Shown here: positions 1-64,000 of the stretch, piece by piece | Position numbering within the stretch: position 1 is the stretch's first letter | Layout: every line of letters starts with the position of its first letter | From: Bacteroidota bacterium | GTDB taxonomy: Bacteria > Bacteroidota > Bacteroidia > Bacteroidales > NBLH01 | DNA: 64,000 bases | NCBI GenBank assembly: GCA_025361565.1 | Contig: JANYKN010000116.1 | Span: 410,470 to 474,469 of the forward strand | Direction: 5' to 3' | Made by a program: the position numbers and the translations under genes | The notes under the pieces: generated by a model | What the model was told of the DNA's origin: nothing | Seen by the model: only the letters and a program-made list of their open reading frames with translations | Database searches by the model: none

Positions 1-1098
1 ATTATTATTGGGACCGTATCGGAGACTATAAAACTTTTTACGTTTCAAATCTAATTTGTTAACGCCTCCACCTTTGGTAGCTATCCATAATATTTTTGAA
101 CGGTCTTCGAAAATTGTCCAAACCCTGTTGTTACTTAGACTGTATTTATCGAGTATATCATAAAAATAGGTAATAAAGTGTTTGTTCTTACGATCGTAAA
201 AGTTCAGGCCATTTTCAGTGCCAATCCAAATATCACCGTTTGAATCTTCAAAAACTTTATTTACATATTCATCACTAATGGAGTATGGATTAGAAATGTC
301 GTATTTAAATTGCTTGAGTTGTTTTCTATCTTTATCAAAAGTATATAACCCATCGGAAGTGCCAATCCATAGCAATTCATTTTTATCGATCAAAAGCGAT
401 CTGATTGAAATTTCTCTTGCTTGATCATAACTCTCAAAACCAAGAATATAATGTGTTATTTTATTTGTTTTTAGATTGAAGTAATCTAGGCTTTTATTTG
501 TTCCAACCCAAAGATTCTTATCCTTATCAATAACTAATGCATCAACATCATTTGACGAAATTGTATTTGTATCTTTATCATTATATAAATATCTTTCAAA
601 TTCGCCAGTTTTTACGTTTAAATAATTTATTCCACCGCCTGATGTAGCTATCCAAAGGTTACCTTTTTCATCTTCGATTAGGCAACGTATATTATTGCTG
701 CTTATACTGGAAGGTTCATCTTCACTATTAACAAAATGAGTAAACTCATTTTTTAATGGATCAAATCGATCCAATCCTCCATAATGAGTCCCAAACCACA
801 AATATCCTTGCTTATCTTCAAGGATTTCACCAAAATTATTTGAAATAAGTGAATTTAAATTGGTAGGATCGTTAAAATATTGTTTAAATGAAAAGCCATC
901 GTATCTGTTTAATCCATCCTGAGTGCCAAACCACATAAATCCATAGCGATCCTGAAAAATAGCATACACATTATCGTGCGATAATCCATCCCTCCTAGTC
1001 AAATTATCAAACCTCACGTCTATTTGAGAAATAGCGTTATTGGTTTGCAGGAATATAGTAAAACCTAAGAATAATATGTAAACAATGCTTTTGTACAT
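1..1098 (-). CDS. Two-component regulator propeller (Reg_prop) sensor protein, N-terminal part
   Basis: The gene starts with ATG at 1098 on the minus strand and runs off the left edge, so 366 residues are visible and the C-terminus is missing. It opens with a signal peptide or membrane anchor (MYKSIVYILFLGF). About seven beta-propeller repeats follow, each with the Reg_prop signature D-x-x-G-x-(L/I)-W-(F/I/V)-G/A-T, for example GYLWFGTHYGG, GNLWIATSGGG, NLWVGTN, LLWIGTSDG, DIWIGTENG and ILWIATKGGG. Such periplasmic propellers precede histidine kinases, GGDEF, SpoIIE or HTH modules in this phylum, and which one follows here cannot be seen. Because the reading frame is open to the edge, the gene is incomplete only because of the window. 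Confidence 0.9.
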   Translation of the reverse strand, partial: MYKSIVYILFLGFTIFLQTNNAISQIDVRFDNLTRRDGLSHDNVYAIFQDRYGFMWFGTQDGLNRYDGFSFKQYFNDPTNLNSLISNNFGEILEDKQGYLWFGTHYGGLDRFDPLKNEFTHFVNSEDEPSSISSNNIRCLIEDEKGNLWIATSGGGINYLNVKTGEFERYLYNDKDTNTISSNDVDALVIDKDKNLWVGTNKSLDYFNLKTNKITHYILGFESYDQAREISIRSLLIDKNELLWIGTSDGLYTFDKDRKQLKQFKYDISNPYSISDEYVNKVFEDSNGDIWIGTENGLNFYDRKNKHFITYFYDILDKYSLSNNRVWTIFEDRSKILWIATKGGGVNKLDLKRKKFYSLRYGPNNN

Positions 1099-1174
1099 TT
1101 ATTTTTTAATCATTTATGCAAAGATCGTAATAAATAATTGTGTTTAATGAATATCGCCAATTCATTAACACATT

Positions 1175-3406
1175 CTATCCATTGATTTTAATTCCCATTA
1201 CCAATATGTCATCAATTTGCTTTTCGTGTCCTTTCCATTTTTGCAAAGCTTTATTGAGCTCCATACTTTGCTGTTCCATGCTTTGAGATGAAACCGAAAT
1301 AAGCAATTGTTTGAATTTGCTATACAAAAATTTCAAACGCCTGTCACCTCCAAATTGATCAGCATATCCATCCGAAAACATATACAAAACATCATTTTCT
1401 TTCAGATCAAAAGATTTAAGATTATACTTTTGAACTTGTCCATGAGAAATACCTATCGGATTTTTATCCGGTTTAATTTCAATTAAAATTTTTCCATCAG
1501 ATTTTTCAATTGTAAAATCATGTGTTTTATTTGATTTTATTATATCTTCAATTTCTTTATCCGATTCGGATGAGCGAACAATATAAATAGGATTGTAAGC
1601 TCCTGCATATTTTAATTTTCTGTTTTCATAATCAATCAAACAAACAGACAAGTCTATTCCATCTTTGGATTTGCCTGTTTGGTTGGTTTGGTGAAGTGCA
1701 CTTACCACATTGGCTTTTAAATTATCAAGAATTTCTGACGGGGTGGTTATTCCTTTTTTTAAAATAATTTCATTTAACAGAGTAATACCCAACATACTCA
1801 TGAATGCTCCGGGAACACCATGCCCTGTGCAATCAGCAGCAACTACGATTACCTTTTTCTTTTTTATTTGATGTGCCCAATAAAAATCACCACTTACAAT
1901 ATCGCGAGGCAAAAAATAAATAAAATGATCCCCTAATATATTCTTCATATATTCTAGTGGAGGAAGTACCGCTGATTGAATATTTCCTGCATATTCGATA
2001 CTATCAGTAATTGCCTTTTTTTGTTGAATTATAAAATCACGTTGCTCTATTACATAATCTCTTTGCCTCTCAATTTCATCTCGTTGACTTTCCATTTCAT
2101 CGCGTTGAGCTTCAATTTCTTCCTTTTGTGAAACAACTTCAGCTGTTCGCTCCTTTACTTTTTGATCCAACTCGGCATTCATTTTATCGATATGTGAAAC
2201 ATACTCATGCAGTTTTCCTGTCATGATATTGTAGTTTTCAGATAGCTCACCCAACTCATCGTTTGTTCTTACTAAACTGTAATTTTGCAATTGCCCGCCA
2301 GTTGTTTTTTGCATATTTTGCAATAATTCCCTAACTGGGCTGATTATATCAGAATTTGTCCACCTTACAAAAGAAATTAAATAAATAATAGTGACAAATA
2401 TTCCGGATGCGATACCTACAAACATTAAAAAGCTATCAATTACATTGATATAATGAAGATTCTTGCCTTGTGCAAATGCTTGTAAATCGTCATTACTCAC
2501 AAGTTTTGCATATTCCCCAAATATCACTTTGTATTCACCAATTGTTGGTTTATATAATCCTATATCATCAAGCGAAGTCATGCTCATAAAAATATAGGCA
2601 ACAACAATGCTCAAAGGCATTAAACTAGTAAGAAAGCTGGATAATACAAGCCTATGGCTAATTTTGCCACCTTTAGACTTGTAAATATTTTTCCGTAATT
2701 CTTCTGGCGAAAAAATATGATGCAGATAGATAATCTGCATTTTATGTTTTTGATAAAAATAAGTATATGCTATAGTAAGCAAACTTGCCAATAAAAAAAT
2801 TGCCCAATATTCTATAAAAATTTGCCTGCGAAAACTTTCCTCGAAAACATTATTTATAAACAGTTTGTTTACTAAATTAATATTCTGGGCAATAAATGGT
2901 ATCGAAATAATAGCAGCGGTAATAATTGGAGAATAGAGGATTGTCTTTCTACAAAACCGAACAATTATAACTGGTATTGAGGCACCTTTCCTTTTTCTCC
3001 TAAAATAGATTTTGTATGGAAGTGAAAACAAAAATCCCAGCAACAATGAAATTAAAAAACAATCGAAAAACAATTCTTCACCTTGCCCAAAGTATCCTTT
3101 ATTATTATTCTGATCAAGGCTGAAATTCAAACCATGCGGTTTTTTATGCAAAGAGTCAGACTCTGAATTTCCAGTTTTATTAACAAGAGTATCAATTTGT
3201 ATGACTTTATTATCAGTTAATGTATCTATAACAATTGACCTTATACTGTCTTTCCCTGAAAAAACAAAATCCTTCATGTTCATCTTTAGCAATTTGGGGC
3301 TATTGGTAACAGTTAACATTCCGATCATAGGAGAAATCAGCATGTAATAAAGGATAATAGGAATGATCAATATTCTAATACCTCTGTATTTTGGAACTTT
3401 TTGCAT
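1175..3406 (-). CDS. SpoIIE-type PP2C serine phosphatase with membrane sensor and HAMP domain
   Basis: 743 residues, ATG start. Hydrophobic segments lie near residues 10-30, 112-135, 155-175, 198-218, 253-277 and 324-348. A HAMP-like segment follows (about 350-405), then a charged coiled coil (about 405-470) with a repeated Q-R-D-E/F pattern. The C-terminal 250 residues form a SpoIIE phosphatase: GDFYW, AADCTGHGVPGAFMSMLG, and FSDGYADQFGG carry the metal-binding aspartates, and the protein ends with DDILVMGIKI. The family dephosphorylates phosphoserine on anti-sigma-antagonist (STAS) proteins, so this is a likely membrane-linked regulator. The partner is not visible. It lies 76 bp upstream of the Reg_prop gene on the same strand, so the two could be co-transcribed. 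Confidence 0.92.
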   Translation of the reverse strand: MQKVPKYRGIRILIIPIILYYMLISPMIGMLTVTNSPKLLKMNMKDFVFSGKDSIRSIVIDTLTDNKVIQIDTLVNKTGNSESDSLHKKPHGLNFSLDQNNNKGYFGQGEELFFDCFLISLLLGFLFSLPYKIYFRRKRKGASIPVIIVRFCRKTILYSPIITAAIISIPFIAQNINLVNKLFINNVFEESFRRQIFIEYWAIFLLASLLTIAYTYFYQKHKMQIIYLHHIFSPEELRKNIYKSKGGKISHRLVLSSFLTSLMPLSIVVAYIFMSMTSLDDIGLYKPTIGEYKVIFGEYAKLVSNDDLQAFAQGKNLHYINVIDSFLMFVGIASGIFVTIIYLISFVRWTNSDIISPVRELLQNMQKTTGGQLQNYSLVRTNDELGELSENYNIMTGKLHEYVSHIDKMNAELDQKVKERTAEVVSQKEEIEAQRDEMESQRDEIERQRDYVIEQRDFIIQQKKAITDSIEYAGNIQSAVLPPLEYMKNILGDHFIYFLPRDIVSGDFYWAHQIKKKKVIVVAADCTGHGVPGAFMSMLGITLLNEIILKKGITTPSEILDNLKANVVSALHQTNQTGKSKDGIDLSVCLIDYENRKLKYAGAYNPIYIVRSSESDKEIEDIIKSNKTHDFTIEKSDGKILIEIKPDKNPIGISHGQVQKYNLKSFDLKENDVLYMFSDGYADQFGGDRRLKFLYSKFKQLLISVSSQSMEQQSMELNKALQKWKGHEKQIDDILVMGIKING

Positions 3407-3893
3407 CCTAATTGAATTTGAAAGCTTACTAAATGAATTTCAACTCTATTATACAAAAGTATAATAATCACATATAAATAAGAATGTTCTAGTCTGTTTT
3501 ATCATTATAAAACATATACTTGTCAAATAATTAAAAACAATTTGATTTCTTGAATTAATTGATTCTTTTTTCGAGAGACCAAATATACAATGATTTTATT
3601 TATCTTTTTTATTTTGAAAACATTGAACTTATGTTTGAAAACATCGTTTTGTCAAATAAATAATTGACTGTTCTATGTGAAATTTGAAAATAAATTTTGA
3701 AAATGTTCATTTTGGAGATTTGATTTTTAAAATTTACTTTGCACAAGTATTTTTTTTATAGAGTTGAAGTTAGAACATAATTGACTCTATTCAATTCAAA
3801 ACTAACAATTCATAATTTAAGTTGTTTATGCAATATTCTATAATTATTAAAATTGTATAGTTCTATTTTTTACATCTATTTTAAATTCAATTA
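3407..3893. other. 487-bp intergenic region between divergent genes
   Basis: Very AT-rich, with no credible ORF. It must hold the divergent promoters of the SpoIIE phosphatase (minus) and the EamA transporter (plus). Visible structure: a perfect 8-bp inverted repeat with a 4-nt spacer at 3447-3466 (TATTATAC / GTATAATA), and two exact copies of TTTGAAAACAT at 3613-3623 and 3634-3644, 21 bp apart, with looser TTTGAAAA copies near 3683 and 3696. No exact TAnnTTTG box could be assigned with confidence. Confidence 0.5.
3613..3644. repeat. Direct repeat TTTGAAAACAT x2, 21-bp period
   Basis: Two identical 11-mers start at 3613 and 3634, exactly two helical turns apart, inside the divergent intergenic region. 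Related TTTGAAAA words occur near 3683 and 3696. The spacing would suit a dimeric DNA-binding regulator, but in AT-rich DNA such words can arise by chance. Confidence 0.3.
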
Positions 3894-4754
3894 ATGGTTT
3901 ACCTGATTTTCAGTATTATTTCGAGCAGTTTAATTTACATTACTTTTAAATTTGCAGCACATTTCAATGTCAAAATATTTCCAATCATTGTTTTAAATTA
4001 TATCACAGCTGCAATAATTGGCTATCTCATAGGTAATCAGCATTACAGCGTAAATTATATTTTGGATGCCCGATGGTTTTATACTTCAATTATTTTAGGT
4101 GTACTCTTTATCATCATGTTTTACGTTATCGGTCTATCTACCAAAAGTGCCGGAATTACATTGACCAGTATAAGTACAAAAATGTCAGTTGTTTTTCCCA
4201 TACTGTTTTCCATTTTTTATTATAGCGAAACAATCAATGTATTTAAAATTACTGGTATTTTATTGGCAATTCTTTCAATTTTTCTTTCATCACTTAAAGG
4301 CGAAAACTCACATTTAAAAACTGGCAAACTGCTTTTTCCAATGTTGCTTTTTTTTGGGATGGGAATTGTAGATTCATTGGTAAAGTTTAACCAGGAAGAA
4401 TATTTACAGAATAAAGGAATTAATGAATCATCGACCATTTGCTTTGCAGTGGCATCAATTATTGGCATTATTGTTTATTTTTATACGAATAAAAAGGACT
4501 CATTTAAAATTAGATGGAATACCCTTATTGTTGGAATTATCCTTGGAATGGCTAATTTCGGCTCTCTTTACTTTTTAATTTCAGCTTTGAATTCCAAATT
4601 TACCGACAGTTCCATTATTTTTGCCATTAATAATACCATTATCATTGTGTTTACGGCCTTAGCAGGTAAATTTATATTTAAAGAAAAATTAATTCTGATT
4701 AACTGGTTAGGTATTTTAATTTCTATTATTGCAATTGTCTCGCTTTCATTATAG
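3894..4754 (+). CDS. EamA/DMT-family membrane transporter
   Basis: 286 residues, almost entirely hydrophobic, with about ten predicted transmembrane helices in two halves, as in the drug/metabolite transporter family. The first half ends near ...GILLAILSIFLSSLKG and the second near ...NWLGILISIIAIVSLSL, the typical terminal helices of the two EamA repeats. The substrate cannot be read from sequence; family members export metabolites or amino acids. It ends 11 bp before the YigZ gene and is probably co-transcribed with it. Confidence 0.85.
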   Translation: MVYLIFSIISSSLIYITFKFAAHFNVKIFPIIVLNYITAAIIGYLIGNQHYSVNYILDARWFYTSIILGVLFIIMFYVIGLSTKSAGITLTSISTKMSVVFPILFSIFYYSETINVFKITGILLAILSIFLSSLKGENSHLKTGKLLFPMLLFFGMGIVDSLVKFNQEEYLQNKGINESSTICFAVASIIGIIVYFYTNKKDSFKIRWNTLIVGIILGMANFGSLYFLISALNSKFTDSSIIFAINNTIIIVFTALAGKFIFKEKLILINWLGILISIIAIVSLSL

Positions 4755-4765
4755 ATTCATTATCA

Positions 4766-5362
4766 ATGGCAGATCAATACAAAACAATAAAGGAATATAC
4801 TGAAGGTAGCTTTAAAGACAGAGGCAGCCGTTTTCTTTCATTTGCCTTTCCTGTTGATAATGAATTGGAAGTAAACAAACACAGAGCAGATCTAAGAAAA
4901 AAGTATTTTGATGCAAAACATCACGTTTATGCCTTTCACCTGGGGGTCGACAATCCATTTTTCAGATCCAGTGATGATGGAGAGCCTTCAAATTCGTCAG
5001 GACCACCGGTATTAGGCCAAATTCGTTCCTTTGGACTTACTAATATTTTAATTGTTGTTGTAAGATATTTTGGTGGCACTAAATTAGGAGTTCCTGGATT
5101 AATAAATGCATACAAATCTGCGGCTTTTGATGCAATATCCAATGCACAAATTATTACTAAAAATATTGAATTTCAACTTATTGTTGAGTTTCAATACAAT
5201 GAAATGAATCATGTTATGCGTCTGTTAAAAAATGAAGGTGTTCGGATTATTTCTCAGAATTTCGAATCGAATTGTACTATCCAAATCCATGTTACTAAAC
5301 TGGTTTATGATAAACTGGTTGAAAATTTATTGAAAATAAAATCACTTCTAATTATTCCCTAA
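4766..5362 (+). CDS. YigZ/IMPACT-family (UPF0029) protein
   Basis: 198 residues, close to the usual length of about 200. The N-terminal UPF0029 domain shows the family signatures DDGEPSNSSGPPVLGQI (near residues 72-88) and VVVRYFGGTKLGVPGLI (near 97-113). A C-terminal ferredoxin-like DUF1949 region follows. The family includes E. coli YigZ and eukaryotic IMPACT; its bacterial biochemical role is not settled. The start lies 11 bp after the EamA gene, which suggests one transcript. Confidence 0.92.
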   Translation: MADQYKTIKEYTEGSFKDRGSRFLSFAFPVDNELEVNKHRADLRKKYFDAKHHVYAFHLGVDNPFFRSSDDGEPSNSSGPPVLGQIRSFGLTNILIVVVRYFGGTKLGVPGLINAYKSAAFDAISNAQIITKNIEFQLIVEFQYNEMNHVMRLLKNEGVRIISQNFESNCTIQIHVTKLVYDKLVENLLKIKSLLIIP

Positions 5363-5496
5363 ATCCCAAATTGATTTTTTTCAAACAATATAGAACGCTG
5401 AATTTATGCAACTTAGCAATAATATATACATGTACTATGTTTGTAATTATTGCTCAAAAATGAAAGAAATTTCAAGCATTTTAAAGAAAATTAGCT

Positions 5497-5504
5497 TATC
5501 TTTG
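5497..5504 (+). promoter_or_regulatory. Candidate -7 box of the pyrBI promoter
   Basis: The word TATCTTTG matches the Bacteroidota -7 consensus TAnnTTTG exactly and lies 130 bp upstream of pyrB. No TTTG -33 box stands out at the usual distance, so the match is partial. The inferred start would be near 5510, giving a leader of about 115 nt that contains the short ORF at 5519 and the hairpin at 5560. Confidence 0.5.
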
Positions 5505-5518
5505 CTAAAATTATCCAG

Positions 5519-5626
5519 ATGACCAAGTGCATTCCAGATTATAATAATCAAAATCAATCAAAGCAAAGCCTTTTAAGCTTTGCTTTTTTTATATATATCC
5601 CTGTTAATCATTATAAATTAAGTTAA
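5519..5626 (+). CDS. Putative pyrBI leader peptide (pyrL-like, 35 aa)
   Basis: A 35-codon ATG-started frame whose TAA stop (5624-5626) directly abuts the pyrB ATG at 5627. It begins MTKCIPDYNN, runs straight through the terminator hairpin at 5560-5586 (from about codon 14) and its U-tract, and ends ...NHYKLS. This arrangement copies the E. coli pyrBI leader, where a 44-codon ORF crosses the attenuator and couples translation to transcription. No Shine-Dalgarno sequence is seen, which is normal in this phylum. No homology to E. coli pyrL is claimed; the evidence is positional. It could be a chance open frame. Confidence 0.45.
   Translation: MTKCIPDYNNQNQSKQSLLSFAFFIYIPVNHYKLS
5560..5590 (+). 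terminator. Rho-independent hairpin upstream of pyrB (candidate attenuator)
   Basis: A perfect 10-bp stem (AAAGCAAAGC / GCTTTGCTTT) with a 7-nt loop, followed by a run of T to 5590. It lies downstream of a TATCTTTG box and only 36 bp before the pyrB start, with no second promoter in that gap. pyrBI transcripts starting at 5.5 kb must therefore read through it. It may instead simply end the EamA-yigZ transcript. Confidence 0.75.
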
Positions 5627-6535
5627 ATGAAAAATAGAAGTTTAGTGTCGATTGAGGATTACTCAAAAGAGGAAATTCTAAGGATTTTAGAACTTTCGGA
5701 ATATTTTGAAAACAACCAGAATCAAAAATTGCTTGAGAACAAAGTGGTTGCTATGCTTTTTTATGAGCCATCAACCCGCACACGTTTAAGTTTTGAAAGC
5801 GCAGTAAATAGATTAGGCGGCAGGGTTATCGGTTTTAGCGATGCTGGAAGCTCAAGTGTATCTAAAGGAGAATCGTTGAAAGATACCATTCAAACTGTGA
5901 GCAAATATTCAGATCTAATTGTGATGCGCCATCCACTGGAAGGTGCCGCCAGATTTGCAAGCGAAGTATCGGATGTTCCGGTGATTAATGCAGGAGATGG
6001 CGCCAATCAGCATCCAACACAAACCTTGCTAGATTTATACTCAATTTTAAAAACCCAAGGTACTTTAAACGATCTAAATATATTTTTAGTGGGAGATTTA
6101 AAATATGGCCGCACCGTTCATTCATTACTTATAGCCTTGTCACATTTTAATCCTGTTTTTAATTTTATCGCTCATCCTAGGCTTCAAATTCCAAATGAAT
6201 ATAAAATTTATTTGAATGAATTGGGAATTAAGTACTACGAACATACCGAATTTTCAAGTATCATTTCAAAAGCTGACATTATATACATGACCAGGGTTCA
6301 ACGCGAAAGATTTACTGATCCTGTAGAATATGAAAAAATTAAAGATGTGTATGTTCTTAAAAATTCCATGCTTGATAACACCAAGCCAAATATGAGAATT
6401 CTTCATCCATTGCCAAGGGTAAACGAAATTGATATAGATGTTGATGATAACCCTAAAGCTTATTATTTTACTCAGGCTAAAAATGGAGTCTATACCAGGC
6501 AGGCTATTATTGCCAGCATCTTAGAATTAAATTAG
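5627..6535 (+). CDS. pyrB: Aspartate carbamoyltransferase catalytic chain
   Basis: 302 residues, full length. It catalyses carbamoyl phosphate plus L-aspartate to N-carbamoyl-L-aspartate, the first committed step of pyrimidine synthesis. The carbamoyl-phosphate motif STRTR is at residues 49-53, HPTQTLLDL near 128-136, and the aspartate-binding HPLPR near 265. It is followed 77 bp later by the regulatory chain pyrI, so an allosteric c6r6 holoenzyme is expected. The 5' leader looks like an attenuator. Residues between the two active-site motifs match the family well, and no damage is visible. Confidence 0.98.
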
Positions 6536-6612
6536 TGCAATTAAATAAACACAATTCAGTTAAGGCTTTCAATTCATATTGAGATTGAGCCTGAAACAAT
6601 AAAATATATCAG

Positions 6613-7074
6613 ATGAAAGAAGAAAAAACATTACAGGTAAATGCAATTAAAGATGGTACTGTAATAGACCATATTCCAGCAAAAAATCTTTTTAAGGTAA
6701 TCAAAGTATTAAACCTTGGAACACTTATAGATACTGTTACTTTTGGGTCGAACCTTGAAAGTAAAAAACTTGGAAAAAAAGCAATTATCAAAATGAGCAA
6801 TAAGTATTTTGATGATGAAGAAATCAACAAATTAATTTTAGTTGCTCCCCAGGCTAGATTGAATATAATAAAAGACTACCAGGTAGTTGAAAAAAAGCAA
6901 GTTAAGGTTCCTGAAACTATTTTAGGAATAGCTAAATGTGTAAATCCAAAATGTATAACCAATAATGAAAATGTACTCACTAAATTCAAAGTGATGTATA
7001 ATAAAAGTGTTGATTTAAAATGCTTGTATTGCGAAAAAATCACTGATCAGGATCACATTGTAATCAATAGCTAA
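6613..7074 (+). CDS. pyrI: Aspartate carbamoyltransferase regulatory chain
   Basis: 153 residues, the usual size. The N-terminal allosteric domain begins LQVNAIKDGTVIDHIPA, the nucleotide-binding region of PyrI proteins. The C-terminal zinc domain has four cysteines in the pattern CVNPKC...CLYC (near residues 110-140), which holds the contact with PyrB. It lies 77 bp after pyrB on the same strand and ends just before a strong terminator, so pyrBI forms a two-gene operon. The regulatory chain binds CTP/ATP in characterised enzymes. Confidence 0.97.
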   Translation: MKEEKTLQVNAIKDGTVIDHIPAKNLFKVIKVLNLGTLIDTVTFGSNLESKKLGKKAIIKMSNKYFDDEEINKLILVAPQARLNIIKDYQVVEKKQVKVPETILGIAKCVNPKCITNNENVLTKFKVMYNKSVDLKCLYCEKITDQDHIVINS

Positions 7075-7087
7075 CTTTAATTTAAAA

Positions 7088-7130
7088 TTAAAACTGCATA
7101 ATTCAGATATCCAGAATTATGCAGTTTTAA
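7088..7130. terminator. Bidirectional terminator between pyrI and a convergent gene
   Basis: A perfect 17-bp inverted repeat (left arm 7088-7104, right arm 7114-7130) with a 9-nt loop. The stem has T/A-rich ends on both strands. It lies 13 bp after pyrI and 17 bp before the end of the convergent gene, so it can serve both. Confidence 0.88.
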
Positions 7131-7147
7131 TTATCGGCAAACCAGAC

Positions 7148-7573
7148 TTATTCATTTTTCACAATTTCGTTCTTGTCGAGACCAAATTCATAGTCAAGAA
7201 TTTTATAATTTGAACCTCTTTTTATAAAATCAATATGTTCATAAATAGTTCCCTTCGAATTATTAACTGTATAGTCAAGTTTGGTAATGCTTTTTCCATC
7301 AATAGTTTCTGTATGAAATCCTGTATTTGCATATGAAACAAGATTGCCCCATTGTTCTGTATGCGAATTTAAGATTTGAATCCAAGCATCTTTGGGGTGT
7401 GCTTTTAATGCTTCTGTATCCAGTAATTTTAAGATATTCTCATAATCTCCGTTTTTCAAACAAGCATAAAATTGATCGCCTTGTTCTCCTGAGCGTGAAA
7501 CTGAACTGAAGAAGAATCCTGAGATTACCATTCCACCTATAATTGCAATAACTAATAAATAAACTCGTCTCAT
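7148..7573 (-). CDS. Small membrane-anchored or secreted protein of unknown function
   Basis: 141 residues, ATG start. The N-terminal 28 residues form a hydrophobic anchor or signal (LLVIAIIGGMVISGFFF). The rest resembles small alpha/beta domains of the NTF2/DUF4019 type: a helix with YACLKNGDYENILKLL, then beta strands ending in YKILDYEFGLDK. This resemblance is by eye and the function is unknown. It converges on pyrI across a shared terminator and is divergent from the PLP enzyme at 7807. Confidence 0.7.
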   Translation of the reverse strand: MRRVYLLVIAIIGGMVISGFFFSSVSRSGEQGDQFYACLKNGDYENILKLLDTEALKAHPKDAWIQILNSHTEQWGNLVSYANTGFHTETIDGKSITKLDYTVNNSKGTIYEHIDFIKRGSNYKILDYEFGLDKNEIVKNE

Positions 7574-7764
7574 AACTTATAGTATTTATAAATTAATAGG
7601 TTAAGTTAGAAAAAAATGCCCAATAAATCAACTAAACTTGGCTGATGAATAAGATTTTTTGACAAATAAAGTATTTCAGTTGTCGAAATTCTAATTTTAA
7701 TGTCCTTTAATTATTTATACGGAAGGATCATCATTATGTTTCACCATTTATATAAAATCTTTAC

Positions 7765-7772
7765 TAAATTTG
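7765..7772 (+). promoter_or_regulatory. Candidate -7 box for the PLP enzyme gene
   Basis: TAAATTTG fits TAnnTTTG exactly and lies 35 bp upstream of the ATG at 7807. A clear -33 TTTG is not seen, so the assignment is tentative. Confidence 0.35.
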
Positions 7773-7806
7773 AAATCTCAAATTCCAAAGACTTAATAGT
7801 TACAAA

Positions 7807-8970
7807 ATGAAAAAAATAAACACTCACAGAACTCCTATATATCGTGAATCTGGTTTTTATCTTGAAAGTTCAGAACAAACACTTCTGGCATTTAAATCTG
7901 AATCGGAAAATCCACACGAACCAGAAAAATATATATATTCCAGATATAGAAATCCAACTGTTGTAGCTGTTGAGCAACAAATGATGAAAATAGAAGATTC
8001 TGAATGGTCACTTTTGACCGAAAGTGGAATGGCTGCAATTGATATTGCACTGTCCATCTTTCAGGAGGCAGATGATAAAAGGCCATGGTTGTTCTTTACC
8101 GAAATATATGGAGGAACCAATAGTTATATCGATTCGATTCTGATTAAAAGGCGAGGAGTGAATACAATTCGTTTTGCTTCTGGAGCTGATAACTATGTTC
8201 TGGAAGAATTTATTGAAATTATTGAGCTTAAAAAACCAAAACTTATCTATTTCGAAGCGGTTTCTAATCCTATGCTGATTGTGACTGATGTTTTATCTTT
8301 TATAAATGAAGCAAAAAAAAGGAATATTATTGTAATTATCGATAATACTTTTGCAACTCCTTATTTATGGAAACCTTTAGCTGATGGTGCTGATTTGGTA
8401 ATCCACAGTGCAACCAAATATTTATCGGGCCACGGAAATATTTCTGCAGGAGTAATTAGTGGCAATGATAAAGTTTTGATGCAAAAAGCAATTGAATACC
8501 GCAAATGGGTCGGTCACATGCTAAGTCCCGATGATGCTTATCGTTTGGGCACTCAAATGCAAACCTTTGAATTACGGTTTGGAAAACAAATCGAAAATGC
8601 ATTTCATTTGGCAGAATTTCTTGAAAATCACTACAATGTTGAAAAAGTATTTTATCCCGGTTTGGAATCGCATGCAAGCCACAATTTTGCAAATAAAATT
8701 TTCAATAAAAAAGGCTATGGTGCTATGATTACATTTCAGTTGGCAGGCGATACGGACAATATCAAAAGAGAAAGAAGTAAAACTTTTATTGAAAAATTCT
8801 CCAGATATTTTTATCTAATTCCGAGCCTTGGCGATACAGAAACTATTTTTATGCCTGTAGATGCAGTTTGGGGCGATAAATATCCTTATCCCGGAACAAT
8901 TCGTTTATCAATTGGCATTGAAAATTATGAACATATAGAAAATGCAATAAACTTTGCACTAGATTTTTAA
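7807..8970 (+). CDS. Cys/Met metabolism PLP-dependent enzyme (trans-sulfuration family)
   Basis: 387 residues, typical of cystathionine gamma-synthase, cystathionine gamma/beta-lyase and methionine gamma-lyase. The PLP-binding motif HSATKYLSGHG places the Schiff-base lysine at residue 204. A conserved IDNTFATPYL segment lies just upstream, and the C-terminus has the SLGDTET and RLSIGIE motifs. Sequence alone does not separate synthase from lyase. The nearest neighbours are unrelated, so context gives no substrate. It ends 16 bp from a convergent gene. Confidence 0.9.
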   Translation: MKKINTHRTPIYRESGFYLESSEQTLLAFKSESENPHEPEKYIYSRYRNPTVVAVEQQMMKIEDSEWSLLTESGMAAIDIALSIFQEADDKRPWLFFTEIYGGTNSYIDSILIKRRGVNTIRFASGADNYVLEEFIEIIELKKPKLIYFEAVSNPMLIVTDVLSFINEAKKRNIIVIIDNTFATPYLWKPLADGADLVIHSATKYLSGHGNISAGVISGNDKVLMQKAIEYRKWVGHMLSPDDAYRLGTQMQTFELRFGKQIENAFHLAEFLENHYNVEKVFYPGLESHASHNFANKIFNKKGYGAMITFQLAGDTDNIKRERSKTFIEKFSRYFYLIPSLGDTETIFMPVDAVWGDKYPYPGTIRLSIGIENYEHIENAINFALDF

Positions 8971-8986
8971 CTTCTAAAATTTAGTT

Positions 8987-10240
8987 CTATCCAGTAAAAC
9001 CAACGCCTGCAAATTTAACTTTCATCGGATTAACGCACATCACAGGTACTTTTGAACTATTTGCAATAATTTTCTGTTCATCTGCACCAAGCACGTAATC
9101 CTGTATATTTATGTTCTTGGTAGTTAATATTATTACCATATCTGGACGCTCATCGGCTATAAATTTTAGTGTAGATTCGCTAAAACTATCTGTACCGGCA
9201 ACTATTCTAACTTCATAATCGATGTTATATTTCTTAAAATAACTTTTTACATAATTCAAATTGGTTTTTAGGTTGTGTTCGAATTGCTCATTGATCACCT
9301 TTTCTGGCATTGTTAAAAAGAATTTCATTTTGTAATGCCTTGCAAGAAGCCTTGCCTGTTTTAATTTCTGCTTATTTTCTCTTGTATGGTCAATAGGGAA
9401 TACCACGTTTTTAATACTTGGGCCTAGCGGTGGTTCCTGAACTACTATAAACGGTGTATTGGTACCCGCAATAACTTTTAATGCTAAACTACCAGTGAAT
9501 TTCTGAACTCCTTTAACACCATGTGTGCCCATTATCACAAATTTAGCATGCCTTTCGTTTGCAATTTGAGTAATAGTTTTAAAAATATTTCCAGTCTCAA
9601 CTACTACAATGGGCAATATTTGATATTTAGCAAATGTCTCTTCTGCTATTTTTTTTAAATCGATGCTTGCTTTTTCAATATCTTTGTCACTTTTGGTGAT
9701 ATGTAACAGATGCACTTTTCCTCCCATAGTTTTGGATATCTGTACGGCATGATCAATTGCAAATTGGGCAACCGTTGAAAAATCCCAAGGTATTAAAATT
9801 GGTTTTTCAGATTCCGGAACAGCATCTTCTTCCTCTTCTTCAGGTGCTTCAATAATTTCTATGTTTTCATTTAATTGTTCTTCAACAACCTGTTGTTCAA
9901 TAAGTTGTTTGTATTTTTTTTGACTATTTAAATATTCTTTATAAAAAACTTCAACCTGATCTGTTTTTTTCTTTAGCTCCTTTAATATTTCAGGTTCTGA
10001 TTCCATCCCAATTTCAACCCAAGTTTCTAATTTTCCCTCAGCCTTTTTGTCACTTACGTTTTTATAATAATCTAGAAATGCTTTTGCAGATAAATCATGC
10101 TTTGGAATTACACGAAGTTTAACAAAATCAATATAAATACCTAGTGGAAGTTTTGCTGCCTGAATGGTTTCATCATATTTCCACAGAATACAATTTTTAA
10201 GCGTATTCATTACTGATTCAGGACTTATTTTGAATTGCAT
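8987..10240 (-). CDS. Universal stress protein with two UspA domains and an extra N-terminal domain
   Basis: 417 residues from the ATG at 10240. A TTG 12 codons upstream (10276) is also open but less likely. Residues 1-130 form a domain I do not recognise, starting MQFKISPESVMNTL. An acidic linker (EAPEEEEED) follows. Then come two UspA alpha/beta domains: KPILIPWDFSTVAQFAIDHA... with the nucleotide-binding GTHGVKGVQKFTGS, and a second, less canonical copy starting near NVVFPIDHTREN. Tandem Usp proteins respond to stress and often bind ATP. The N-terminal extension is unusual. Confidence 0.85.
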   Translation of the reverse strand: MQFKISPESVMNTLKNCILWKYDETIQAAKLPLGIYIDFVKLRVIPKHDLSAKAFLDYYKNVSDKKAEGKLETWVEIGMESEPEILKELKKKTDQVEVFYKEYLNSQKKYKQLIEQQVVEEQLNENIEIIEAPEEEEEDAVPESEKPILIPWDFSTVAQFAIDHAVQISKTMGGKVHLLHITKSDKDIEKASIDLKKIAEETFAKYQILPIVVVETGNIFKTITQIANERHAKFVIMGTHGVKGVQKFTGSLALKVIAGTNTPFIVVQEPPLGPSIKNVVFPIDHTRENKQKLKQARLLARHYKMKFFLTMPEKVINEQFEHNLKTNLNYVKSYFKKYNIDYEVRIVAGTDSFSESTLKFIADERPDMVIILTTKNINIQDYVLGADEQKIIANSSKVPVMCVNPMKVKFAGVGFTG

Positions 10241-10450
10241 CTTTTTGAGATTTTGTGAGTTACTGCAAATATACAATTTTAATAAGATAATTCCATGATA
10301 TTTGACTGCTTTTTAATAGCAGCTGTTAAAAAAACAACTGATAAATAAAATGGCCTATTTTTGAAGAAGAATACTAGTCAATACTTAGAATACCTTAAAC
10401 AATTATGCAGATATTTCTGGATTTATCGGAATAAATAGTAAGAGAACAAC

Positions 10451-11314
10451 TTATTTTAAGTTTCTTATCAAAACCTTTCTGTATGTTGCCCTGATAAATT
10501 GATCATCAAAACGTCTTTTAAAAGGAATAAAATGATGTTTATCAATATATTGAACTGTTTGTGCCATTGCATTGAATCCACATCCTGTAAATATCTTCTC
10601 AGCAGTAGTAAAGAATTCTGAAGCCGGATAATAATTAATCAATTTGCATGGCAACAAAACATCTTTCATATTTACCTGACTTATAATCAAATAATTAGGT
10701 TTTTGATTTTCTAATTCGGCCAAATCCTTTGCATATTGATATAATAGATTTAATTCATTGAAATCTCCTGAATGCACAATCAACCAAAAGGGTGTTTCAA
10801 TTTGAGCTAATATTTTGTCTGTTTTTTCAAAATTATTTGGTGTAGGATATTTCAAATCCAGATATTGATTCCTATTGGAATAGTTTAGAATAAAAGAAAG
10901 CTGATTGTCAGGTAATTTTTCAACAATAAAACTGGTATCAATTCTAAGTTTAAAATTGCTCACTAGCTCGCAATAATTAGTCCAGTTCAAAAGCCTGGCA
11001 ATATAATTTATTCGGCAATTACCTATTTGCAAATTATTAAGTTCTCCATTTATTCCAAAAGGAAAGCTATCAATAAAAAAAACATCAATCTTATAGTGGA
11101 TAATTATTGATTCAATCCTAACTTTTAGTTCACCCGGAAAAGCATACAAATCTTTGGGAAATTTAACAATATTTTCCTCCTTAAAAACAAGGCTTGCATA
11201 TTCCGATGAAGTTAGAATAAAAAAATCATTAGACTGATAGCCTAAAGTATACATTACTGCACTTGCACGAGTTAAATGTCCTAACCCACCACCAAATGCA
11301 TAATAAAGTACCAT
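10451..11314 (-). CDS. Glycosyltransferase-like protein (MurG/UGT fold)
   Basis: 287 residues, ATG start. The N-terminal GGGLGHLTRASAVMYTLG matches the glycine-rich start of GT-B enzymes that work on nucleotide sugars (MurG/UGT type). A late CGFNAMAQTV resembles their donor-binding G-x-x-S/T-x-x-E region. At 287 residues it is shorter than full MurG-like enzymes (about 350), so one half of the fold may be reduced. The acceptor is unknown. It sits 84 bp from corA on the same strand. Confidence 0.7.
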   Translation of the reverse strand: MVLYYAFGGGLGHLTRASAVMYTLGYQSNDFFILTSSEYASLVFKEENIVKFPKDLYAFPGELKVRIESIIIHYKIDVFFIDSFPFGINGELNNLQIGNCRINYIARLLNWTNYCELVSNFKLRIDTSFIVEKLPDNQLSFILNYSNRNQYLDLKYPTPNNFEKTDKILAQIETPFWLIVHSGDFNELNLLYQYAKDLAELENQKPNYLIISQVNMKDVLLPCKLINYYPASEFFTTAEKIFTGCGFNAMAQTVQYIDKHHFIPFKRRFDDQFIRATYRKVLIRNLK

Positions 11315-11398
11315 TGACTGAATGTGTAAATATTATAATAAATGCTTAATATCTAGTAACTTAAAGCTAAATAAATCGAATATTAGAATGTTAAACTT

Positions 11399-12331
11399 TT
11401 AAAACCACTTTAATTTTCGGAATACAATAGCTGCAATAAAAGATGTTATACCTGAGCCTAAAACAATAATAAAAAAACCTATTTTTGAATTTTCTAAAAA
11501 GTTAGGTACATTCATTCCAAACAAGCTTGATATTAGTGTAGGTATCATTAAAATGATCGAAATAGATGTTAAACGCTTTAACACAACATTCAGGTTATTC
11601 GATATCACAGAAGCAAATGCATCCATCATTCCACTTTGGATATCGGAATAAATTTGTGCCATTTCAAGAGCTTGCTTGTTTTCAATGATAGCGTCTTCAA
11701 GCAAATCTTCATTTACCTCTGATAGACTTTTTTTCTTTGAGTTTTTTAATCTTGTCAACACTATTTCATTGGCCTTAAGAGAAGTGACAAAATAAACCAA
11801 ACATTTTTCCATCTTCAGCAGTTTGTTTAACTCCTTGTTCTTTATCGACTTTTCCAAATCTTGCTCAATAAGTGCAGTTTGCTGGTTTATTTGCTTCAGA
11901 TGTCTCAAATATGTTGTACCTGAACGCAAAAAAAGTTTGAAAATAAAATTCAATACATCATGCACAGGTTGATAGTGTTCCCTATAAATAGATGGTTGTT
12001 CGTTCGGTAAAACTTCATTTAGCACAGAACAAAGCGTAATAGTATGATTTTCTGTCATAAAAATACCCAATGGAACAGTGTAATAAGGCACCCCATTATT
12101 TATGCTTTGGACAGGAATACGCAACAATACCAATGACCAATCGTCATCAAATTCATAACGTGGCCGCTCATCCACGTCAAGAATGTCCCTGAGTACTTCT
12201 TCCGGAACATCAAATTCCAATTGTAACCTTGCAATTTCTTCATGCGTGGGTTGACTAACATTTACCCAACAGCCATCTTCTGCATGAGTAATTTCGGTGA
12301 ATCCACCAAAGCTTTTGAAAATTTTCAGCAT
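11399..12331 (-). CDS. corA: CorA-family magnesium/divalent cation transporter
   Basis: 310 residues, ATG start. A long soluble alpha/beta and helical N-terminal part is followed by two C-terminal transmembrane helices, with the signature GMNVP (near residue 275) between them, the selectivity loop of CorA channels. The helical stalk before it (LNKLLKMEKCLVYFVTSLKANE) fits the funnel helix. The product imports Mg2+ or related ions at the inner membrane. The gene has a strong GGAGG ribosome site and a structured 5' leader, both rare here. Confidence 0.93.
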   Translation of the reverse strand: MLKIFKSFGGFTEITHAEDGCWVNVSQPTHEEIARLQLEFDVPEEVLRDILDVDERPRYEFDDDWSLVLLRIPVQSINNGVPYYTVPLGIFMTENHTITLCSVLNEVLPNEQPSIYREHYQPVHDVLNFIFKLFLRSGTTYLRHLKQINQQTALIEQDLEKSIKNKELNKLLKMEKCLVYFVTSLKANEIVLTRLKNSKKKSLSEVNEDLLEDAIIENKQALEMAQIYSDIQSGMMDAFASVISNNLNVVLKRLTSISIILMIPTLISSLFGMNVPNFLENSKIGFFIIVLGSGITSFIAAIVFRKLKWF

Positions 12332-12338
12332 GATTTTG

Positions 12339-12343
12339 CCTCC
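12339..12343 (-). promoter_or_regulatory. Strong Shine-Dalgarno site of corA
   Basis: On the minus strand AAAAAAGGAGG ends 7 nt before the corA ATG. This is a textbook ribosome-binding site, whereas most genes in this window have none. It confirms the chosen start at 12331. Confidence 0.75.
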
Positions 12344-12352
12344 TTTTTTACT

Positions 12353-12388
12353 TTTAAAAGGATGCTAAAGCAATTGGCCCCTTTTAAA
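12353..12388 (-). promoter_or_regulatory. Hairpin in the corA 5' leader
   Basis: A 9-bp inverted repeat (12353-12361 with 12380-12388, TTTAAAAGG / CCTTTTAAA) with an 18-nt loop lies just upstream of the corA Shine-Dalgarno. A GGCCC near 12420 could pair alternatively with the GGGGCC in the loop region, so two mutually exclusive folds are possible. No known Mg2+ riboswitch class is recognised. Confidence 0.35.
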
Positions 12389-12458
12389 CAGTAGTGAATA
12401 ACTCTATTTTATGATACGGGCCTTCGTCCATATTTGGGTTTATTTTTTAATTGGACTA

Positions 12459-12487
12459 CAAATTTACTAAAATATATGCTTTACAAA
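12459..12487 (-). promoter_or_regulatory. Candidate corA promoter
   Basis: On the minus strand a TTTG (12484-12487) is followed after 17 bp by TAAATTTG (12459-12466), a full match to the Bacteroidota -33/-7 pattern. The start would be near 12452, giving a leader of about 120 nt. Confidence 0.5.
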
Positions 12488-12723
12488 AAAAATAAAGAAA
12501 TTTATCATCTGACACTTCAAAAGAAAATACGAACACAGACAAATTCTACAAGAATAGCTAATTAAGCAACTTAATTTGTAATATAAAAATAAGTTGATAA
12601 ATAGGATAATACTTTAATTATCTGACATATAACACATATACTTGTTATAAATATTGACAAAAATAGATTGTTTTTAAATTAGTATATTTGCTTACCGATA
12701 TAGTATTAATACTTTAGTTAAAA
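12488..12723. other. Rest of the corA / PIF1-helicase divergent intergenic region
   Basis: The 392-bp gap between corA and the helicase gene holds no ORF of note. It contains the corA leader and promoter, and, near the right end, TATATTTG at 12683-12690, which fits the TAnnTTTG -7 box for the helicase gene. No good -33 box lies at the expected distance from it. The rest is featureless AT-rich DNA. Confidence 0.45.
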
Positions 12724-15237
12724 ATGGATACCATAGACAACTCTCAACTCAAGCTAGCCCATGATTTTGTGCAATATACGGGAAAAAATATTTTTCTGAC
12801 AGGAAAAGCAGGTACAGGAAAAACTACTTTTTTACATGAGCTTAAAAAAATATCGCCCAAAAGGATGATAGTTGTTGCCCCAACTGGTGTAGCAGCCATC
12901 AATGCAGGTGGTGTTACTATCCATTCTTTTTTCCAGATGCCATTCACTCCGTATATTCCTGTTGATTATATCAGCAACCAGCCATCACCAGATATTAATA
13001 TTCAAGAACTTTCATCTGGTCATTGGAAAATGAACCGCGATAAAATAAATATTATCAAAAGCCTTGATTTATTGGTGATCGATGAAATAAGTATGGTTCG
13101 TGCTGATATACTTGATCAGGTTGATGCAATTTTGCGACGTTATAAAAACAGAAACAAGCTATTTGGTGGTGTACAGTTACTTATGATTGGTGACATTCAG
13201 CAACTTGCTCCTGTAATAAAAGATGAAGAATGGAATATGATCAAAAAATATTACGATACTATTTTCTTTTTTAGCAGCAAAGCTTTGCAAAAAACTGATT
13301 TCATTAGCATTGAACTAAAACATATTTATAGACAAAGCGATAATACTTTTATCCAAATCCTAAACCAAATTCGCGAAAACAAACTGGATGAAATAAGTAT
13401 TAACATTTTGAATAAAAGGTATATCCATGGATTTAGGCCAAAAGAAGGTGAAGGATATATTACACTTACAACCCACAACTCACAAGCCCGCGAAATCAAT
13501 GATCTGGAACTTAAAAAACTATCAGGCAAAAATTATGAGTTTACGGCTGAAATTAATGGACAATTCCCTGAATATTCATATCCTACAGACCAAAAGCTGG
13601 CATTAAAAATTGGTGCACAGGTTATGTTTGTTAAAAACGATAGTTCGCGTGAAAAACTATTTTACAACGGCAAAATTGGCAAAATAACCAAAATTCAAGA
13701 TGATCTCATTTACGTGCAATGCCCCACTGACAGTGATGAAATTCCGGTTGAGATTGTGAAATGGCAAAACATGCAATATTCGATCAATGAAGAAACGAAA
13801 GAAATTCAGGAAAATGAAATTGGTTCGTTTATTCAATATCCTTTAAAACTAGCATGGGCTATAACTATTCATAAAAGCCAGGGACTTACATTTGAAAGGG
13901 CAATTATTGATGCAAATGCAGCTTTTGCACATGGCCAGGTTTATGTTGCCCTTAGCCGTTGCAAAAGCCTCGAAGGTCTTATTTTGAGTAGTCCGCTCGC
14001 TGCCAAAGGGATAATTAGTAATCCAAAAGTAGATGGTTTTTCTCGTAATGTTGAAGCCAATCAACCTAAACCTGAATTTCTGGAAGAATCGAAAAGGAAT
14101 TACCAACAATCATTGCTGCTCGATTTATTTGATTTTACACCACTAATTAGAAAACTATATAGTGGAAAAAAAATGATAAAAGAACTAGCCCAGGAACAAA
14201 GCCAGGAGTTTGGCCAAAAGCTCGATCAAATGATCGAAAGTGTGAAAAGCGGCATATTGACTATTTCTGAAAAATTTGAATTACAAATAAAGCAATTGAT
14301 TATTCAAAATTCAGACATAGAGCAAAATTTACCTTTACAAGAAAGGGTTAATAAAGCAAGCGTTTACTTTAAAGAGAAGGTTGACTTTCACGTTCAGTTT
14401 ATTGAGACCTCATTACAAATTGAAACCGACAATAAATCAATTCGCAAGTCAATCAACAAGTTTAATGAAGAACTTTTGGCTATATTGAATCTTAAAAGTA
14501 CTTGTTTAGACTGGTGTAAACAAGGCTTTTCAGTTAAAGGATATTTGGATATTCGTGCCAAAACGGCTATTGAACCTGCAAAATTGGATACGGCCAAGAA
14601 ACCAGAATTTATCATTCCCGAAACTATTGAACATCCTGAATTATATGCCAAAATAAAACAATGGCGCGATAAAAAAGCGGCGGAAACAAACCAATCGCAC
14701 TATATGATTTTGCAATTAAAAACCATGAAAGAATTGGCACATCTTATTCCAATCACCATAGGGCAATTGCAGGCAATTAAAGGCCTTGGTGATAAAAAAA
14801 TTGAACAATTCGGGGCTGAAATCATAGAAATTATATCAACTTATGCTATTGAACACAATCTGGAAACTAACATTACGTCAGCCAACATCAAAAAAACAAA
14901 AAAAGCGAAATCGGAACCCAAAGAAAAAATTGACACAAAAAAACTTAGTTTCGAATTATATCAAAGTGGCAAAACAATAGATGAAATTTCGAATGAAAGA
15001 GGTATGGCAGGCACAACAATAGAGGGACATCTTGCTCATTATGTTGGCATTGGGACACTTGCAATTGAAAAATTTGTGGAAAATGAAAAAATTAAGCCCA
15101 TTTCGGATTATTTTATCCAAACAAAAAACACGCAATTAGCACCAGCAAAAGAAGCATTAGGAGAAAAATACAGTTATGCTGAACTTCGTTTTGTATTAAA
15201 ACATTTGGAATTTTTGGGGAAATTGGAATCGAATTAA
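12724..15237 (+). CDS. PIF1-like helicase with HRDC and helix-turn-helix C-terminal domains
   Basis: 837 residues. The N-terminal SF1B helicase has Walker A GKAGTGKT (27-34), Walker B DEISMV (near 120-125), and late helicase motifs TIHKSQGLTFERA and VYVALSRC (about 380-420) that mark PIF1/RecD2-like enzymes. A linker follows, then an HRDC-like domain (about 640-715, LKTMKELAHLIPITIGQLQAIKGLG). A helix-turn-helix (about 740-780, SFELYQSGKTIDEISNERG) is typical of RQC-type tails. The product is a 5'-3' DNA helicase, probably for replication restart or G-quadruplex removal. The architecture is common in this phylum. Confidence 0.92.
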   Translation: MDTIDNSQLKLAHDFVQYTGKNIFLTGKAGTGKTTFLHELKKISPKRMIVVAPTGVAAINAGGVTIHSFFQMPFTPYIPVDYISNQPSPDINIQELSSGHWKMNRDKINIIKSLDLLVIDEISMVRADILDQVDAILRRYKNRNKLFGGVQLLMIGDIQQLAPVIKDEEWNMIKKYYDTIFFFSSKALQKTDFISIELKHIYRQSDNTFIQILNQIRENKLDEISINILNKRYIHGFRPKEGEGYITLTTHNSQAREINDLELKKLSGKNYEFTAEINGQFPEYSYPTDQKLALKIGAQVMFVKNDSSREKLFYNGKIGKITKIQDDLIYVQCPTDSDEIPVEIVKWQNMQYSINEETKEIQENEIGSFIQYPLKLAWAITIHKSQGLTFERAIIDANAAFAHGQVYVALSRCKSLEGLILSSPLAAKGIISNPKVDGFSRNVEANQPKPEFLEESKRNYQQSLLLDLFDFTPLIRKLYSGKKMIKELAQEQSQEFGQKLDQMIESVKSGILTISEKFELQIKQLIIQNSDIEQNLPLQERVNKASVYFKEKVDFHVQFIETSLQIETDNKSIRKSINKFNEELLAILNLKSTCLDWCKQGFSVKGYLDIRAKTAIEPAKLDTAKKPEFIIPETIEHPELYAKIKQWRDKKAAETNQSHYMILQLKTMKELAHLIPITIGQLQAIKGLGDKKIEQFGAEIIEIISTYAIEHNLETNITSANIKKTKKAKSEPKEKIDTKKLSFELYQSGKTIDEISNERGMAGTTIEGHLAHYVGIGTLAIEKFVENEKIKPISDYFIQTKNTQLAPAKEALGEKYSYAELRFVLKHLEFLGKLESN

Positions 15238-15270
15238 GTTGGGATATAAAATATTTTTGAGCATAAAACA

Positions 15271-15726
15271 CTATTCTTTTCTAAAATCAACAATAAAAGT
15301 AGCCATGGAAGCCTTTTTAATCAGTTTTTCCTTTTTTAATTGTTTCAGGTTGTGGTTTGAATCGTAAAATATAATTGAATCAATTTGGTTACCGGAAACT
15401 ATGAAAATTTTTCTGATCGGAAATCCGATACAAGTGGGTTCCAACAGAGAGGTTGATTCGGCAGGCAATATTACCTGATATAAAGAATCACTTATATTAT
15501 TGATGCTTAACTTTTTATCAAACCGAATATCAAATATTGCTTTTTTATCTTCAACCAATGAATCTATTGAATTGACTTCAAAAGGCTTTGGATGTGGATA
15601 TCGATTGCTCAAATGAACATCCACTTTTATTTCGTTACTGGAGTAGTTTTTAACATATACCATTTGAAAAGGATCGCAACTACTTAGCAGCAACAAAATG
15701 GTAGCGAGCAGGATCAATAATCTCAT
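15271..15726 (-). CDS. Small lipoprotein of unknown function
   Basis: 151 residues, ATG start. The N-terminus is a lipoprotein signal (LLILLATILLLLSSC, lipobox with Cys17), so it is probably anchored to a membrane in the envelope. The mature part is mostly beta-strand-like, with no family I recognise. It follows another lipoprotein gene after 80 bp on the same strand and converges on the helicase gene. Confidence 0.75.
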   Translation of the reverse strand: MRLLILLATILLLLSSCDPFQMVYVKNYSSNEIKVDVHLSNRYPHPKPFEVNSIDSLVEDKKAIFDIRFDKKLSINNISDSLYQVILPAESTSLLEPTCIGFPIRKIFIVSGNQIDSIIFYDSNHNLKQLKKEKLIKKASMATFIVDFRKE

Positions 15727-15806
15727 AATCTGTATATTTGAAGTTGAAATTAGTATTTAGCAATTGGAACTTGCGCATACTAATTTCAAGTTTCCAATTT
15801 CCAAAA

Positions 15807-16472
15807 TCATTTTCCTTTTGCAATCAGCTCCGCCATAATAATATATTGAAGATTTTCAGGTATTTCGTCAATTAAAAGCACCCCAAAAGCCAAGGAAATC
15901 TTTTCTTTATCAATAGTATATGATTTTGTTGAAGAAGTGATTTCAATTGTTTTATTTTCTGATTTGAGCTTAATTTCGCCAAGTGTTGCTTCCGCCTTTT
16001 TCAATTTTGCCTTATCCGGGCTACTTAATTTTATTTCATAACCATTGAGGTTTTCCTCGTTGTTGCTGATTTTCACTTTATCGTCGTAAAGTTTTATTTT
16101 CCATAATAAATCACCTGAAGGTGTCCTGACTTTAAAGGCATCATCCTTATATTTAACCTCGGCAAGAATATCACCACTTTTATTGGCATATTTTCGTTTA
16201 TCTCCACTCAATTTTGACTGATATTCAGTGCCTTTTACAATAAATTTGAGTTCTGCACCATCAACTGAAATTTTACCTACCTCCTGCCCTGCCATTTTAA
16301 CAATGTACACATTGGCAGATGTGGTTTCTGAACCTGTAGCACTTTTATCTGATTGAACCTGATCATTATTTGCACTTTCTTTGTCATTACCCGATTTCTG
16401 AGCGCATGAAACTATAATTAAGGCACTTGCAAACAGAAACAATAATTGAACTATACATCCTGCTTTTTTCAT
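15807..16472 (-). CDS. Lipoprotein of unknown function
   Basis: 221 residues, ATG start. The signal peptide ends in IIVSCAQKS (lipobox Cys near residue 23). A Ser/Asn/Asp-rich linker is followed by a beta-rich domain with repeated short strands (VGKISVDGAELKFIVKG, LLWKIKLYDDKVKISNN). No enzyme motif is visible. It is 20 bp from the upstream glycosyltransferase gene, so co-transcription is likely. Confidence 0.78.
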   Translation of the reverse strand: MKKAGCIVQLLFLFASALIIVSCAQKSGNDKESANNDQVQSDKSATGSETTSANVYIVKMAGQEVGKISVDGAELKFIVKGTEYQSKLSGDKRKYANKSGDILAEVKYKDDAFKVRTPSGDLLWKIKLYDDKVKISNNEENLNGYEIKLSSPDKAKLKKAEATLGEIKLKSENKTIEITSSTKSYTIDKEKISLAFGVLLIDEIPENLQYIIMAELIAKGK

Positions 16473-16492
16473 AATATTGGATTTTAAGATTT

Positions 16493-17623
16493 TTATTGTC
16501 GAAATATTTGAATATAATTATTTGATTCAATATCTGTTGTGTAATTTTCATTGATGAGTTTCACACAATTCTTTCCCATTTGATTCAGCTTTTCGTTATC
16601 CGAATCCATAAATTGCCTGATGGAATCAGCACAACTTTCTTCATCGGCGGGATGGAATAAAAACCCATGAACCTGATCGATTAAGGCATCTTTCATACCT
16701 CCTACTTGTGCTGCAATTAGTGGAATTGACAAAGCAGCTGCTTCGAGCAAAACATTTGGCATTCCATCATAATACGAAGGAATGGCAACAGTATCACAAA
16801 CAGGATACCAGCCCAAAAGTTCAAAACGATCTAAAAAAGGAGAAACAAAATAATCAATTTCTGATGCTTTAAACTTTTCGTCAAGCCCAGGATAAATTTC
16901 GCCACTTATCAATAGAAATACCTGATTTGAAAAGCCAGATCTGGAAATGGAATCAATAAAAAACTCCATACCTTTTTTGGGTTTTAAATGACCAAAAACT
17001 CCAATTACTTTCTTCCCAGAAGGAACATTATCAAGTTTCCATTGGTTTGCTCTTTCCAATTCACTTTTATGAGGCATCCAATCTTTCAAATCTATTCCAT
17101 TTGGTATATATTGAATATCATCATGTTGGATTAGTTTTTGAATTTTTATTTTTTGATCTTTTGTAACTGTACAAATAGTCTTTGAATTTTCAAGTGCATA
17201 AAATAAAAAATCTCTTTTTTTAGCTGAAAACAGGAAAATATCAAAGTCGTTTCCCCTTAGCATACTTATCAGAGGTATATCAAGGAGTTTTGAAAGAACT
17301 GGTGAACCCAGTAATGGTAGATAACCACCAAAAGCTACAATATGAGAAAACTGAAATGGTAAGTTTGGATTTGAAAGATAGGCATGCAAAACATTAAAGG
17401 CATGGCCTGCATCATCATCAACGGGAAAAGAAAGATAAAATCCGTTTTGGACGGTTTTTAGTTTTAACTTATTTTTTGTGCTCCTGAAATGTACCAATCC
17501 AATTACAAGCCCTTTATCTCTAAGCGATTGAACAATCCTATCGCAGGATTGCGACATACCACCACGGTTTGGATAATAGTTTTCGGTTAACCATAAAATG
17601 GTTGGTGTAGTTTCGGTTTGCAT
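16493..17623 (-). CDS. GT4-family glycosyltransferase
   Basis: 376 residues from ATG 17623. A TTG five codons earlier (17638) is less likely. It has the GT-B fold of family 4: N-terminal LTENYYPNRGGMSQSCDRIV, then VIGVFGHLKPKKGMEFFIDSI at the start of the donor domain, and NVLLEAAALSIPLIAAQVGGMKD (E-x7-E donor-binding motif) near residues 285-305. It transfers a sugar from an NDP donor to a cell-surface glycan or lipid. It sits in a run of minus-strand genes with a second GT4 gene 1.3 kb away. Donor and acceptor cannot be read. Confidence 0.9.
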   Translation of the reverse strand: MQTETTPTILWLTENYYPNRGGMSQSCDRIVQSLRDKGLVIGLVHFRSTKNKLKLKTVQNGFYLSFPVDDDAGHAFNVLHAYLSNPNLPFQFSHIVAFGGYLPLLGSPVLSKLLDIPLISMLRGNDFDIFLFSAKKRDFLFYALENSKTICTVTKDQKIKIQKLIQHDDIQYIPNGIDLKDWMPHKSELERANQWKLDNVPSGKKVIGVFGHLKPKKGMEFFIDSISRSGFSNQVFLLISGEIYPGLDEKFKASEIDYFVSPFLDRFELLGWYPVCDTVAIPSYYDGMPNVLLEAAALSIPLIAAQVGGMKDALIDQVHGFLFHPADEESCADSIRQFMDSDNEKLNQMGKNCVKLINENYTTDIESNNYIQIFRQ

Positions 17624-17646
17624 GATAAATTTAGCCAAAACGGTAT

Positions 17647-18024
17647 TTAGCTGTCAAAAAAACTTCCGGATTCCTGATCTTCTGTAAAATCGGTATTGTG
17701 CTGTTGGTTAAAACTACTGTAATCATGATCACTAAACGGACGGTAATTACTTGATTGATAAAAGTTTTGCCTCATTCCAAAGTACCATAAACTATAATTG
17801 CGATAATAATTATTTTCATATTGCTCATAAGCTGTACCTTTGCCCATATTTTTAAACTTTTCAGGATGAGCCTTGGCATAACATTCTGAACATAAAACTT
17901 TTGGGCCATCTTGTTGTGAGTGTCTATCACAAATAAATATTGAACAACTGTCGCATTTTATCGACGAAGCATTATTACACGCACTAAGCACGAATATTCC
18001 TTTTTTTACCTCGCATTTACCCAT
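17647..18024 (-). CDS. Small Cys/His-rich (zinc-ribbon-like) protein
   Basis: 125 residues, ATG start. The first half has C-x2-C (CDSC), then C-x2-H (CDRH), then C-x2-C (CSEC), and a His shortly after, a pattern able to bind one or two zinc ions, like B-box or AN1-type fingers. The second half is rich in Tyr, Asn, Ser and Phe and looks disordered. No family recognised. The gene lies 35 bp after the 283-residue membrane-protein gene and 23 bp before a glycosyltransferase, so it appears to be part of the same operon. Confidence 0.6.
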   Translation of the reverse strand: MGKCEVKKGIFVLSACNNASSIKCDSCSIFICDRHSQQDGPKVLCSECYAKAHPEKFKNMGKGTAYEQYENNYYRNYSLWYFGMRQNFYQSSNYRPFSDHDYSSFNQQHNTDFTEDQESGSFFDS

Positions 18025-18059
18025 GGCAATATTTTTATAATTGTGGTAATTTTATACTA

Positions 18060-18902
18060 TTAAATCGCTTTAACATCCTGATATGCTCCAGAGATAATGC
18101 CCAAAACATCATTAAAGGGAATACTTTCATCAATTGAAAATGTAATCAATTTCTTCTTTGTTTTAAATTGATGATATTCAGCACTATCCGTATAAATGAA
18201 ATTTCCATTTTTGTTTTCAATTTGATAGTGATCTTTACGGAAACTAATTTTCAGCCCAATGCTGTGCTTTATTTTGACTTTAGTTTTGTATTTTATTTTA
18301 CCTGATGAACCTCGTTTTGTAATATTTTTTTTAGCTATAAAGTCTGTAAATTCAAGTTGCAAAGCTGTTCCATCAGCCAACATAACCTCGGCCTCCAACC
18401 ATGGATAATTGTAAAACGAAGTTTTAACTTTTGGATATCCACTGTTATTGTTATCGGTAGTCTTAACTAATTTTTTATCGCTTATAGGTGGTGATGCGTC
18501 AAACTTAATCCTTGCTTTCGCATTTTCGTCTGATTCCTCTTTAAGCACAACCAGAAACGGCATTAAAAAAAGTCGCAGATGGTTGCCGATATCCAATCGT
18601 TTTAAAGTATTTAAATTTTTAATCTGGATTATTAAAAGTATGGTAAGTCCTACTAAAACAATAATGAAAGGAAGAAATCCAAAAGTTAGGAATAAGCTGA
18701 TAACCATTCCAATGATAATAAAAATCAAACCTATGCTTTTCTTACTCCTGCTTCGATCATTCAATTTGTCCATTTGTGCAATGGGTTGCATAAATTCGAT
18801 CCATCTCTTCATTTTAAATGAAGCATCAACGGTTTTTGACTGTACAAACTGGAGCTGCTCTTTATCGAGCGTCTTATAGATATTCAGAATTGGATTACTC
18901 AT
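18060..18902 (-). CDS. Two-helix membrane protein of unknown function
   Basis: The start is ATG 18902 (MSNPILNIY). A TTG at 18911 would add three residues. About 280 residues: an N-terminal helical part, two adjacent transmembrane helices near residues 55-90 (GLIFIIIGMVISLFLTFGFL, IIVLVGLTILLIIQ), then a soluble basic beta-rich domain of about 190 residues. I recognise no family. The stop of the GT4 gene at 18912 is only 9 bp upstream, so the two are probably translated from one mRNA, and the Cys-rich protein follows. Confidence 0.6.
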   Translation of the reverse strand: MSNPILNIYKTLDKEQLQFVQSKTVDASFKMKRWIEFMQPIAQMDKLNDRSRSKKSIGLIFIIIGMVISLFLTFGFLPFIIVLVGLTILLIIQIKNLNTLKRLDIGNHLRLFLMPFLVVLKEESDENAKARIKFDASPPISDKKLVKTTDNNNSGYPKVKTSFYNYPWLEAEVMLADGTALQLEFTDFIAKKNITKRGSSGKIKYKTKVKIKHSIGLKISFRKDHYQIENKNGNFIYTDSAEYHQFKTKKKLITFSIDESIPFNDVLGIISGAYQDVKAI

Positions 18903-18911
18903 AAAGTTCAA

Positions 18912-20072
18912 TTATTGATTATCAAATTTAGTCAATTTTGAATAAATATCATGTAATTCTTTTATTTTTTGAGGCCACGAAAAATTATTTTCGACTGTCA
19001 ATCTTCCTTTAATTCCCAAATTATTAGCATAATCAGGATAATCCAACATAAACCGGATAACCCTTGATAGTTCTGCAGGCCTGTCGGGACGGACCAACCT
19101 ACCATTTTCTTTATCAGTAATAATTTCACGCATCGAAGGTAAATCTGTTCCAACAACCGGTGTTTTCAATGCCATTGATTCAAATACTTTTAATGGGCTA
19201 AATCCTTGCAATAAATTCCGTTCAGTATCTTTCATTGGTGCAATCGAAAGCTTTGCGTGTTGCACCCAGTTGTATAATTCTTCTTTTGGAAGTTGGTATT
19301 TCCAAATAATATTTTGTTCTACATTCAGTTTTTCGGCCAGTTTTCGATATGGTTTTGAATAAGAAGGCCGGTTTGATGAACAAATTACCAGTTTTAAATC
19401 TTCAAAATCTTTTAATCCTGCAAAAGCCTTGATTAAATCATCAACACCTTGCCAATGTTGCAAAGCACCAAAATAAATAATATAATTTGCTGGTTTGTCG
19501 AGCACTTCAGCACATTCCATATCCAAATCTGCTCCGTTGCTGATTACCTGTATTTTTTCTTTAGGTATCTTTAATTTAATCAAATTAACTTTAATACTGT
19601 TTGAAGGACAAATAATCTGATTGCTGGATTGCAGGCAAAAATGCTCAAGATCTTTAATTTTCTGTAAGGTTTGCTTTGATAAAAAAGGATAACGATAAGG
19701 TAATTCAATCGACATCAAGGCATTGACTTCAAAAACGGTCTTGTATTTTCGTTCAGGAACCAGGATGGCTAATCCGCTCCAAATATCCCTAAAGTGAACC
19801 AATTCCAAGTTTTTCCGTTCTAAAATAAAAGCGGCTAATTGAATCCCAAAAGTTTCTGCTCTCAGTAAATAGTTTGGAATTAATTCATTAAAACGGAAAA
19901 TCTCAATGTTTTCCTCGTTCTGATAAATGGGTAAACGCTCATTTCCCAATACATACAAATAACCATTGCCAAAATATTCAAACAAGGCTTTCGACATATA
20001 GTGAATATGTGTTGCTGCCCCTTTTGAGGAAGGGTATAAATCGAAGGCTGCGTATAGAGATTTGTGTTCCAC
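18912..20072 (-). CDS. GT4-family glycosyltransferase
   Basis: 386 residues with a GTG start at 20072 (no ATG nearby fits). N-terminal AAFDLYPSSKGAATHIHYMSKAL is the acceptor-side GT-B start. YIIYFGALQHWQGVDDLIKAF opens the donor domain, and PLKVFESMALKTPVVGTDLPSM holds the E-x7-E-like nucleotide-sugar site. It probably glycosylates a surface glycan or lipid. It is followed within 9 bp by the two-helix membrane protein. It is distinct in sequence from the other GT4 gene at 16.5 kb, so this is not a recent duplication. Confidence 0.9.
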   Translation of the reverse strand: MEHKSLYAAFDLYPSSKGAATHIHYMSKALFEYFGNGYLYVLGNERLPIYQNEENIEIFRFNELIPNYLLRAETFGIQLAAFILERKNLELVHFRDIWSGLAILVPERKYKTVFEVNALMSIELPYRYPFLSKQTLQKIKDLEHFCLQSSNQIICPSNSIKVNLIKLKIPKEKIQVISNGADLDMECAEVLDKPANYIIYFGALQHWQGVDDLIKAFAGLKDFEDLKLVICSSNRPSYSKPYRKLAEKLNVEQNIIWKYQLPKEELYNWVQHAKLSIAPMKDTERNLLQGFSPLKVFESMALKTPVVGTDLPSMREIITDKENGRLVRPDRPAELSRVIRFMLDYPDYANNLGIKGRLTVENNFSWPQKIKELHDIYSKLTKFDNQ

Positions 20073-20198
20073 TGGGCTATTTAAAAGTTTATTTCTTGCT
20101 TTTGTATTGTTATTTTTTAAACGATTCTCTTTTGAAAAAGAAATTAGAAATTGGATATTAGAACTTAAAAACCAACTATATGAATTCTTATAATCTTC

Positions 20199-20894
20199 CT
20201 ATATTTTCCAACCAAAATACCCTTTCAACCAAGTAAAAAACACCACCAACAGCAAAGCTGGCAAAATATTGAATATTTTCATCTTTTTAATTTCTAGGAT
20301 ATTGAATCCAAGGCCAATAAGAAGAATGCCTCCCACAGCTGTCAATTCTGTAATCATAATTTCTGAAAAGAACTTACCTAAGTAGGTTGCAAATAGGGTT
20401 AAACCGCCCTGATATATCAATAAAGGAATTACCGAGAAACCAACGCCATAGCCCAAAGCAGATGATAATGCGATTGCTGCAAATCCATCCATTACCGATT
20501 TGGTAATTAATAATGTAGTATCACCTTTCATTCCTTCGTCAAATGCGCCTAATATAGTCATAGAACCCATGCAGAACAATAAAAATGCAGTAAGCATGCC
20601 TTCAGAAAATTTTTCACCACCTATTTTCAATTTATTTTTTAATTTTTCGCTTCCACTTTCAACCATTCTTTCTAAATCAACACCTTCGCCAATAATGGCG
20701 CCTATTACCAGACTGAAAACAATAATGAGAAAACTGCTCATTTTTAATGACATCATTATTCCCAATGCCAATGTAAACAAACCTGTGGCTTGAAAAACCG
20801 TTTTTATCAATTTTTCGGGCAATTTGGATTTAAGTAATACTCCTATTAAAGTACCAATTAGAATAGTGCCAATATTTACAAGGGTTCCAAACAT
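20199..20894 (-). CDS. DUF554 (YdfK-family) membrane protein
   Basis: 231 residues with about seven transmembrane helices. The N-terminus MFGTLVNIGTILIGTLIG and the glycine-rich GLFTLALGIMMSL and AILGAFDEGMKGDTTLL regions are typical of DUF554. Its function is unsettled; it is a likely inner-membrane transporter-like protein. It ends the run that starts with the kinase at 23.1 kb, with a 22-bp gap to the nucleotidyltransferase gene, so it may move or sense a product of that pathway. That is inference. Confidence 0.85.
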   Translation of the reverse strand: MFGTLVNIGTILIGTLIGVLLKSKLPEKLIKTVFQATGLFTLALGIMMSLKMSSFLIIVFSLVIGAIIGEGVDLERMVESGSEKLKNKLKIGGEKFSEGMLTAFLLFCMGSMTILGAFDEGMKGDTTLLITKSVMDGFAAIALSSALGYGVGFSVIPLLIYQGGLTLFATYLGKFFSEIMITELTAVGGILLIGLGFNILEIKKMKIFNILPALLLVVFFTWLKGYFGWKI

Positions 20895-20916
20895 ATTTTT
20901 TTGTCCAATATTTGAT

Positions 20917-21651
20917 TTATTTTAAAAAGTCCAAATCTTCCGTTTCATTAAATTCCAGAACATGCTCATATCTACCCAAATCAAACCATTTTGTATGACT
21001 ATGATCAAATGCTTTAATCGAATGATTTTTTGCCAACCGAAGATACACATCCATTATAGAAAATGCTCCGGTCTCCTCAATTAAATTAAATATTTTGGGA
21101 CTTAAAATATGTATTCCACTAAATGCCAAGGGTTTTAAGTTCCCAATTGGTTCCCTGCTAATTTTGCACTCTCTTGTTTGTACATTTCTCCATTCGCAAA
21201 GATTGTTTTCATCATCGAACAAAATTTGTCTGGTCGTTTCTCTTTCTTTTACAGCCAGGGTAACCATTGAATTATTCTTTTGATGAAATTCCACCATTTC
21301 ATTCAAATCAATATCCGAAAGAATATCAACATTATAAACCAAAAATGGATGATTGTCATCTAAAAACCATTTGGCATGCATAATACCGCCACCGGTTTCG
21401 AGCAACTGTTCGCTTTCGTCAGAAATTTGAATGTTGATTCCAAAATTTTGATTTATGGATAAAAAGTCAATAATCTGATCTGCAAAGTGATGTAAATTGA
21501 TAATCAAATCTTTAAATCCAAACTTGATTAGCCGTTTAATGATAATTTCCAGAAGTGGAACACCTTTAATTTCAACCAAGGCTTTGGGTTTATTGTTTGT
21601 TAATGGTTGTAAACGTGTGCCGTGGCCGGCAGCCAAAATCATTGCTTTCAT
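20917..21651 (-). CDS. Sugar-1-phosphate nucleotidyltransferase (MurU-like)
   Basis: 244 residues, ATG start. The nucleotide-binding motif AAGHGTRLQPLTNNKPKALVEI opens the Rossmann fold, LLETGGGI near residue 88 binds the sugar phosphate, and NVDIL supplies the metal-binding Asp. These features match MurU, the MurNAc-1-phosphate uridylyltransferase of the recycling pathway in Pseudomonas. The substrate is inferred from the adjacent AmgK-like gene (26-bp gap), not proved. A general NDP-sugar pyrophosphorylase is an alternative. Confidence 0.85.
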   Translation of the reverse strand: MKAMILAAGHGTRLQPLTNNKPKALVEIKGVPLLEIIIKRLIKFGFKDLIINLHHFADQIIDFLSINQNFGINIQISDESEQLLETGGGIMHAKWFLDDNHPFLVYNVDILSDIDLNEMVEFHQKNNSMVTLAVKERETTRQILFDDENNLCEWRNVQTRECKISREPIGNLKPLAFSGIHILSPKIFNLIEETGAFSIMDVYLRLAKNHSIKAFDHSHTKWFDLGRYEHVLEFNETEDLDFLK

Positions 21652-21677
21652 TGATATCTTAAAATTTTAAAGGTATT

Positions 21678-23123
21678 CTAATGATAAATAAGTCCTTGCT
21701 CCCTGTGATTCAAAACAATATCCACGTTGTATTTCTCTTTCAGGTGTTTCGAGAGTTGCTCAGCCGAATAAACCGAACGATGCTGGCCACCAGTACAACC
21801 AAACGAAACCATTAAATTAGTAAAACCACGACTGATGTATTTTTCAACCGAATTATCTACTAAATTAAACACATGTTTTAGAAATTGAGTCATCTCCTCT
21901 TCCTTTTCGAAAAATTCAATCACTTCTGCATCTCTACCTGTCGATTTCAAGTATTTGTCATATCTACCAGGATTGTGAACAGACCTGCAATCAAAAACAA
22001 AACCACCACCATTGCCTGATTCGTCAACAGGCAGTCCTTTTTTATACGAAAAACTGTAAATTTGTACTTTGAGTTTTTTTTCCTGATTCTTAAATTTCGC
22101 TAATTCTTCAGATTTGGTCAGCTTATGTAGTACGCTCCAAAGTTCAGGAAGTTCAACTGGCATATTTCCTGTTTGAAGCAAATATTCCAGATTTTGTATG
22201 GCATAAGGAATGCTTTGTAAAAAATGAGTTTTCTTTTCATAAAAACCTCTAAATCCATAGGCTCCCATGGCTTGCATAATTCTTATCAAGGCATATCCCA
22301 AATAAAAATCGTTAAATTTATTCGAATCTTGTAACTGATAATCTTTTATTTTTTCTACAAAAAAGTTTTTAAGCTCGTTTCTGATTTCTTGCGGAATATC
22401 AGCTTTTGAATCGTACAATAATGAGGCTAAATCGTATTGTAAAGCACCCTTTCTACCGCCCTGATAATCAATAAAATAAGGCCTATTATCCTTTATCATT
22501 ACATTTCGGGACTGGAAATCGCGATACAAAAAATAATTGCAATCTGCTTCGAGCAAATAATCGGTGAACTTCTGAAAATCATTTTCCAACTCTTGCTCAT
22601 CAAAAGGAATTTTTGCCAATTTCAGGAAATAATATTTGAAATAATTCAAATCCCACATCATGGATTGTTTGTCGAATGCAGCGCGGGGATAACAGAAGGA
22701 ATAATCAAAACCAACAGAACCCAATATTTGAAACTTCAGCAACTCATCCAGTACTTTTTTATACATTTCAGTAAGCTCATCAGGAAATTCAATTCCGGTG
22801 CGCTTTTCAGATAACATCGAATATAGTGTAACATCTCCTAAATCTTCTTGCAGATAAATATCATTATCTAAATCTTCGGCATAAATTACAGGCACAGAAA
22901 GATTTTTGGAATAAAAATGCTTTGAAAATTCAATAAATGCACGATTCTCTTTTTTATCCTGATTAAAAACGCCAATCACTTTTTGTGTTTTTGAATAAAG
23001 CCTGTAATACTTTCGGCTGGAACCTGACTCTGGCAGTGCTTCTGTTTTTTCAATTTCTTCACCACACCAGGTTAAAAATAATTCCTTAATTTTATCTTCT
23101 ATCTTTTTTTCCAATTCTTTCAT
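21678..23123 (-). CDS. AmgK-like sugar kinase fused to a RapZ C-terminal domain
   Basis: 481 residues. Residues about 20-340 form an aminoglycoside-phosphotransferase-like kinase: SGSSRKYYRLY (phosphate loop), YRDFQSRNVM (catalytic Asp loop) and FIDYQGGRKG (metal Asp). Residues about 350-481 match the C-terminal domain of the RNase adaptor RapZ: FDCRSVHNPGRYDKYLKSTGRD and SFGCTGGQHRSVYSAEQL, ending NHREQ. The RapZ C-terminal domain binds glucosamine-6-phosphate in E. coli; here the RapZ ATPase half is absent. With the MurU-like enzyme next to it (26 bp), the likely role is phosphorylation of a cell-wall amino sugar. The fusion suggests built-in sugar-phosphate sensing. Confidence 0.88.
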   Translation of the reverse strand: MKELEKKIEDKIKELFLTWCGEEIEKTEALPESGSSRKYYRLYSKTQKVIGVFNQDKKENRAFIEFSKHFYSKNLSVPVIYAEDLDNDIYLQEDLGDVTLYSMLSEKRTGIEFPDELTEMYKKVLDELLKFQILGSVGFDYSFCYPRAAFDKQSMMWDLNYFKYYFLKLAKIPFDEQELENDFQKFTDYLLEADCNYFLYRDFQSRNVMIKDNRPYFIDYQGGRKGALQYDLASLLYDSKADIPQEIRNELKNFFVEKIKDYQLQDSNKFNDFYLGYALIRIMQAMGAYGFRGFYEKKTHFLQSIPYAIQNLEYLLQTGNMPVELPELWSVLHKLTKSEELAKFKNQEKKLKVQIYSFSYKKGLPVDESGNGGGFVFDCRSVHNPGRYDKYLKSTGRDAEVIEFFEKEEEMTQFLKHVFNLVDNSVEKYISRGFTNLMVSFGCTGGQHRSVYSAEQLSKHLKEKYNVDIVLNHREQGLIYH

Positions 23124-23258
23124 TTTTTATGTTGGATTTAATGAATTATCCATCGTCGCAAATGTAAAAAAACAATCCTGAATTTTCATTTTACCTGAAT
23201 GAAAGAACGAAGATTAAAATAAAATTGTATCTTTAAAATCATATCTAAATTAAAAATT

Positions 23259-24104
23259 ATGTTTCAAACAGACTTATTAAAAGATAAAGTAATTCTGGTT
23301 ACCGGTGGTGGAACAGGACTTGGAAAATCAATGGCAACAAGATTTTCAGAGCTTGGGGCCAAAATTATTATATGTAGCCGAAAAATGGATGTGCTACAAA
23401 AAACGGCTGAAGAAATAAATCAAAAGACAGGAAATGAAGTCTTTCCTTTTCAATTGGATGTAAGGAAACCCGATGAAATTGAAAAAATGATTGAACTTTT
23501 GGATCAAAAATATGGCAAAATCGATGTGCTTTTGAACAATGCCGCAGGTAATTTCATTAGCCCAACTGAAAGGCTTAGCTACAAAGCATTTGATACCGTT
23601 GTTGATATTGTTTTGCGCGGCACTTACTATTTTAGCCTAGCGATGGGGAAATACTGGATTGCAAAAAAAACACCTGGCAATATTCTAAGTATTGTTACCA
23701 CTTATGCAAGCACAGGTTCAGGCTACGTGGTACCATCTGCCATTAGTAAAGCAGGTGTTTTAAACCTAACCCGCTCATTGGCTGCCGAATGGGGGAAATA
23801 CGGAATACGCTTAAACGCTATTGCTCCTGGTCCATTTCCAACCAAAGGTGCATGGGAACGCTTGTTTCCAGATCCTAAATTTGCCGAAAAACTAATTAAC
23901 AGAATCCCTTTAAAACGAACCGGCGAACACATAGAGTTGGCAAACCTTGCAACTTATTTAATTTCAGATGCTTCGGCTTACATTACAGGCGATGTAATTA
24001 CTATTGATGGTGGCGAATGGCTTGCTGGTGCAGGCGAATTCAATTTTTTAGATGTAGTAAAACCTGAAGAATGGGATTTTATTGAAAAAACGATGAAACG
24101 ATAA
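23259..24104 (+). CDS. SDR family oxidoreductase, 2,4-dienoyl-CoA reductase-like
   Basis: 281 residues with the TGGGTGLG dinucleotide motif (near residue 16) and NNAAGNF. The region where most SDRs have Y-x3-K reads S-A-I-S-K, so the usual tyrosine is absent while Lys is kept; this is a known feature of the dienoyl-CoA reductase (DECR) branch, supported by the downstream LAAEWGKYGIRLNAIAPGPFPT. It likely reduces 2,4-dienoyl-CoA in unsaturated fatty acid beta-oxidation with NADPH. The gene stands alone and ends before a strong terminator. Confidence 0.88.
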   Translation: MFQTDLLKDKVILVTGGGTGLGKSMATRFSELGAKIIICSRKMDVLQKTAEEINQKTGNEVFPFQLDVRKPDEIEKMIELLDQKYGKIDVLLNNAAGNFISPTERLSYKAFDTVVDIVLRGTYYFSLAMGKYWIAKKTPGNILSIVTTYASTGSGYVVPSAISKAGVLNLTRSLAAEWGKYGIRLNAIAPGPFPTKGAWERLFPDPKFAEKLINRIPLKRTGEHIELANLATYLISDASAYITGDVITIDGGEWLAGAGEFNFLDVVKPEEWDFIEKTMKR

Positions 24105-24121
24105 GGTCATTGATTTTGAAT

Positions 24122-24162
24122 ATATTTTCCGGAAGATTTTTTTACTTTCGGAAAATATTTTT
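24122..24162. terminator. Bidirectional terminator after the SDR gene
   Basis: A 14-bp stem (24122-24135 with 24145-24158, one G-T wobble) with a 9-nt loop of mostly T and T-rich flanks on both strands. It lies between the SDR gene (plus) and the convergent lipoprotein gene (minus) and can serve both. Confidence 0.85.
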
Positions 24163-24174
24163 AAAATATAGTAC

Positions 24175-24702
24175 TTAATCCTTTTTTATGCTGTCTTGTA
24201 ACTCATTTCCTTTCATCAACTCAACAAACAACCTCACTTTTTCATTCGGTACCGTACAAGATAAATGATATTGCATAATTTTCCACTTTTTTTCATCATT
24301 CAACTTTAATACTCCTGATGAACGGCAAACACCCATCCAAGTATCCAACGTTTCGTTGAACCATGCAATTTTTCCATCATCCGCAACATACACTTTTCGT
24401 TCTCTTGTTTTAAATGACCATGCTTTTCCTTTTTTAAAATATGGCATGGCATAAGTGTAAAATTCTTGCTTTGTCCAGCGCTCTGTTGTATCTGTGCCTA
24501 TATATATTGAATTGGAATCGAGATAATCGAAAAAGCTGGTATCGGCAACCGAAGCTGCCAGATGCCAATTATTCATCAATTGATTTATCTTTTCGGTTTC
24601 TTTTTTGGTATCTATTTTTGAATTGCATGAAATAAACACTACAACTAGCAAAATAATACTAAAACTCAAAATACGAGTAAAATTTTCACGTTTCATCTCC
24701 AT
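24175..24702 (-). CDS. Lipoprotein with a SnoaL/DUF4440-like (NTF2-fold) domain
   Basis: 175 residues, ATG start. The signal peptide ends ILLVVVFISCNSK (lipobox Cys near residue 26). The mature part, about 140 residues, has the small alpha+beta cone pattern of the NTF2/DUF4440 superfamily: an N-terminal helix with NQLMNNWHLAASVADTSFFDYL, then strands with GTDTTERWTKQEF and WKIMQYHLSC. Its role is unknown; such proteins act as enzymes or ligand carriers. It is 2 bp from the MCE gene. Confidence 0.75.
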   Translation of the reverse strand: MEMKRENFTRILSFSIILLVVVFISCNSKIDTKKETEKINQLMNNWHLAASVADTSFFDYLDSNSIYIGTDTTERWTKQEFYTYAMPYFKKGKAWSFKTRERKVYVADDGKIAWFNETLDTWMGVCRSSGVLKLNDEKKWKIMQYHLSCTVPNEKVRLFVELMKGNELQDSIKKD

Positions 24703-24704
24703 CT

Positions 24705-25751
24705 TTATTTCTCTTCTATTTCTGCATCCGAAGTTTTAGCTTCACCTTTTTTCTTTTTTGCTTTTTTATCGTTTGGATCAGTTACATAAATGGTTTTTCC
24801 AACATCTAAAACCGAAAAATGAACATATCGTTTTGGGTTTTCGTGCATGTCGCGCATCAATCGGCTCAAATGATAGGAAGCATTCTCAATATTGCGGTAA
24901 AGCGTGTCATTATGAACAAGCTGGCCTATAGAACCTTGTCCGCTATTAATTTTAGCAAGTATTTGGTTAAATTGCAATAAGGCTGAATCAGCTTTACCCA
25001 AGGTGGATGCTATATCGGCTTTGGCAAGTGAATCACTGATGTTTGCAAAATTTTTAATGATGGTGCTTATTTTTTCATCATTGTTTTTCAGATTTGCAGT
25101 AATAGCTTCTACATTGCTGAATATCAATGCCAACTTACTTTTTTCGGTTGTCATGATGGTATCTAAAGTAAATGTAGTCTTTTCAAGATTGGCAATGGTG
25201 TTTTTTATACTTGCAAAAGTGTTTCTCAAATCTTCCTGGGTTTTTTTATTAAAAATTTCACGAACAATAATAATGGCTGAATCCAAGGATGAAATCAAGC
25301 TTTCAGCTTTTCGCTTAAGAGGTGCAATTTCCATATTAACTTGCTCAACAAGACCACCTTCAACCGCGGCAACCAATGTATCGCCATCTTTTTGATAACC
25401 TTCTCCTTTTCCTCTCAAAATCCGTATGGCCCTGGTTCCCATAATATCCTGGCTGAAAACCTGTGCAACCGATCCCTTAACTAATTTAAATTTTTCGTCA
25501 ATCATAAATGAAACTCTAAATTTATCAGTAGTATCAGGAATATATTCAATTGCAATAACTTGTCCTGCATGATATCCATTGATCAACACAGCATTAGAAA
25601 CACTTATGCCATTTACATCGTTATAGATTACATAATAAGTGTTTTCGTGTTTTAGCAAATTCTTTCCTTTCAAATAACCCATTCCCCAAATCAGCAAAAC
25701 AATGGCAACAGTAACCAATATGCCTATTCTCGTAATTTTAGATGCACTCAT
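24705..25751 (-). CDS. MCE (MlaD-family) phospholipid transport protein
   Basis: 348 residues, ATG start. An N-terminal transmembrane anchor (RIGILVTVAIVLLIWGMGY) leads into one MCE domain (VNGISVSNAVLINGYHAGQVIAI), then a long helical tail (about residues 140-300) rich in Lys, Asn and Ser. MCE proteins form hexameric rings that move phospholipids between inner and outer membranes. The tail probably forms the tunnel. The gene directly follows the amidase, a conserved pairing in this phylum, and precedes a lipoprotein gene by 2 bp. Confidence 0.9.
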   Translation of the reverse strand: MSASKITRIGILVTVAIVLLIWGMGYLKGKNLLKHENTYYVIYNDVNGISVSNAVLINGYHAGQVIAIEYIPDTTDKFRVSFMIDEKFKLVKGSVAQVFSQDIMGTRAIRILRGKGEGYQKDGDTLVAAVEGGLVEQVNMEIAPLKRKAESLISSLDSAIIIVREIFNKKTQEDLRNTFASIKNTIANLEKTTFTLDTIMTTEKSKLALIFSNVEAITANLKNNDEKISTIIKNFANISDSLAKADIASTLGKADSALLQFNQILAKINSGQGSIGQLVHNDTLYRNIENASYHLSRLMRDMHENPKRYVHFSVLDVGKTIYVTDPNDKKAKKKKGEAKTSDAEIEEK

Positions 25752-25966
25752 TTGATTGTTTATAAATTATTTTTATTCAGGCTTCAAATTTAAAACATTA
25801 ATTTGCAGATTATAACAAACCCCCAATATATTATTGAAATAAATCATAACATAACACAGATATTCAATTAGTTAATAAATATATTTTCTTTAAATTATTG
25901 ACTATAGAATTAAATTATCTCAATAATAAACTAAAAAAATCATACCAGAAATGAAACTTAACACTT

Positions 25967-27121
25967 TCATTCTCTTCCAATTTCTTTCATTGCTTCTTTA
26001 ATCGTTATCCGTTCATCGTTTTTAAAAGCGACAATAAATGCATCAGGTATTTTTTCCCTGATTTCGGTCTGGACTTTAATAATTTCGGTAAAATCAGTTG
26101 ATTCTCCAACATAATATTTATAAATTCCTTCAAATTTATATTCTTTAACCTCCGGATAACCAGCCACTTTAACTGAACCCTTTTTAATTTTATCAACCGA
26201 TGATTTTATCTGAACCCTAAATACCACGCCATGTTCATCCTTATCCACTTTATTTGTGGTTATAGCGTTTGTATTTGTATTGTATGTCAAACTTGTTTTT
26301 TCAATATCCGTTTTATACTTTTTAACAGCCCTGTAAATTGCAGAAGCAATAATAGATTGCCCTTCATCCGAAATCAGATATTTTTCCTCATCGGCATTGC
26401 TTATAAATCCGGTTTCGACCAATATGGCGGGCATAGTCGCAGTCCAAAGAACAACCAAGCCTGCTTGTTTAACCCCGATATCTTTTCTCCCGGCTCTGTC
26501 GCGCAATTGATCCTGGACCATAGCTGCCAAATCCAAACTTTGTTCAAGGTGTGCATTTTGCAATAAACTGAGCATAATATATGATTCAGGAGAATTGGGA
26601 TCAAAACCGTTATAATTCTCCTTGTATCCTTCTTCTTTTAATATTACCGCATTTTCCAATTTTGCAACTTCAAGATTGTCTTCCGATTTATGCAAACCCA
26701 TTACATAAGATGAAGTGCCATAAGGTTTTGAGTTGGTATGTGAATTAACATGAATGGAGATAAAAATATCGGCCTTATTCTTGTTTGCTACTTCTGCCCT
26801 TTTAAACAATTCAATAAACTCATCTTTTTTTCGTGTATAAATTACCTTTACGCCTTTTAAATTTTGTTCAATATAATCGCCAACTTTTAAGGCAATTGAC
26901 AAGGTTATATTCTTTTCCTGCGATTTTTTGCCAATTGCGCCCGGGTCCTTTCCTCCATGGCCGGCATCAATAACAATAGTTTTTAATTTATATTGTGCAT
27001 AGGTTGTTTTTGGATAAACTGTAAATAACAAAATACAAATGACACCTAAAATCATCGATTTTGACTGTTGCCTCAAGGAATTGATAATTATATATTTACT
27101 AAATTGGATTATCATAATCAT
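25967..27121 (-). CDS. N-acetylmuramoyl-L-alanine amidase (Amidase_3)
   Basis: 384 residues. The catalytic domain starts near residue 48 with VIDAGHGGKDPGAIG (first zinc His), continues with SIHVNSH (second zinc His), and ends PAILVETGFISNADEE, where Glu is catalytic. It cleaves the MurNAc to L-Ala bond of peptidoglycan during division or remodelling. The C-terminal 110 residues form an additional domain. The signal-peptide region is ambiguous: ATG 27121 or ATG 27055 (MILGVICILLF). It is divergent from lptD, sharing about 200 bp. Confidence 0.92.
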   Translation of the reverse strand: MIMIIQFSKYIIINSLRQQSKSMILGVICILLFTVYPKTTYAQYKLKTIVIDAGHGGKDPGAIGKKSQEKNITLSIALKVGDYIEQNLKGVKVIYTRKKDEFIELFKRAEVANKNKADIFISIHVNSHTNSKPYGTSSYVMGLHKSEDNLEVAKLENAVILKEEGYKENYNGFDPNSPESYIMLSLLQNAHLEQSLDLAAMVQDQLRDRAGRKDIGVKQAGLVVLWTATMPAILVETGFISNADEEKYLISDEGQSIIASAIYRAVKKYKTDIEKTSLTYNTNTNAITTNKVDKDEHGVVFRVQIKSSVDKIKKGSVKVAGYPEVKEYKFEGIYKYYVGESTDFTEIIKVQTEIREKIPDAFIVAFKNDERITIKEAMKEIGRE

Positions 27122-27270
27122 AAAATGAATTTTATTTATGGTCTGCTCCTATTCAAAAAAGCAATGAAACCCAGGATAAAAACAAAGATCGTCACTTATT
27201 GAATATCAGATATTTATATATTTTTAACAGTTTTCATAATTCGAACTTCTATTTTTTTGTCAAATTTGTA

Positions 27271-27278
27271 TAGCTTTG
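27271..27278 (+). promoter_or_regulatory. Candidate -7 box of the lptD promoter
   Basis: TAGCTTTG matches TAnnTTTG exactly and lies 44 bp before the TTG at 27323. A start near 27285 would exclude the upstream TTG at 27257 as the translation start. No clear -33 box is visible. Confidence 0.45.
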
Positions 27279-27322
27279 AGGCCTTAAAATTAAATGAACA
27301 AACAAATATAGTACATAGTAAT

Positions 27323-30007
27323 TTGTATAAAAAATTAGCCATAAAATTTTTGGGAATCTTCCTATTTTCTCTTTGCACGGTTCAAATCAGTGCACAGGTT
27401 AATTTGCAGAGAGATTCGTTAAAAACAGAAAGGGATACCATTACTGTCGATTCACTATCTGCAAGCCCTGGCAATGAAAACGAGCTTAAATCACCTATCA
27501 AATATTCATCCAAAGATTCCATGATGTTTTCGTTAAAAACGAAAATGATTTTTGCTTATGGCGATGCCAAATTAGGCATGGATGAAATGAACCTCGAAGC
27601 CGGTTATATTAAAATGGATATGGATTCCAATTTTTTCTATGCCAAATCATTTGTTGACCAAAAAGGCCAGGAAACAGGCAAGCCTGTATTTACCCAAGGT
27701 GACGAAAAATATGAAATCAAAACGATTAAATACAATACCAAATCAAAAAAAGCACTTATAACGGATGTAGTCACCGAAATGGGTGGCGGTTATATGCAGG
27801 CGGCCATTACAAAAATGCATCCAAATAAAGAAATTGACCTGGCCAACGGCAAATTTAGCACCTGCGATGCCGCACATCCACATTTTTACATTCAATTGAC
27901 CAAGGCAAAAGTAATACCCAATAAAGCAATTTATTCAGGTCCGTTTTATTTTGTGATTTCTGATATTCCTATTTATCCACTTTTCTTGCCTTTTGGATAT
28001 TTCCCCAACCAAACCAAAAGGTCTTCGGGAATAATAATACCCACTTATGGTGAGGAAAAAAACAGAGGCTTTTTTTTACAACAGGGAGGATATTACTTTG
28101 CATTAAGCGACTATGTTGATTTAACTGTTTTGGGTGAAATTTATACTAGTGGAAGCTGGGGTGTTAACGTAAGATCAAATTATAAAAAAAGATATAAGTA
28201 CAGTGGAAATTTAGATTTTAGCTACAATAAAGTGGTTACCTCGGAAAAAGATTTAAAAGATTACAGCAAGTCAACCAATTTTTCGGTAAAATTAAATTAC
28301 ACCCGCGACCCTAAATCCATGCCCAACGCTTCGTTCAATGCAGCCATTGATTTTAGGTCATCAAAATTCAACCAGTATAACACCACGGAAATAAATAAAC
28401 AGGATCCTTTAAAAAATCTGGCTGACAATAATACCAATTCCAGCATAGCTTATACCAAATCATGGCCCAGCACCCCATTTCATTTTTCAATCAATGGATC
28501 TGCCAACCAGAATTTAACTGACAGCATGGTCAACCTTCAGTTCCCTACCATTTCATTGACTATGAATACCCAACACCCGTTTAAGAAAAAGATCCCTACC
28601 GGGAAAAACGCTTGGTACGAGCAAATTACTGTTGGTTTTTCAACGAACATGAAAAATAGCGTAAATATCAAGAGCAATTTGCTATTTACTGGTGAAGCAC
28701 TGAAAAGAATGAGCAATGGATTGCAATATGTTGTACCTATCTCAACAAGCTTGAAAGTACTGAAATATTTAATTTTAGCACCAAGTTTCAATTATACAGG
28801 CAGGGTTTATTCAAGCCAACTAAATAAAGTTAAACTGGATAATGACTGGATAGTTAACGGCGACACCATTATGAATACCGGAGATGTTCGTACAGATACG
28901 GTTCGGGGAATATACCATGTTTATGATTTTTCATTTTCGGCCCCGTTGAGTACAAAACTTTATGGAATGGTCAATTTCAAAAAGGGGAAAATTATGGCCA
29001 TCAGGCACGTAATGAGCCCTTCGGTTTCGTTTAGTTATAAACCCGATTTTGCAGACTTGAGGTGGAATTATTATGCTATGGATCCAACTGATTCTGTTTA
29101 TAATAAGGAAAAATATAATTTATATGCAAATGGTATTTATGGATCTCCGTCAGCAGGTAAATCAGGGAGTATCGGTTTTGGTTTAGATAATAATTTTGAG
29201 ATGAAAACCCACACCGGTGATACAGCTGCACCGGAAAAGAAAATTGTGCTACTTAATAGCCTGGGTTTTAGCACCAGTTATAATTTGGCGGCAGATTCAT
29301 TAAAATGGTCACCTATCTCAATTAGAGCAAACACAAAATTACTCAAGCAAATCAACGTAAGCTATTCTGCAACAGTGGTTCTGTATGATGTTGATTCCTT
29401 GGGTCGATTTATAAATATTCCTTATTATAAAGCAAATACTGGGTTGGGTCGTTTTACAAACAATAATATTACCTTAAGTGGATCCATTAGTTCCGAAACT
29501 TTTAAAAAGAAAAAAAAGGATGAGGAAAAGAAAAATCCCACTGAAAATAGCGAGGAAATGAATACAGACGCCAGTAAGGACTTGAAAGGAAACCAACAAA
29601 CTGAAAAAGATAAAAAGGAGGAAGGGCCAAAGCTGGATGCGGATGGCTATTCATTTAGTATGCCATGGAATCTATCGATAAATTATAGCTTCAATTTGTC
29701 CAACACTAAATTCAATATAGCAACTCAAAAATTTGAGCCAATTACAACACAGACGGTTAATTTGAATGGAGATTTGTCATTAACCGAAAAATGGAAAGTT
29801 AATGGGAGTTTAAACTATGACTTAGCAGCAAAAAAAATAAGCAATGTATCTATGTCCATTTCTCGCGATTTGCACTGCTGGCAAATGAGTTTCAATTGCA
29901 TTCCATTTGGTAAATGGCAGAGTTACTCTTTTAGGATAAATGTTAAATCATCAATGTTGCAGGGAGTTGAATATAAAAAGCAAAACAGTTGGGCAGATAA
30001 TTTTTAA
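27323..30007 (+). CDS. lptD: LPS assembly outer-membrane protein LptD
   Basis: 894 residues from TTG 27323. No in-frame ATG precedes the mature protein, and from this TTG the product begins with a classic signal peptide (YKKLAIKFLGIFLFSLCTVQISAQ). The frame extends to a TTG at 27257, which falls upstream of the candidate -7 box. An OstA-like beta-taco domain (about 60-250) leads to a large beta barrel with alternating strands. The product inserts LPS at the outer membrane. A charged Lys/Glu-rich stretch near residues 735-780 lies inside the barrel, possibly a surface loop. Confidence 0.9.
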   Translation: MYKKLAIKFLGIFLFSLCTVQISAQVNLQRDSLKTERDTITVDSLSASPGNENELKSPIKYSSKDSMMFSLKTKMIFAYGDAKLGMDEMNLEAGYIKMDMDSNFFYAKSFVDQKGQETGKPVFTQGDEKYEIKTIKYNTKSKKALITDVVTEMGGGYMQAAITKMHPNKEIDLANGKFSTCDAAHPHFYIQLTKAKVIPNKAIYSGPFYFVISDIPIYPLFLPFGYFPNQTKRSSGIIIPTYGEEKNRGFFLQQGGYYFALSDYVDLTVLGEIYTSGSWGVNVRSNYKKRYKYSGNLDFSYNKVVTSEKDLKDYSKSTNFSVKLNYTRDPKSMPNASFNAAIDFRSSKFNQYNTTEINKQDPLKNLADNNTNSSIAYTKSWPSTPFHFSINGSANQNLTDSMVNLQFPTISLTMNTQHPFKKKIPTGKNAWYEQITVGFSTNMKNSVNIKSNLLFTGEALKRMSNGLQYVVPISTSLKVLKYLILAPSFNYTGRVYSSQLNKVKLDNDWIVNGDTIMNTGDVRTDTVRGIYHVYDFSFSAPLSTKLYGMVNFKKGKIMAIRHVMSPSVSFSYKPDFADLRWNYYAMDPTDSVYNKEKYNLYANGIYGSPSAGKSGSIGFGLDNNFEMKTHTGDTAAPEKKIVLLNSLGFSTSYNLAADSLKWSPISIRANTKLLKQINVSYSATVVLYDVDSLGRFINIPYYKANTGLGRFTNNNITLSGSISSETFKKKKKDEEKKNPTENSEEMNTDASKDLKGNQQTEKDKKEEGPKLDADGYSFSMPWNLSINYSFNLSNTKFNIATQKFEPITTQTVNLNGDLSLTEKWKVNGSLNYDLAAKKISNVSMSISRDLHCWQMSFNCIPFGKWQSYSFRINVKSSMLQGVEYKKQNSWADNF

Positions 30008-30034
30008 TTAGCCTTTTTTATGCTTGAGGATTTA

Positions 30035-30042
30035 TAAATTTG
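30035..30042 (+). promoter_or_regulatory. Candidate -7 box before the DUF4159 gene
   Basis: TAAATTTG matches TAnnTTTG and lies 21 bp upstream of the ATG at 30064, so a separate transcript from lptD is possible. No matching -33 box is visible. Confidence 0.35.
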
Positions 30043-30063
30043 CATTTATACTGAAATTTTTAA

Positions 30064-30726
30064 ATGAAAAATGTCAAATCCATATTATTTTCGTTTGTTC
30101 TAGTTGCAACAACAATGTTCTGCAATGCTCAACAATCTCTAAAAATTGGGCTTCTGAAATACAATGGCGGCGGTGATTGGTACGCAAACCCAACTTCATT
30201 ACCCAATTTAATCAAATTCTGCAATCAAAATCTTAAAACCACTATTCAACTGAGCGATGCCACGGTTGAAGTTGGAAGTGAAGAACTTTTCAATTTCCCA
30301 TTTGTACACATGACTGGGCACGGAAATGTCCTGTTTTCAGGCGAAGAAGCAGCCAATCTCAGAAAATACCTAATTTCAGGCGGCTTTTTGCATGTGGATG
30401 ATAATTATGGGCTGGATCCATTTATTAGAAGAGAAATGAAAAAAGTATTTCCGGAGCTGGAGTTTGTTGAATTACCTTTTACGCATCCAATTTTCAATCA
30501 GAAATATAAGTTTCCTGATGGGTTGCCTAAAATCCATGAACATGATGGAAAAAGACCACAAGGTTTTGGATTAATTTTCGAAGGCAGACTAGTCTGCTTT
30601 TATACCTACGAATGCGATTTAGGCGATGGATGGGAAGATCCTGAAGTCCACCACGATTCGGAAGAAAAAAGGACTGAAGCATTAAAAATGGGTGCCAATA
30701 TTATCAGCTACTGTTTTAGCAGATAG
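30064..30726 (+). CDS. DUF4159 domain protein
   Basis: 220 residues, with a signal peptide (SILFSFVLVATTMFCNAQ) and one DUF4159 domain: LLKYNGGGDWYANPTSLPNLIKF, MTGHGNVLFSGEEAANLRKYL, GGFLHVDDNYGLDPF and FEGRLVCFYTYECDLGDGWEDP. The fold resembles ThuA-like glutamine amidotransferase-type domains, but the role is unknown. It lies 56 bp downstream of lptD and is likely periplasmic. Confidence 0.85.
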   Translation: MKNVKSILFSFVLVATTMFCNAQQSLKIGLLKYNGGGDWYANPTSLPNLIKFCNQNLKTTIQLSDATVEVGSEELFNFPFVHMTGHGNVLFSGEEAANLRKYLISGGFLHVDDNYGLDPFIRREMKKVFPELEFVELPFTHPIFNQKYKFPDGLPKIHEHDGKRPQGFGLIFEGRLVCFYTYECDLGDGWEDPEVHHDSEEKRTEALKMGANIISYCFSR

Positions 30727-30911
30727 TTTAGTTGTTACATAAAAACTTTAACAGGTTTTTTATCTTCTGCAATATAGACTGGTAGGCCTTTTACCATAAA
30801 AATGAATCAATAATTACAATAATTTCAAATTCGATTCTTTTAATTAAAAAAAATGTTGTAATATTGCAACCTGAATTTTTGAAAGCGAACATTATAAATC
30901 TTTAGAATAGC

Positions 30912-31259
30912 ATGGAATTAATTAAGATTGTTGAGAACGAATTTGCGGTAAAAAATGATCATCCTGCATTTGGAAGTGGTGATACCATAACCGTTCATTA
31001 TAAGATAGTTGAAGGGAATAAAGAAAGGATACAGCAGTTTAGAGGTGTAGTCCTTCAGCGTAGAGGCACTGGCAGTACTGAAACATTTACTGTTAGAAAA
31101 ATTTCAGGAAACGTAGGTGTTGAAAGAATTTTTCCTGTTAACTCGCCATTTATTGAAAAAATAGAACTCAATAAAAAAGGTAAAGTTCGCAGATCAAGAA
31201 TTTTCTATTTCAGAGAGCTTACAGGTAAAAAAGCAAGAATCAAAGAAAAAAGAATCTAA
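30912..31259 (+). CDS. rplS: 50S ribosomal protein L19
   Basis: 115 residues, full length. The N-terminal [25 protein letters not shown] and the conserved [48 protein letters not shown] are diagnostic of bacterial L19, which sits at the 30S-50S interface. Single gene here, followed 16 bp later by a clear terminator. Confidence 0.99.
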
Positions 31260-31275
31260 TCTTTTAAGATATTAC

Positions 31276-31303
31276 AAAAAACCTCCCTTACTGGAGGTTT
31301 TTT
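31276..31303 (+). terminator. Terminator after rplS
   Basis: An 11-bp stem with a GC-rich core (ACCTCC / GGAGGT) and 6-nt loop, ending in a T run to 31304. Textbook Rho-independent terminator. Confidence 0.93.
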
Positions 31304-31479
31304 TGTTTTAAATAGATTTCTTAAAATAATTATACGAATAATTCAAAACCGAAATCTCAGCTAAAACAATTATTATCTAAATAAATTCCATCAAAACCAA
31401 TCATTTAAAAAATACACTTGTCATTTTTCAAAAATTGTTATTAATTTTATAACACTAACGATTATTGAAAATTTCATCG

Positions 31480-32841
31480 ATGAACAAAAAGCTACAGGAT
31501 AAAATTCTTGCCGAAATACGGACCAAAGCGATAGAAAAAGACTTTGAACGCAAAAACGAACAAGAAATAAATGAAATGCGCGAGGCTAACATTGAGGCTC
31601 TTACAGAACTCACCTCCCTTTCACGTAAAGAAATTGAGGCAATTGCTGACGGAGTAAAAAAAGATCACTTGCTCAAACAAAAGCAAAAGAAAAATCGTAT
31701 TATTATTTTTTCCATTTCAGTAATTTTCATCATGTTCATTGCATATTTAATCGTTAAACCAAAGCCAGAGCTCAAAACAAGAATTGTTACAGACGATTTC
31801 AGCAACAATTCTTTCGAATGGTCCACCTACAATAATTTTAATTACAATCGATATTTCAAAAACAATCAATATATTTTCGAAAATAATAAAAGTGAATGGT
31901 GTTATTGGGATAATATTGCGGTTGATTTGCCTAAGAATTATGATGTTGAGCTGAGCTCCAGCTGGCAAAATGGAAAATTCGACGGTTATGGATTAGGCTT
32001 GCTAAACACAAACACTGATTATTTTGCATTTGTTCTTAGAGGTGATGGTTCGGTTAGTTTTGGAGAAGTGGTTGATAAAAAGTGGATAATTGATGATCCA
32101 TGGAAATCAGATGTTGCAAATAAAGGAAAAAAGCAAACAAATATTCAAAGGATAGAAGTTCGCGATCGGAATTTCAATTATTTTATCAATAACAAGTTGG
32201 TTCGTTCTGGAATTCTGGATCTTGAAATCAAGAAACTTGCACTTAGATGTTGCGGCCAGCAAACAGTAGCTTTTATTGATTTGAAAGTCACAAACACCGA
32301 TACAAAAAAAGTACTTTTAGATGAAAATTTCTCCAAACCTTCAGAGCAATGGAAGCCGGAAAAAGATTTTTTAGCTGAATCATCAGTTAAAGATGGAAAG
32401 TATGTTTTCAACTGTAACAACGATAATAATTGCTACTGGTCCACTTCGGAAATGCTCAAAATAACCGATAATTGCGAAATTGAATTAAGTTCTACATGGC
32501 TTTCGGGCGAGTTGGGAGATTATGGGCTAATGATTTTAAGCGACGACAACAATTATTATTCCTGCGAATTGCAGAATAATGGAGAAGCCCGTTTGGTAGA
32601 GTGTAAATCAGATACATATGTTTATGTCCAAAATTACATTAAAACCGGCCTTGAAAGCGATGGTAAACAAACGATAAAACAAAAAATAATTATTAAAAAT
32701 GGGGATATGACTTATTTTGTTAACGATCAACGAATAAAAACTGTTCCTGCAAATTTAGATTTTCCATGTAAAATAGCGATGAGAAATTGTGGAAAACAAT
32801 CGGTTGCATTTGACAATCTGAGCATTAAGTATTTTGAGTAA
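31480..32841 (+). CDS. Single-pass membrane protein with two duplicated beta-sandwich-like domains
   Basis: 453 residues from ATG 31480 (a TTG at 31465 is also open). A charged helical N-terminus (about 1-70) precedes one transmembrane helix (RIIIFSISVIFIMFIAYLIV). Two related domains of about 170 residues follow: each opens with F-S-N/K-P... then C-Y-W, then D-V/C-E-I/L-S-S-S/T-W, and each closes with a C-G-Q/K-Q-T/S-V-A-F-x-D/N-L motif. They look like LamG/DUF1080-like lectin sandwiches. Function unknown; the C-terminal part would be outside the cytoplasm. Confidence 0.7.
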   Translation: MNKKLQDKILAEIRTKAIEKDFERKNEQEINEMREANIEALTELTSLSRKEIEAIADGVKKDHLLKQKQKKNRIIIFSISVIFIMFIAYLIVKPKPELKTRIVTDDFSNNSFEWSTYNNFNYNRYFKNNQYIFENNKSEWCYWDNIAVDLPKNYDVELSSSWQNGKFDGYGLGLLNTNTDYFAFVLRGDGSVSFGEVVDKKWIIDDPWKSDVANKGKKQTNIQRIEVRDRNFNYFINNKLVRSGILDLEIKKLALRCCGQQTVAFIDLKVTNTDTKKVLLDENFSKPSEQWKPEKDFLAESSVKDGKYVFNCNNDNNCYWSTSEMLKITDNCEIELSSTWLSGELGDYGLMILSDDNNYYSCELQNNGEARLVECKSDTYVYVQNYIKTGLESDGKQTIKQKIIIKNGDMTYFVNDQRIKTVPANLDFPCKIAMRNCGKQSVAFDNLSIKYFE

Positions 32842-32917
32842 ACTTATGAAGTGTTTTATCGATCTCACAAAATTTTAAATTTTATATACCTTTGGTTCTT
32901 TAGGAATGTTAGTGAAA

Positions 32918-34960
32918 TTACTTAACAACGAATTCTACCCGACGGTTAATTGCCCGTCCTCTTTTTGTTAAGTTACTTGCCAAAGGTACTTTTTCACCGA
33001 ATCCTTTATAACTTATTCTATTTGAGGTTATTCCTTGGATACACATATAATCTTTTACCGCTTTAACCCTCTGCTGTGATAGTTCTATATTATATTCTGT
33101 AGTTCCTACATTATCAGTATGTCCATTTAATGCAATTTTAAGATCAGGATTTTCTTTCATAAACTCAACCAACTGATTGATATTTGATTTGCTAACATCG
33201 TCCAGTTCATAGGAATCATTCTCAAAATTAACATTATCCAGCCTGATTGGTTTATTTTTTTCAACTAATCCAATTTTCAGATCTACAGTGGTTGGAGGAT
33301 CATATAGTTCTTTTTCAGGTTCAATGAATTTTGAATTAAAAAAATGATCATCTTTTTTAACAGTTAGCAAAAAGCGTTCATCTTTTTTAACTGGCACAGC
33401 CACAGCATAATCGCCTGAATAGGAATCAACCATACCTTCAGTCATTACATTGCTCTGAAGACTTTTTAAACCAACATGTGCATCGGTTATTTCATCGCCT
33501 TCATCATTTGTTAATTTACCTTTTACAAATAATACTTTTTTAGGTCTGGCTGCTTCATAAAGTCCGGCTGAATATATGTCCCAGTTTCCATCTTTGCTGT
33601 ACGATCTGGATGAAAAGAAAATCCGCTTACCATTAGAGCTAACAATCAAACCAAGCTCATCGTTTTCAGTATTTATGGGATAACCCATATTTTTCGGTTC
33701 TGACCATTGCCCATTACCATTGTATTGTGAATAAAAAATATCTAAACCACCCAGGCCAAACCTTCCATTGGACGAAAAATAAAGGGTTTGACTATCAGAA
33801 TGGATAAATGGTGTTTTATCATCTCCTGCTGTATTAATTACCGGTCCTAAATTCTGAGCTTTACCCCAATTTCCATCTTTATCTTTCTCTGATTTATATA
33901 TATCCAAACCACCATATCCTCCATCGCGCGCACTAACAAAAAAAAGCACTTTATCATCTGCGGTAATAGTAGGCATTCCTTCAAATGTTTCTATTCCATT
34001 AATTTCTTTACCCAATCTTTTCAATGGTGACCATTTGCTTCTAATATAATCAGAAGTAAATATATCGCAGTTTTTATAGGAAGTATAATTGGCACGTTCA
34101 AACTCACAAATTGTAATATACAAATGATGATTATCAATTGTAATAGCTGCACCACCTTGATTTCTTCCATCATTAAACGGTTCTCCCATCGGAACTCCGC
34201 GCGTAAAAACAAAAGCAGAAGAATCAGACCAATCCCGCTCTGCAATGTTCAATTCTTCTACATTTTCTTCATACGCAGTATTCGGATTTTTTTTAAATCG
34301 TCTTGTAAAAAAGAGCAATTCTTCATCAGGTGAAATCAAAGGCAAAAATTCATCTTCAGAAGTACAAACATTAGCTAGCGGCTCAGGCTTGAATGGAACA
34401 GGATTATTGATTAAGTACATATAGTGCTTAATATTTTTGAGCATTGTTTGAGCCTCCTCATAATTTAAAGATGTTTCACTGTTATGCTCAATAAAAACAG
34501 TTAAAAAATCGTGTGCTTTTGTAAACTTTCTAATATTATAGTAGAACTCACCTAGGTAAAAATGTGATGAATAATAATTAAAGGATGGGCAATATTTTAC
34601 AACTTGTAGAAAATTTTTTTCGGCTAAGGTGTAATAATTATCAATTTTACTGATATAATTGGTGTCGAATGGTATTTTAACAACTTGAGAATAACACAAT
34701 TCACCATATTTATAATATGCGTCAACAAAATCTGGTTGCAGTTGAATAGCTTTTTCCAATAACGATAAGGCTTCTTTTAACTTATAAGCAGGTTTTCCAA
34801 CTGCCTCCTGATACAGTTTAATTGCATTCTGATTGGTTATTTCTTTACAATCGCCACGCTGTGCAAAAATTGCAGATTGGAAAAAGACAAATGAAATTAA
34901 TATCACAAACCATAAATAGCTGTTAATCTCAATTACAATATTATTTTTTTCCTGTTCCAT
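32918..34960 (-). CDS. OmpA-family outer-membrane protein with TPR and PD40 repeats
   Basis: 680 residues, ATG start, signal peptide (SYLWFVILISFVFFQSAIFAQ). An N-terminal TPR-like helical region (about 45-190) precedes WD40-like PD40 repeats (about 200-460, e.g. SPDEELLFFTRR, TADDKVLFFVSARDGGYGGLDIY, HSDSQTLYFSSNG). A carboxypeptidase-regulatory-like domain follows. The C-terminus is an OmpA peptidoglycan-binding domain (LNGHTDNVGTTEYNIELSQQRVKAV). PorE-like proteins of the T9SS/gliding machinery have this layout, so a cell-envelope anchoring role is likely. Confidence 0.9.
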   Translation of the reverse strand: MEQEKNNIVIEINSYLWFVILISFVFFQSAIFAQRGDCKEITNQNAIKLYQEAVGKPAYKLKEALSLLEKAIQLQPDFVDAYYKYGELCYSQVVKIPFDTNYISKIDNYYTLAEKNFLQVVKYCPSFNYYSSHFYLGEFYYNIRKFTKAHDFLTVFIEHNSETSLNYEEAQTMLKNIKHYMYLINNPVPFKPEPLANVCTSEDEFLPLISPDEELLFFTRRFKKNPNTAYEENVEELNIAERDWSDSSAFVFTRGVPMGEPFNDGRNQGGAAITIDNHHLYITICEFERANYTSYKNCDIFTSDYIRSKWSPLKRLGKEINGIETFEGMPTITADDKVLFFVSARDGGYGGLDIYKSEKDKDGNWGKAQNLGPVINTAGDDKTPFIHSDSQTLYFSSNGRFGLGGLDIFYSQYNGNGQWSEPKNMGYPINTENDELGLIVSSNGKRIFFSSRSYSKDGNWDIYSAGLYEAARPKKVLFVKGKLTNDEGDEITDAHVGLKSLQSNVMTEGMVDSYSGDYAVAVPVKKDERFLLTVKKDDHFFNSKFIEPEKELYDPPTTVDLKIGLVEKNKPIRLDNVNFENDSYELDDVSKSNINQLVEFMKENPDLKIALNGHTDNVGTTEYNIELSQQRVKAVKDYMCIQGITSNRISYKGFGEKVPLASNLTKRGRAINRRVEFVVK

Positions 34961-35022
34961 CCCTTATGAAAGAATATTTTGCAAATAGCCAATGATGGTT
35001 TTTATAAAATTAAACCATTCTT

Positions 35023-37944
35023 TTACATTTTTTCAACTTTTTTATTTGCATTGTCTTTTAACGTTTGAGCTTCATTTTCAGCTTTTGAAACCATTGCATT
35101 TGCTTTTGAATCAGCTTCTTGATTTAATTTATCAGCTTTAGACTGAGCCTCATTATGTAATTTTTTGGCTGAATTATCGGCCTCTTTGTTTAATTTTTCA
35201 GCACCATCTTTGGCTTCTTTTTGCAATAACTCTGCCGCTTTTTTTGCAGCCATTTTAGCAATTGGATTACTTGCTTTTTGAATCATATCGGCTGCTTTTT
35301 TATCTGCTTCTGCAATTAAGTCTTTCCCCTGTTTATCGGCTTCAACTTTCAATTTATCGCCTTGAACATCCGCCTCTTTTATAAGTTTATCACCTGCTTT
35401 TTTTGCCTCAGCTTTCATTTTTTCAGACTCCTCTTTTGCTTTATCAATAAGTGCTTGTGCCTGCTTATCTGCATCTTCGATTATTTTTTTAGCTTCATCG
35501 CTCAGGCCTTTTTTAATTTCTTGTTTTATCCCTCCATCTTTATCTTTACTTCCTTTCAATTTAAATTTAGGATCATCTACTTTGCCTTCAGCAACTACAT
35601 CCAATTTAATATTTTCTGCCAATTTTATATCTTTACCTGTTTTGGCTACTAAATTATCAACTACGCTATTGATGGCTTCTCCCAATTCTTTGCGTGGTAT
35701 GTTCAACCCAATGTTATAGTTTATGTCTTTGTTCAAATTTTGAGTACCTCCAAATTCTATTTCAGATTTCCCTAACTTCATTTTTGTTGGCTCCACACTT
35801 ATATTTCCATTTACGATAGTAAACTTCAAATCCAAATCTTTAAATGATGGCTCCTCAAGTTTTTCCCATTTTGTAACATCTGCAAGCTTTTGAAGTGCCT
35901 TGGACTTTGTTATACCAATTTCTTTAGATTGAAACCTTCCTTTTCCATTTAAAGTTTCATATTTAGGAGACAGATAATAATCCAAATCGGTTGCAAAACC
36001 AAAATCAAGTGAAAATTTTCCATTGGCATTTTTGGCTATTGGAGCCAATTGTTTTACAGTATTGAAAGCTTCAAATGCTGCAGGAATATTAAAATCTTTG
36101 ATTTTTAAATCTAAATCTACTTTAGGTTGTTTTAAGTTTTTAGAATTATATGTTCCATCCATTCCCATACTTCCATCTAAAAGATTCATTGTCACCCCTT
36201 TAAATTCTGCTTTGCTATCTTTGAGGATAATATCTCCTTTCAAATTGGTGATATTCAAATTATCATATTTAATTATGTCAAGCTTTGATTTTAATAAAAA
36301 ATCTATGTTTGATGGGATTTCAAAAGCCGTCATTGCGTCAGTATCAGTAGCTTCAGTTGTGGTTGCTTCTTCACTGCTCATTAAATCATTAAAATCCAAA
36401 AAGGAAGAATTAAAATCGAACCTTGCAACCAGAGTCGAGTCCTGAAGCGCATATGCCAAAACATTATCCATCTTTCCGGTAAGGTGCATATCGCTTTTGC
36501 CGATTTTTACATCCATTTTATCCAAACTGACAAAAGCAGGTGTAAATTTCATCATGGCAGATGGTATCACAACTGTTTGTGGAACATCGTTGCTTTTAAA
36601 AGAAAAATTGCTTAACTCGATTTTTCCTTCGGCTTTAAATTCATCATATTTTTCTTTTTCAATGGATGAAAGTTTACCATCGAAACTAAGATTGGCGTCA
36701 ATGATTCCGTTTATTGACATACTATCCAGAGGCATTATGTCTTTAATGCTACCCAAATCCACTTTTGCCTTTATCATACCTCTCATATCAACATCAGCTG
36801 CAGAGGTTGATATGAACATTTTTGAATCGATAGGATTTCCAGCAATTTCGGCATGAGCCTTTTTTATATCAATGAGATTGTCATCGCCAGTTCCACCTTT
36901 ATTGTCAACTTTTACTAAAACATTGATATTATTAACAGATTTTGGCAAATCCGGATATTTAAACATTCCATTTTCAATATTTAAATCAATTCCAAAAGCC
37001 GGAAGAATTGAATCATTGTAAGTTCCATCCACATAGCCCTTTAAAACAAATTTGCCCGATGTTTCAATTCCAGCAAAATCCTTCATGTAAATTGCAGGGA
37101 TTAAAGACAATACAGATTTAAAACTAGTTTCTTTAGTATTGAACCTCAAATCAATAACTATATCATCTGTAGGCATTTTAACTGTACCGTCAAATCCCAT
37201 AAGAATTTCATTTAAACCAAATTCATTTTCTTTAAATGTGTATACTGAACTATCCAAATTGGCATCTAAATCAGATTTAAAACTAAGTTTTGCCTTTTTC
37301 AGATAAGGAATTCCATCCATTTCAAAATCCATTTCCTTAATGCTTGAAATAATATTTAAAACAGTTTGAGATTCTGTCAAATCACCTTTCAACATAAAAT
37401 TCAAATCGGTGATTGTAGCATTCATAACAGACTGACTGTCGATATAGCTTATTTTAGCTTGGTGGATTTCAAATTTTTTAAGGGCAATTTTAAATTTGGT
37501 TGCAGCAGAGGTAGTATCATCTACTGCTAGGGTATCCGTTTTAGTAATATCCCAATTTGCCTTGCCATTAGCAAGGATTATGGCCTTTATTACAGGTTTG
37601 TCCAATATAATGGATTTTATTTCGATTTGATCTCCAAAAACGATACTTGCCAAATTCAGGTCGGTTTGAAAATAGTTGAATGATACCAATGTATCATTTT
37701 TAAACTCATCAATACCCGTAAGTGACATATTTTCAATACGAACGCTTAATGCAGGGAAGCTGCGAATCAGGGATAAACTTAAATCGGAAAATTCCATTTT
37801 GGCATTTAAGTTTTCATTAGCCTGGTCTTTAACTAATTGTATTATTTTACCCTTGAATAAAAAAGGTGCAATAAAAACAATCAATAACAGAACAAAAAAT
37901 ACAATCAGGAAAATTTTAAATGATTTTTTCAGGAATTTTTTCAT
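35023..37944 (-). CDS. AsmA-like protein with a long Ala/Lys/Asp-rich helical tail
   Basis: 973 residues, ATG start. An N-terminal transmembrane helix (FKIFLIVFFVLLLIVFIAPFLFKG) is followed by a long AsmA/TamB-like beta-rich body (about 35-815). AsmA proteins are thought to bridge inner and outer membranes for lipid movement. The last 160 residues differ: a nearly uninterrupted amphipathic helix with repeats such as ADKQAQALIDKAKEE, ADVQGDKLKVEADKQGKDL and ADSKANAMVSKAENEAQ. This resembles LEA-type 11-mer repeats or a coiled coil, and is not usual for the family. Confidence 0.88.
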   Translation of the reverse strand: MKKFLKKSFKIFLIVFFVLLLIVFIAPFLFKGKIIQLVKDQANENLNAKMEFSDLSLSLIRSFPALSVRIENMSLTGIDEFKNDTLVSFNYFQTDLNLASIVFGDQIEIKSIILDKPVIKAIILANGKANWDITKTDTLAVDDTTSAATKFKIALKKFEIHQAKISYIDSQSVMNATITDLNFMLKGDLTESQTVLNIISSIKEMDFEMDGIPYLKKAKLSFKSDLDANLDSSVYTFKENEFGLNEILMGFDGTVKMPTDDIVIDLRFNTKETSFKSVLSLIPAIYMKDFAGIETSGKFVLKGYVDGTYNDSILPAFGIDLNIENGMFKYPDLPKSVNNINVLVKVDNKGGTGDDNLIDIKKAHAEIAGNPIDSKMFISTSAADVDMRGMIKAKVDLGSIKDIMPLDSMSINGIIDANLSFDGKLSSIEKEKYDEFKAEGKIELSNFSFKSNDVPQTVVIPSAMMKFTPAFVSLDKMDVKIGKSDMHLTGKMDNVLAYALQDSTLVARFDFNSSFLDFNDLMSSEEATTTEATDTDAMTAFEIPSNIDFLLKSKLDIIKYDNLNITNLKGDIILKDSKAEFKGVTMNLLDGSMGMDGTYNSKNLKQPKVDLDLKIKDFNIPAAFEAFNTVKQLAPIAKNANGKFSLDFGFATDLDYYLSPKYETLNGKGRFQSKEIGITKSKALQKLADVTKWEKLEEPSFKDLDLKFTIVNGNISVEPTKMKLGKSEIEFGGTQNLNKDINYNIGLNIPRKELGEAINSVVDNLVAKTGKDIKLAENIKLDVVAEGKVDDPKFKLKGSKDKDGGIKQEIKKGLSDEAKKIIEDADKQAQALIDKAKEESEKMKAEAKKAGDKLIKEADVQGDKLKVEADKQGKDLIAEADKKAADMIQKASNPIAKMAAKKAAELLQKEAKDGAEKLNKEADNSAKKLHNEAQSKADKLNQEADSKANAMVSKAENEAQTLKDNANKKVEKM

Positions 37945-38120
37945 GGTTTAGCTTTTTTTGTGAAAAGAACTTATAAGACAAATTTAATGGCAATTTTTAT
38001 TAATCTCTATATTTTTAGATTTTTAAAGTAGTGAGTTATAAATCAATAGCAAATATACTAAAAAGCAATGAGTAAAATATTAAAGTGAAAGGATAAAAGT
38101 AAATCTTGAAAGCATAAAAA

Positions 38121-38151
38121 TTGGGTGGAGTTTAATTTTTTATTACCTTTG
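38121..38151 (+). promoter_or_regulatory. Promoter of tRNA-Arg
   Basis: TTG (38121-38123), 20-bp spacer, TACCTTTG (38144-38151): both parts of the Bacteroidota promoter at the expected spacing. A start near 38158 would precede the tRNA 5' end by about 10 nt. Confidence 0.7.
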
Positions 38152-38167
38152 CATTCTGAAAATTGCT

Positions 38168-38240
38168 GGACCCGTAGCATAATGGATAGTGCATCTGACT
38201 ACGGATCAGAAGGTTGGGGGTTCGAGTCTCTCCGGGTTCA
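38168..38240 (+). tRNA. tRNA-Arg (anticodon ACG)
   Basis: Acceptor stem GGACCCG pairs with CGGGTTC (one G-T pair), discriminator A, no encoded CCA. D arm GCAT/GTGC, anticodon stem TCTGA/TCAGA with loop CTACGGA (anticodon ACG at 38201-38203), T arm GGGGG/CTCTC with TTCGAGT loop. ACG is read as arginine after editing to ICG. Confidence 0.97.
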
Positions 38241-38272
38241 CAAAAAAAACGAATTGCCGCAGTATTACTAAA

Positions 38273-38311
38273 AAAACCGCCTGTTTGCAGCCCTTGCAAA
38301 CAGGCGGTTTT
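38273..38311. terminator. Strong terminator after tRNA-Arg
   Basis: A perfect 17-bp stem (38273-38289 with 38295-38311) with a 5-nt loop and A-rich / T-rich flanks. It ends the tRNA-Arg transcript and could also serve the convergent MFS gene that ends at 38462. Confidence 0.9.
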
Positions 38312-38461
38312 GCGTTTCTCAACTTTACAAGTTACCCAAAAGTTAAACATAGAAAAATTACGAAATTAGCCTTCTGGATTAATGACAGTTATGTAAAACT
38401 TGATTTTCTAGTAAACTTTACTTTTACTAGAATTCAAATTAATGTTATTGAAAAACTTTGC

Positions 38462-39697
38462 TTAAATATCTTCGATATAATCCAAATCTTTTCCATAGGT
38501 TTCTTCGGTTAAGAATGCCGAGAACAAAGCAATTACGATAAAAACAAATCCAACAATTACCCCTGCCCACCATAAATTAAATTGTACAGTTAACACTCCT
38601 AAAAGGTAAGTAATTAATATAGTTCCTCCTCTTACAAAGTTTGGAGCCGAAGTTGTTACTGTTGCCCTAATATTAGTACCAAATTGCTCAGAAGCCGTGG
38701 TAATAAATATGGACCATAAGCCGCCCATCGGTATCCCTAATAAGAATAAAATAGTATAAAAGAAAGTTGGGCTCGCCCCAAACAGCGAAAAATAGAAAAT
38801 GGTTAAAACCGCAATAACTACTAATCCTATGATTATTGGTTTCTTTCTTGATTTCAATTTCATCGAAATATATCCGAACAATAAACTTCCAATAGCAGCT
38901 CCAATATAATGCAACATTACTGAAGTGGAGGCTTTCACTGTGCCTGAAATTTTTAGTGCGTCCTGTGCAAATGAAGTAGAATTAATAGCCAAAACACTTA
39001 CAGTATACCATGTAGGGACAGCTAAAAGAATTATAAAAATGAATTTTTTAAATCGTTTTTTATTCGTAAATAAACTTAAAAAATTCCCCTTACTCACTGC
39101 AGCTGATTTTGTTTTTTCATACATTCCAGATTCATAAACTGCGATTCGAAGAAACAATAATAATAAACCTAAGCCACCTCCTGTCCAAAAAGCCACCCGC
39201 CAGTTAAACTGCTCCGCTACTAAAAAAGCCAATGTAGAACCTGCAATTCCAATCCCCGAAACAATGCTAGCACCCATTCCCCTTGATTCTTTTGTCATTA
39301 CTTCTGAAACCATAGTAATGCCAACTCCAAGCTCACCCGAAAGCCCAAAACCTGCGATAAATCGCAACCACGCATATTGGTCAATTGTTTGGGCAAATCC
39401 ATTAGCAATATTAGCTATAGAATATAAAAATATTGTAATAAACAAGATGGATAACCGTCCTTTTTTATCACTTAAAATGCCCCAAACTATTCCACCTATT
39501 AACATACCAGCCATTTGCATGCTTAATAAAAAATTTCCTTTACTAAATAATTCATCTTTAGCAGTTATTCCTAAATCCATCAAACTTGGATTTTTAACAA
39601 TACCAAACAGAATTAGGTCATAAATATCAACAAAATAGCCCAATGCTGCTGCTATAACAATAATATTAATAAATTTAGGTGATGGGGAGGATTTCAT
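38462..39697 (-). CDS. MFS transporter
   Basis: 411 residues with about twelve transmembrane helices. It has the loop 2-3 signature GGIVWGILSDKKGRLSI and ALGYFVDIYDLILFGIV in the first helix, like sugar or carboxylate/metabolite transporters of the major facilitator superfamily. The substrate cannot be read. It stands apart from its neighbours (222 bp from the VIT-domain gene). Confidence 0.88.
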   Translation of the reverse strand: MKSSPSPKFINIIVIAAALGYFVDIYDLILFGIVKNPSLMDLGITAKDELFSKGNFLLSMQMAGMLIGGIVWGILSDKKGRLSILFITIFLYSIANIANGFAQTIDQYAWLRFIAGFGLSGELGVGITMVSEVMTKESRGMGASIVSGIGIAGSTLAFLVAEQFNWRVAFWTGGGLGLLLLFLRIAVYESGMYEKTKSAAVSKGNFLSLFTNKKRFKKFIFIILLAVPTWYTVSVLAINSTSFAQDALKISGTVKASTSVMLHYIGAAIGSLLFGYISMKLKSRKKPIIIGLVVIAVLTIFYFSLFGASPTFFYTILFLLGIPMGGLWSIFITTASEQFGTNIRATVTTSAPNFVRGGTILITYLLGVLTVQFNLWWAGVIVGFVFIVIALFSAFLTEETYGKDLDYIEDI

Positions 39698-39840
39698 AAA
39701 TCAGCTAAGTTTAACAAATTCAATTTATAACTTTTTTAATAAATGCAAACAATATTACATTATCAATCCTAATTATCCAAGCTATTTTTAAAAAATAAAT
39801 TTTATTCAATTATAAATTAAAAAATCTGAAGATTAGTTGT

Positions 39841-39871
39841 AAAAAAACCGTTCCGTATTAAAACAGAACGG
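39841..39871 (-). terminator. Terminator after the VIT/VWA gene
   Basis: On the minus strand CCGTTC (39848-39853 with 39866-39871) forms a short GC stem with one more inner G-C pair, followed by a run of seven T. It lies 40 bp after the VIT/VWA gene. Confidence 0.6.
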
Positions 39872-39911
39872 CATCAAACATTAATAAAAATAGATGTCAA
39901 CAATTTAATTA

Positions 39912-42134
39912 TCATTCATATACTTCGTAAAAATTATTTTTGTAAATAAATTTCACGTTTTGACCTAATGATAAGAATTGTGAAGTTTCCGGATATTTAT
40001 TCAAAAGATTAAAATATTCTGTGCTTGCAAATTGTATACGGTTCACTTTTTGGTCTTTCGAATTTTGAACATACAAGTCAATCCATTCATCATTTTTTTG
40101 ATATACAGCCCGTCCCTGAATGTTTCTTACCTGTGAACTCAGGTTTTGAGTCTTACCTGTTTTGTCTTTATATAACATCCTAGAAGCTCCTTGCTTGCTG
40201 TCGTTAAGATTATCCGAAAAACCAAGATTTTGCACTTCGCTACTTGAAACAACCCCTGATTGGCCCGAAGTTTTGTTAAGGTTCGAATATTCTTCTTTAC
40301 CCCTTGATTTAAAATCTTCATCTTCCATTGGTGCAAACCTTTGGTTAAAAATTACTTGATCATCACGGATATTATTATTTGTAAGATTAATTTGCTCATC
40401 TTCAAGAATTAAATAACTTGTATATGGTGTAACGATTCCATATTTTTTTGACAAGCTAATTACCTCATCAATAAGTTCCTTATTTTCACCATGTAAACGG
40501 ATCTGATCAAGTAAATATCCAACATTACGTGCTGCCCACAAAGGTGCAATAAAGTCATTATCAGCCTTTTCTTCAAACTTTCCTGAAAAATTATACTTTT
40601 CAGGTTTACCGTTCACTTTTCCTTCAAGAGTTAGTTCCACAGGTCCACTCCCATCAAATCTACCCATTACTGTTATTGACGATCCTTTAAATACATCCGG
40701 CAATTTATGTGGAAAAATTTCACGTACTTTTCCATTATAAGTGAATTTTAATTCTGCATCGGTTAAAATTGGAGAACTAACTTTATTAAAAAAGTTCGAT
40801 ATCTTAACTTCAATATCCTCTTTGTCTGATATATATGTTCTATAAGCATTGGTTTGTTCGGTTATTTTATCCAACAAATGGGTATTTAAATCATCGCCTA
40901 TGCCAAAAGTAAAGATGCGGGTAGTTTCCGAGTTATTTGTCATAATTTTTTTAAGCAGCTGGTCTTCACTGGTTTCACCAATAGTTGGTTTCCCATCTGT
41001 AATGAAAACAATCATATTTGGTCGATCAACCGATTTTTTTTCTTTACAGGCAAGTTCAATTGCTTCGTCTATATTAGTTCCACCAATAGGTCTCAGATTT
41101 TTAATAAATTCAATAGCCTTAGCTTTATTTGATTGGTCGGCCAAAACCCTGTTTCCAAAAAGAGCTTCAGCTTCTGTCGAAAATCGTATAATCTCAAATT
41201 TATCATTGCTGTTGAGGTTTTCAACACAAAAATTAAGTGCTTTCCTTGCCTGATCCATTTTTGGACCTGCCATACTTCCTGAAACATCCAGAACAAAGGT
41301 GATATCCTTATTTACAATCTTATCTGTAGCATTTGTGTGACCGGGACTTATATTTAAAAGAAAAAAACCATCTTCTCCTGCAACTTTGTAACTTAAAAGA
41401 GACATTCCAATTTTACTGTTGTCGAAACCAATAAACAATCGTAAATCCTGATCTGGAAGCAAAGAATTTGACTCAAACCCAATAGTGGCGTGCTTATCGT
41501 CTTTTCTGTTTATTTCCATTTCGTGAGTTGGCGAATACAAAGTCTTAATTTCGATACTCGATTCTACATCAATTTTAAAACTAAGGTTCTTTAATGGAAC
41601 TGCCGAATATTTTTTTGTATTTAATGGGAAAATATACTCCTGTGTATTATTATCTTTTTCGAGAATTTCGGAATAACTGATTTCAATTCTTTTCTCTTTT
41701 AGCGCTTCAATAGGAAAAATGCGTACTTTAAACAAGGCTTGTTCAGAATATTCAAGTAATGCTGGGTCACGTAATTTTCGCACTATATCTTCATAAATTT
41801 TTCGCGCTTTATCGGCATCGAGCAATTCGGCTTGCATTTTTTTTCCATTAATATCCATGCTAAAATTTTTTATTACACATCCTTTGGGAACAGGAAATAA
41901 AAAATAGCCTTCGAGGTTCATGTTTGAAGGATTATAGAAAACTTCTTCAATTTTAGTAAATGCGTATTGATCCTTAATTTTTGTTTCAACTTTCAAAGAT
42001 CTAACTTCAAGCACATAAGGCATTCTTCCTAATGGATTTCCATTTGTAGGCTCAATGATTATAATTCCGCCTGCAAATATTATTTCTGTTATTAATAACA
42101 GACTTAAGAGAATTGTATATTTAATTTTTTTCAT
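39912..42134 (-). CDS. VIT and VWA domain secreted protein
   Basis: 740 residues with a signal peptide (IKYTILLSLLLITEIIFAGG). The N-terminal VIT domain (about 30-170) shows VEEVFYNPSN-like and GYFLFPVPKGCVIKNF motifs. A VWA domain follows with a complete MIDAS start (LDVSGSMAGPKMDQA, D-x-S-x-S) and ITDGKPTIGE. The C-terminal part (about 480-740) is strand-rich and ends without a T9SS signal I can recognise. VIT-VWA proteins often bind other proteins in the envelope. The next gene upstream on the same strand (170 bp away) also has a VWA domain. Confidence 0.9.
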   Translation of the reverse strand: MKKIKYTILLSLLLITEIIFAGGIIIIEPTNGNPLGRMPYVLEVRSLKVETKIKDQYAFTKIEEVFYNPSNMNLEGYFLFPVPKGCVIKNFSMDINGKKMQAELLDADKARKIYEDIVRKLRDPALLEYSEQALFKVRIFPIEALKEKRIEISYSEILEKDNNTQEYIFPLNTKKYSAVPLKNLSFKIDVESSIEIKTLYSPTHEMEINRKDDKHATIGFESNSLLPDQDLRLFIGFDNSKIGMSLLSYKVAGEDGFFLLNISPGHTNATDKIVNKDITFVLDVSGSMAGPKMDQARKALNFCVENLNSNDKFEIIRFSTEAEALFGNRVLADQSNKAKAIEFIKNLRPIGGTNIDEAIELACKEKKSVDRPNMIVFITDGKPTIGETSEDQLLKKIMTNNSETTRIFTFGIGDDLNTHLLDKITEQTNAYRTYISDKEDIEVKISNFFNKVSSPILTDAELKFTYNGKVREIFPHKLPDVFKGSSITVMGRFDGSGPVELTLEGKVNGKPEKYNFSGKFEEKADNDFIAPLWAARNVGYLLDQIRLHGENKELIDEVISLSKKYGIVTPYTSYLILEDEQINLTNNNIRDDQVIFNQRFAPMEDEDFKSRGKEEYSNLNKTSGQSGVVSSSEVQNLGFSDNLNDSKQGASRMLYKDKTGKTQNLSSQVRNIQGRAVYQKNDEWIDLYVQNSKDQKVNRIQFASTEYFNLLNKYPETSQFLSLGQNVKFIYKNNFYEVYE

Positions 42135-42303
42135 GATTTTTTTGTATTATTCGTTTTTTAACCTAAAAAACCGCAACAGATTATGGAATATTGCTATTTT
42201 AATTAATTTAGCCATTTCATAATATTGCCTGCAAAATAATAATGGGTATCATTCTAGTTTATATATAAGCTATTGAAAATCAGGCTGATTAATCTCTTCA
42301 TTA

Positions 42304-43431
42304 TTATTTTTTGAATTTGTAATTTTTCTTAACCGCTTGTTCCCTAACTGCTTTTATCATTACAGCATCAAGCGTGTTTTCTTCAGCATTTTCTTTTTTC
42401 TTTTCTGCCACATATTTTGATCTCTTGTCATTTAAATCATTTATTTCTTTCTGAATTTTATCACGCTCTTTTTGTTTTTGGTCAAGATAAGTTTTTACTT
42501 CAGTTTTTGATTTTCCTTTTAACTCACTTGGCAATTCATCTTCAGATAATTTTTCGATTTTTTTATCATCTTTCTTATAAGCATCAACCAAATCCCAAGA
42601 TTCGTTACTATAAGCACCCTGACTTTTTGAAACTGCTCTGTTAATTTGCACTTCTTCACTCATTGATCCTGCATTATTATCTTGAGTCACCTGACGTTCT
42701 TTCATTTTGCTTCCGCCACTACCATAGCCAATATAAGTTTTGTTCAGCTGGTCATTTAGTTTCATAATCTGATCATCAAATGGTGATGCAACATATACAT
42801 CCTTTACATTCTGATCAATATTCATATACTTTCCATCGGCCAAATCGGAACCATCTTTCCAAAATGTAGTTATCCCTTCATCTAAATTTCCGCAGAAAAT
42901 GGTGTTCACAATAATTCCTTTTGCAATAGATTTCTTACAACTTTCTTTATAATCGAATGTTCCCTGATTAAAGGGTTCATTTCCTGCAATAAATATCATT
43001 TTCAAATCTTTATTCGACGAAGTCCATTGTAACTGTTTTAAAGCCACATCAATAACTTGCCCACAATACTCACTTCCACCATTTGTTTTTAAAGCGAATA
43101 AATCTTCGGATATTTTATCCAAATCGCTAGTGAATTGAGATACTTGTCTTATAAATCCTTCTTCAGCAGGTAAACCATCGTTACCATATTGATACAAGGC
43201 AATTTCTAAATCTGGGGTTTGACCATTATATTCAGCCAATGCCATATCATTCACAATTTTCCATAATTGAGATTTTGCCTGATCAATTAATCCGTCCATG
43301 CTATTGCTAACATCTAGCAATAATGCGATTTGTACTTTTGCTTTTTCATCTTTATTTGTTTGTGCAAAAATTTGGTTTACAAATAATAAACCCAAAAAAA
43401 GCGCTATTAAAAAATTTAATTTTGTTTTCAT
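42304..43431 (-). CDS. Secreted VWA-domain protein
   Basis: 375 residues with a signal peptide (LNFLIALFLGLLFVNQIFAQ). The VWA domain (about 30-220) has a MIDAS start LLDVSNSMDGLIDQA and a strand ending FIAGNEPFNQG. The C-terminal 130 residues form a Lys/Glu-rich coiled coil. Binding partner unknown. It lies in the same orientation, 169 bp upstream of the VIT/VWA gene, and may act with it. Confidence 0.88.
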   Translation of the reverse strand: MKTKLNFLIALFLGLLFVNQIFAQTNKDEKAKVQIALLLDVSNSMDGLIDQAKSQLWKIVNDMALAEYNGQTPDLEIALYQYGNDGLPAEEGFIRQVSQFTSDLDKISEDLFALKTNGGSEYCGQVIDVALKQLQWTSSNKDLKMIFIAGNEPFNQGTFDYKESCKKSIAKGIIVNTIFCGNLDEGITTFWKDGSDLADGKYMNIDQNVKDVYVASPFDDQIMKLNDQLNKTYIGYGSGGSKMKERQVTQDNNAGSMSEEVQINRAVSKSQGAYSNESWDLVDAYKKDDKKIEKLSEDELPSELKGKSKTEVKTYLDQKQKERDKIQKEINDLNDKRSKYVAEKKKENAEENTLDAVMIKAVREQAVKKNYKFKK

Positions 43432-43934
43432 ACCTGTTTTTTTTAATTATTTTATCTTACATTTCTATCACTGGGCATTGGTTTTATCTTGTTCCGATTT
43501 TTGCCAAGATTTTTTTTTAACTTTTCCCAAATCAAGTTTAATTTCAAACTTTATTTAAAGATTCAAATAAACTAAAAATCCATAAAAATTTATTTCAACT
43601 TAATATTATCTATTTTATTAAAAACGAATTATTACCAAATCAATTATTAAATCCAATTGAAAACATGGAATACAATATCCACATGAATGTACAAAACTCA
43701 AATTAGTATTTATTTTAAAAAAATCAATTTATTGACAATCGAGGTTTTGTTTTTTTTGTACTTTGATGTTTAAAAAAGCTATTCCAAAAAATAATTATTG
43801 AAGGAAAGATAGTTTTAACTTTTTGGAAGCACGGCTAATACATAATAGAATTGCTGTGATAGGGATTCAATAACTATCTGATTCAAAGTTGAATTAATTT
43901 CCTATCTCAATGGTTTTTAAATTTCGGAAAAATA
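43432..43934. other. 503-bp region without genes
   Basis: AT-rich and upstream of the VWA gene on the minus strand. Beyond a TTGACA word near 43732 followed by TACTTTG near 43760, I see no clear promoter, terminator, repeat or small gene on either strand. Confidence 0.4.
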
Positions 43935-44561
43935 TCAATGTGTAGGTTTTGTGATTAGTCCCGAATCCACCGAATTTTCATGTAATTCCACATCCAGACT
44001 ATCAGGGGGAAAATATCCAAGGCTTTCAATTCCAAAAAAATTCTGAATTAATTCTGCAAGTTCAGTATTTGTATACATTCCATAGCTTATCAGTGGCTGT
44101 TTTTCGCCATTTGTCAAAATTTCACCAAGGATTTGATCTTCTTTAATCCTGTCGAAATTAAAGACCTTACCATTTTTTAATTTAATTTCGAATTGCTTGT
44201 TATTACAAAGGGCACTGTTTATATTGTGCTTTTTTAAAATATCAATAAAAGTTTTAGATTGATTGATAAAACTTGTGAAAAGTGCATCCGTTTCCCATTG
44301 ATAGCCCTCTCCAACTTCCTTTGCTATATTTTGAGCTTCTTTTTTACTGATAATAAAAAAAATAACCGATTTCTTTTCAACCTTAAATATTTCTGATTTT
44401 TGATCTTCTGGCAAATCCGGCTCAACAGTCTGATTGACTTGCTCATCATCAGGTGATTCAATTATTTTTTCTTCAACATTGCTGTTATCGTTGTTATTGT
44501 TTGCACATGAGGATAATAAGAAAACCAGAAAAAATAAAAACAAATAAGCAGTTTTAAACAT
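43935..44561 (-). CDS. Lipoprotein of unknown function
   Basis: 208 residues, ATG start. The signal peptide ends FLLSSCANNN (lipobox Cys near residue 19) and is followed by an Asn/Asp/Glu-rich linker (about 20-60). The remaining domain of about 150 residues is mixed alpha/beta and ends in SGLITKPTH. No family recognised. Confidence 0.75.
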   Translation of the reverse strand: MFKTAYLFLFFLVFLLSSCANNNNDNSNVEEKIIESPDDEQVNQTVEPDLPEDQKSEIFKVEKKSVIFFIISKKEAQNIAKEVGEGYQWETDALFTSFINQSKTFIDILKKHNINSALCNNKQFEIKLKNGKVFNFDRIKEDQILGEILTNGEKQPLISYGMYTNTELAELIQNFFGIESLGYFPPDSLDVELHENSVDSGLITKPTH

Positions 44562-44693
44562 TATTCGAATTATAGAAATTATGGATAAAATAGTTGATAA
44601 GCACCTATTTACTGGATACTTAAGAACAAAGATACAGAAATTGAGGAATAATCTTATTGAATTAAAAAGATTATATTCTGTGGGTTTACAAAT

Positions 44694-45062
44694 TTATTTA
44701 CTGAAAATCATTTTTAGGGCAATAATTATTATGAGGAATCCAAATAATTTTCTCATAATAGCTTCTGGCATTTGAAGTGACAATTTTGAACCCAAAAATC
44801 CACCAATCACAAAAGTGCATGCCATGATAGCTGCATATTTAATATTTACATTTCCTGAGCGGTAATAGTTAAACGTAGCAACAATCATAACTGGCATGGT
44901 CATTAATGCAAGACTGGTACCTTGTGCTTGCTGCATGGTTAATCCCATAATAAATACAAGAGACGGAACTACTACAATTGCTCCACCAATACCCATGCTG
45001 CCACTCAAAAAACCCGCAGCCATTCCAATAGCTAATACAATAACAACCTCACTTAATGACAT
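44694..45062 (-). CDS. TSUP (TauE/SafE) family membrane protein, half-size
   Basis: 122 residues with about four transmembrane helices: VVIVLAIGMAAGFLSGSMGIGGAIVVVPSLVF carries the glycine-rich TSUP motif GxxxGxxG. Full TSUP proteins are about 250 residues with two such halves, so this corresponds to one half, and it may pair as a dimer. The substrate could be sulfite, organosulfonates or other anions. The gene lies 11 bp after the large PD40/barrel gene (same strand, upstream). Confidence 0.82.
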   Translation of the reverse strand: MSLSEVVIVLAIGMAAGFLSGSMGIGGAIVVVPSLVFIMGLTMQQAQGTSLALMTMPVMIVATFNYYRSGNVNIKYAAIMACTFVIGGFLGSKLSLQMPEAIMRKLFGFLIIIIALKMIFSK

Positions 45063-45073
45063 GTTCTAACTTT

Positions 45074-48000
45074 TCAAAAATCAAGACTTAGTGAAAAATA
45101 AAAAACAGAAGGCAAAATTACATTGTCATCGATTCCCCATGCCCAGTCTGTGCGAACAAAATATCCTAAAATTTTAGAACGCAAACCAAAACCATAACCT
45201 GCAATAATTGGTGAACGTTTTTTATCAACAATAACTTTAACCGGATAATTATCAATTATTTCGGTATTGTATGCATTGTCTTTATCCCATGGTGAAAATC
45301 CGGACCATGCAGTACCAACATCCGCAAAACCAACAATTTGGAAATTATTTAAAAAAGTGGAGTTTAAGGGTCTGTTTACTAAATATCGAATTATTGGCCA
45401 TCTGATTTCGGCATTTGATATGGCAAATTTAGTCCCATTTCTTGCGTTTTCTACAAATCCCCTCATATCTGTTGCAACTGCTTGAAAAATGTAGCCTCCT
45501 TTTTCATCAATACGCACCGACTGATCGAAAGTTGGTACTGTGGATGAAAAGTTGATCCAATTATCTACACTTCCCAGATAATATAATAGTTTCCCTGAAC
45601 CATATGAAGCACTTGCTGCAAACCTTCCTGCAAAAATCAAACTACGATGAATCGGAACATAAAACCTAAAATCAGTACCCACAATATAAGTTTGTGTACC
45701 ACCTTTTTCAAGATTGAGATAATATTCACCAAATGTTTTTAACCGAATACCATTATACAAATTAATACCACGCTCTATTGTATTATCAAATATATATTCA
45801 AGCTTTGCACCTCCAAGGTAACGATAAGTATCATTTGGCTCAAGGGTTGATAATTGAGTAGAGAGCAAAATCGCCCTGTCGGTCCGAAGAGTTGCAGTAG
45901 CACGGATTGAGCTTACTTCATTAAATGGGTAGCTGGTTTTAAATTTCAGTTCATTGGTTATAATTTTTTCAGCAATTGGGTACTCATAATAATTGATAAC
46001 AGACAAACGATGATAGATATATTGCCTGTCCCACCTTTTCTTCAAATCTTCCAGACTTAATAGATATTCGAAACTATCAAAGTTACCCGAAATCCTAAAC
46101 CCGCCAGTGAGCTTGTAATTTTCAAACAAATCGCTAATCCCAATTTTTGTAAAAACATTAAATCCGGGATTAAAATAATAGGCACCAGGAGAATAAGCTT
46201 GATACATATCATTTAAGAATCCAAAATCAACCTGGGTAACCATTTCCTCAGGATAAAATGAGGTAAGGTAAATTTTTTGTTCAGGCCATTTAGCAGTATC
46301 TTTTTTGTTTTCCAATCCACTGCTGTCGGTTCCGTACACCAAATGATAAGGATTTTCCTTTTCTATTTCAAATACATAATAATTTACATCGATAGGCACA
46401 CTATCTGGATGAGCAACCAAATGATTTATAGCCAAACTATCTCGAATTTCTTTTTGTTTGGCGATTCTTTCCTTTTCTATCAAGATCAAACTATCCTTTT
46501 TTCTTAAATTTTTTGTTCGTTCATATCTATAAATCGTATTATGAATGTTATTTCCAATATCTACTCTTGGACTGTTTTCACTTTCGATAATCCGATCGCG
46601 CTTATTATTATAAAGGCTTTGAGCAACCGTACTATTGTCTTGGCTTATAGAAAAATAATCAATATTGCGATTATAATTGGTAACAGGATAACTTACTGTG
46701 TAATATCGGTAATGAGTAGTTGTGTCTATATAACTGATTGTGCTGTCATGAGTAGCCAAATATCTGTTAAATATACCATTATCATCAGTTAGATAAGTAT
46801 AAGTATTTTTCTTAATTCCTTCGGGTGAAATTTCATCAAAGTAAGGCGTATTAGTAATCCTTTGTAAAAGATTCGATTTATTTTTAAAGTCATAAACAAA
46901 TAAATCGTAAGTCGACATTACCTCAGGATTTATCTCTTTATCAACAAATAAGGTATCACTTATGCGATTAGATGAAAATATAATTTTTGATGATCCTTCA
47001 ATAAATCTGGGATGAAATTCATCGGCGGCATCATTTGTAATCTGGTCGCTTGATCCTGCTGAAAGATTATACACAAACAAATCAGTCTGCCCTTTCATTA
47101 CACCAGAAAATGCCATATTTAATCCATCTTCGGAATAAGAAAAGTCGAGGATTTTATCGTAGTATGGTATATTCCGGGTTTGAATTTTGCCAGTTTCAAC
47201 AAAATAAAAATGCATTACCAGTTTACCTTTAACTTCAGCAATAAAGGTTAAAATTTTACCTGATGGATGCCATGCTAAAACTGGATAAGAGTAATCGGTT
47301 ATTTGATTTAATCGTTGTTCAAATCTGAATATACTTTTAGCTTTCTTTTTTTGAATATCGTAGATCCAAACATTATGCTTCCCTGAATAATTTGTTGTAT
47401 ATGCAATTCTCTTATTATCAGGGCTCAACTTAATATGCTGGTAAACTCTGTTTTTTTTTGTTTTTATATTTAAACTTTTATCCTCCGGAAAATCAGTTGA
47501 TTTGCTATCTTTTTCAAAGCGTGTTTTATAATAATCTAGCCAAACTGGTGTAAGAGATTTAATATCAGCACCTAAAACATACAAGAAACCGCTTTCCACA
47601 CTTTTGTTTACCCTTGTCAGATAGATAATATTTGGAATTACTGCAGCTCCATAATTGTGGGCTACAAAATTCCAGATAGCATGTCCTGCAATTCTAGCGT
47701 CATCATCAGTTAAATGATTAAATTTTTGCAACTTGCCATTTTCAATTGCATCCTTTACTTTATTTTCAATTTCAAAATTCCATCCTTCAGATAAATATGA
47801 AATAAGGCCTTTATAATACCAATCGGGCAAACTTAGTAAGGCAGAAGAACTAACTTTCTGTCGGAAATTTCCTCCATAGATCAATTCTATCAGCATAGTT
47901 TCTGCAATTGCAGCCCTTATTTGTTTTACAAATTTTTGATGATCGCCTTCGTAATAGATGAAAACTTTATTACTGATTATCCTTGCAGACCCTCCGATAT

Positions 48001-48352
48001 TTGTTTCTTCGTTTCCTGATATAAGTCCAATATTACTTTGCTTAAATTCTGATTGTTTATTGTAGATCAGGAATATTATACGTCTTTCCAAGCTATGGCT
48101 GAATAGATTCTCCATATTTTTCAATTCCTCATCAATAACTTTGGATGTATAACGGGCCAATTTTTTTCCGTCGAGGTAAAAATAAGTATCGTATCGGTCA
48201 AAACGATAATACTCCCAATAAAAATCGTTGTATTGAACACGGTTTTTACCAAACTGGACTTGATGTCCGTTGTAAAATTGTGCTTTTAATCCAAAAGGAA
48301 TAAAAATTAAATATAATAAAATGGCTACGATTAAAATCCCAAGCTTTCTCAC
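45074..48352 (-). CDS. Large outer-membrane protein: degenerate peptidase-like domain, PD40 repeats, C-terminal beta barrel
   Basis: 1092 residues, GTG start at 48352, signal peptide (LGILIVAILLYLIFIPFG). The N-terminal region (about 80-290) resembles zinc peptidase-MA-type domains, but the expected HExxH reads ETMLIELI, so it is probably inactive. PD40/TolB-like repeats follow (about 300-500, KLSPDNKRIAYTTNYSGKHNVWIYD). The C-terminal 350 residues form an outer-membrane beta barrel of the BamA/D15 type (about 740-1092). Its role is unknown; the layout suggests a surface receptor or assembly factor. The half-size TSUP gene follows. Confidence 0.85.
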   Translation of the reverse strand: MRKLGILIVAILLYLIFIPFGLKAQFYNGHQVQFGKNRVQYNDFYWEYYRFDRYDTYFYLDGKKLARYTSKVIDEELKNMENLFSHSLERRIIFLIYNKQSEFKQSNIGLISGNEETNIGGSARIISNKVFIYYEGDHQKFVKQIRAAIAETMLIELIYGGNFRQKVSSSALLSLPDWYYKGLISYLSEGWNFEIENKVKDAIENGKLQKFNHLTDDDARIAGHAIWNFVAHNYGAAVIPNIIYLTRVNKSVESGFLYVLGADIKSLTPVWLDYYKTRFEKDSKSTDFPEDKSLNIKTKKNRVYQHIKLSPDNKRIAYTTNYSGKHNVWIYDIQKKKAKSIFRFEQRLNQITDYSYPVLAWHPSGKILTFIAEVKGKLVMHFYFVETGKIQTRNIPYYDKILDFSYSEDGLNMAFSGVMKGQTDLFVYNLSAGSSDQITNDAADEFHPRFIEGSSKIIFSSNRISDTLFVDKEINPEVMSTYDLFVYDFKNKSNLLQRITNTPYFDEISPEGIKKNTYTYLTDDNGIFNRYLATHDSTISYIDTTTHYRYYTVSYPVTNYNRNIDYFSISQDNSTVAQSLYNNKRDRIIESENSPRVDIGNNIHNTIYRYERTKNLRKKDSLILIEKERIAKQKEIRDSLAINHLVAHPDSVPIDVNYYVFEIEKENPYHLVYGTDSSGLENKKDTAKWPEQKIYLTSFYPEEMVTQVDFGFLNDMYQAYSPGAYYFNPGFNVFTKIGISDLFENYKLTGGFRISGNFDSFEYLLSLEDLKKRWDRQYIYHRLSVINYYEYPIAEKIITNELKFKTSYPFNEVSSIRATATLRTDRAILLSTQLSTLEPNDTYRYLGGAKLEYIFDNTIERGINLYNGIRLKTFGEYYLNLEKGGTQTYIVGTDFRFYVPIHRSLIFAGRFAASASYGSGKLLYYLGSVDNWINFSSTVPTFDQSVRIDEKGGYIFQAVATDMRGFVENARNGTKFAISNAEIRWPIIRYLVNRPLNSTFLNNFQIVGFADVGTAWSGFSPWDKDNAYNTEIIDNYPVKVIVDKKRSPIIAGYGFGLRSKILGYFVRTDWAWGIDDNVILPSVFYFSLSLDF

Positions 48353-48709
48353 ATTTAATTCTTTATATTCAACAATTCATTTATAGTTTTTACTCCAGAT
48401 AAGCAACAAATTTTTATCAAACCCGAAAACAGAAGTATTATTTAAGCTGAAATAAAATAACGGATAAAATTAACTATAATTATTAAAGCATAGCAATTAT
48501 TATTTACAAAAAAATTGAACTCTTTTGCATAATTTGCAAGAAAAAAGCATTAAAAAACAAAGTGAAATATATTATTGTAAAAGGATTACTCATTTTTATA
48601 AACAGAAAAATATTCTATAAATGGCTATAAGAACTTCGAGAAAGCAAATTTAATTTTAATGGTTTGATAATTTTAGTAATATCTAGTTTTGAAAATTATT
48701 GGATATAAA
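48353..48709. other. 357-bp region upstream of the large barrel gene
   Basis: AT-rich and gene-free. It must hold the promoter of the 45-48 kb gene on the minus strand, but no exact TAnnTTTG box is obvious. A terminator for tRNA-Leu begins right after it, at 48710. Confidence 0.4.
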
Positions 48710-48746
48710 AAAAGCCAATAAGAAATAAAGTTCATTATTGGCTTTT
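48710..48746 (-). terminator. Terminator of tRNA-Leu
   Basis: An 11-bp perfect stem (48710-48720 with 48736-48746) with a 15-nt loop. On the minus strand it ends in a run of seven T. It lies 12 bp after the tRNA-Leu gene. Confidence 0.85.
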
Positions 48747-48758
48747 GTAATCTGAGGG

Positions 48759-48842
48759 TGCCCAGGACAAGATTCGAACTTGCACACTTTTAACGGCGCC
48801 AGCCCCTCAAGCTGGTGTGTCTACCAATTTCACCACCTGGGC
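48759..48842 (-). tRNA. tRNA-Leu (anticodon GAG)
   Basis: 84 nt on the minus strand. Acceptor stem GCCCAGG/CCTGGGC, discriminator A, no encoded CCA. The anticodon stem and loop CCAGC-TTGAGGG-GCTGG give GAG (48806-48808). A long variable arm (class II tRNA) and a T loop with TTCGAAT are present. The type II arm supports Leu. Confidence 0.97.
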
Positions 48843-49187
48843 ATTTAAGCTGCAAATTTATAAATTAAATTAGATTTTCAAATTAAAACAATTTCGATAA
48901 TTGAAAATAAAATACATGTGAGTTCTAATAAAATATTTGAGATAATGCGTTAACTCTAATGAATGGATTCAATTTTGATAATTCACTATATACTAAAACT
49001 TTGAACCCGAAAATATTTTTTATGCGTTTCTAGTATCTATTTTTACATCCGCAGGTTTTTCAGCATTTGATAGGCATTCCAAACAAAAGTTATTTATGAT
49101 CTAATAATTTAAAGAATATTTGCTTATTTTGTAGAACTTATCAATTGCTTAAAGAAATATAATTAATCCGAAATTGAAATTTCTATT
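48843..49187. other. 345-bp intergenic region
   Basis: Between tRNA-Leu (minus) and the nucleotidyltransferase gene (plus). AT-rich with no small ORF. A near match to the -7 box (TTATTTTG) lies about 60 bp before the ATG at 49188, but it is not exact. Confidence 0.35.
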
Positions 49188-50093
49188 ATGAAACCAACTT
49201 TATTGATACTAGCAGCAGGCTTAGGAAGCCGCTATGGTGGATTAAAACAACTTGATCAGATTGGCCCATCAGGAGAAACCTTAATGGATTATTCAATTTT
49301 TGATGCGAAAAGAGCAGGTTTTGGGAAAGTAGTTTTTGTAATTAGAAAATCTTTCGAGGAAGATTTCATAAACCATATTTTCTCAAAATATATAGACTTC
49401 ATTGAAGTTGATTATGTTTTCCAGGAACTTGACACTTTACCCGAAGGGTATTCTGTTCCACCTGAAAGAATAAAACCATGGGGAACTGGTCATGCAGTTT
49501 TAATGGCCCAAACAAAAATCGATTGCCCATTTGCTGTTATCAATGCTGATGATTTCTATGGTAAGGATTCTTTTTTAGCCATTGCTTCTTTTTTAATTGC
49601 CCTCGACGAAGATAATAAGAACAGATATTGCCTTTTAGCTTATAAGCTTAAAAATACTTTATCGGAACATGGAACAGTATCGAGAGGACTGTGTTATCTT
49701 GACAAAAATGATTATCTTATTAATATTGAAGAGCATACAAAAATTTCTATTGAAAAGAATGCTATTATCAGTATTGGAAAAAATAATCAGAAATTTGATT
49801 TATCTGAAAATGCACCAGTTTCAATGAACCTGATGGGTTTTACTCCTTCAGCTTTTAGTTATTTCAAATATTATTTTAATGAATTTATAGAAAATAATAA
49901 AGACAGTTTAAAAGCTGAATTATATTTACCCGAAGTCGTTTCAAAAATTATAAAAAGCGGATCAGCCAAGGTTAGAGTATTGCCAAGCAATGAAAAATGG
50001 TTTGGGGTAACATATAAAGAAGACAGAGAGATTGTTGTACAAAACATTAATGAAATGATTAATAAAGGAGTATATCCAAATAAACTTTGGTAA
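49188..50093 (+). CDS. Nucleotidyltransferase family protein (sugar-1-P type)
   Basis: 301 residues. The N-terminal LILAAGLGSRYGGLKQLDQIGPSGETLMDYSIFDAKRAGFGKVVFVIRK is the nucleotide-binding GxGxR region. VINADDFYGKDSF supplies the metal-binding Asp pair. The family is common in this phylum, but the exact sugar is not known. No neighbours are sugar genes on this side; the polysaccharide locus starts 6.5 kb away. A weak terminator follows. Confidence 0.85.
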   Translation: MKPTLLILAAGLGSRYGGLKQLDQIGPSGETLMDYSIFDAKRAGFGKVVFVIRKSFEEDFINHIFSKYIDFIEVDYVFQELDTLPEGYSVPPERIKPWGTGHAVLMAQTKIDCPFAVINADDFYGKDSFLAIASFLIALDEDNKNRYCLLAYKLKNTLSEHGTVSRGLCYLDKNDYLINIEEHTKISIEKNAIISIGKNNQKFDLSENAPVSMNLMGFTPSAFSYFKYYFNEFIENNKDSLKAELYLPEVVSKIIKSGSAKVRVLPSNEKWFGVTYKEDREIVVQNINEMINKGVYPNKLW

Positions 50094-50105
50094 TTATAAA
50101 AAAAT

Positions 50106-50141
50106 AAAAGCGCCTCAAAATTAAAATGAGACGGCTTTTTT
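50106..50141. terminator. Imperfect terminator after the nucleotidyltransferase gene
   Basis: AAAAGC-GCCTCA pairs with TGAGACGGCTTTT across a 9-nt loop, with one bulge, and ends in a T run on the plus strand. It lies between convergent genes. Confidence 0.6.
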
Positions 50142-50158
50142 AATTCTTCATTTTCAGA

Positions 50159-52114
50159 TTATCTTAAAGACCAATTTTGCCAGGTATCGCTAACTGCTAC
50201 GCTAACCAACGCTATGGGTACTTGTTGGTTTCCTCTAGAAATCGCCTTTCCGCTAACATTGGTTTTTACTGAATTATCAAGACGCTGATAATCAATATTC
50301 CCACGAGATTCTTTGAGTATTTTTAAAAAGTAATAAGTGAATAATCCATGTCTCATTTCGTCATAAGCATTTGCGGTATAACTTTCGCTTACTGCATTAA
50401 AAACTACTGTATTCCCGGAAATCACTTCTCTCCGGGGATTAATTTTTTTTGCAGAAGGACCTCTCAGTCCAATATTACGTCCCCCGTTATTAAAAGATGC
50501 ATCCATAACAATTGTACTTTTGACAGAGCGACTTTCCCATATTTGTTTATATAAAAAATCAAGCGATATTCCTTCATTCAAATTTGAAGGTGGTATGTCA
50601 ACCGGCATTAAATAAGGAGCAAGAGTCACAGTATCAGCCAAACCATGTCCAGCATAGTAAAATACCAATTCTGCTCCGTCTTTCACTTTACTTACCCGAT
50701 CTGATAAAGTTAAAACACTTTCATACATTTCCTTTTTAGTTGCATCAAGTAATAGTATTATATTCGATTCTTTAATCCCCAACATATTAACTGCATATTT
50801 TTTAAATATCACAGCATCATGTCTGGCGTATGGAACATTAAAGTTTTTACTGAGTCCTGTAAATTCATTTGCATATCCTTCGTTTCCAATTATTAACGCA
50901 AACTTTTCTTTTCCTACCGAAGGAAGAACAGGAATATCTTTATCTACATCAGAAGAATACTCATTTGAAGGAACTTCTTTGGCATAATTATATTTGCATG
51001 TATTAACAAGCAAACTAAAAGGAGATACCGGATTATTTTGGTATGCGTTAACTTCTACATTCATTTTAAAACTTCCACTTTCCAAATCGCCTGAAGCTTT
51101 TATTGGCAAACGAATTAATTTTTCCTGATTTATGCCGATAATGCCAATTTTGACACTATCAGGATAACTTATTTTATTTTTTGAATCAGGCGATTCTAGT
51201 TTTGCATAAAAATTGACTGCCTTTGCTGGACCATAATTAAATAACCTGAATTCGACAAATCCATTTTCGAAAGCATCCAGGCAAGTGTTTTCATCATTAT
51301 CGATATAGTGTAATGAGCCCTGCACCAGTTGAAGGTTTGTTAAACTTGTATTGACAAATTCTTTTTCACTTATTGAACTGGTTATCTTAAAACTTGGAAT
51401 ATTTGGATTTTCTTTAATCGGTAGATTTTTTTTCCATGATTTTTTTATTTCTTTTTTTCTTTTAATTAACCTTGCATAATCAATTGCCCAAACTACACTT
51501 GCTGCACCAATAAATGCATAGGTTAAGTTTTTACTTGTTATTGTTTTGTCATAGTTTTTATTTTTGTCTTCAATTGAGTTTGAGCTCAGGTAATTGTTAT
51601 AACTATTCAATGAATTATAATACATACCTATTGAAGCTCCGACTAATGAATATCCCAAAGCACCATAAATCCAGTATGGCTTTTTTTGATGTATTTTGTA
51701 ATCGCCCCACCCTGGATAAACGGTTGATAAAATTAATGGATCATCAAGATAAAACCGATTTTCGATAGTTGCTGATATCTTGACCGTAATAGAATCAATC
51801 AATTCTGTTTCATCGTTAAAAACGCTCCATATAGCCACTTTTTCTCCACCACCTTCGATGAACTTGTTAACATCACCTTTCCAGGATTTTGCCCGGATAG
51901 TATCATTCTTTGAATTAAAAACATCAATCCAAACTCTTATATTATCTTGTTCCTTGGCATTTTCAATTTCATATTTCACAATTAAATTGCCATTTTTATA
52001 TTTCACATCATTAATAATCAGATTAATATGAGATTTAAACTGACCTTTGCCAATTATACTAAAACCAATTAAAAAAACTAAAAACAGGTTTAATTTCAGG
52101 TTAATTATCTTCAT
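50159..52114 (-). CDS. Caspase-fold protein with an inactivated catalytic Cys (pseudo-caspase)
   Basis: 651 residues from ATG 52114. The upstream frame opens at 52198 but overlaps the previous gene, so 52114 is chosen. A signal peptide (LNLFLVFLIGFSIIGKGQ) leads into a small domain with a membrane-proximal region, YPGWGDYK..YWIYGALGYSLVGASIGMYY, and a region of about 120 residues resembling CARDB/Ig. The C-terminal caspase domain (about 430-650) starts FALIIGNEGYANEF and keeps the catalytic His in FYYAGHG (His490). Where active members have D-A-C, this reads D-A-S (Ser540, codon 50495-50497). Likely a non-catalytic or altered protein in a surface operon. Confidence 0.85.
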   Translation of the reverse strand: MKIINLKLNLFLVFLIGFSIIGKGQFKSHINLIINDVKYKNGNLIVKYEIENAKEQDNIRVWIDVFNSKNDTIRAKSWKGDVNKFIEGGGEKVAIWSVFNDETELIDSITVKISATIENRFYLDDPLILSTVYPGWGDYKIHQKKPYWIYGALGYSLVGASIGMYYNSLNSYNNYLSSNSIEDKNKNYDKTITSKNLTYAFIGAASVVWAIDYARLIKRKKEIKKSWKKNLPIKENPNIPSFKITSSISEKEFVNTSLTNLQLVQGSLHYIDNDENTCLDAFENGFVEFRLFNYGPAKAVNFYAKLESPDSKNKISYPDSVKIGIIGINQEKLIRLPIKASGDLESGSFKMNVEVNAYQNNPVSPFSLLVNTCKYNYAKEVPSNEYSSDVDKDIPVLPSVGKEKFALIIGNEGYANEFTGLSKNFNVPYARHDAVIFKKYAVNMLGIKESNIILLLDATKKEMYESVLTLSDRVSKVKDGAELVFYYAGHGLADTVTLAPYLMPVDIPPSNLNEGISLDFLYKQIWESRSVKSTIVMDASFNNGGRNIGLRGPSAKKINPRREVISGNTVVFNAVSESYTANAYDEMRHGLFTYYFLKILKESRGNIDYQRLDNSVKTNVSGKAISRGNQQVPIALVSVAVSDTWQNWSLR

Positions 52115-52127
52115 TTCAATTTTTTGA

Positions 52128-53126
52128 TTAATTAGCAATGAAATTTTTAATTTCACCATAATATACATTAATTCCATCAGTAGCATATGCTCTAACATAA
52201 TAGACCCTACCGCTCACCAATCCAGTTAATTCACTAGAGAAAGAACCCAACTGATTTGATGGGCCTAAAGAGTTGTGCTCACTCGTGGAATTCAAATCTG
52301 GAGATGATGTAACTGTTGAATAACAATGACCATAGTTAATAATCTGATTAACACCCAAGCTTTTTATTGTTCCAAATGCAATGGCTGTATTATCCAGATT
52401 TGGAGTTATCTGATCTGTATTGATAGTAATTAGTGATTCATACGTTAAAGTATTAGAATAAATGATTACACCTTCGGCTTCTAAATAACCCCTAATGTAA
52501 TATCGGCCAAGAGTAAGATTGTTAATTTTACTATCAAAAGTAGTATCTGAATCGAATGGTCCAAAGGCGGTTTTATCATCATTTATTGTTGGTGGATCTA
52601 TTTGAGACCAACAATGACCATGATTACTGAAATTTACAGAACCGATTCCCTTTGTTGAAGAACTTAATTTTATACTTGTAGCATCCAGTTTTTTTATATT
52701 TGAAGTGACAAATTGAATATCATCAGCTGTAATTTCAAATGAAACAACATCGCCATAAGTATATTCGTTTCCATCGTATAAATAACTTCTGACATAGTAA
52801 GTTATTCCTGGTGTTAAATTATTAAGTTTACTAAAAAAATCTCTAGTCATTATTACTGATCCTAAATTGGTATTAAAATCATTAATACTGGGTTCAGGAT
52901 TTCTCGACCAACAATGTCCATGGCTTATAATATTTGATGCACCTACATCAAGCACAGTACCATAAACCAATACTGAAGTTCCTGAAATTTTAATCTCATC
53001 TGTTCGTACATCCATAACTCTCTCAAATTCTAACTTTTTACATGTTGTAAAAAAAACAGCTATGAATATTGAAAGAAATAATATTGTATTCTTTTTCAAA
53101 ATGATGCTTTTATTAAAAAAATTCAT
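52128..53126 (-). CDS. Lipoprotein with three Fn3-like repeats
   Basis: 332 residues, ATG start. The signal peptide ends ...FTTCKK (lipobox Cys near residue 29). Three repeats of about 95 residues follow, each with the signature G-H-C-W/Y-S (HGHCWS, HGHCWS, YGHCYS) and Y-Y-V-R-x-Y/Y-I-R-G-Y strand, typical of fibronectin-III-like surface lipoproteins in this phylum. It is 13 bp before the caspase gene, 17 bp after the tail-fibre-like gene. Confidence 0.85.
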   Translation of the reverse strand: MNFFNKSIILKKNTILFLSIFIAVFFTTCKKLEFERVMDVRTDEIKISGTSVLVYGTVLDVGASNIISHGHCWSRNPEPSINDFNTNLGSVIMTRDFFSKLNNLTPGITYYVRSYLYDGNEYTYGDVVSFEITADDIQFVTSNIKKLDATSIKLSSSTKGIGSVNFSNHGHCWSQIDPPTINDDKTAFGPFDSDTTFDSKINNLTLGRYYIRGYLEAEGVIIYSNTLTYESLITINTDQITPNLDNTAIAFGTIKSLGVNQIINYGHCYSTVTSSPDLNSTSEHNSLGPSNQLGSFSSELTGLVSGRVYYVRAYATDGINVYYGEIKNFIAN

Positions 53127-53143
53127 TTTTTTTAATTTATCAA

Positions 53144-55738
53144 TTAATCCAATTGAACCCAGATGCCGTTAATTCCACAATATATGTGGGTACCATCGAA
53201 GCATATATCTCCATTATTTGCAGGCACTAGAGGTAGAGTTATCGGTTGTAAATGAATAATATCCGAAATATTAACTGTTGTGAATGAAGCTAAATTAGAA
53301 GTAACTGAACCGGCATTCCATTCACCTGCTGAAATTTTGCCCACAGAAGTAATCGTTGTTGCCCCTGTCCATGTTGATAATGCAGTATTTTCAACATTGC
53401 CCAGTCCTATTGAAGATGCATCCAAAGATTGCCAGGTTTTATCACCTCGCCAATATTGGGCAGTGGTTCCCGGTGTTATTTGTATTTCATAGCCGGCGCT
53501 GGCATGGTCTCCCCAACTAAAAGCCGCATTCCAATTAGTAATTTCAGCACTTGTTATTGCGTTAGCAGCATGTGCAGTTGTCATTGCATTTGTAATTCCA
53601 TATCCGCTTACTGTTGTTGGTGTTCCTGTTAAACTTGCCCACGTTCCATTAAAAGCATCTGTTATTCCATAGCCTGAAACTGTAGTTGGTTTACCTGTAA
53701 TTTCTGTCCAGGCAGGGACATAGGTTATTGGGCGATATAACCCTGCATGGTTTCCCCATCCAAAAGCTGTACTCCAATCCGTAATATTGGCACTTGTTAT
53801 TGTGTTCGCAGCATGTGATGTTGTCATCGCATTTGTAATTCCATATCCGCTTACTGTTGTTGGTGTTCCTGTTAAACTTGCCCATGTTCCATTAAAGGCA
53901 TCTGTTATTCCATAGCCTGAAACAGTAGTTGGTTTACTTGTAATTTCTGTCCAGGCAGGAACATAGGTTATTGGGCGATATAACCCTGCATGGTTTCCCC
54001 ATCCAAAAGCTGTACTCCAATCCGTAATATTGGCACTTGTTATTGCGTTAGCAGCATGTGCAGTTGTCATTGCATTTGTAATTCCATATCCGCTTACTGT
54101 TGTTGGTGTTCCTGTTAAACTTGCCCATGTTCCATTAAAAGCATCTGTTATTCCATAACCTGAAATAGTAGTAGGATTGCTGCCACTTGTAATCCGTCCT
54201 TTAGAATCTACAGTTACACTTTTATATGTGCCTGGTATTACAGTTGTATTATTAAGTGTCAAAAATCCATTGTTTGCAAGGCTTGCATCTCCTTGTACAA
54301 TAACTTGTGAAGCAAAATTACCTGAATTTCCAATAAGTATGTTCGCATTATTTAAACTTGTCGATATAGCATCAGTTATTCCATAACCTGCTAAAGTTGT
54401 TGGAGTTGTGCCATTGGATATTCGACCTTTGGCATCAACAGTTAGACTCCTATAGGTACCAGGCAGAACTCCTGTATTTGACAAAGATAAAACCCCTCCA
54501 CTATTTATAGTTGCATCTCCACCCATTGTAACTTCTGAAACAAGGTTAAGAGCATTTCCGACAAATATATTTCCACTGTTCAAGCTTTTTGATAAACCAT
54601 CAGTAATACCAAAACCTAAAAGTGTAGTTGGGTTGCTTGCAGCATAAACCCTTCCTTTTGAATCAATAGATAAACTAAAATACGTTCCAGGAACTACTCC
54701 AGTATTACTTAAGGTTAAATATCCAGTAGTAGACATTGTGGCTTCGCCACTAATTGGGAAAGAGCCTATTCCTGAGCCATTTCCAATAAGAATTTGACCA
54801 GTACCATTTGCAGGGAATGCAGTTGCAACATTAACGCCATTTCCTACCCATATATTTCCTGAAGGAAGTGTGTTACTTGAAGCAATACTGGCATTCAAAT
54901 TATCTATTGTGGCTAATGTCCCTGTTGTTGGGAGCAAAAGAGTGGTTGGCCCGGAAGTATTAAGAGTTGTGATTCCTGAAGTATTGAAAAACAATGGTCC
55001 ACTTCCCGACAATGTGAAATTTTGCCCCAAACTCAGTGAGCCTGAACCTGCAAAATTAGTTGCATGAATCTGACCTCCAAAAGTGCCTCCATTAGCCTTA
55101 CTGACAAAATCTGTTGGCAAATCAAAGTTTATTGAATTTCCTCTAATAATGCTAATTGTAACAGTGTTCCCTGATAATGTGCTTGATAATGTCTGTTGAT
55201 CAGTATCCACCCCAATATACTTTGCCAGAGAAATTGGAGTTGCACCTGAATTTTTAGTTATTGTCAAAATATTATCAACAAGCTGTAAATCCTGGATTTC
55301 ATTGGTTGGATCTGCATCAGCATCATTATTGTTTTTTACATCAATGGCATACATTGCGTATGGAACTGCTAAAATCTGAGAGGCTCCCATAAACTTGTAA
55401 TTAGTTCCTCCAGTGATATCAATGTCTACCTGTAGGTAATAACTATGTGCTCCCCAATCAATTGAAGTAAATGTTCCCAGGGTTACAGTACCTGTACCAA
55501 TATTTACTGCAACTACACCATATTCATTAGTTGTATAATCAAATGTTTCACTGTAAACAGGAGTGCCAACTGCTGAATTTTGTAATATGCTCAATTTAAG
55601 AGATATTAATTTATTGCCTACAATTTCACCATTGCTATTCCTAACCACTGCCTGGTATTTAAATATATTGGGCACTTGTGCACTTAACTGATTTAAAATA
55701 AAAATCATGAAAAATGCAAACAATCCTATCTTTCTCAT
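53144..55738 (-). CDS. Tail-fibre-like surface protein with long tandem repeats
   Basis: 864 residues with a signal peptide (KIGLFAFFMIFILNQLSAQ). An N-terminal domain (about 20-130, PNIFKYQAVVRNSNGEIVGNK, LAVPYAMYAID) is common in Bacteroidota surface proteins. The middle holds repeats with GTY.S(L/V)(T/S)VD.KGR(I/V) of the kind found in phage tail fibres (about 330-540). A second block has about 2.7 copies of an 81-residue unit, TTVSGYGITDAFNGTWASLT..., almost identical. The C-terminus ends GDICFDGTHIYCGINGIWVQLD. Likely exported; an adhesin or filament is plausible but not shown. Confidence 0.85.
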   Translation of the reverse strand: MRKIGLFAFFMIFILNQLSAQVPNIFKYQAVVRNSNGEIVGNKLISLKLSILQNSAVGTPVYSETFDYTTNEYGVVAVNIGTGTVTLGTFTSIDWGAHSYYLQVDIDITGGTNYKFMGASQILAVPYAMYAIDVKNNNDADADPTNEIQDLQLVDNILTITKNSGATPISLAKYIGVDTDQQTLSSTLSGNTVTISIIRGNSINFDLPTDFVSKANGGTFGGQIHATNFAGSGSLSLGQNFTLSGSGPLFFNTSGITTLNTSGPTTLLLPTTGTLATIDNLNASIASSNTLPSGNIWVGNGVNVATAFPANGTGQILIGNGSGIGSFPISGEATMSTTGYLTLSNTGVVPGTYFSLSIDSKGRVYAASNPTTLLGFGITDGLSKSLNSGNIFVGNALNLVSEVTMGGDATINSGGVLSLSNTGVLPGTYRSLTVDAKGRISNGTTPTTLAGYGITDAISTSLNNANILIGNSGNFASQVIVQGDASLANNGFLTLNNTTVIPGTYKSVTVDSKGRITSGSNPTTISGYGITDAFNGTWASLTGTPTTVSGYGITNAMTTAHAANAITSANITDWSTAFGWGNHAGLYRPITYVPAWTEITSKPTTVSGYGITDAFNGTWASLTGTPTTVSGYGITNAMTTSHAANTITSANITDWSTAFGWGNHAGLYRPITYVPAWTEITGKPTTVSGYGITDAFNGTWASLTGTPTTVSGYGITNAMTTAHAANAITSAEITNWNAAFSWGDHASAGYEIQITPGTTAQYWRGDKTWQSLDASSIGLGNVENTALSTWTGATTITSVGKISAGEWNAGSVTSNLASFTTVNISDIIHLQPITLPLVPANNGDICFDGTHIYCGINGIWVQLD
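53505..54172 (-). repeat. Tandem 243-bp repeat inside the tail-fibre-like gene
   Basis: A 243-bp unit (81 codons) occurs about 2.7 times. Identical sequence words start at 53586, 53829 and 54072, exactly 243 bp apart. Copies differ by only a few bases, and the partial copy diverges near 53500. The high similarity suggests recent duplication or gene conversion. Confidence 0.9.
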
Positions 55739-55810
55739 ATCTTAGATATTTATATGTTGATTTATTATGTCAAGGGAATGCTTTTCTCCAATCTTAACTT
55801 ATTCTTTAAA

Positions 55811-56305
55811 CTAATCCTGAAAAAGGATTTTATATGTTTTCAAAAATGAAAGATCTTCAGAAAAGATTTTTAATATATAGTATCCACGTTGAAAAGTTGT
55901 AAAATAAATCTCAGCAGAATGATTCGATGTATTATATTTTTCTTCATATATTTTCTTTCCATCCAGGGTGTAAAGATTAAAATAAAGATTTGTTTCTTCC
56001 TTTGACGAAAACTCTAAATTTAAAATATCTTTAACCGGATTAGGAAAAACGGATACCTCAATATTTTCATTTTTTGAAAACTCATTAAGTCCTGTAATCG
56101 TTAAATTACTTTGTAAAAAGCCCTGGGTAAGAATAAGATCGGAGCTCTTTATAGTTGCAGTTTGTGCATCTCCCACTGTCCAGCTAATTTGAGCAAATCC
56201 ATTGCTAAAATAACCACCCGCAGGGAAAATACCATCTGAACTTATGGTTTGACACATTGATGAATATGTCGTTATTATACATAAAAATAAAAGGATTTTT
56301 CGCAT
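55811..56305 (-). CDS. Small T9SS-secreted protein with type A sorting domain
   Basis: 164 residues, ATG start. A signal peptide (ILLFLCIITTYSSMCQ) is followed by a short region with ISWTVGDAQT and LTQGFLQ. The C-terminal 80 residues form a T9SS type A sorting domain: VSVFPNPVKDILNLEF, NLYTLDGKKIYEE and RGYYILKI. The product should be exported by the type IX system and attached to the surface. It is first in the minus-strand run of four genes. Confidence 0.88.
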   Translation of the reverse strand: MRKILLFLCIITTYSSMCQTISSDGIFPAGGYFSNGFAQISWTVGDAQTATIKSSDLILTQGFLQSNLTITGLNEFSKNENIEVSVFPNPVKDILNLEFSSKEETNLYFNLYTLDGKKIYEEKYNTSNHSAEIYFTTFQRGYYILKIFSEDLSFLKTYKILFQD

Positions 56306-56664
56306 AATAGATTTTGTGAATGTTATTTTGGTTTAGTTTTATGGGTCAAATTTATGGAATAATTTCCTACTTCAATATATAGAATTCTTGATTTATGGCC
56401 AATTTCAAGCCTATCAATCCTTGTTTTCTTAAAATTGATGTCCTTATTGTGAAAGTTGAAATAAGAGAGCGCTTCATTCATCAAATAATATTAAAATTCA
56501 ATTTCAGGCTTATTATTTAAACTTACTTTTAGCCTCAAATTTATATGATTTATAGTTTGACAAATTATATTGTCAAAATCAGTTTTTTGTCTGTAAATTA
56601 GTCAATTAAGATTAATTTAGGTTAAATAATTCAGATAAATATTATTAAGAAAAAATAAATAAGC
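56306..56664. other. 359-bp intergenic region between divergent genes
   Basis: AT-rich, no gene. It holds the promoters of the surface cluster (minus) and the polysaccharide locus (plus). The only clear structure is the 22-bp inverted repeat at 56556-56577. No exact TAnnTTTG box was found. Confidence 0.45.
56556..56577. promoter_or_regulatory. Inverted repeat upstream of the polysaccharide locus (possible operator)
   Basis: TTTGACAA (56556-56563), 6-nt spacer, TTGTCAAA (56570-56577): perfect 8-bp arms, 88 bp before the ATG at 56665. The symmetry (TTGAC ... GTCAA) suits a dimeric regulator of the Crp/Fnr kind. It could also be a chance hairpin. Confidence 0.35.
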
Positions 56665-57723
56665 ATGAAAATACTTGTTACCGGTACAGCAGGTTTTATT
56701 GGATTTCACCTTGCCAACTATTTGATTAAAAGAGGCGACGAAGTGGTTGGATTAGATTGTATTAATGATTATTATGACATAAACGTTAAATATAACCGAT
56801 TACAGCAAACAGGGATTGATAAAGAAAAACTGGAATATGGAAAAGAAGTACAAAGTTCCAAATATCCAAATTATAAATTTTGGAAACTTAATCTTACAGA
56901 TAAAGAAAATATAAACCAGCTTATTGAAAATGAAAAATTTGATACTGTTTGTAACTTAGCCGCCCAGGCTGGAGTCAGATATAGTATTACAAATCCCTAT
57001 GCATATATTGAAAGTAATATTATTGGTTATATAAATGTATTAGAAGCATGCAGGCATTATAATGTCAAGCATTTGGTATATGCAAGTAGTTCAAGTGTTT
57101 ATGGATTAAATGAAAAAATGCCTTTATCTACCAAGCAGAATGTAGATCATCCAATAAGTTTGTACGCTGCAAGCAAAAAAAGCAACGAGCTGATGGCCCA
57201 TACTTACAGTCATTTGTACGGACTGCCAACCACAGGATTACGTTTTTTTACAGTTTATGGTCCCTGGGGAAGACCTGATATGGCATTGTTTATATTTACA
57301 AAAGCAATAATAAATAATGAACCCATTGATGTATATAACAACGGAAATATGGTTCGGGATTTTACTTATGTTGCAGATATTGTAGAAGGGATAGTGAGGG
57401 TAATTGACAACAAACCAAAAGGTAATAATAATTGGTCTGGTTTAAATCCAGATCCATCTGCCTCAAAAGCTCCATATAAAATTTACAATATTGGTAATAA
57501 CAACCCAGTAAAGCTAATGGATTTTATCGACCAAATAGAATCCAAACTGGGGAAAAAAGCACAAAGAAACCTGCTTCCTATGCAGCAGGGCGATGTTCCT
57601 GCAACTTTTGCTGATGTAGACGATCTAGTCAGGGATTTGAATTATAAACCATCCACATCTATTCAAACTGGAATAAGCAACTTTATTGATTGGTATATTA
57701 ATTATTACAATGTTAAATTATAA
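56665..57723 (+). CDS. NAD-dependent epimerase, UDP-glucuronate 4-epimerase-like
   Basis: 352 residues. Rossmann motif GTAGFIG (residues 7-13), long insertion [12 protein letters not shown] typical of GlcA epimerases, SSSSVYG and Y-A-A-S-K (catalytic Tyr/Lys). The family interconverts UDP-glucuronate and UDP-galacturonate. It is first in the plus-strand polysaccharide locus and 147 bp before the polymerase-like gene. The exact sugar could differ. Confidence 0.9.
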
Positions 57724-57870
57724 AAACTTATAAAAAGAGATAGGTTTTAGCATTTCTTAAATCTCTAATCATATCAACCAACAAAAATTTCAGTTCTATT
57801 ATCAAAAAACATGGATTTATATCAAATTTGATAGTAAATTGCCTATTAGTTTATTACCATAAGCATTGCA

Positions 57871-59313
57871 ATGAAGGAAAATTCATTTAAAAAAGATGTA
57901 TTTATTGATTTTTTACAAATGTCTGCCTTGTTTTTGGGGTCGGTTTTTGCCGTATATCGCTCCGGACCTAGTTTAAGAGACTTATATTTCCTTCTTCCCC
58001 TAGGCCTTGCTTTCCGTTCTAAAAAGGATTATTTCTGGTTTGCCTATTTTTTTATATTGATAAGTGCTCCAGGAGGATTATTTGTCAACCGGACACAGGC
58101 TGCTTTATTTAGATTGCCATTTTATGGGGTATCCTCCTTCAGTTTTACCCCAATGGATTTATTTCTTTTTATTTCTATTTTTAAAGCATTTCGAGAAAAA
58201 GCTAAAATTATATTTTTTCTAAATAAACCACTCGAGTTCTTTCTATTTTATTTACTACTGGTTTCGATACCAATCAGTTTTGTGCTCGGAACAGAGTTTA
58301 AGCCATTTATAAATACATTGCGCTCGTTTTTCTTTTACGGGATTATATTTTCATATATTCGATTAATAAAAGACAAGGAACAAATTCTCAAATTTGGATA
58401 TCTTTTGTTACCATATACTCTTTTTCTTGTATTTGATCAACTATACCTTATCAAAATGGGAAACAGATTTATTTCTGTCCTCGATCCGTCTATGTTAGGA
58501 AGGTTTGCTAAAGACAGTGTTTCCGGCGGAGTAAGAGCCATGGTTCAGGGAATTTTAATTGTTTTTTATACATTGATATTCGGATTTCAAATTCATAACA
58601 ATAAAAAATATGAAGTTATCCCCGGAATTGCAACTGTAACTATTTTTTTACCGATTGCATGCTTCATTTTATCTGCCACCCGTTCATGGATGACTATAGG
58701 CTTTATTACTATTTTAGGATACATTGCGCTATCGAGCAAAGGGATAAAATTTGCCGTACAAATAGGAACAATAAGTGTTCTTCTTTTCGTCGCGGCATTA
58801 TCTACCGGCGTTATGGATGTAACTTTTCTGGATTCGATTTATAAAAGGTATGCAGTAATGGGTAATGTTGCAAGTACAGGAAGTTTAAAAAGTGCGGATA
58901 CTTTTGCCAACAGAATTGATGAGGATATTCCTAAAGTTATGAAAGGAGTTGTATTAAGCCCAATTCTAGGTGTAGGTATGTCCAAATATATGAAAGCTTA
59001 TTATAGTGACGATCTGGGATTTATGAATACATTATTAATTTATGGACTTATTGGCTTTCCAATTTTTCTAATATTTCTATTCCGATACATCTTCCAACTG
59101 AATCGGCTTAGAAAGCTTCCGGTATTTGATCATACGGATAAAAACATCTTTATTTCTCTAATACTTGGTCTAGTTGGAATGTTAGCTGGATATTTCTTTA
59201 CCTGGGATTTCTTTTCATTTTTCCCCGAAAAAGTATTTTTTGTTTCAATTCTTTTTGCTACTGGCGACTTGATAATAGAATTTCAGTCAAGAGAAGCTGA
59301 AATAGAAGCATAA
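57871..59313 (+). CDS. O-antigen polymerase/ligase-like membrane protein
   Basis: 480 residues with about twelve transmembrane helices and no signal peptide. A periplasmic loop precedes SPILGVGMSKYMKAYYSDDLGFMNTLLIYGLIGFPIF, a Wzy/WaaL-type region. CILSATRSWMTIGFI contains a typical Arg. It probably polymerises or ligates a surface glycan. The family is variable in sequence, so the assignment rests on topology and context. Confidence 0.8.
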   Translation: MKENSFKKDVFIDFLQMSALFLGSVFAVYRSGPSLRDLYFLLPLGLAFRSKKDYFWFAYFFILISAPGGLFVNRTQAALFRLPFYGVSSFSFTPMDLFLFISIFKAFREKAKIIFFLNKPLEFFLFYLLLVSIPISFVLGTEFKPFINTLRSFFFYGIIFSYIRLIKDKEQILKFGYLLLPYTLFLVFDQLYLIKMGNRFISVLDPSMLGRFAKDSVSGGVRAMVQGILIVFYTLIFGFQIHNNKKYEVIPGIATVTIFLPIACFILSATRSWMTIGFITILGYIALSSKGIKFAVQIGTISVLLFVAALSTGVMDVTFLDSIYKRYAVMGNVASTGSLKSADTFANRIDEDIPKVMKGVVLSPILGVGMSKYMKAYYSDDLGFMNTLLIYGLIGFPIFLIFLFRYIFQLNRLRKLPVFDHTDKNIFISLILGLVGMLAGYFFTWDFFSFFPEKVFFVSILFATGDLIIEFQSREAEIEA

Positions 59314-59694
59314 CGTGAATCTTCAACCATAAAAAAATAATTTTGATAACAATTGAACTACCAAATCATAAATATTGAAATGAATCTCGAATTATTATAA
59401 AAATCTAATTGATTATCGCAAAAGAACATATTATTTCAATCTTTTAAATTTGCAATTTAACATCTAAATAGGGAAATTTGTAAAAGAATGATTTGACTTA
59501 CTATGACATAAGTTAATAGGCCAATTTAGACACAATTCCGATAAATTTTTTAAAATATATCCTTAAATAAAAAATTTACCCATTTATCAAAGATTTTACT
59601 TCGTACATAACATTATTAAATTTAATAAAAAAAATGTTTCTAATTTCCCATCCGATTAAACTATTCATCGTTTCCTGAACTAAAAATTATAAAA
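59314..59694. other. 381-bp intergenic region before the CDP-sugar genes
   Basis: AT-rich and gene-free. It probably carries the promoter of the rfbF operon on the plus strand. No exact -7 box or strong hairpin was seen. Confidence 0.35.
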
Positions 59695-60468
59695 ATGAAG
59701 GTTATAATACTTGCTGGCGGATATGGTTCTAGATTGGGTACACTTTCAGAACTTATCCCTAAACCCATGATTGAAGTTGGAGGTAAACCAATTATTTGGC
59801 ATATCATGAAAATCTATGCTTCCTACGGATATAAAGATTTTGTTATAGCATTGGGATATAAAGGAAATGTGATAAAGGATTATTTTTATAATATAAAATA
59901 CCAAAATAACGATTTCACTGTCAACACAAAGTCTGGAAATGTGGTTTTCCATAACTCTGGGTTGGACGAATGGAACGTAACACTTGCAGACACAGGTGTT
60001 GATACATTAAAGGGCGGAAGGATAAAACGTCTCGAAAAATATTTGGATGATGTAAATATGCTCACATATGGTGATGGTGTTGCAGATATTAACATTAACG
60101 AACTATTGGCGTTCCATAAAGAACACGGTAAGTTAGTTACAATTTCAGGCGTTAGGCCACCATCTATGTTTGGTGAGATTATTCAAAAAGACGGCCAGGT
60201 GATTTCATTTGAAGAAAAACCCCAAACATCCAAAGGCCTTATTAATGGAGGTTTTATGGTTTTTAACAAGGAAATCCTTAATTATTTAACTACAGATAGA
60301 GATTGTGATTTCGAATTCGGTCCACTTGAGCAATTGGCCACAAAAGGTCAAGTGATGACTTTTCAACATGACGGATTTTGGGAATGTGCTGACACAGTGA
60401 GGGATTTAAACCATTTAAATAAATTATGGTCTACAAATCAAGCTAAATGGAAAGTTTGGGATAATTGA
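59695..60468 (+). CDS. rfbF: Glucose-1-phosphate cytidylyltransferase
   Basis: 257 residues, the usual length. LAGGYGSRLGTLSELIPKPMIEVGGKPIIWHIMKIYASYG is a highly conserved RfbF start; YGDGVADI, GVRPPSMFGEI and EEKPQTSKGLINGGFMVF complete the active site. It makes CDP-glucose from CTP and glucose-1-phosphate, the first step to CDP-3,6-dideoxyhexoses. It leads a tight plus-strand cluster. Confidence 0.97.
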   Translation: MKVIILAGGYGSRLGTLSELIPKPMIEVGGKPIIWHIMKIYASYGYKDFVIALGYKGNVIKDYFYNIKYQNNDFTVNTKSGNVVFHNSGLDEWNVTLADTGVDTLKGGRIKRLEKYLDDVNMLTYGDGVADININELLAFHKEHGKLVTISGVRPPSMFGEIIQKDGQVISFEEKPQTSKGLINGGFMVFNKEILNYLTTDRDCDFEFGPLEQLATKGQVMTFQHDGFWECADTVRDLNHLNKLWSTNQAKWKVWDN

Positions 60469-60505
60469 AATTTTATTAAATACTGAAAACAAAAAAATAT
60501 AAAGG

Positions 60506-61537
60506 ATGAAAAAAATAATTGTAACCGGGCATTCAGGATTTATCGGATCTTTGTTAACACAGCTTCTACTCAAACAAGGATATGAAGTAGTTGGTATTGA
60601 CACAAAATATTTCGATAAAGATTGCGAATTCTTTGCTCCTAATGAAGGTTTTAAAGAAATTAAAAAAGATATGCGCCATGTTACTGAAAAGGATATTGAA
60701 GGTGCTTACGCTATTTGTCACCTGGCCGCATTATCAAATGATCCAATGGGTGATCTAGACGAACAACTTACCTATGATATAAACCATTTGGCATCGGTAA
60801 AAATAGCGAATATTGCAAAAAAAGCAGGTGTTGAAAAATTCATTTATTCTTCATCATGTAGTTTATATGGTATTGCTGATGGCGACCATGCTTTAGACGA
60901 AACTGCTGATTTTAATCCAGTTACGGCTTATGCAAAATCAAAAGTTTATTCAGAAAAAGATATATTACCCTTGGCTACCGATAGCTTTTCTGTAACATTT
61001 CTTAGAAATTCAACAGCTTATGGGATTTCACCTAAATTAAGATCTGATTTGGTTGTAAATAATTTGGTTGGATGGGCTGTAACTACAGGACAGATTAAAA
61101 TTATGAGCGATGGATCACCTTGGCGCCCACTTGTACATGCCGAAGATATAGCCAGAGCCTTTATTGCTGTAATTGAAGCTCCAAAACAAGTTGTTAATCG
61201 AAAATCTTATAATGTTGGTCAATGTTCTGAAAACTACCAAATTAAAGACATTGCTAATTTAGTGGGTGAAGTAATACCAGGTTGCAAAGTAATTATTACA
61301 GGAGAACACGGAAGTGATTCAAGATCGTATCGTGTTAATTTCGACTTGATTGCAAAAGAACTTCCAAACTTTAAACCTCAATGGAATTTAAAAAAGGGAA
61401 TTGAAGAAGTTTATCAGGCATATCTGAAATATGGAATGGATGATGTTAAATTTAACAGCAAATCTTTTATTAGACTTAAAGAACTTCAATATTTAATCGC
61501 AAACAAAAAAATTGACAGCGACTTATTTTGGAGTTAA
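60506..61537 (+). CDS. SDR nucleotide-sugar epimerase/reductase (possible CDP-sugar reductase)
   Basis: 343 residues. TGHSGFIGS (Rossmann motif), NDPMGDLDEQLTYDINHLA, YSSSCSLYG and Y-A-K-S-K (catalytic Tyr/Lys). The segment SSC lacks the TDE triad of 4,6-dehydratases, so it is not the missing CDP-glucose 4,6-dehydratase; a reductase or epimerase is more likely. In the ascarylose pathway AscF is a reductase of this class. The next gene starts 33 bp later. Confidence 0.8.
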   Translation: MKKIIVTGHSGFIGSLLTQLLLKQGYEVVGIDTKYFDKDCEFFAPNEGFKEIKKDMRHVTEKDIEGAYAICHLAALSNDPMGDLDEQLTYDINHLASVKIANIAKKAGVEKFIYSSSCSLYGIADGDHALDETADFNPVTAYAKSKVYSEKDILPLATDSFSVTFLRNSTAYGISPKLRSDLVVNNLVGWAVTTGQIKIMSDGSPWRPLVHAEDIARAFIAVIEAPKQVVNRKSYNVGQCSENYQIKDIANLVGEVIPGCKVIITGEHGSDSRSYRVNFDLIAKELPNFKPQWNLKKGIEEVYQAYLKYGMDDVKFNSKSFIRLKELQYLIANKKIDSDLFWS

Positions 61538-61570
61538 TTAATTTGAAAAAAAATACTAGACCAACAATTT

Positions 61571-62125
61571 ATGATCCTTACACAAAAAAGACTCGAAGGT
61601 TTGTATGAAATTGAATTAAAACCAATTGAAGACAATCGGGGTTTTTTTATGCGGACTTACGATTCTTCAATCTTAATAAAAATGGGATTGAACAGGGAAT
61701 GGGTGCAAGAAAATCATTCGAGCTCAATGCAAAAAAATACGGTTCGAGGACTTCATTTTCAACTTGCACCACATATCGATGCGAAACTAATTCGCTGTAT
61801 CAGAGGTGAAATTTTTGACGTAGTGGTTGATATAAGAAAAGATTCACCAACGTTCGGTCAATGGGAATCAATAATTTTGAGTGAGAAAAACAAAAAAGAA
61901 TTATTTATCCCTCGTGGATTCGCCCATGGTTTCTGCACACTTACAGATAATTGCGATATAATTTATAAACACGATAATTATTACAATAGGGATTGTGATG
62001 CAGGAATTCTGTGGAAAGATTCTAGTTTAGCGATTGAATGGCCTGTGAAAAATCCAATTCTATCTGAAAGAGACTTAAAACTGCCTGAATTTAATGAATT
62101 CGTACAAATGTATAATGGCCTTTAA
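61571..62125 (+). CDS. RfbC/AscE-like nucleotide-sugar 3,5- (or 5-) epimerase
   Basis: 184 residues. NTVRGLHFQ has the catalytic His (His63-type), and IRCIRGEIFDVVVDIRKDSPTFGQW plus the FIPRGFAHGF loop are strongly conserved in RmlC. YYNRDCDAGILW follows. In a CDP-dideoxysugar cluster the same fold performs 5-epimerisation (AscE). Which reaction it performs is inferred from context, not from residues I can distinguish. Confidence 0.9.
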   Translation: MILTQKRLEGLYEIELKPIEDNRGFFMRTYDSSILIKMGLNREWVQENHSSSMQKNTVRGLHFQLAPHIDAKLIRCIRGEIFDVVVDIRKDSPTFGQWESIILSEKNKKELFIPRGFAHGFCTLTDNCDIIYKHDNYYNRDCDAGILWKDSSLAIEWPVKNPILSERDLKLPEFNEFVQMYNGL

Positions 62126-62205
62126 AAAAAAGATTGCAACTAAATTTTAATTAAGATAAATTTTATTCAAAAAAGATAAGATTAAAACCGCCTAAAGATA
62201 AAAAA

Positions 62206-63513
62206 ATGAACGAAAAGGAGCTAAGAAGCCAAATACTTGAATTAACTAAAAAGTATTATACTGCAAAATTTGATAATTATGAGTTTGTACCAGGCAAAAC
62301 CCCAGTAAGATATGCAGGAAGGGTTTTTGATGAAAAAGAATTAGTAAATCTGGTTGATTCTTCATTGGATTTTTGGCTTACAGCCGGAAAAAATGCCGAA
62401 GAATTCGAATATGAATTTGCAACTATGTTCGGTGCACATGAGGCAATCCTTGTAAATTCAGGTTCTTCAGCCAACTTGGTAGCGATTTCGACGTTAACTT
62501 CCCCAAAATTAAAAAACCGGAGATTAAAGCCTGGAGATGAAGTAATTACTGTTGCCGCTGGTTTTCCAACAACCGTTGCACCAATTATACAAAATGGCTT
62601 AATTCCTGTTTTTCTTGATGTAACCCTTGGTAATTACAACATCAATACGGCAAGACTTGAACAAGCAATTTCACCTAAAACCAAAGCTATTTTTATTGCG
62701 CATACACTTGGAATCCCTTTCGATTTGGATGCAGTTACAGCTTTTGCAAAAAAATACAATTTATGGTTAATTGAAGACAATTGTGATGCACTTGGCAGTA
62801 AATACAACGATAAATTAACCGGCACATTTGGCGATTTGGCTACATTTTCATTTTATCCAGCACACCATATTACTATGGGTGAAGGTGGAGCAGTAATCAG
62901 CCACAGTGAAGAATTAGCCCGGATAGCTAAATCGTTCAGAGATTGGGGGCGCGATTGCTATTGTAATTCAGGAGAAGATAACACTTGCGGTGTTCGTTTC
63001 ACCCAACAATTTGGAAAAATGCCTGTTGGATATGATCATAAATTTGTTTATTCACATCTTGGATATAATCTTAAGGTTACTGATATGCAAGCTGCAGTTG
63101 GAATAGAACAATTAAAAAAACTCCCGGCATTTGTAAAAAAAAGAAAAGAGAATTATGAATTTCTTTTTAAAGGTTTGAAAAAATTCGAAGACAAACTTAT
63201 TTTGCCAGTTGCCACAGAAAAAAGTGATCCTTCCTGGTTTGGATTTTTGATCACCCTAAAAAAGGAAGCTGGTTTTACAAGGAATGATTTTGTACAATAT
63301 CTTAATGAAAATAAAATACATACACGAAATCTGTTTGCCGGAAACATAATCAAGCAACCTGCATTTGAAGGAGTTGACATGAGAATTATCGGTGATTTGA
63401 CAAATACCGATATCATAATGAACAATTCATTCTTTATTGGAATATATCCCGGCAATGGAGAGGCTGAGTTACAATATGTTATTGATAAATTTGAAGCATA
63501 TATTAATAAATAA
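62206..63513 (+). CDS. rfbH: CDP-4-keto-6-deoxy-D-glucose-3-dehydrase (E1)
   Basis: 435 residues (437 in the characterised Yersinia enzyme). The PMP-dependent fold carries His220-His221 (SFYPAHH), where most DegT-family enzymes have Lys. The four [2Fe-2S] ligands follow C-x57-C-x1-C-x7-C at residues 193, 251, 253 and 261, matching E1. It removes the C-3 hydroxyl of CDP-4-keto-6-deoxyglucose with electrons from E3. The stop TAA overlaps the E3 ATG by one base, so the two are translationally coupled. Confidence 0.96.
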   Translation: MNEKELRSQILELTKKYYTAKFDNYEFVPGKTPVRYAGRVFDEKELVNLVDSSLDFWLTAGKNAEEFEYEFATMFGAHEAILVNSGSSANLVAISTLTSPKLKNRRLKPGDEVITVAAGFPTTVAPIIQNGLIPVFLDVTLGNYNINTARLEQAISPKTKAIFIAHTLGIPFDLDAVTAFAKKYNLWLIEDNCDALGSKYNDKLTGTFGDLATFSFYPAHHITMGEGGAVISHSEELARIAKSFRDWGRDCYCNSGEDNTCGVRFTQQFGKMPVGYDHKFVYSHLGYNLKVTDMQAAVGIEQLKKLPAFVKKRKENYEFLFKGLKKFEDKLILPVATEKSDPSWFGFLITLKKEAGFTRNDFVQYLNENKIHTRNLFAGNIIKQPAFEGVDMRIIGDLTNTDIIMNNSFFIGIYPGNGEAELQYVIDKFEAYINK

Positions 63514-64000
63514 TGGCGGCAATCCGAAAAATCCCAGTAACAGTAATAGAAATAATACCGTATTCGGAAAACGTAAAATTATTTAGACTTGAACCCCAGA
63601 AAAAAGGGATACAGTTTAAGGCGGGTCAATTTCTTCATTTAGCCATTGAACCTTATGATCCAAGCTACAATTGGCCTGAATCAAGAGTGTTTTCAATTGC
63701 AAATTCTCCGACCAGAGTATCAACTGTTGATATTTTAGTTTCAAGGATTGGCTCGTTTACAAAAGCCCTTTTCGAAAATGTAAGATTAGGTGATGAACTT
63801 TGGATAAAACTACCTTATGGTATTTTTAATTTCGATGAATCGATTGACCATGATACAGTTTTAATTGCAGGTGGAACAGGAATCAGTCCATATATATCAT
63901 TTCTTCAATATGCTATTGATAAAAATTTAAATCCCGCTATACATCTGAACTATGGTGTAAGAAACACGGAATTGGTAATCATCGACAATCTAATTAGGGA
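63513..64000 (+). CDS. FAD-dependent reductase (E3/AscD-like), N-terminal part
   Basis: Starts ATG 63513 inside the rfbH stop (overlap A) and runs off the window; 162 codons are visible. The FAD-binding domain has RVFSIANSP (R-x-F/Y-S-x-x) and the NAD(P)H-binding start GGTGISPYISF. It is expected to supply electrons to E1. Unlike Yersinia AscD, no N-terminal ferredoxin domain precedes the FAD domain; it could lie at the C-terminus beyond the edge or on a separate protein. Confidence 0.85.
   Translation, partial: MAAIRKIPVTVIEIIPYSENVKLFRLEPQKKGIQFKAGQFLHLAIEPYDPSYNWPESRVFSIANSPTRVSTVDILVSRIGSFTKALFENVRLGDELWIKLPYGIFNFDESIDHDTVLIAGGTGISPYISFLQYAIDKNLNPAIHLNYGVRNTELVIIDNLIR

Follow-up and report, generated by a model that had tools for sequence, protein, structure and literature searches.

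The pyrBI operon of E. coli is controlled by UTP-sensitive attenuation, in which a 44-codon leader ORF extends across the terminator, and a U-rich region before the hairpin, where RNA polymerase pauses, is a further feature of this system. In E. coli K-12, the leader ORF pyrL (b4246) has its ATG 88 nt before the hairpin and its stop 44 nt past the point where the hairpin begins, and pyrB follows 30 nt beyond the hairpin. PyrR-dependent pyr attenuation likewise has a terminator upstream of pyrB. Passages of two published works describe how tight ribosome coupling across pyrL prevents the terminator (PMC5021804, PMC4824070). In the Bacteroidota, passages of a study on Flavobacterium psychrophilum report strong indications that amino-acid operons are attenuated by leader peptides (PMC9723704), and passages of a Bacteroides study call short ORFs in long 5′ UTRs ‘reminiscent of leader peptides’ (PMC7366714); those proposed attenuators share the phylum with the system described here, and pyrB is not named in those passages. 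Full-text searches of open-licence papers showed, among the papers listed, no report of translation-coupled attenuation of pyrimidine synthesis in this phylum.

Here we examine the pyrBI locus of a window (the whole stretch of 64,000 nucleotides that was analysed) taken from a 6.76-Mb draft genome, whose family consists of one genus, with seven genomes in our comparison set. An earlier note on this DNA had proposed E. coli-type attenuation with a pyrL-like ORF, and the features it named, namely TATCTTTG, a 35-codon ORF, a 10-bp hairpin with a T7 tract and 36 nt to pyrB, proved real when checked against the sequence. The elements and genes of the locus are as follows.

4766..5362, + strand: YigZ/IMPACT-family gene upstream of pyrB (TIGR00257, 145 bits, below the cut-off of 167.95)
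5497..5504, + strand: promoter box TATCTTTG, matching the Bacteroidota -7 box TAnnTTTG (sequence)
5509, + strand: predicted transcription start, giving a 10-nt 5′ UTR (from the box placed at -12 to -5, and the sequence)
5519..5626, + strand: candidate leader-peptide ORF of 35 codons, running across the hairpin and lacking conservation in the genus (sequence)
5560..5586, + strand: terminator-like hairpin, proposed attenuator (perfect 10-bp stem 5560-5569/5577-5586, 7-nt loop)
5584..5590, + strand: T7 tract (sequence)
5627..6535, + strand: pyrB, aspartate carbamoyltransferase catalytic subunit (TIGR00670, 369.7 bits)
6613..7074, + strand: pyrI, aspartate carbamoyltransferase regulatory subunit (TIGR00240, 155.9 bits, cut-off 148.55)

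As in E. coli pyrBI/pyrL, a predicted promoter, a predicted intrinsic terminator and then some 30-50 nt precede the pyrB of pyrBI, and in relatives from other families the short ORF across the terminator is shared as well. The ORF opens with the ATG at 5519, comprises 35 sense codons and closes with TAA at 5624-5626, abutting the pyrB ATG at 5627; the 36 nt between the T7 tract and pyrB span 5591-5626, and the stop of the YigZ/IMPACT-family gene lies 197 nt 5′ of the hairpin. The RNA fold of the 144-nt stretch 5497-5640 is not unusually stable (z -1.43).

The hairpin itself exceeds what chance would give, as six of the seven genomes of the genus each hold a single copy of the pattern GCAAAG-N3..12-CTTTGC-N-TTTTT, just 5′ of pyrB, and the seventh, G004, has none. 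Among the genus loci the loops vary, and pairs of the stem are kept despite two-sided changes (the innermost pair going from C-G to U-A and outer pairs from A-U to G-C), with a U-U mismatch at the outermost position in L006; the change from A-U to G-C on both sides of outer pairs is also seen in another family (L053/L115). In addition, a TAnnTTTG-type box lies 54-62 nt 5′ of the hairpin in all six same-genus loci.

The ORF of the window, by itself, is not evidence for a leader peptide, because, when the 55-nt leader is shuffled, 31.7% of the versions also carry a first-ATG ORF that passes the hairpin, and none of the five sister loci has one, which leaves the window as the only such case among the six genus loci. 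All six fail the stricter ORF test used below. In the alignment, ATGACCAAGTGC of the window stands opposite TTGACAAAGTGA in L004, where start and frame are lost, with a TTG at the start position and a stop at codon 4, and no ATG is present in L004 within 45 nt of the box. In L005, there is an ORF of 12 codons with its stop starting 1 nt ahead of the hairpin, and in L006-L008 the short ORFs (4-8 codons) are tails of the upstream gene. Of the two features whose lack of conservation in relatives the earlier note took to count against its reading, the hairpin is kept within the genus and the frame is not.

For the wider comparison, pyrB upstream regions were drawn from named genomes, the family of the window, its order, two further families and fetched stretches. 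At 1e-60, matches were found in 272 of the 295 genomes of the order, which is represented by 30 loci and 54 upstream stretches of higher-ranked places and not by all 272, and in 55 of 60 and 45 of 47 genomes of the two further families. From 265 loci, 250 were placed as this pyrB, the excluded ones being other carbamoyltransferases, the divergent pyrB of G004 and a short stretch (L215); setting aside four with less than 150 nt upstream (L175 is cut by a contig end) left 246, and removal of 44 near-duplicates left 202. Unnamed loci were given the family names that we take to be theirs.

In 85 of the 202 dereplicated regions, the stem of a terminator ends no more than 115 nt from pyrB, and a perfect box stands 25-230 nt before the hairpin in 65 of these 85. 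From these, 51 (50 without L065, whose ORF is the tail of the upstream gene) combine an ATG no more than 12 nt from the box with a frame that remains open at least as far as 16 nt short of the hairpin, where dinucleotide-preserving shuffles of the leader predict 2.2; when the ATG is allowed within 20 nt, the figures are 55 of 65 against 3.9. Examples are L040, L049, L064 and L022. In a scan for boxes and ATGs, loci with a stem give 71 boxes, 56 of them with an ATG within 12 nt and 50 with an ORF of at least 24 codons, and the control of 117 loci without a found stem gives 72, 23 and 12, respectively. Of the 12 control ORFs, 8 are missed architectures. Box-ATG scanning and folding revealed eight further full architectures with interrupted stems, which the stem finder had missed, in seven Marinifilum-kind loci (including L045) and in L210. 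On this sequence evidence, a pyrL-like system of leader ORF plus terminator is strongly supported in several other Bacteroidales families. The proposal of E. coli-type attenuation with a pyrL-like ORF is partly supported: the expectation that relatives would show an ORF spanning a conserved terminator holds strongly for several other families, whereas in the genus hairpin and box are conserved but the frame is not, and the ORF of the window, which shuffling yields so often, is not supported. The relatives differ from E. coli pyrL in that their leaders are mostly 92-172 nt long and their ORFs may stop as early as 14 nt ahead of the hairpin or as late as past the pyrB ATG.

Further properties of these leaders were taken from a set of 62 or 63 loci with a TAnnTTTG or TAnnTTTA box and an ATG within 20 nt; as this set was chosen for having the ORF, the presence of the ORF is tested only by the shuffle comparison above. 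L065 is counted in the 63-locus sets (composition, U-clustering, antiterminator) and dropped from the 62-locus set. In 27 of the 62, no more than 15 nt lie between the end of the leader ORF and the start of pyrB, with 12 in an ATGA overlap and 3 abutting the ATG. This closeness may mean translational coupling, although pyrB usually begins with ATGA, which forces part of it; the ORF of the window is of the abutting kind.

The contrast between the genus and the other families bears on a reading in which the genus has an attenuator without any leader ORF, governed by nucleotide-dependent RNA polymerase speed or another factor, and the ORF of the window is accidental. Box and hairpin are present in all six genus loci, the hairpin-spanning first-ATG ORF in only one, and the ORF of the window is expected at 0.32, all of which this reading accommodates. 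However, the ORFs of L005 and L202 (12 and 11 codons) would suffice for a ribosome to cover the 5′ arm, and the system of the other families is ORF-based; we therefore consider an attenuator lacking an ORF rather unlikely, if worth keeping in mind. L202 belongs to another family and has a leader as short as those of the genus, and the stop of its 11-codon ORF begins 8 nt before the hairpin. We favour, with some confidence, the view that the hairpin is the pyrBI attenuator and that the window has either this mechanism, reduced to a minimal ORF, or one derived from it. It would then be a reduced or decayed case of the pyrL-like system, in which promoter and terminator have been kept and the ORF is short or decayed.

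Attenuation presupposes that pyrBI transcripts pass through the hairpin, and the earlier claim that they must do so is supported as probable. There is no box in the 36 nt after the window hairpin, and a perfect TAnnTTTG between hairpin and pyrB is found in none of the 62 leader-ORF loci and in one of the six same-genus loci, the exception being L005 with a perfect TAAGTTTG at -46. The eight extra loci with interrupted stems have no perfect box within 45 nt of pyrB. By comparison, of 109 loci in which no terminator was found, 30 have a perfect box within 60 nt of pyrB, and a relaxed TAnnTTTn occurs after the T-tract in 4 of the 62 leader-ORF loci versus 68 of these 109, a comparison of 62 with 109 loci that is indicative, as the interval lengths differ.

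L001, L004 and L005 have a YigZ-like neighbour 106-197 nt before the hairpin, and L006-L008 have another ORF of 250-314 codons ending 5-13 nt before it. Because the same hairpin is kept beside different upstream genes, it belongs with pyrB, and from these sequences it looks like a pyrB attenuator and not like the terminator of a neighbour. Were it instead an insulator, terminating the upstream gene while pyrB is served by another promoter, the short distance to the upstream stop in L006-L008 and the box after the hairpin in L005 would be readily explained, and some Bacteroidales hairpins do look so (AGCCCCG..CGGGGCT in L059, L065, L212 and L222). For loci such as these four an ordinary upstream-gene terminator is likely. 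For the window genus it is unlikely, and the insulator appears to us distinctly improbable there: the same hairpin goes with two upstream genes, it stands 106-197 nt from the YigZ-like gene in L001, L004 and L005, the interval before pyrB is free of perfect boxes in the window and in the leader-ORF loci, and a conserved box precedes the hairpin in six of six loci. The window hairpin is probably the pyrBI attenuator. In L006-L008, the pyrB box lies inside the 3′ end of the 250-314-codon ORF, and this ORF does not stand before pyrB in L001, L004 and L005.

Over 23 pairs of leader ORFs, a few of which are hardly alignable (e.g. L066/L151, L064/L115 and L137/L181), substitutions by codon position number 115/115/151, a weak third-position excess (p 0.033), and indel lengths modulo 3 number 24/29/20 and are thus not multiples of three. 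Strong conservation of the peptide was rejected, the signal being weak and the indels not keeping the frame. The peptide sequence seems barely conserved, and selection would act on the openness of the frame rather than on its sequence. As in E. coli pyrL, the sequence of the peptide is apparently unimportant and no antiterminator structure was detected, since pairing with the 5′ arm of the hairpin rises above its own 95th percentile in only 1 of 63 loci.

These properties also bear on an amino-acid-type leader peptide, in which stalling at control codons would switch between alternative RNA structures. A leader ORF with a terminator is what such a system needs, and Phe is enriched in the leader ORFs (11.6% versus 4.7% in pyrB), but runs of at least four identical residues within seven codons number only 8, spread over five residues, in the 63 loci, and alternative pairing is confined to that single locus. 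With neither control-codon runs nor alternative hairpins in the 63 loci, we rejected this reading, which is very improbable; the same two features separate the present system from the leader-peptide attenuators proposed for other Bacteroidota.

The earlier note had remarked that no clear U-rich pause region is visible, and this agrees with the window sequence. In 50 paired loci, the U fraction of the 60 nt leading up to the hairpin is 0.34, compared with 0.26 for pyrB, A is equally high, and U does not cluster before the hairpin relative to shuffles in the 63 leader-ORF loci. A U-rich pause before the hairpin was thus a candidate that could not be demonstrated, and in this, as in the lack of conservation of the window-genus ORF, the system differs from E. 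coli pyrL.

A further difference from E. coli pyrL is where the relatives’ ORFs begin, mostly 4-9 nt after the box, which predicts 5′ UTRs of 0-5 nt. The offsets of the ATG from the box cluster at 4, 7 and 9 nt (11, 19 and 15 of 65). In F. psychrophilum, the sigma-A box TAnnTTTG is placed at -12 to -5 in the passages concerned (PMC9723704); if this position holds here, these offsets would correspond to 5′ UTRs of 0, 3 and 5 nt, and the window would have one of 10 nt. According to parts of the same two studies, 5′ UTRs below 10 nt make up about 3.7% of those in Bacteroides (PMC7366714), and leaderless mRNAs 5.5% in F. psychrophilum (PMC9723704). Moreover, where the ATG follows the box at an offset of 7 nt, 23 of the 25 loci have TTT between the two, mostly in one family, and T runs such as GATTTTG directly precede the leader ATG in L026, L040, L128, L141, L041, L132 and others. 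It is possible that such a run is a site of UTP-dependent slippage. One could then speculate that the Bacteroidales pyrBI attenuator has a leaderless or near-leaderless ORF and may sense at initiation through this slippage, an idea that we put forward tentatively and hold to be unlikely. A ribosome would load on the 5′ end once it has emerged and trail RNA polymerase into the terminator; U residues added or omitted before the AUG would decide whether the leader is translated, so that leaderless initiation would respond directly to UTP with no need for a U-rich pause.

PyrR is the regulator to be expected if this terminator were controlled as in PyrR-dependent attenuation, with the protein binding the leader. 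In other orders of the class, pyrB is commonly linked to PyrR, which was found in 19 of 20 fetched upstream stretches. In contrast, no PyrR exceeds the cut-off of 138 in G000, the genome of the window (23.1 bits), or in any of the 39 genomes whose pyrB follows a terminator; 37 of these are leader-ORF genomes, and the other two, G307 (L086) and G308 (L089), have the terminator and failed the ORF test; the best PyrR-family match among the 39 reaches 82.8 bits (G230), under the cut-off. Rfam matches in the window are limited to two tRNAs, and none was found in 14 leader loci. PyrR control, which we regard as extremely improbable, was accordingly rejected on the lack of a PyrR above the cut-off and of a PyrR RNA element in the window and these 14 loci, and in both respects the system departs from PyrR-dependent pyr attenuation, with which it shares the terminator upstream of pyrB.

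Outside the order, the listed pyrB matches are 33-47% identical to that of the window, except for G549 (65%), which has a Bacteroidales-type pyrB and is the twentieth stretch, lacking PyrR. The divergent pyrB type from outside the order (L281-L299) has PyrR upstream in 19 of 19 stretches, mostly adjoining. G004, the genus member devoid of the hairpin, has a different pyrB type (39% identical) beside a PyrR gene; this pyrR-pyrB pair (L009/L273) resembles the kind of other orders and would reflect a replacement or a contaminating contig. Across the class, these data suggest two solutions, PyrR beside pyrB in other orders and a leader ORF with a terminator in some of the Bacteroidales. When the trait is mapped on a pyrB tree of 137 rows (L065 being wrongly scored as positive), 14 changes suffice, whereas shuffles require about 44-45 and none of 500 came as low. 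The trait is concentrated in a single region, with 51 positives among 73 rows, and has separate spots in the window genus, L053/L115, L124 and L028. The tree fits one ancient origin with losses and several gains alike.

The mechanism that we propose builds on the promoter box, the hairpin, the T-tract, their conservation and the open frame in relatives, as read from the DNA. Transcription would start at about nt 5509, and a fraction of RNA polymerase would stop at the T-tract 5584-5590 after about 80 nt, the rest reading into pyrBI. In the other families, a near-leaderless short ORF would run from the promoter into the hairpin, where a ribosome close behind RNA polymerase would cover the 5′ arm and allow read-through, and a lagging one would let the terminator form. 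Termination in vivo and its dependence on translation and ribosomes are what this model predicts, and by analogy with E. coli pyrBI the signal may be low UTP, slowing RNA polymerase. If true, this would place translation-coupled attenuation of pyrimidine synthesis in the Bacteroidota and offer a natural test of whether ribosomes closely follow RNA polymerase there. It would also add dozens of short genes, predicted to be near-leaderless, to a phylum with few such starts.

Two individual loci deserve mention. The nearest pyrB from another family (L100, 80% identical) is preceded at about 23 nt by a perfect hairpin, AAAGGTC/GACCTTT, with no T-tract, perhaps a decayed attenuator. Finally, one metagenome-assembled genome (JAIBEZ01) holds two pyrB copies, L026 and L040, which are 94% identical and each preceded by a leader ORF and a hairpin, reflecting either a duplication or mixed strains.
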